From contig JAFNZQ010000216.1 in assembly GCA_017382775.1 (NCBI GenBank), positions 1 to 11,380 of the forward strand: 11,380 nucleotides of DNA, written 5' to 3'. Shown here in pieces: positions 1-11,380 of the stretch (the stretch's first letter is position 1; the number at the start of each line of letters is the position of its first letter). The notes below the pieces were generated by a model, which ran no database searches, was not told the DNA's origin, and worked only from the letters and a program-made list of their open reading frames with translations. Source of the stretch: Spirochaetaceae bacterium. Lineage in GTDB: Bacteria > Spirochaetota > Spirochaetia > Treponematales > Treponemataceae. The position numbers and the translations under genes were made by a program.

Positions 1-1
1 A

Positions 2-751
2 ATGGATCTATCCTTTCGTTGCATAGTTACCGATCCTTTTGCCCCGGAAGCGGCATGGTTTTACAGCAAAAATGTTCAGTACAACGTGTTTTCGGAACGG
101 GCTCGGAACATGGCAATTCAGCGATTCGGCATTCCGGAAGAAAATGTGTCGATTATGCCCTTCATCTTAAACAAAAAATATTCCAACCCGCCCACTCCTC
201 AGCGAATCGCCGAACTTCGGGAAAAATACGGATTTGCTCCCGGTCGTCGCATTTTACTTCTGGCAGGCGGTGGCGAAGGATTGCCCCATGCAACGGCCGT
301 GGTAAATGCTTGTTTGCAACGTAAAAACGATTTTGCTTTGGTTGTGGTTTGTGGCCGGGCCAAGGTTATGGAAAAGTCACTGAAGCTCATCGCAGCTTCG
401 AATCCATCTTTGGATCTTCACGTTTTCGGCTTTGTGGATTTTATGGAAGAGTTGATTGCCATTTGCGACTGTGCGGTAATCAAGGCCGGTCCCGCTACCC
501 TGATGGAAGTGTTGCGTTATCGCAAACCGGTGATTATTTGCTCATACATCAAACACGAAATGGCAAATATCCGTTTTGCTCGCTACCATAAAGTGGGATG
601 GCTGATTCGCAAGCCGGCTCGAATCATTGAACAGGTGGAAAAACTTTTCAGCGATAATCAATATTACGAGAAAATCCGGGAAAATCTCGCTAAAATCCAA
701 ATCGACACCGATCTCGCTCCCTATGTGGATAAATTGATGGAAGAAAATTAA
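2..751 (+). CDS. Glycolipid glycosyltransferase, MGDG synthase/UgtP-like (5' end off the window)
   Basis: C-terminal part of a GT-B glycosyltransferase of the MurG/monogalactosyldiacylglycerol-synthase type. Such enzymes transfer a hexose from a nucleotide sugar to a lipid acceptor at the inner face of the cytoplasmic membrane. Seen: the opening segment around residues 9-20 (VTDPFAPEAAWF) resembles the family's 'VTD' segment, which normally follows about 150 residues of acceptor-binding domain. The Rossmann glycine-rich loop GGGEG is at 89-93, a CGR strand end at 117-119, and the nucleotide-sugar-binding stretch KAGPATLMEVL at 161-171 carries the family glutamate. The ATG at base 2 is therefore probably an internal methionine and the gene begins left of the window. 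The last four bases overlap the stop of the convergent CCA gene. The donor sugar and lipid acceptor cannot be told; a MurG-like role is less likely. The fold class is fairly certain, the substrate is not. Confidence 0.8.
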   Translation: MDLSFRCIVTDPFAPEAAWFYSKNVQYNVFSERARNMAIQRFGIPEENVSIMPFILNKKYSNPPTPQRIAELREKYGFAPGRRILLLAGGGEGLPHATAVVNACLQRKNDFALVVVCGRAKVMEKSLKLIAASNPSLDLHVFGFVDFMEELIAICDCAVIKAGPATLMEVLRYRKPVIICSYIKHEMANIRFARYHKVGWLIRKPARIIEQVEKLFSDNQYYEKIRENLAKIQIDTDLAPYVDKLMEEN

Positions 752-2139
752 AGGTTGTTGAGATTTTTTGCCAGGTTCAAAAGTTTTTCTTTCTGATTCA
801 TCTCCGGAGAATCCAAAACGGTATTCAACAGTTCGTTCAATGTCCAACCGATTTTTATTCCGTTGGTAATTCCCATTTGAATCAAGTCCTTTCCGTTGAC
901 TTCCAAATCTTTAAGGGAAAGAGCTCCGTCTTGGGAAAGTATCTGTTCAATTCGTTCTTCAAAGGCGTCCAGGTTTTTGCAAGTTTGGGGATGATTTTCC
1001 AATGCGAAGGCATCGGCACGGCGTAAATCGAAAAGTGAATTGAGAATACCCGGGTTGGAATTTAGGTTTAATCGCGACAGGAATCGCCGAACGGCCGCAT
1101 CGGACCAACATGGCTCGTAAGAAAACATATGATTTTCGATTAACAGGCATACTCGCTTCACCGTTGCATTGGGAAAACGCAGTCGCGTCAAAATTGTGTT
1201 GGCCATTTCTCTGCTCAAATTTTCGTGTCCATAAAATGTTTGGCGACCTGCATCTTCCCGAGACGGCTCCGCGCATTGTGGTTTCCCCACATCATGGAAC
1301 AGGGCTGCCAAAGCCAGGTTTCGTCTTTCGTCTTCGACCACATCGGAGCCTTGTAGGAAGTGGGCAATTCCGTCTACGGCGTAAAAAAGATGAGTCATAA
1401 CATCAAAACTGTGGAATCCCCCTTGATGACAATCCTTGCACCGGCATAATTCAGGAACGAAAATTTGCAGGATTCCGGTTTCTTCCATTAGAAAAAGAGC
1501 CTCCGACGGTTTTTTTGTCAGTAGAATTTTCGAAAATTCATCGGTAAATCGTTCTATGGAAATTTTTTTCACTGTGTCCAGACAGTGGGGGATTTCCGCC
1601 AAGGTTTCGGGATGAATTTGAAATCCCAATTTGGATGCAAAGCGAATTGCGCGAATTGGCCGTAATCCATCTTCTGAAAAACGCTCCCGGGGACTTCCCA
1701 CAGCGCGGATTATTCCATTTTGCAAATCCTTTCGTCCGTTAAAGGGATCGCAGATAAGTCCGTTTTCCAAAGAAGCAGCAATGGCATTCACGGTAAAATC
1801 TCTGCGGGATAAATCTTCTTCCACAGTGGATGCAAAGGAGACATTGGTGGGATGACGACCATCGCTGTAATCGCTGTCGGTTCGGAATGTGGTAACTTCA
1901 ATTTTCTCGCCACCGAAAAGCACAGTAACGGTTCCGTGGGCAATTCCTGTGGGAATAACGTGTTTGAACAGAGACATTACCTGCTTGGGAGTGGCATTTG
2001 TGGCCACATCATAGTCAGAACATGATTTTTTTAACAGAGAATCGCGGACAGCACCTCCCACCAAAAAGGCTTCGAATCCGCCTTCTTTCAATATTCGCCC
2101 GAAAGTTTGCAACGAACGGGCGATTTTTATTCGATTCAC
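748..2139 (-). CDS. cca: CCA-adding tRNA nucleotidyltransferase (class II, with HD domain)
   Basis: Adds or repairs the 3' CCA of tRNAs in the cytoplasm using CTP and ATP. Seen in 463 residues: the nucleotidyltransferase signature GGAVRD at 28-33, the metal-binding pair D42/D44 in SDYDVAT, RRDFTVNA at 112-119, EDGLRPIRAIRFA at 156-168, an HD phosphohydrolase core HDVGKP at 282-287, and a C-terminal tail with GKDLIQMGI near 416-424 like that of other HD-containing CCA enzymes. The length fits the family. The start is GTG (2137-2139), overlapping the upstream stop as GTGA, with an AAGGA Shine-Dalgarno at 2149-2153, 9 bases away. It is the last gene of the operon and its stop overlaps the convergent glycosyltransferase stop. 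Oddity: three cysteines (C232, C234, C237) lie just before the HD domain; a metal role is only a guess. A poly(A) polymerase or partial (A- or CC-adding) enzyme cannot be excluded from sequence alone. Confidence 0.93.
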   Translation of the reverse strand: MNRIKIARSLQTFGRILKEGGFEAFLVGGAVRDSLLKKSCSDYDVATNATPKQVMSLFKHVIPTGIAHGTVTVLFGGEKIEVTTFRTDSDYSDGRHPTNVSFASTVEEDLSRRDFTVNAIAASLENGLICDPFNGRKDLQNGIIRAVGSPRERFSEDGLRPIRAIRFASKLGFQIHPETLAEIPHCLDTVKKISIERFTDEFSKILLTKKPSEALFLMEETGILQIFVPELCRCKDCHQGGFHSFDVMTHLFYAVDGIAHFLQGSDVVEDERRNLALAALFHDVGKPQCAEPSREDAGRQTFYGHENLSREMANTILTRLRFPNATVKRVCLLIENHMFSYEPCWSDAAVRRFLSRLNLNSNPGILNSLFDLRRADAFALENHPQTCKNLDAFEERIEQILSQDGALSLKDLEVNGKDLIQMGITNGIKIGWTLNELLNTVLDSPEMNQKEKLLNLAKNLNNL

Positions 2140-2945
2140 GGGAGAAGGTCCTTAATTTTGATTATTTCCAGTAATTCCGGATTTTCCTTTACGGCATTTG
2201 CCCAACGCAAATAGCGTTCCATTGCGTAAAAATCAGCCGATGAGACATCCCCAGCCACCGATAAATCTGCGGAAAGTTGCTCTTCCATTTTTGCCAAATA
2301 ATCGTTGTAGGCGGATTTAGCCACATTGTACAGGGGAATGTTGGGAACCTTGTCAACGGAAACGGAAAATTCCGTAACAGTAATCCGGGGATAATTGGTT
2401 TCAAAATCGAAAATGGCCTTTCCCTCTTCCAAATTGAGAGTAAAATCCGTGGATGTAACTTCCTCGGAAGACCGGAATTTATTTTCAAAATGGGAAATTA
2501 TTTCGGTTTTCAAAAGTTCAGCCTGGTTTTTCAGAAAATTTGTTAAATCCTCTTGAGTTTCCACAGACTTTTTTGCAACCAAATCGCTCATATGAGCCAA
2601 ATTTACCTGCACCGTGGCCTTATATTTTACGGAATAGGAAAAATCACCCTCGGAAAGCAACTTTTTGTAGGTATCCGCCATGGGAAGATCTTGGGAAATA
2701 ACACCTTCCACAGATGTGGGGACGTTTTCGAAAATAAAAAGTCGGGAATTATCGGGGATTAAACATTGCCATCGCCATGCAAATTGTCCGTTTTCGATAA
2801 CGTCTTTTTCGATTCCGTTGGTTTGGGAAGAAAAAACACCGAATTTTCCAACGGGAATCCTATGTTGAACCCATCCGTAGTAAAAAACTGCGGCGGCTCC
2901 GGCCAGGAGAAATAAAAAAAACAAAAATCCCAAGAATTTTTTCAT
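2136..2945 (-). CDS. Membrane-anchored extracytoplasmic protein of unknown function
   Basis: Not recognised with confidence. Seen: 269 residues starting with two lysines and a hydrophobic helix at about 4-23, without a lipobox cysteine, so probably an uncleaved N-terminal anchor with the rest outside the cytoplasm. The segment just after the helix (residues 30-62, with VGKFGVFSSQTNGI and later ENGQFAWRW) recalls the start of SPFH/band-7 proteins, and the mixed beta then charged-helical layout (about 110-230) would fit a degenerate band-7 fold; this is inference. It sits between the HExxH lipoprotein and the CCA gene, overlapping the CCA start by 4 bases. It is the one operon gene not overlapping its upstream neighbour: a 52-base gap carries a strong promoter ending 6 bases before the ATG, and no good Shine-Dalgarno is visible. 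Translation is probably leaderless from that promoter. Confidence 0.8.
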   Translation of the reverse strand: MKKFLGFLFFLFLLAGAAAVFYYGWVQHRIPVGKFGVFSSQTNGIEKDVIENGQFAWRWQCLIPDNSRLFIFENVPTSVEGVISQDLPMADTYKKLLSEGDFSYSVKYKATVQVNLAHMSDLVAKKSVETQEDLTNFLKNQAELLKTEIISHFENKFRSSEEVTSTDFTLNLEEGKAIFDFETNYPRITVTEFSVSVDKVPNIPLYNVAKSAYNDYLAKMEEQLSADLSVAGDVSSADFYAMERYLRWANAVKENPELLEIIKIKDLLP

Positions 2946-2951
2946 AAGGAT

Positions 2952-2980
2952 ATTCTACCATGTTTTTTTTATTTTGTCAA
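2952..2980 (-). promoter_or_regulatory. Internal sigma-70 promoter, predicted leaderless
   Basis: On the minus strand a perfect -35 TTGACA (2975-2980) is followed by exactly 17 bases and a -10 TAGAAT (2952-2957, 5 of 6). Six bases, ATCCTT, separate the -10 from the ATG at 2943-2945, so the expected +1 is the A of the start codon. It would let the membrane protein and the CCA enzyme be made independently of the upstream lipoprotein genes. Confidence 0.75.
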
Positions 2981-2997
2981 CCTGATTTTCCCGTTGC

Positions 2998-4590
2998 CTA
3001 CAAGTTTCTCACATTTATTAGATGCATCCGTCCGGCCTCAAAACCGTATTTCCCTTTCAGAAATGCGGACAGATTTTTTGAAGCAGTTACAAATTTTTCC
3101 GCTTTGTTGGCAATAATAACTTTTGCTGCTTCAGATGTGTTCATAAAATAAATTTGGGCCAGGTTTTTGGAAAAATATTCACTTAAATCACCGGTGGGTT
3201 GTTGGAGAACGTAGGCCATGAACTCGTTTTTAATAAGATACTCATCGGTGGCATCGTATTGTAAATTGGGGTTTCTCGAAAAGTAGTCCAGCAAAAACTG
3301 CCTTTCCGTCTGTCCCACATTGTAAAATTCCCGTTCAACTGCCTCTTGAAATTCCACATCGGTAAAATAAATTCCGTGGAGAAGTTCGTGTACCAAAAGC
3401 TTCATTCGCAACCGATTTGAAGTTTGCCGACTTATGGAAACCACCGATCCATTTCCCGGAAGAAAGCCGCCGTTGGGATTTTCCACAATGATTCCGTTCC
3501 GTTTTAAAATTTCCAAAAGGACCTTTTCGCCGTTGGAAATTTCCATTTTGCGAGTTTCAATTATGGTGAAAAATTCCGCCAAGGTTTCGTTGCGATAGTC
3601 ATGGGCGTTAAATCCGTGCAAATTGGAAATTTCCTCAAAGGTGGGAATAGTGCCGCGATATCCGGCCTTTTCCGCAAAAAACGCGAGACGTTTCAAAAAT
3701 TCGTCCTGCACCGAATGATTCATAAAGTCGAAAATCAAAATTTGCGGCAACTGAGGCCATGAAAAAAGTTCGAAAGTGGTTTGTCGCCATTGATCCTGTT
3801 GCCACGAAACAATCAGCCCCGGATCCGCGGGGATGGGAACCAACGTGCTTTCGATTTCCGCCTTTTCAAAAACAATTCCGCGGATTCCCCGGCTTTGAGC
3901 AGTGAAAATTCCGTTTTGGGCGGTGAAATTTCCCATTTGTCGGGTGTCCAATGGAATTTCGCCGGAAAATCCTTCGGTTTGAACTGTAAAAATGGATTTA
4001 GCCCCTTGGATTTTTACAAATTCCGGAGGATTTTCCTCCAAGAGAATTTTTATTCTTCCGGGAATTCCCACCATTGGGGAAAAATCCCCTTGGACAGTTT
4101 CCGCGGAAAAATTTCCACCATGGGCGGGAAAACCAAAATGGACTTCAGTGGAAGAAATTTCCGTTCCCAAAAACGCTTCGTCCACAGACGCGCGGATTAG
4201 TTGCAGCGGAGACGAAGAGTAGACGTAAAAACCAAAGGCGGCCACATCGGGAAAGGCAATGGAAATCCGAACTGTTGCCTCACGGTTTTTGGGGTGAACG
4301 ATGGCGAAAAAGGGATTTTTTTCGTTGCTGTCATGGAGAAATCCCAAAACCACCGGAGAACTTTCTTCCATAAAGGAAAAATCCACATGGAGACTCCGAC
4401 CTGTGGCTGTTATCGGTTCCTCAAAAAGAAAACGTATTTCTTCTCCGGCAGGGATTTTCCCCTCTTTCCCTGCATTTTCCAATGGAAAAATCTTTCCGGA
4501 CTCTCCGTTAATCAAAAATGGGACCGCACTCTGTTTTTGGCAAGAAATTAGGCAAATCAATAGAAAAAATACGAACAAAATTTTTTTCAT
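2998..4590 (-). CDS. Lipoprotein with zincin (HExxH) metallopeptidase motif
   Basis: Predicted exported lipoprotein of 530 residues. Seen: a lysine-rich N-terminus, a hydrophobic core and a lipobox LISC with C17 as the lipidation site. Residues about 20-260 are rich in beta strand and glycine, without a domain I can name. The C-terminal half holds HELLHGIYF at 401-409, an HExxH zinc site with a downstream NEFMAY glutamate at E456, the spacing expected of a gluzincin-type third ligand. The predicted role is therefore a cell-envelope metallopeptidase; substrate unknown. The start ATG overlaps the OGG stop (ATGA) and has AAGGA at 4598-4602, 7 bases upstream, so translation is probably coupled to the glycosylase. 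After its stop there is no terminator-like hairpin before the next gene. Lipidation is fairly sure; peptidase activity is inferred from the motif only. Confidence 0.85.
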   Translation of the reverse strand: MKKILFVFFLLICLISCQKQSAVPFLINGESGKIFPLENAGKEGKIPAGEEIRFLFEEPITATGRSLHVDFSFMEESSPVVLGFLHDSNEKNPFFAIVHPKNREATVRISIAFPDVAAFGFYVYSSSPLQLIRASVDEAFLGTEISSTEVHFGFPAHGGNFSAETVQGDFSPMVGIPGRIKILLEENPPEFVKIQGAKSIFTVQTEGFSGEIPLDTRQMGNFTAQNGIFTAQSRGIRGIVFEKAEIESTLVPIPADPGLIVSWQQDQWRQTTFELFSWPQLPQILIFDFMNHSVQDEFLKRLAFFAEKAGYRGTIPTFEEISNLHGFNAHDYRNETLAEFFTIIETRKMEISNGEKVLLEILKRNGIIVENPNGGFLPGNGSVVSISRQTSNRLRMKLLVHELLHGIYFTDVEFQEAVEREFYNVGQTERQFLLDYFSRNPNLQYDATDEYLIKNEFMAYVLQQPTGDLSEYFSKNLAQIYFMNTSEAAKVIIANKAEKFVTASKNLSAFLKGKYGFEAGRMHLINVRNL

Positions 4591-5411
4591 GATTCATTCC
4601 TTATATAATGAAAAAGATATTGTTGGGCAATTCCTGCCACGTCATTAAACATGTGAGGAAATCCATGGGGATAAAACCGCTCCATAATTCGTTTAACCCA
4701 CACATCCACGGGAAAGGCATCGGTACGATGGAGACCGTAAAGCAAAATACATTGGGCAACTTTGGGGCCGACGCCTTTCAGTTCACATAATTTTTTTTCG
4801 GCCTCTTTCAAAGGAAGGGAGGCAATTTCGTCAAAATCAATTTTGCCGTCGCATAATGCCCGAGCGGTGGAGATTAAATATTCCCCACGATAACCGCACC
4901 GCAATTCTCGACAAAGTTCTTCTTCATTTCGGGATGCGATTTGTTCCGGAGTGGGGAACGCAAACAGGTTCTCTCCCAAGGGCGTTCCGCATAATGAAGA
5001 AAGTTTTTCCACGATTTTTTTTATTCGGGGAATGTTATTGTTTTGGGATATTATAAAACTAAATGTCGCTTCCGCGGAATTTTGCCGTAAAATACGGATT
5101 CCGGAAAATTTTTTTATAGCCATTTTTAGCGTGGAATCCCCGGAAAGACGGTTCAATATTTCCGAATAGTCGGTTCCAAAATCGAAGTAATGAAACCAAA
5201 AATCATTAAACTCGTCTAAATCAATGCCGTGGAAAAGAAAACCGCCTGCAATTTCTTGAAGAAGAAGTTTCTTGTTGGAGGCGACTCCGAAAAATAGTCC
5301 GTCATCCCGTAAAGTCCAGCGAAAAGCCTGACCGCAATCAAGGGTTTCCGCCGGATTGAAATTACCTATGTCTGAAACAAAAATTCCGCCATCACGTTGA
5401 GAAACAATCAC
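4587..5411 (-). CDS. ogg: 8-oxoguanine DNA glycosylase/AP lyase (OGG1 family)
   Basis: Base-excision repair enzyme that removes 8-oxoguanine from DNA and cuts the strand by beta elimination. Seen in 274 residues: an N-terminal beta domain with LDCGQAFRW (24-32), like the eukaryotic OGG1 SGQ-FRW segment; SQNNNIPRI (122-130), matching the OGG1 NNN lesion-strand contact; the helix-hairpin-helix LKGVGPKVAQC (211-221) with catalytic lysine K217; and PVDVW (234-238) with catalytic aspartate D236. Presence of the lysine indicates a bifunctional glycosylase/lyase rather than a monofunctional AlkA. The length fits bacterial OGG1 proteins of the Clostridium type. The start is GTG, overlapping the lipoprotein stop as GTGA, with a weak GGTGGG at 5419-5424. 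The stop overlaps the next lipoprotein start as ATGA. Translational coupling on both sides is likely. Confidence 0.93.
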   Translation of the reverse strand: MIVSQRDGGIFVSDIGNFNPAETLDCGQAFRWTLRDDGLFFGVASNKKLLLQEIAGGFLFHGIDLDEFNDFWFHYFDFGTDYSEILNRLSGDSTLKMAIKKFSGIRILRQNSAEATFSFIISQNNNIPRIKKIVEKLSSLCGTPLGENLFAFPTPEQIASRNEEELCRELRCGYRGEYLISTARALCDGKIDFDEIASLPLKEAEKKLCELKGVGPKVAQCILLYGLHRTDAFPVDVWVKRIMERFYPHGFPHMFNDVAGIAQQYLFHYIRNES

Positions 5412-7402
5412 AGCTTAACCCACCAGGGGAAAAGCATGTATGAGCTTGCCGGAGGCACCTGTTCATATGTTCCGTCATCCTTCTCGTTGATGACACCGCC
5501 CTGGTCCCATTTACGCACCGACCGCAGGGCTTTGTCGTAATACATTGTTCCGTCTTCCATCACGTAGCCTTTGAATTCATACCCGCTTCGTGTGGGTGCC
5601 TCAATGGGGTTACCGCCGGTATCGCAAATTTGCGGCATATCTTCACCGTAACTTACACGAACCGAGTAAACGTCATCCAGGCCGGAAGCCTCATCGGCAT
5701 TTATGTTGTTAATCTGCAAAGTGGCCATATAGGGTTCCCATTCCGCAGTAAGAACGGCAGTTTTCGAGTTGGAGTACCACGTGTTGCTGCTTCCCATATT
5801 TTGGTTGCAGTACGGAGTTTTAACAACCCCCTCCGCTGATGTGGAAGTGAAGAAATATCCTTCGAAAATATATCCTTCTCGAAGGGGACGATCACTTTTT
5901 TTGAATGTTATAGGCTCACCGTATGTGGCCACCACCGATGTGGTGGGAGATTTTCCCCCATTGAGATCCAAAGCAATGTCCGTTTTAGCCCATTTATATG
6001 TACAGTTGAGATAGATATCGTGTTCGGGCATAATAAAGGAGGTGTATCCATTGGCCATATCCGCATAGGTACGAGAGGGATCAGTTGCGGTCTTAGTCCA
6101 ATTAAGCCTATATGTTTCTTCCTCCGGAGCATATTGCTGGGTGGAATTTGGCAAAAGGGACACGTAAACCCTCTCTCCCGCGGTGACATTGGTTATGACC
6201 GGATTGGTACGATTGGGGTGAGAGGTATTTGCCGCATCGGCCATAGATGTATCTATAAAAACTCTTTGGTTCGGCAAGGAAATTGTACCGGGATTGCTTA
6301 TCACCGGTGTATCATCGTCCATGACCACCCCTTCCTTGTTAGAGCCTCGGATGGTTCCCCAACGTACGGAATATGTGTCCAGTCCGGTAATACGGGAGGC
6401 ATAAACGCTCCATGAAGATGTTTCGTCCGGATTTATTGCAACCTTATAAGCGTTAATCTGATCATTGGGGACGCGAATCACAAAATTTGATCCGCAGCCG
6501 CTAAAAACGTCCACAGCAAGTTGGGGCGGAACTGCGGCATGACATCTGACGGTTGCCAAACTGGCAAGACCATAGAAGGCACTTTTTCCGATTGTGGTAA
6601 CGGTGGAAGGAATGTACAACTCGTTAATACTGGTTCGCCTCTCACTGGGAGATTCGCTGTTGGTACCAAGGAGATTATCCCCCAGGGCAACTGTGGCAAC
6701 CCCGTTGATACAATCGGGAATATAAAGTTTTGAAAGATTTCCGATTGCCCCCAACCTAACGCTTTTAATTTCGCCACTACCCGGACTGTCCGGGAACAAT
6801 CCCTCCGGATAAGAATAGGCTGTGATTGAAAAAAGTTCGTGGTCGGTTCCGGAAAGTCTGGCCGTTATTTTGGCTTCGCCGGTACCGTTTGCAAGATCAA
6901 TCAAGTTGCCGGTGTTTTTGTCAACACTGATGCTGGTGGGTTTATCGGAATACCATTCCAACTGGGATGAGGAAAGAACGACACCACTTTGCAGAATATT
7001 GGCCGATAAGGGCATTGACCCAACAAAGTGAACTGAACTTCCGTTTTTCACAACCTTTCCACCCGGCTTTTTGACTTCCAGGGTGGTGACGCTGGAACTT
7101 TCGATAAATTTACAGAAAATGGTAATATCCGAATCCGGCATATGGAAACGGGTTCCGTGGATTCCGTATCGAGTTCCGCCGGAAGTGTAGTAGCACAACG
7201 AATCGGTTTCAAATTGTTGTCCGGGATCCGGGGTTATTTCGATTTCCACCATATGGCCAACGCGGAACTGGTTAGCCGGAACATATATTTTACCACCCAC
7301 AACAGATTTGTCAACAGAAACTTTATAATAGTCCGTATAGGTAGTTTCACACGAGAATAAAAGAAGAGTTAAGATTGTAATACAAAAAAATGCTCTTTTC
7401 AT
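5408..7402 (-). CDS. Large modular surface lipoprotein (Ig-like, BspA-like and Listeria-Bacteroides-like repeats)
   Basis: Predicted lipoprotein of 664 residues. Start choice: an in-frame GTG at 7412-7414 exists, but the ATG at 7400-7402 follows GGAGG by 5 bases and gives a clean signal peptide (MKRAFFC...) ending in lipobox LLFSC, C18. Modules in order: an InlB-like beta module at about 27-100 ending in the FHMPDSDI motif; a Big_2-like Ig domain at about 105-195; a single BspA-type leucine-rich unit at about 258-290 (INELYIPSTVTTIGKSAF); a second beta module at about 345-470 ending in FIMPEHDI; and two Listeria-Bacteroides-like repeats at about 473-556 and 560-625, with YIFEGYF and YEFKGYV. 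Such proteins usually sit on the cell surface or in the periplasm and bind host or polymer ligands; here that is inference. First gene of the operon, coupled to OGG by a GTGA overlap. No enzymatic motif seen. Confidence 0.88.
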   Translation of the reverse strand: MKRAFFCITILTLLLFSCETTYTDYYKVSVDKSVVGGKIYVPANQFRVGHMVEIEITPDPGQQFETDSLCYYTSGGTRYGIHGTRFHMPDSDITIFCKFIESSSVTTLEVKKPGGKVVKNGSSVHFVGSMPLSANILQSGVVLSSSQLEWYSDKPTSISVDKNTGNLIDLANGTGEAKITARLSGTDHELFSITAYSYPEGLFPDSPGSGEIKSVRLGAIGNLSKLYIPDCINGVATVALGDNLLGTNSESPSERRTSINELYIPSTVTTIGKSAFYGLASLATVRCHAAVPPQLAVDVFSGCGSNFVIRVPNDQINAYKVAINPDETSSWSVYASRITGLDTYSVRWGTIRGSNKEGVVMDDDTPVISNPGTISLPNQRVFIDTSMADAANTSHPNRTNPVITNVTAGERVYVSLLPNSTQQYAPEEETYRLNWTKTATDPSRTYADMANGYTSFIMPEHDIYLNCTYKWAKTDIALDLNGGKSPTTSVVATYGEPITFKKSDRPLREGYIFEGYFFTSTSAEGVVKTPYCNQNMGSSNTWYSNSKTAVLTAEWEPYMATLQINNINADEASGLDDVYSVRVSYGEDMPQICDTGGNPIEAPTRSGYEFKGYVMEDGTMYYDKALRSVRKWDQGGVINEKDDGTYEQVPPASSYMLFPWWVKL

Positions 7403-7407
7403 ATCAT

Positions 7408-7412
7408 CCTCC
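7408..7412 (-). promoter_or_regulatory. Shine-Dalgarno GGAGG deciding the lipoprotein start
   Basis: A minus-strand GGAGG, 5 bases upstream of the ATG at 7400-7402, selects that ATG over the GTG at 7412-7414. It lies at or next to the predicted transcript 5' end, so the leader would be only about 10 bases long. Confidence 0.8.
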
Positions 7413-7418
7413 ACTTAC

Positions 7419-7447
7419 ATTGTAACATATAAAAGGGAAAAAGTCAA
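7419..7447 (-). promoter_or_regulatory. Sigma-70 promoter of the five-gene operon
   Basis: Minus-strand -35 TTGACT (7442-7447, 5 of 6), spacer of exactly 17 bases, -10 TACAAT (7419-7424, 5 of 6). The expected +1 is near 7412. It precedes the GGAGG and ATG of the modular lipoprotein and should drive all five minus-strand genes down to 748. Confidence 0.75.
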
Positions 7448-7505
7448 GTCTTTTTAAAAAAAACGGCATTTTTTATAAAAAAATTCAGCTTTTTTTTTAA
7501 TATTT
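7448..7505 (-). promoter_or_regulatory. A/T tracts upstream of the operon promoter (possible UP element or curved DNA)
   Basis: Three nearly pure A/T blocks, 7451-7463, 7469-7485 and 7490-7505, are centred about 20 bases apart, close to two helical turns. The nearest covers roughly -39 to -51 relative to the predicted +1, where an UP element would be bound by the RNA polymerase alpha C-terminal domain. This is inference from composition and phasing. Confidence 0.4.
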
Positions 7506-7549
7506 GGTGAAAAATTTTCTGTGTTTTAACTTTTGTCATCGGTCTTCGA

Positions 7550-7571
7550 TTTCCAAAATGTTTCCAAAATG
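7550..7571. repeat. 11-base tandem duplication
   Basis: TTTCCAAAATG occurs twice head to tail (7550-7560 and 7561-7571). Short and possibly trivial. The rest of 7506-7598 shows nothing I can name. Confidence 0.6.
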
Positions 7572-7610
7572 TTAGGGAAATTCGGTGATGGAACACATCG
7601 GCGAAAAATG

Positions 7611-7635
7611 AACTATTAGAAAAATTCGAATAGTT
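7611..7635. repeat. Hairpin in repeat copy 1
   Basis: Arms AACTATTAGAA (7611-7621) and TTCGAATAGTT (7625-7635) flank a 3-base loop. Ten of eleven positions pair; the A at 7618 is mismatched. No T run follows on either strand, so it is not a standard intrinsic terminator. Confidence 0.8.
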
Positions 7636-7682
7636 GGGGTGAGAATGGCGACAACGCAACCGTCATTCCGTGGAAGAATTTT

Positions 7683-7717
7683 CCGCCATCGATTTGGTTG
7701 GGTTCACCTTGTGGCGG
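7683..7717. repeat. Stem bridging repeat copies 1 and 2
   Basis: CCGCCA (7683-7688) pairs with TGGCGG (7712-7717), which crosses the junction between copies 1 and 2. The flanks TTTT and AAAA could extend the stem past a two-base bulge. The same arrangement recurs at 7799-7833 across the junction of copies 2 and 3. Confidence 0.55.
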
Positions 7718-7726
7718 CGAAAAATG

Positions 7727-7751
7727 AACTATTAGAAAAATTCGAATAGTT
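7727..7751. repeat. Hairpin in repeat copy 2
   Basis: Identical to the copy 1 hairpin: arms 7727-7737 and 7741-7751 with the same single mismatch and AAA loop. Confidence 0.8.
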
Positions 7752-7798
7752 GGGGCGAGAATGACGACAACGCAACCGTCGTTCCGTGGAAGAATTTT

Positions 7799-7833
7799 CC
7801 GCCATCGATTTGGTTGGGTTCACCTTGTGGCGG
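7799..7833. repeat. Stem bridging repeat copies 2 and 3
   Basis: The same CCGCCA (7799-7804) and TGGCGG (7828-7833) pair as at the first junction, with an identical 23-base intervening sequence. Confidence 0.55.
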
Positions 7834-7841
7834 CGAAACCG

Positions 7842-7866
7842 AACTATTCGAAAAATTCGAATAGTT
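7842..7866. repeat. Hairpin in partial repeat copy 3 (perfect palindrome)
   Basis: Arms AACTATTCGAA (7842-7852) and TTCGAATAGTT (7856-7866) pair at all 11 positions around an AAA loop. The base mismatched in copies 1 and 2 is restored here to a C-G pair. It is 115 rather than 116 bases from the copy 2 hairpin because of the one-base deletion. Confidence 0.85.
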
Positions 7867-7901
7867 GGGGTGTGGTGAGAAAAAAATGTGGCGATTACGG
7901 C

Positions 7902-7950
7902 AAAAAAAACGACAGCGGTATAATCTCCCCTAAAAACTATACAGCAGTCG
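7902..7950 (-). terminator. Intrinsic terminator of the nucleoside kinase gene
   Basis: Read on the minus strand, the arms CGACTGCTGTATA (7938-7950) and TATACCGCTGTCG (7910-7922) pair at 11 of 13 positions around a 15-base loop. They are followed by eight T residues (7902-7909). It starts 15 bases after the kinase stop codon, as expected of a rho-independent terminator. Confidence 0.8.
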
Positions 7951-7964
7951 CCTTAATGAGAATA

Positions 7965-9626
7965 TCAATATTTGAATGAACTTCCGCCGATAAACTCTCG
8001 CAACAGTGATTGTTTTGGAACCATTGTGTCGGGGATGGGCAAAAAGTTGTCCAAGAACGCCAAAAGGTGGGACGCCTGGGTGTATGCGCTATCCGTGGGC
8101 GGAACGCACCGCAACAAGGGCTCGGCATAAACTTTCAGAACGGAAAGTTCGTAATCCAAGGCGGTGTTTATCATCACGTCGGCATTGTTTTGGAACGGGA
8201 ATATGTGCAAGACTTCGCCTTTCTGAACGCTGGGCCACATCCCGATACTTTGGGACGCCGTTTTGCCACGATGCCATGAGTCCCGTACAATTCGACGAAT
8301 AAGTCGATTGTCCCGGGTGGACACACGGGTATGATCGTCCAAATTAAGCTGCGTCAATGCGGAAACGTAAATTTTGAACTTCTCGTCGCTGCCTATTAAG
8401 TGGGTAAGTTTGTCGTTAAGTCCGTGAATCCCTTCCATAATCAAAATGTCATTCTTGTTCAGATGCATTTTTTTCTGGCCGTCGTAGTAGTATTTCCCTA
8501 GAGAAAAGTCATAGGACGGAATTTCCACCTCTTTGCCGTTGAATAAATCAATCAGGTCCTTGTTGAGCTGTTCCACTCGAAGGGCTTCCAAACATTCGTA
8601 ATCGTAATTTCCGTTTTCGTCCTTGGGTGTGTCGGCCCGTCCGATGTAGTAGTCGTCCAAGCTTATTACCTTAGGTGTAAAACCTCGAACCCGTAACTGC
8701 ATAGCGATTTTTTTTGACGATGTTGTTTTTCCGGAACTGGACGGTCCCGCAATGAGAACGAGTTTAACATTCTTCTGCGAATAAATCATTTCAGCAGCGT
8801 CGGAAAAGCATTTATTCTGCAATGTTTCGCAAATGTCCATGAAGTCCGTGAAATTCCCGGTGCAAACCAACTCGTTTAAATCTGCGACAGATGTTACATC
8901 CAGTTTTTTGCCCCAATTTTTGTATCGTTCGTAAACCAAAAACAGTTGTTTGTGCTCGGAAATCGGTTTCAAGGTTTTCGGAGTGCGTGAAGGCGGGAAA
9001 CGGAGCAAAAATCCGGAACCGAATTTTTTCAGTTCGAAAACGTGCAAAAGTCCTGTGGAAGGCAAAAGTGGCGTTGTGTACAGGTCGGAAAATTCATCGA
9101 TTTTGTTTATTCGATAGTTGGGAGCGGCCACAAAGTTCAACTGCTTTCGGGTTTTAATCAAATTGAGTTTATCAAACAACTCAATGGCTTCCTCGTATGG
9201 AATTCGAGCCTGGCGAATGACTTCGTTGCTGTCAATGATTTTCTGCATTTGCTTCCAAAGCAAATCCAAATCCTCATCGCTGATTGAATCCTCGTCATCG
9301 AAGGTGTAATAATAGCCGTGGCCCAAACTATGCCCCACCAAAAGGCGTTTTTCGGGAAAAAGCATGTGGGATGCAGCCGCCAATACAAAGCACAAAGTCG
9401 ACCGATAAACCGATGCACCTTCCGATGAAGATGCAAAAACCGGCTCCAATCGGGCACTGTGACGTATCGGCTCCCGTAGAGAGCATAATCGATTGTTCAA
9501 AAGAACCGCATAAATGTCCTCGGCTTCCACATTATAGCTTTTTGCCAAGTCATCCAAAATTTCAAAGGGAGTAGAACCATAGGAGACTGATTTTTTTTCA
9601 TTTCCAAATGTTAAAAAAATTTCCAT
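7965..9626 (-). CDS. TGS/SAD-domain nucleoside (uridine) kinase
   Basis: Probable cytoplasmic nucleoside kinase of the uridine-kinase family, phosphorylating a nucleoside with ATP or GTP in salvage. Seen in 553 residues: a TGS domain at about 1-65; a domain at about 70-215 resembling the second additional (editing) domain of threonyl-tRNA synthetase, with VGHSLGHGYYYTFD at 97-110; and a P-loop kinase from about 286, with Walker A GPSSSGKTT (294-302), SLDDYY (322-327, the family's DSFY-like nucleoside-binding loop), MEGIHGL (397-403) and a lid with STRDNRLIRRIVRD (436-449). The four zinc/catalytic positions of the ThrRS editing site appear to be S76, F80, Y183 and L187, so the editing centre should be inactive. 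This domain fusion is known in spirochaetes, Thermotogae and others; the true substrate is uncertain. The start ATG lies 6 bases from a consensus -10, so the mRNA is probably leaderless. A terminator follows. Confidence 0.9.
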   Translation of the reverse strand: MEIFLTFGNEKKSVSYGSTPFEILDDLAKSYNVEAEDIYAVLLNNRLCSLREPIRHSARLEPVFASSSEGASVYRSTLCFVLAAASHMLFPEKRLLVGHSLGHGYYYTFDDEDSISDEDLDLLWKQMQKIIDSNEVIRQARIPYEEAIELFDKLNLIKTRKQLNFVAAPNYRINKIDEFSDLYTTPLLPSTGLLHVFELKKFGSGFLLRFPPSRTPKTLKPISEHKQLFLVYERYKNWGKKLDVTSVADLNELVCTGNFTDFMDICETLQNKCFSDAAEMIYSQKNVKLVLIAGPSSSGKTTSSKKIAMQLRVRGFTPKVISLDDYYIGRADTPKDENGNYDYECLEALRVEQLNKDLIDLFNGKEVEIPSYDFSLGKYYYDGQKKMHLNKNDILIMEGIHGLNDKLTHLIGSDEKFKIYVSALTQLNLDDHTRVSTRDNRLIRRIVRDSWHRGKTASQSIGMWPSVQKGEVLHIFPFQNNADVMINTALDYELSVLKVYAEPLLRCVPPTDSAYTQASHLLAFLDNFLPIPDTMVPKQSLLREFIGGSSFKY

Positions 9627-9632
9627 AGTAAG

Positions 9633-9661
9633 ATTATAACCGATAAAGTGTCAGTTGTCAA
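9633..9661 (-). promoter_or_regulatory. Consensus sigma-70 promoter of the kinase gene, predicted leaderless
   Basis: Minus-strand TTGACA (9656-9661), 17-base spacer, TATAAT (9633-9638): both boxes match consensus fully. Six bases, CTTACT, separate the -10 from the ATG at 9624-9626, so +1 should be the A of the ATG. A T/A-rich stretch lies just upstream of the -35. Confidence 0.85.
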
Positions 9662-9709
9662 GAAAAAAATTACTTCCTCGGATTTTATTTGCGGATGGAT
9701 AGTCCCCTG

Positions 9710-9738
9710 TTGACAAAAAAAAGTTTTTCTGATACAAT
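9710..9738 (+). promoter_or_regulatory. Sigma-70 promoter of the LysRS gene, predicted leaderless
   Basis: TTGACA (9710-9715), 17-base spacer, TACAAT (9733-9738, 5 of 6). Six bases, ATTTGT, separate the -10 from the ATG at 9745-9747, placing +1 at the A of the ATG. It is divergent from the kinase promoter, with 48 bases between the two -35 boxes; I see no operator in that gap. Confidence 0.85.
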
Positions 9739-9744
9739 ATTTGT

Positions 9745-11352
9745 ATGAGTGAAAAAAAATCTTTGCACTGGGCTGATATAACAGCCGAAAAAATTGTTAG
9801 AGAAAAAGGCGATTTGCCTTCCTATACCTGTGCTTCCGGAATTACACCTTCCGGAACTGTTCATATCGGAAACTTCCGAGAGATTATTTCCGTGGAATTG
9901 GTCGTTCGAGCCCTGCGTCAGTTGGGAAAAAATGTTCGTTTCATCTATTCCTGGGATGATTATGACGTTTTCCGAAAGGTTCCGAAAAACATGCCCAAGG
10001 CCGATGTCTTGGAACAACATCTTCGGTTCCCCATAACCTTGGTTCCCGATCCTTTCGACCGGGACGAATCCTACGCCCGCCATCACGAAGTTGATGTGGA
10101 AAATATTTTGCCCCGAGTTGGTATCTTTCCCGAATACCTTTACCAGGCGGAACGATATCAAAAATCACTTTACGCCGAAGGAATGCGAACAGCCTTGCAG
10201 AACAAGGAAAAAATTCGGGAAATTTTGGACAGCGTTCGGGATGAAAATCACAAAATCGTGGGTGAATACTGGCCCATTTCCGCCTTTTGCGCAAAATGCA
10301 ATCGCGATACAACGGAAATTCTCGGTTACGACGGCGAATACGGAGTGGAATATCGTTGTACCGAATGCGGCCACCAAACCAAGGTTGATTTACGAGAATG
10401 CAGCGAAATCAAGTTGGGTTGGCGTGTGGATTGGCCCATGCGTTGGGCTTACGAAAAAAACGTTTTCGAGCCTGCCGGAAAGGATCACCACAGTCAAGGC
10501 GGAAGTTTCGACACGGCGCGACGTGTTTGTGAAGAAGTATACGATTGGAAGTCGCCGGTTACTTTTCAATACGATTTCATCGGACAAAAGGGCTTGCCCG
10601 GAAAAATGGCCTCTTCGTCAGGGTACGTTCTCACTTTAGGCGACGTTTTGGCGGTTTATCAAAGTGAGGTAACACGCTATTTGTTTGCCGGAACGCGCCC
10701 CAACACGGAATTTGTAATCAGTTTTGATTTGGACGTTATTAAAATTTACGAAGATTACGATAAAACCGAACGAATTGCCTTCGGTGTGGATAAGGCCAAA
10801 AATGATGACGTTCTTGCCAAGGAACGCCGGATTTATCAGCTTTCCCAGGTGGATGAAGCCGAAGCGGCCGCCTTGGAATTCGGTCCCGAGAAAATGCCCT
10901 ATCAAATTCCGTTCCGACATTTGTGCAATTTGCTCCAAATAAATTCCGGCGATGTGGACGCAGTGGTTCGTACTCAGTCGGAAATAAAAGATTGGCAAAT
11001 CCCCCGATTTAAAGAACGCTGTCTTTGTGCATGGAACTGGATTCGGGAATTTGCTCCGGAAGAATTCCGTTTTTCCTTGCTTGATTGCAAAAAATTCGAC
11101 TTTGCGGAAAACGAAAAGAATGCTTTAACGGAATTGCGAGACTCGGTTTTGCCGAAATTGGATGAAACGGACGAAAAAGCCATTTCGTCAATGTTGTACG
11201 ATATTGCCGAAAAGAATGCTCTTGAGCCAAAGGCCTTTTTCCTTTGCGTTTACCGCGCATTGATTGGAAAGGATCAAGGTCCGCGATTGGCCAATTTTCT
11301 TAAAATAATCGGTTCAGAAAGGCTTTCGAAAATTTTGGATTTATCGCTGTAA
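9745..11352 (+). CDS. lysK: Class I lysyl-tRNA synthetase
   Basis: Charges tRNA-Lys with lysine in the cytoplasm. This is the archaeal-type class I enzyme found in spirochaetes, alphaproteobacteria and a few other bacteria, unrelated to the usual class II LysS. Seen in 535 residues: HWADITAEKI at 8-17; the class I signature HIGN at 40-43 after GITPSG; SWDDYDVFRKVP at 69-80; a zinc-ribbon-like set of cysteines C182, C185, C205 and C208; GKDHHSQGGS at 245-254; and the KMSKS-equivalent KMASSSG at 287-293. The remaining 240 residues form the helical anticodon-binding part. The length fits the family, and conserved residues start within 8 residues of the ATG, so no later start is possible. There is no Shine-Dalgarno and translation is probably leaderless. 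The gene is complete; only 28 bases follow its stop, with no terminator visible. Confidence 0.96.
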   Translation: MSEKKSLHWADITAEKIVREKGDLPSYTCASGITPSGTVHIGNFREIISVELVVRALRQLGKNVRFIYSWDDYDVFRKVPKNMPKADVLEQHLRFPITLVPDPFDRDESYARHHEVDVENILPRVGIFPEYLYQAERYQKSLYAEGMRTALQNKEKIREILDSVRDENHKIVGEYWPISAFCAKCNRDTTEILGYDGEYGVEYRCTECGHQTKVDLRECSEIKLGWRVDWPMRWAYEKNVFEPAGKDHHSQGGSFDTARRVCEEVYDWKSPVTFQYDFIGQKGLPGKMASSSGYVLTLGDVLAVYQSEVTRYLFAGTRPNTEFVISFDLDVIKIYEDYDKTERIAFGVDKAKNDDVLAKERRIYQLSQVDEAEAAALEFGPEKMPYQIPFRHLCNLLQINSGDVDAVVRTQSEIKDWQIPRFKERCLCAWNWIREFAPEEFRFSLLDCKKFDFAENEKNALTELRDSVLPKLDETDEKAISSMLYDIAEKNALEPKAFFLCVYRALIGKDQGPRLANFLKIIGSERLSKILDLSL

Positions 11353-11380
11353 ATTTTTCGCCAAGGGGAATTTCTCTTCC

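Follow-up and report, generated by a model that had tools for sequence, protein, structure and literature searches.

The three genes and their upstream regions

The window, by which we mean the whole stretch of 11,380 nucleotides analysed here, lies in a genome (G000) of 1.44 Mb that is distributed over 308 contigs and is 81.5% complete. On its plus strand it carries the gene of a class I lysyl-tRNA synthetase (LysRS) of 535 residues (9745..11352; Pfam PF01921, E 1.6e-124, from residue 8), and on its minus strand the genes of a 553-residue uridine-kinase-like protein (7965..9626) and of a 269-residue protein with a hydrophobic N-terminus (2136..2945). The kinase-like protein matches Pfam PRK above the cut-off at residues 292-488 and the NCBIfam models for udk and threonine--tRNA ligase below their cut-offs, and it is found with E <1e-100 in 55 of 59 genomes, its own included. 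The 269-residue protein fits no Pfam or NCBIfam family at the cut-offs applied and has matches in 23 of 36 genomes, again counting its own. The LysRS and kinase genes are divergent, and the 118 bp between their ATGs hold both promoters. The gene of the 269-residue protein is located 52 nt behind a co-directed gene and is followed by a poly(A)-polymerase/tRNA-nucleotidyltransferase-like gene that overlaps its stop (2136-2139). Among the best 80 of 592 LysRS candidates, the closest (67%) belongs to a Spirochaetaceae genome from deer rectum and the other 79 are also from spirochaetes; the name Treponema is frequent among these, as is, judging by their titles, an origin in animal guts. The source organism probably belongs to the Treponema lineage and lives in the gut.

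Each of the three genes is preceded by the arrangement TTGACA-N17-TANNNT-N6-ATG. Upstream of LysRS, on the plus strand, the promoter TTGACA-N17-TACAAT extends over 9710..9738 (TTGACA 9710-9715, TACAAT 9733-9738) and is followed by the discriminator ATTTGT (9739..9744) and the ATG at 9745. On the minus strand, the kinase promoter TTGACA-N17-TATAAT (9633..9661; TTGACA 9661-9656, TATAAT 9638-9633) is separated by CTTACT (9627..9632) from the ATG at 9626, and the promoter of the 269-residue protein, TTGACA-N17-TAGAAT (2952..2980; TTGACA 2980-2975, TAGAAT 2957-2952), by ATCCTT (2946..2951) from the ATG at 2945. Out of 12 consensus letters, 11, 12 and 11 are matched at LysRS, the kinase and the third gene, respectively. 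All three sites have the features of a sigma-70 promoter (TTGACA, a TATAAT-like box and a spacer of 16-18 nt, here 17) together with that of a TA-led gene (a -10-like TANNNT separated by about 5-8 nt from the start codon, here always 6). The letters and spacings given in the earlier note proved exact on re-reading, and so did its statement that the discriminators lack a Shine-Dalgarno (SD) sequence, no SD-like word being found upstream of any of the three starts. Indeed, GGAG, GAGG, AGGA, AAGG and GGTG are absent from the 25 nt upstream of the three ATGs, and none of these genes is SD-led in the sense of having GGAG, GAGG or AGGA within -18..-4.

In each gene, no possible start occurs between the ATG and the in-frame stop that precedes it by 5 (LysRS), 9 (kinase) or 4 (269-residue protein) codons. 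Within the first 60 residues none of the three genes has a further ATG; downstream TTG or GTG codons are present in all of them, and no candidate start within these 60 residues is preceded by an SD. The earlier note also held that the LysRS and kinase starts cannot move downstream because of conserved domain sequence. For LysRS, a shift far downstream is excluded since the Pfam match begins at residue 8. For the kinase, the claim is supported by the lack of an alternative ATG in the first 60 residues, although the kinase domain match begins only at residue 292. At most of 30 orthologue loci (the best 30 from 59 genomes), the position of the kinase start agrees to within a few residues.

Frequency of the geometry in the source genome and its relatives

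The whole genome was searched with a consensus promoter pattern (N16-18 spacer, -10 box ending at a set distance before ATG), with reversed patterns as controls. This gave 90 matches at N4-8, 21 at N9-13 and 46 at N25-29, against 1, 2 and 1 for the respective controls, and the difference between 90 and 21 is significant (binomial, p = 2e-11). A genome-wide count of this kind, set against shuffles or controls, had been proposed in the earlier note, and it reveals the predicted enrichment of -10 boxes 4-8 nt before ATG.

A sample made of the window and 60 of the 308 contigs, chosen by number (330.7 kb, 38.6% G+C), was used for a closer view. It contains 93 strong promoter-like sites, and the ATGs near them that begin a frame of 60 codons or more lie 3 times at a distance of 0-4 nt, 17 times at 5-8, twice at 9-14, 9 times at 15-18 and 35 times at 19-40. 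The profile hence has a peak at 5-8, a gap at leaders too short for an SD and a broad range beyond. Such a gap is what a combination of leaderless and SD-led initiation predicts, intermediate leaders suiting neither. The window itself offers an SD-led contrast with a short leader on the minus strand (7402..7447), where TTGACT-N17-TACAAT ends 16 nt before the ATG at 7402 and GGAGG stands between the -10 box and that ATG. In-frame non-start codons of the sample show no peak.

Genes and starts were called by a custom script rather than by a published gene finder, with starts chosen by signal. Among the 223 called genes of the sample that have a 5' end, 19 are of the leaderless type, 140 have an SD-like word and 64 have neither. 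With starts chosen in this way, none of the 19 has an SD. A looser count gives 21 of 223, compared with a mean of 1.16 and a maximum of 5 in 200 shuffles, and 17 of 216 when the window is excluded. In this looser set an SD is found at 0/21 starts, versus 12/28 candidate starts with a promoter 15-24 nt away and 31/78 with one 25-60 nt away. Two of the 21 genes look false (GTG 7414 in the window and a TTG in L136), each having an SD-led ATG downstream, so that 19 is the better count. Leaderless initiation, used alongside the SD-led route, is predicted for some 8-9% of the sampled genes. The identical 17/6 geometry of the three sites could be taken as special to them; this was rejected, because the spacer is 17 in 18 of the 19 leaderless-type genes and the distance of 6 is simply the commonest one (9 of 19, the three included), followed by 7 in five genes.

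Beyond the three genes of the window, the class comprises LexA, Ffh, MalQ, an EAL/GGDEF-type protein, a heavy-metal P-type ATPase, PTS IIA-like, TPR and OmpA-like proteins and several proteins without a match, some of the family matches behind these names lying below curated cut-offs. The lexA start is a leaderless-type GTG, and the family model is matched from residue 1. Functions in the class are mixed and none is prominent.

The same search was extended to 58 relatives from the family and order of the source organism, which together give 1844 matches at 4-8 nt, 868 at 9-13 nt and 848 at 25-29 nt, with 250, 281 and 270 for the reversed controls. Genomes were compared by the ratio of N4-8 to N9-13; raw pattern density was set aside since relatives seem to have weaker -35 boxes. 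N4-8 exceeds N9-13 in 55 of the 58, and three (G024, G040 and G057) have no excess.

Inheritance at orthologous loci

Orthologous upstream regions were scored by one rule, under which a TANNNT counts if it agrees with the consensus at 5 or all 6 positions and is separated by 4-10 nt from the in-frame ATG, the SD being scored separately. The LysRS loci are the best 80 of 592 candidates (L001-L080), a set outside which the locus of the window lies. For the kinase and for Ffh, the 30 best loci from 59 genomes were taken, and the loci of PEPCK, TPI and the 269-residue protein come from 36 genomes, the own genome being included in all of these. PEPCK and TPI serve as SD-led controls; they were picked by hand, not at random, from 20 listed SD-led genes, and their identities were checked. 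Three of the 30 PEPCK loci lack a 5' end and were dropped, leaving 27.

A -10 box in the leaderless position is found at 63 of these 80 LysRS loci (62 without an SD), while 12 have an SD (one has both) and 6 have neither. At the best 30 kinase loci, the box is present at 20 (18 without an SD), an SD at 10 (two with both) and neither at 2. The geometry is therefore absent at 17 of the 80 LysRS and 10 of the 30 kinase loci. Among the controls the box occurs at 0/27 PEPCK loci (25 with an SD) and 0/30 TPI loci (27 with an SD), that is at 0/57 altogether. A general conservation of the leaderless state was considered and rejected, because only 3 of the 30 best Ffh loci, own included, have the box (23 have an SD), as do only 5 of the 23 loci of the 269-residue protein, own included (11 have an SD).

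The spacing differs between the two conserved cases. In the kinase set the -10 box ends 6 nt before the ATG at 9 loci and 7 nt at 10 loci. In the LysRS set it ends 6-10 nt before the ATG, with a peak at 8-10 and a mode of 9; the -35 box mostly has only 3-5 of its 6 letters, and several of these orthologues have ATT immediately before the ATG. The LysRS -10 box is kept even at loci of 60-69% G+C (L017, L020, L021 and L044). Cultured relatives with the geometry at LysRS include Brucepastera parasyntrophica RmG11 (L007), Rectinema subterraneum SURF-ANA1 (L015) and Breznakiella homolactica RmG30 (L025).

Mapped on the LysRS tree, the label of the upstream region changes 7 times over 74 labelled rows, 7 of the 81 rows having no clear label. 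On the kinase tree it changes 3 times over 26 labelled rows (4 of 30 without a clear label), and 0 of 500 shuffles are as low for the leaderless group. The orthologue loci are not independent samples, and the tree counts cannot separate gain from loss. So few label changes imply that the trait is inherited with occasional switching. On the evidence of these upstream regions, the predicted leaderless state is an inherited property of individual genes, which LysRS and the kinase keep at most loci while others switch.

Proposed leaderless initiation, alternatives and precedents

Sigma-70 RNA polymerase starts transcription about 7 nt after the -10 box, and the start site past such a box shifts by a base or two. 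At the three sites, a sigma-70-type polymerase would start the RNA at the start codon or within about 3 nt of it, the 5' ends being placed from sequence, so that all three mRNAs would lack a leader able to hold an SD. By analogy with other bacteria, the ribosome would then take the 5'-terminal start codon directly, without SD pairing. We consider it very probable that this is the best explanation, with sigma-70-type promoters placed at start codons giving leaderless or near-leaderless initiation beside SD initiation. The geometry is enriched genome-wide, free of SD and inherited at LysRS and the kinase; as the earlier note proposed, leaderless or nearly leaderless initiation therefore looks routine in this organism, SD initiation being the commoner signal (140 versus 19 of the 223 genes).

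Within this explanation, it is a distinct possibility that the RNA starts 1-3 nt before the AUG, with a leader too tiny for SD pairing. The variable start after a -10 box speaks for it, as do the spacing peak of 8-10 nt and the occasional ATT before the ATG in the LysRS set; given the mode of 9 nt, many relatives are as likely to have a leader of 1-3 nt as to have none. Against it are the distances of 6 and 7 nt that dominate among the leaderless-type genes of the source genome (9 and 5 of 19) and at the kinase orthologues. It is unlikely that the three promoters are minor ones and that longer transcripts from upstream carry leaders translated by non-SD initiation, for instance S1-assisted. 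Polycistronic read-through is conceivable at the gene of the 269-residue protein, behind its co-directed neighbour, but LysRS and the kinase diverge from a short region that contains both promoters, and the spacing is kept at most of the best kinase and LysRS loci. The gene of the 269-residue protein is indeed the weakest of the three cases, because its position 52 nt past a co-directed gene means that read-through could supply a leader and because most of its orthologue loci differ.

Misplaced starts, with translation from a downstream codon behind an ordinary leader, are less probable still. TTG or GTG codons are available for this in all three genes, but none of the candidates in the first 60 residues is preceded by an SD, and the first is the only ATG among them; furthermore, the LysRS domain match from residue 8 and the corresponding starts in most orthologue loci argue against it. 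Finally, TA-rich words are frequent in a genome of 38.6% G+C (as sampled), and chance in AT-rich intergenic DNA might be invoked. This we regard as extremely improbable, since it is contradicted by the reversed-pattern, distance, in-frame non-start-codon and shuffle controls, by the -10 boxes kept at G+C-rich LysRS loci and by the absence of the geometry from all SD-led control loci.

The claim that such initiation is not described for this group fails at the phylum level, leaderless genes of spirochaetes appearing in PMC3160421, PMC5243855 and PMC10618245. Zheng et al. (2011; PMC3160421) define TA-led genes by a TANNNT that precedes the start by about 10-12 bp, is read as a -10 box and is significant against shuffles, and predict leaderless genes in 6 of 18 Spirochaetes genomes, at a mean of 3.9% (1.8-6.9%). 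The genes described here resemble theirs in having a -10-type TANNNT near the start that is significant against shuffles, while their share (19/223, about 8.5%, by a different method) is above that spirochaete mean. In that survey translation (J) genes are less often leaderless, whereas LysRS is here a translation gene of the leaderless type; the word Treponema is absent from its main text. In Leptospira interrogans, dRNA-seq detected about 440 mRNAs with UTRs of <10 nt, half of them <2 nt (PMC5243855). Leaderless transcripts are thus mapped in a member of the same phylum, whereas ours are predicted from sequence, and the Leptospira report describes no common promoter motif except sigma-54 elements, in contrast to the near-perfect sigma-70 consensus found here. 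Leaderless initiation is also common beside SD initiation in mycobacterial transcriptomes (PMC3898074, PMC4633059), and a leaderless transcriptome is known for Deinococcus deserti (as cited in PMC5243855). Both share with our case the coexistence with SD initiation, but they belong to other phyla and were mapped experimentally, while ours is a prediction.

A literature search in which subscription journals were thinly covered returned no report of leaderless initiation in the Treponema lineage and none of gene-specific leaderless conservation at LysRS; where two papers on Treponema use the word leaderless, it belongs to a reference title in one and refers to bacteriocins in the other. Other spirochaetes are already known to make leaderless mRNAs, and the new element here is the conservation gene by gene. 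Our results suggest routine use of leaderless initiation alongside SD initiation in a large lineage of gut spirochaetes, most of them uncultured, with a gene-specific and inherited choice between the two. A gene finder that relies on an SD being present may put leaderless starts in the wrong place. LysRS and the kinase, which combine a strong sigma-70 consensus with fixed spacing and are stably inherited in this state, provide a clean test case for why genes stay leaderless.

When 120 genomes were drawn from across the phylum, a class I LysRS match (E up to 1e-20) turned up in 23 of them. Twenty distant LysRS upstream regions, of which at least two (L288 and L290) look identical to loci among the best 80, were classed by eye as leaderless-type (10, at distances of 7-11), SD-led or leadered (9) and ambiguous (1). 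Tentatively, and with some doubt, the leaderless or near-leaderless start of class I LysRS might be an old spirochaete trait that is selectively kept by way of an SD-independent initiation route. Such a start would perhaps keep the gene behind the lysyl-tRNA supply translated, or differently regulated, when ordinary initiation is limited. The leaderless-type upstream regions, as judged by eye, are found in families f1, f4, f6 and f8 and in one f18 genome outside the class, and those judged SD-led or leadered in G015 and G031 (one genus), the 1.1-Mb G019, G166, G100, G089 and three f7 genomes of 1.0-1.5 Mb. A ribosome-structure paper on Borrelia burgdorferi (PMC10618245), which is a spirochaete like our organism, mentions leaderless transcripts at high frequency and suggests pocketing of the anti-SD tail as a possible aid to them; in contrast, LysRS looks leadered in the three small f7 genomes, a family that we do not equate with Borrelia.

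Leaderless-type starts beyond the window genes

The leaderless-type pattern, in which a TTGACA/TANNNT promoter has its -10 box ending 4-8 nt before the start codon, reaches its highest raw count among the 59 genomes in G039, a relative of the same order (3.1 Mb), with 160 matches versus 50 in the 9-13 nt comparison bin. In the own genome, LexA (position 2791 of the sampled locus L085) appears to have a leaderless GTG start, with TAAAAT lying 6 nt before it. Furthermore, several of the LysRS orthologues (L001-L080, the best 80 of 592 candidates) carry ATT immediately 5' of the ATG and a -10 box 9-10 nt away, an arrangement that would leave a 3-nt leader if transcription begins at the A of ATT.

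Overlapping genes of the minus strand

From 7402 down to 748 on the minus strand, adjacent genes sharing stop and start in 4-nt overlaps (2136-2139, 4587-4590, and 5408-5411) suggest translational coupling. The 664-aa protein encoded at 5408-7402 (minus strand), whose gene is preceded by a short leader with a Shine-Dalgarno sequence, weakly matches Listeria-Bacteroides/InlB repeats and BspA-type LRRs, both under the Pfam cut-offs. The 269-aa protein (2136-2945), a flagged leaderless-type gene product, has no family match and may resemble SPFH/Band-7 proteins; distant relatives with 23-35% identity are found in 22 of 35 other genomes.

A palindromic repeat family

The direct repeat at 7599-7872 comprises two 116-bp copies, 97% identical, and a third partial copy, each containing a palindrome resembling GAACTATTCGAAAAATTCGAATAGTT. 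Counting the copy itself, this palindrome has 58 whole or part matches in the genome, which frequently follow one another in short series at intervals of some 60-120 nt and make up a dispersed palindromic repeat family.
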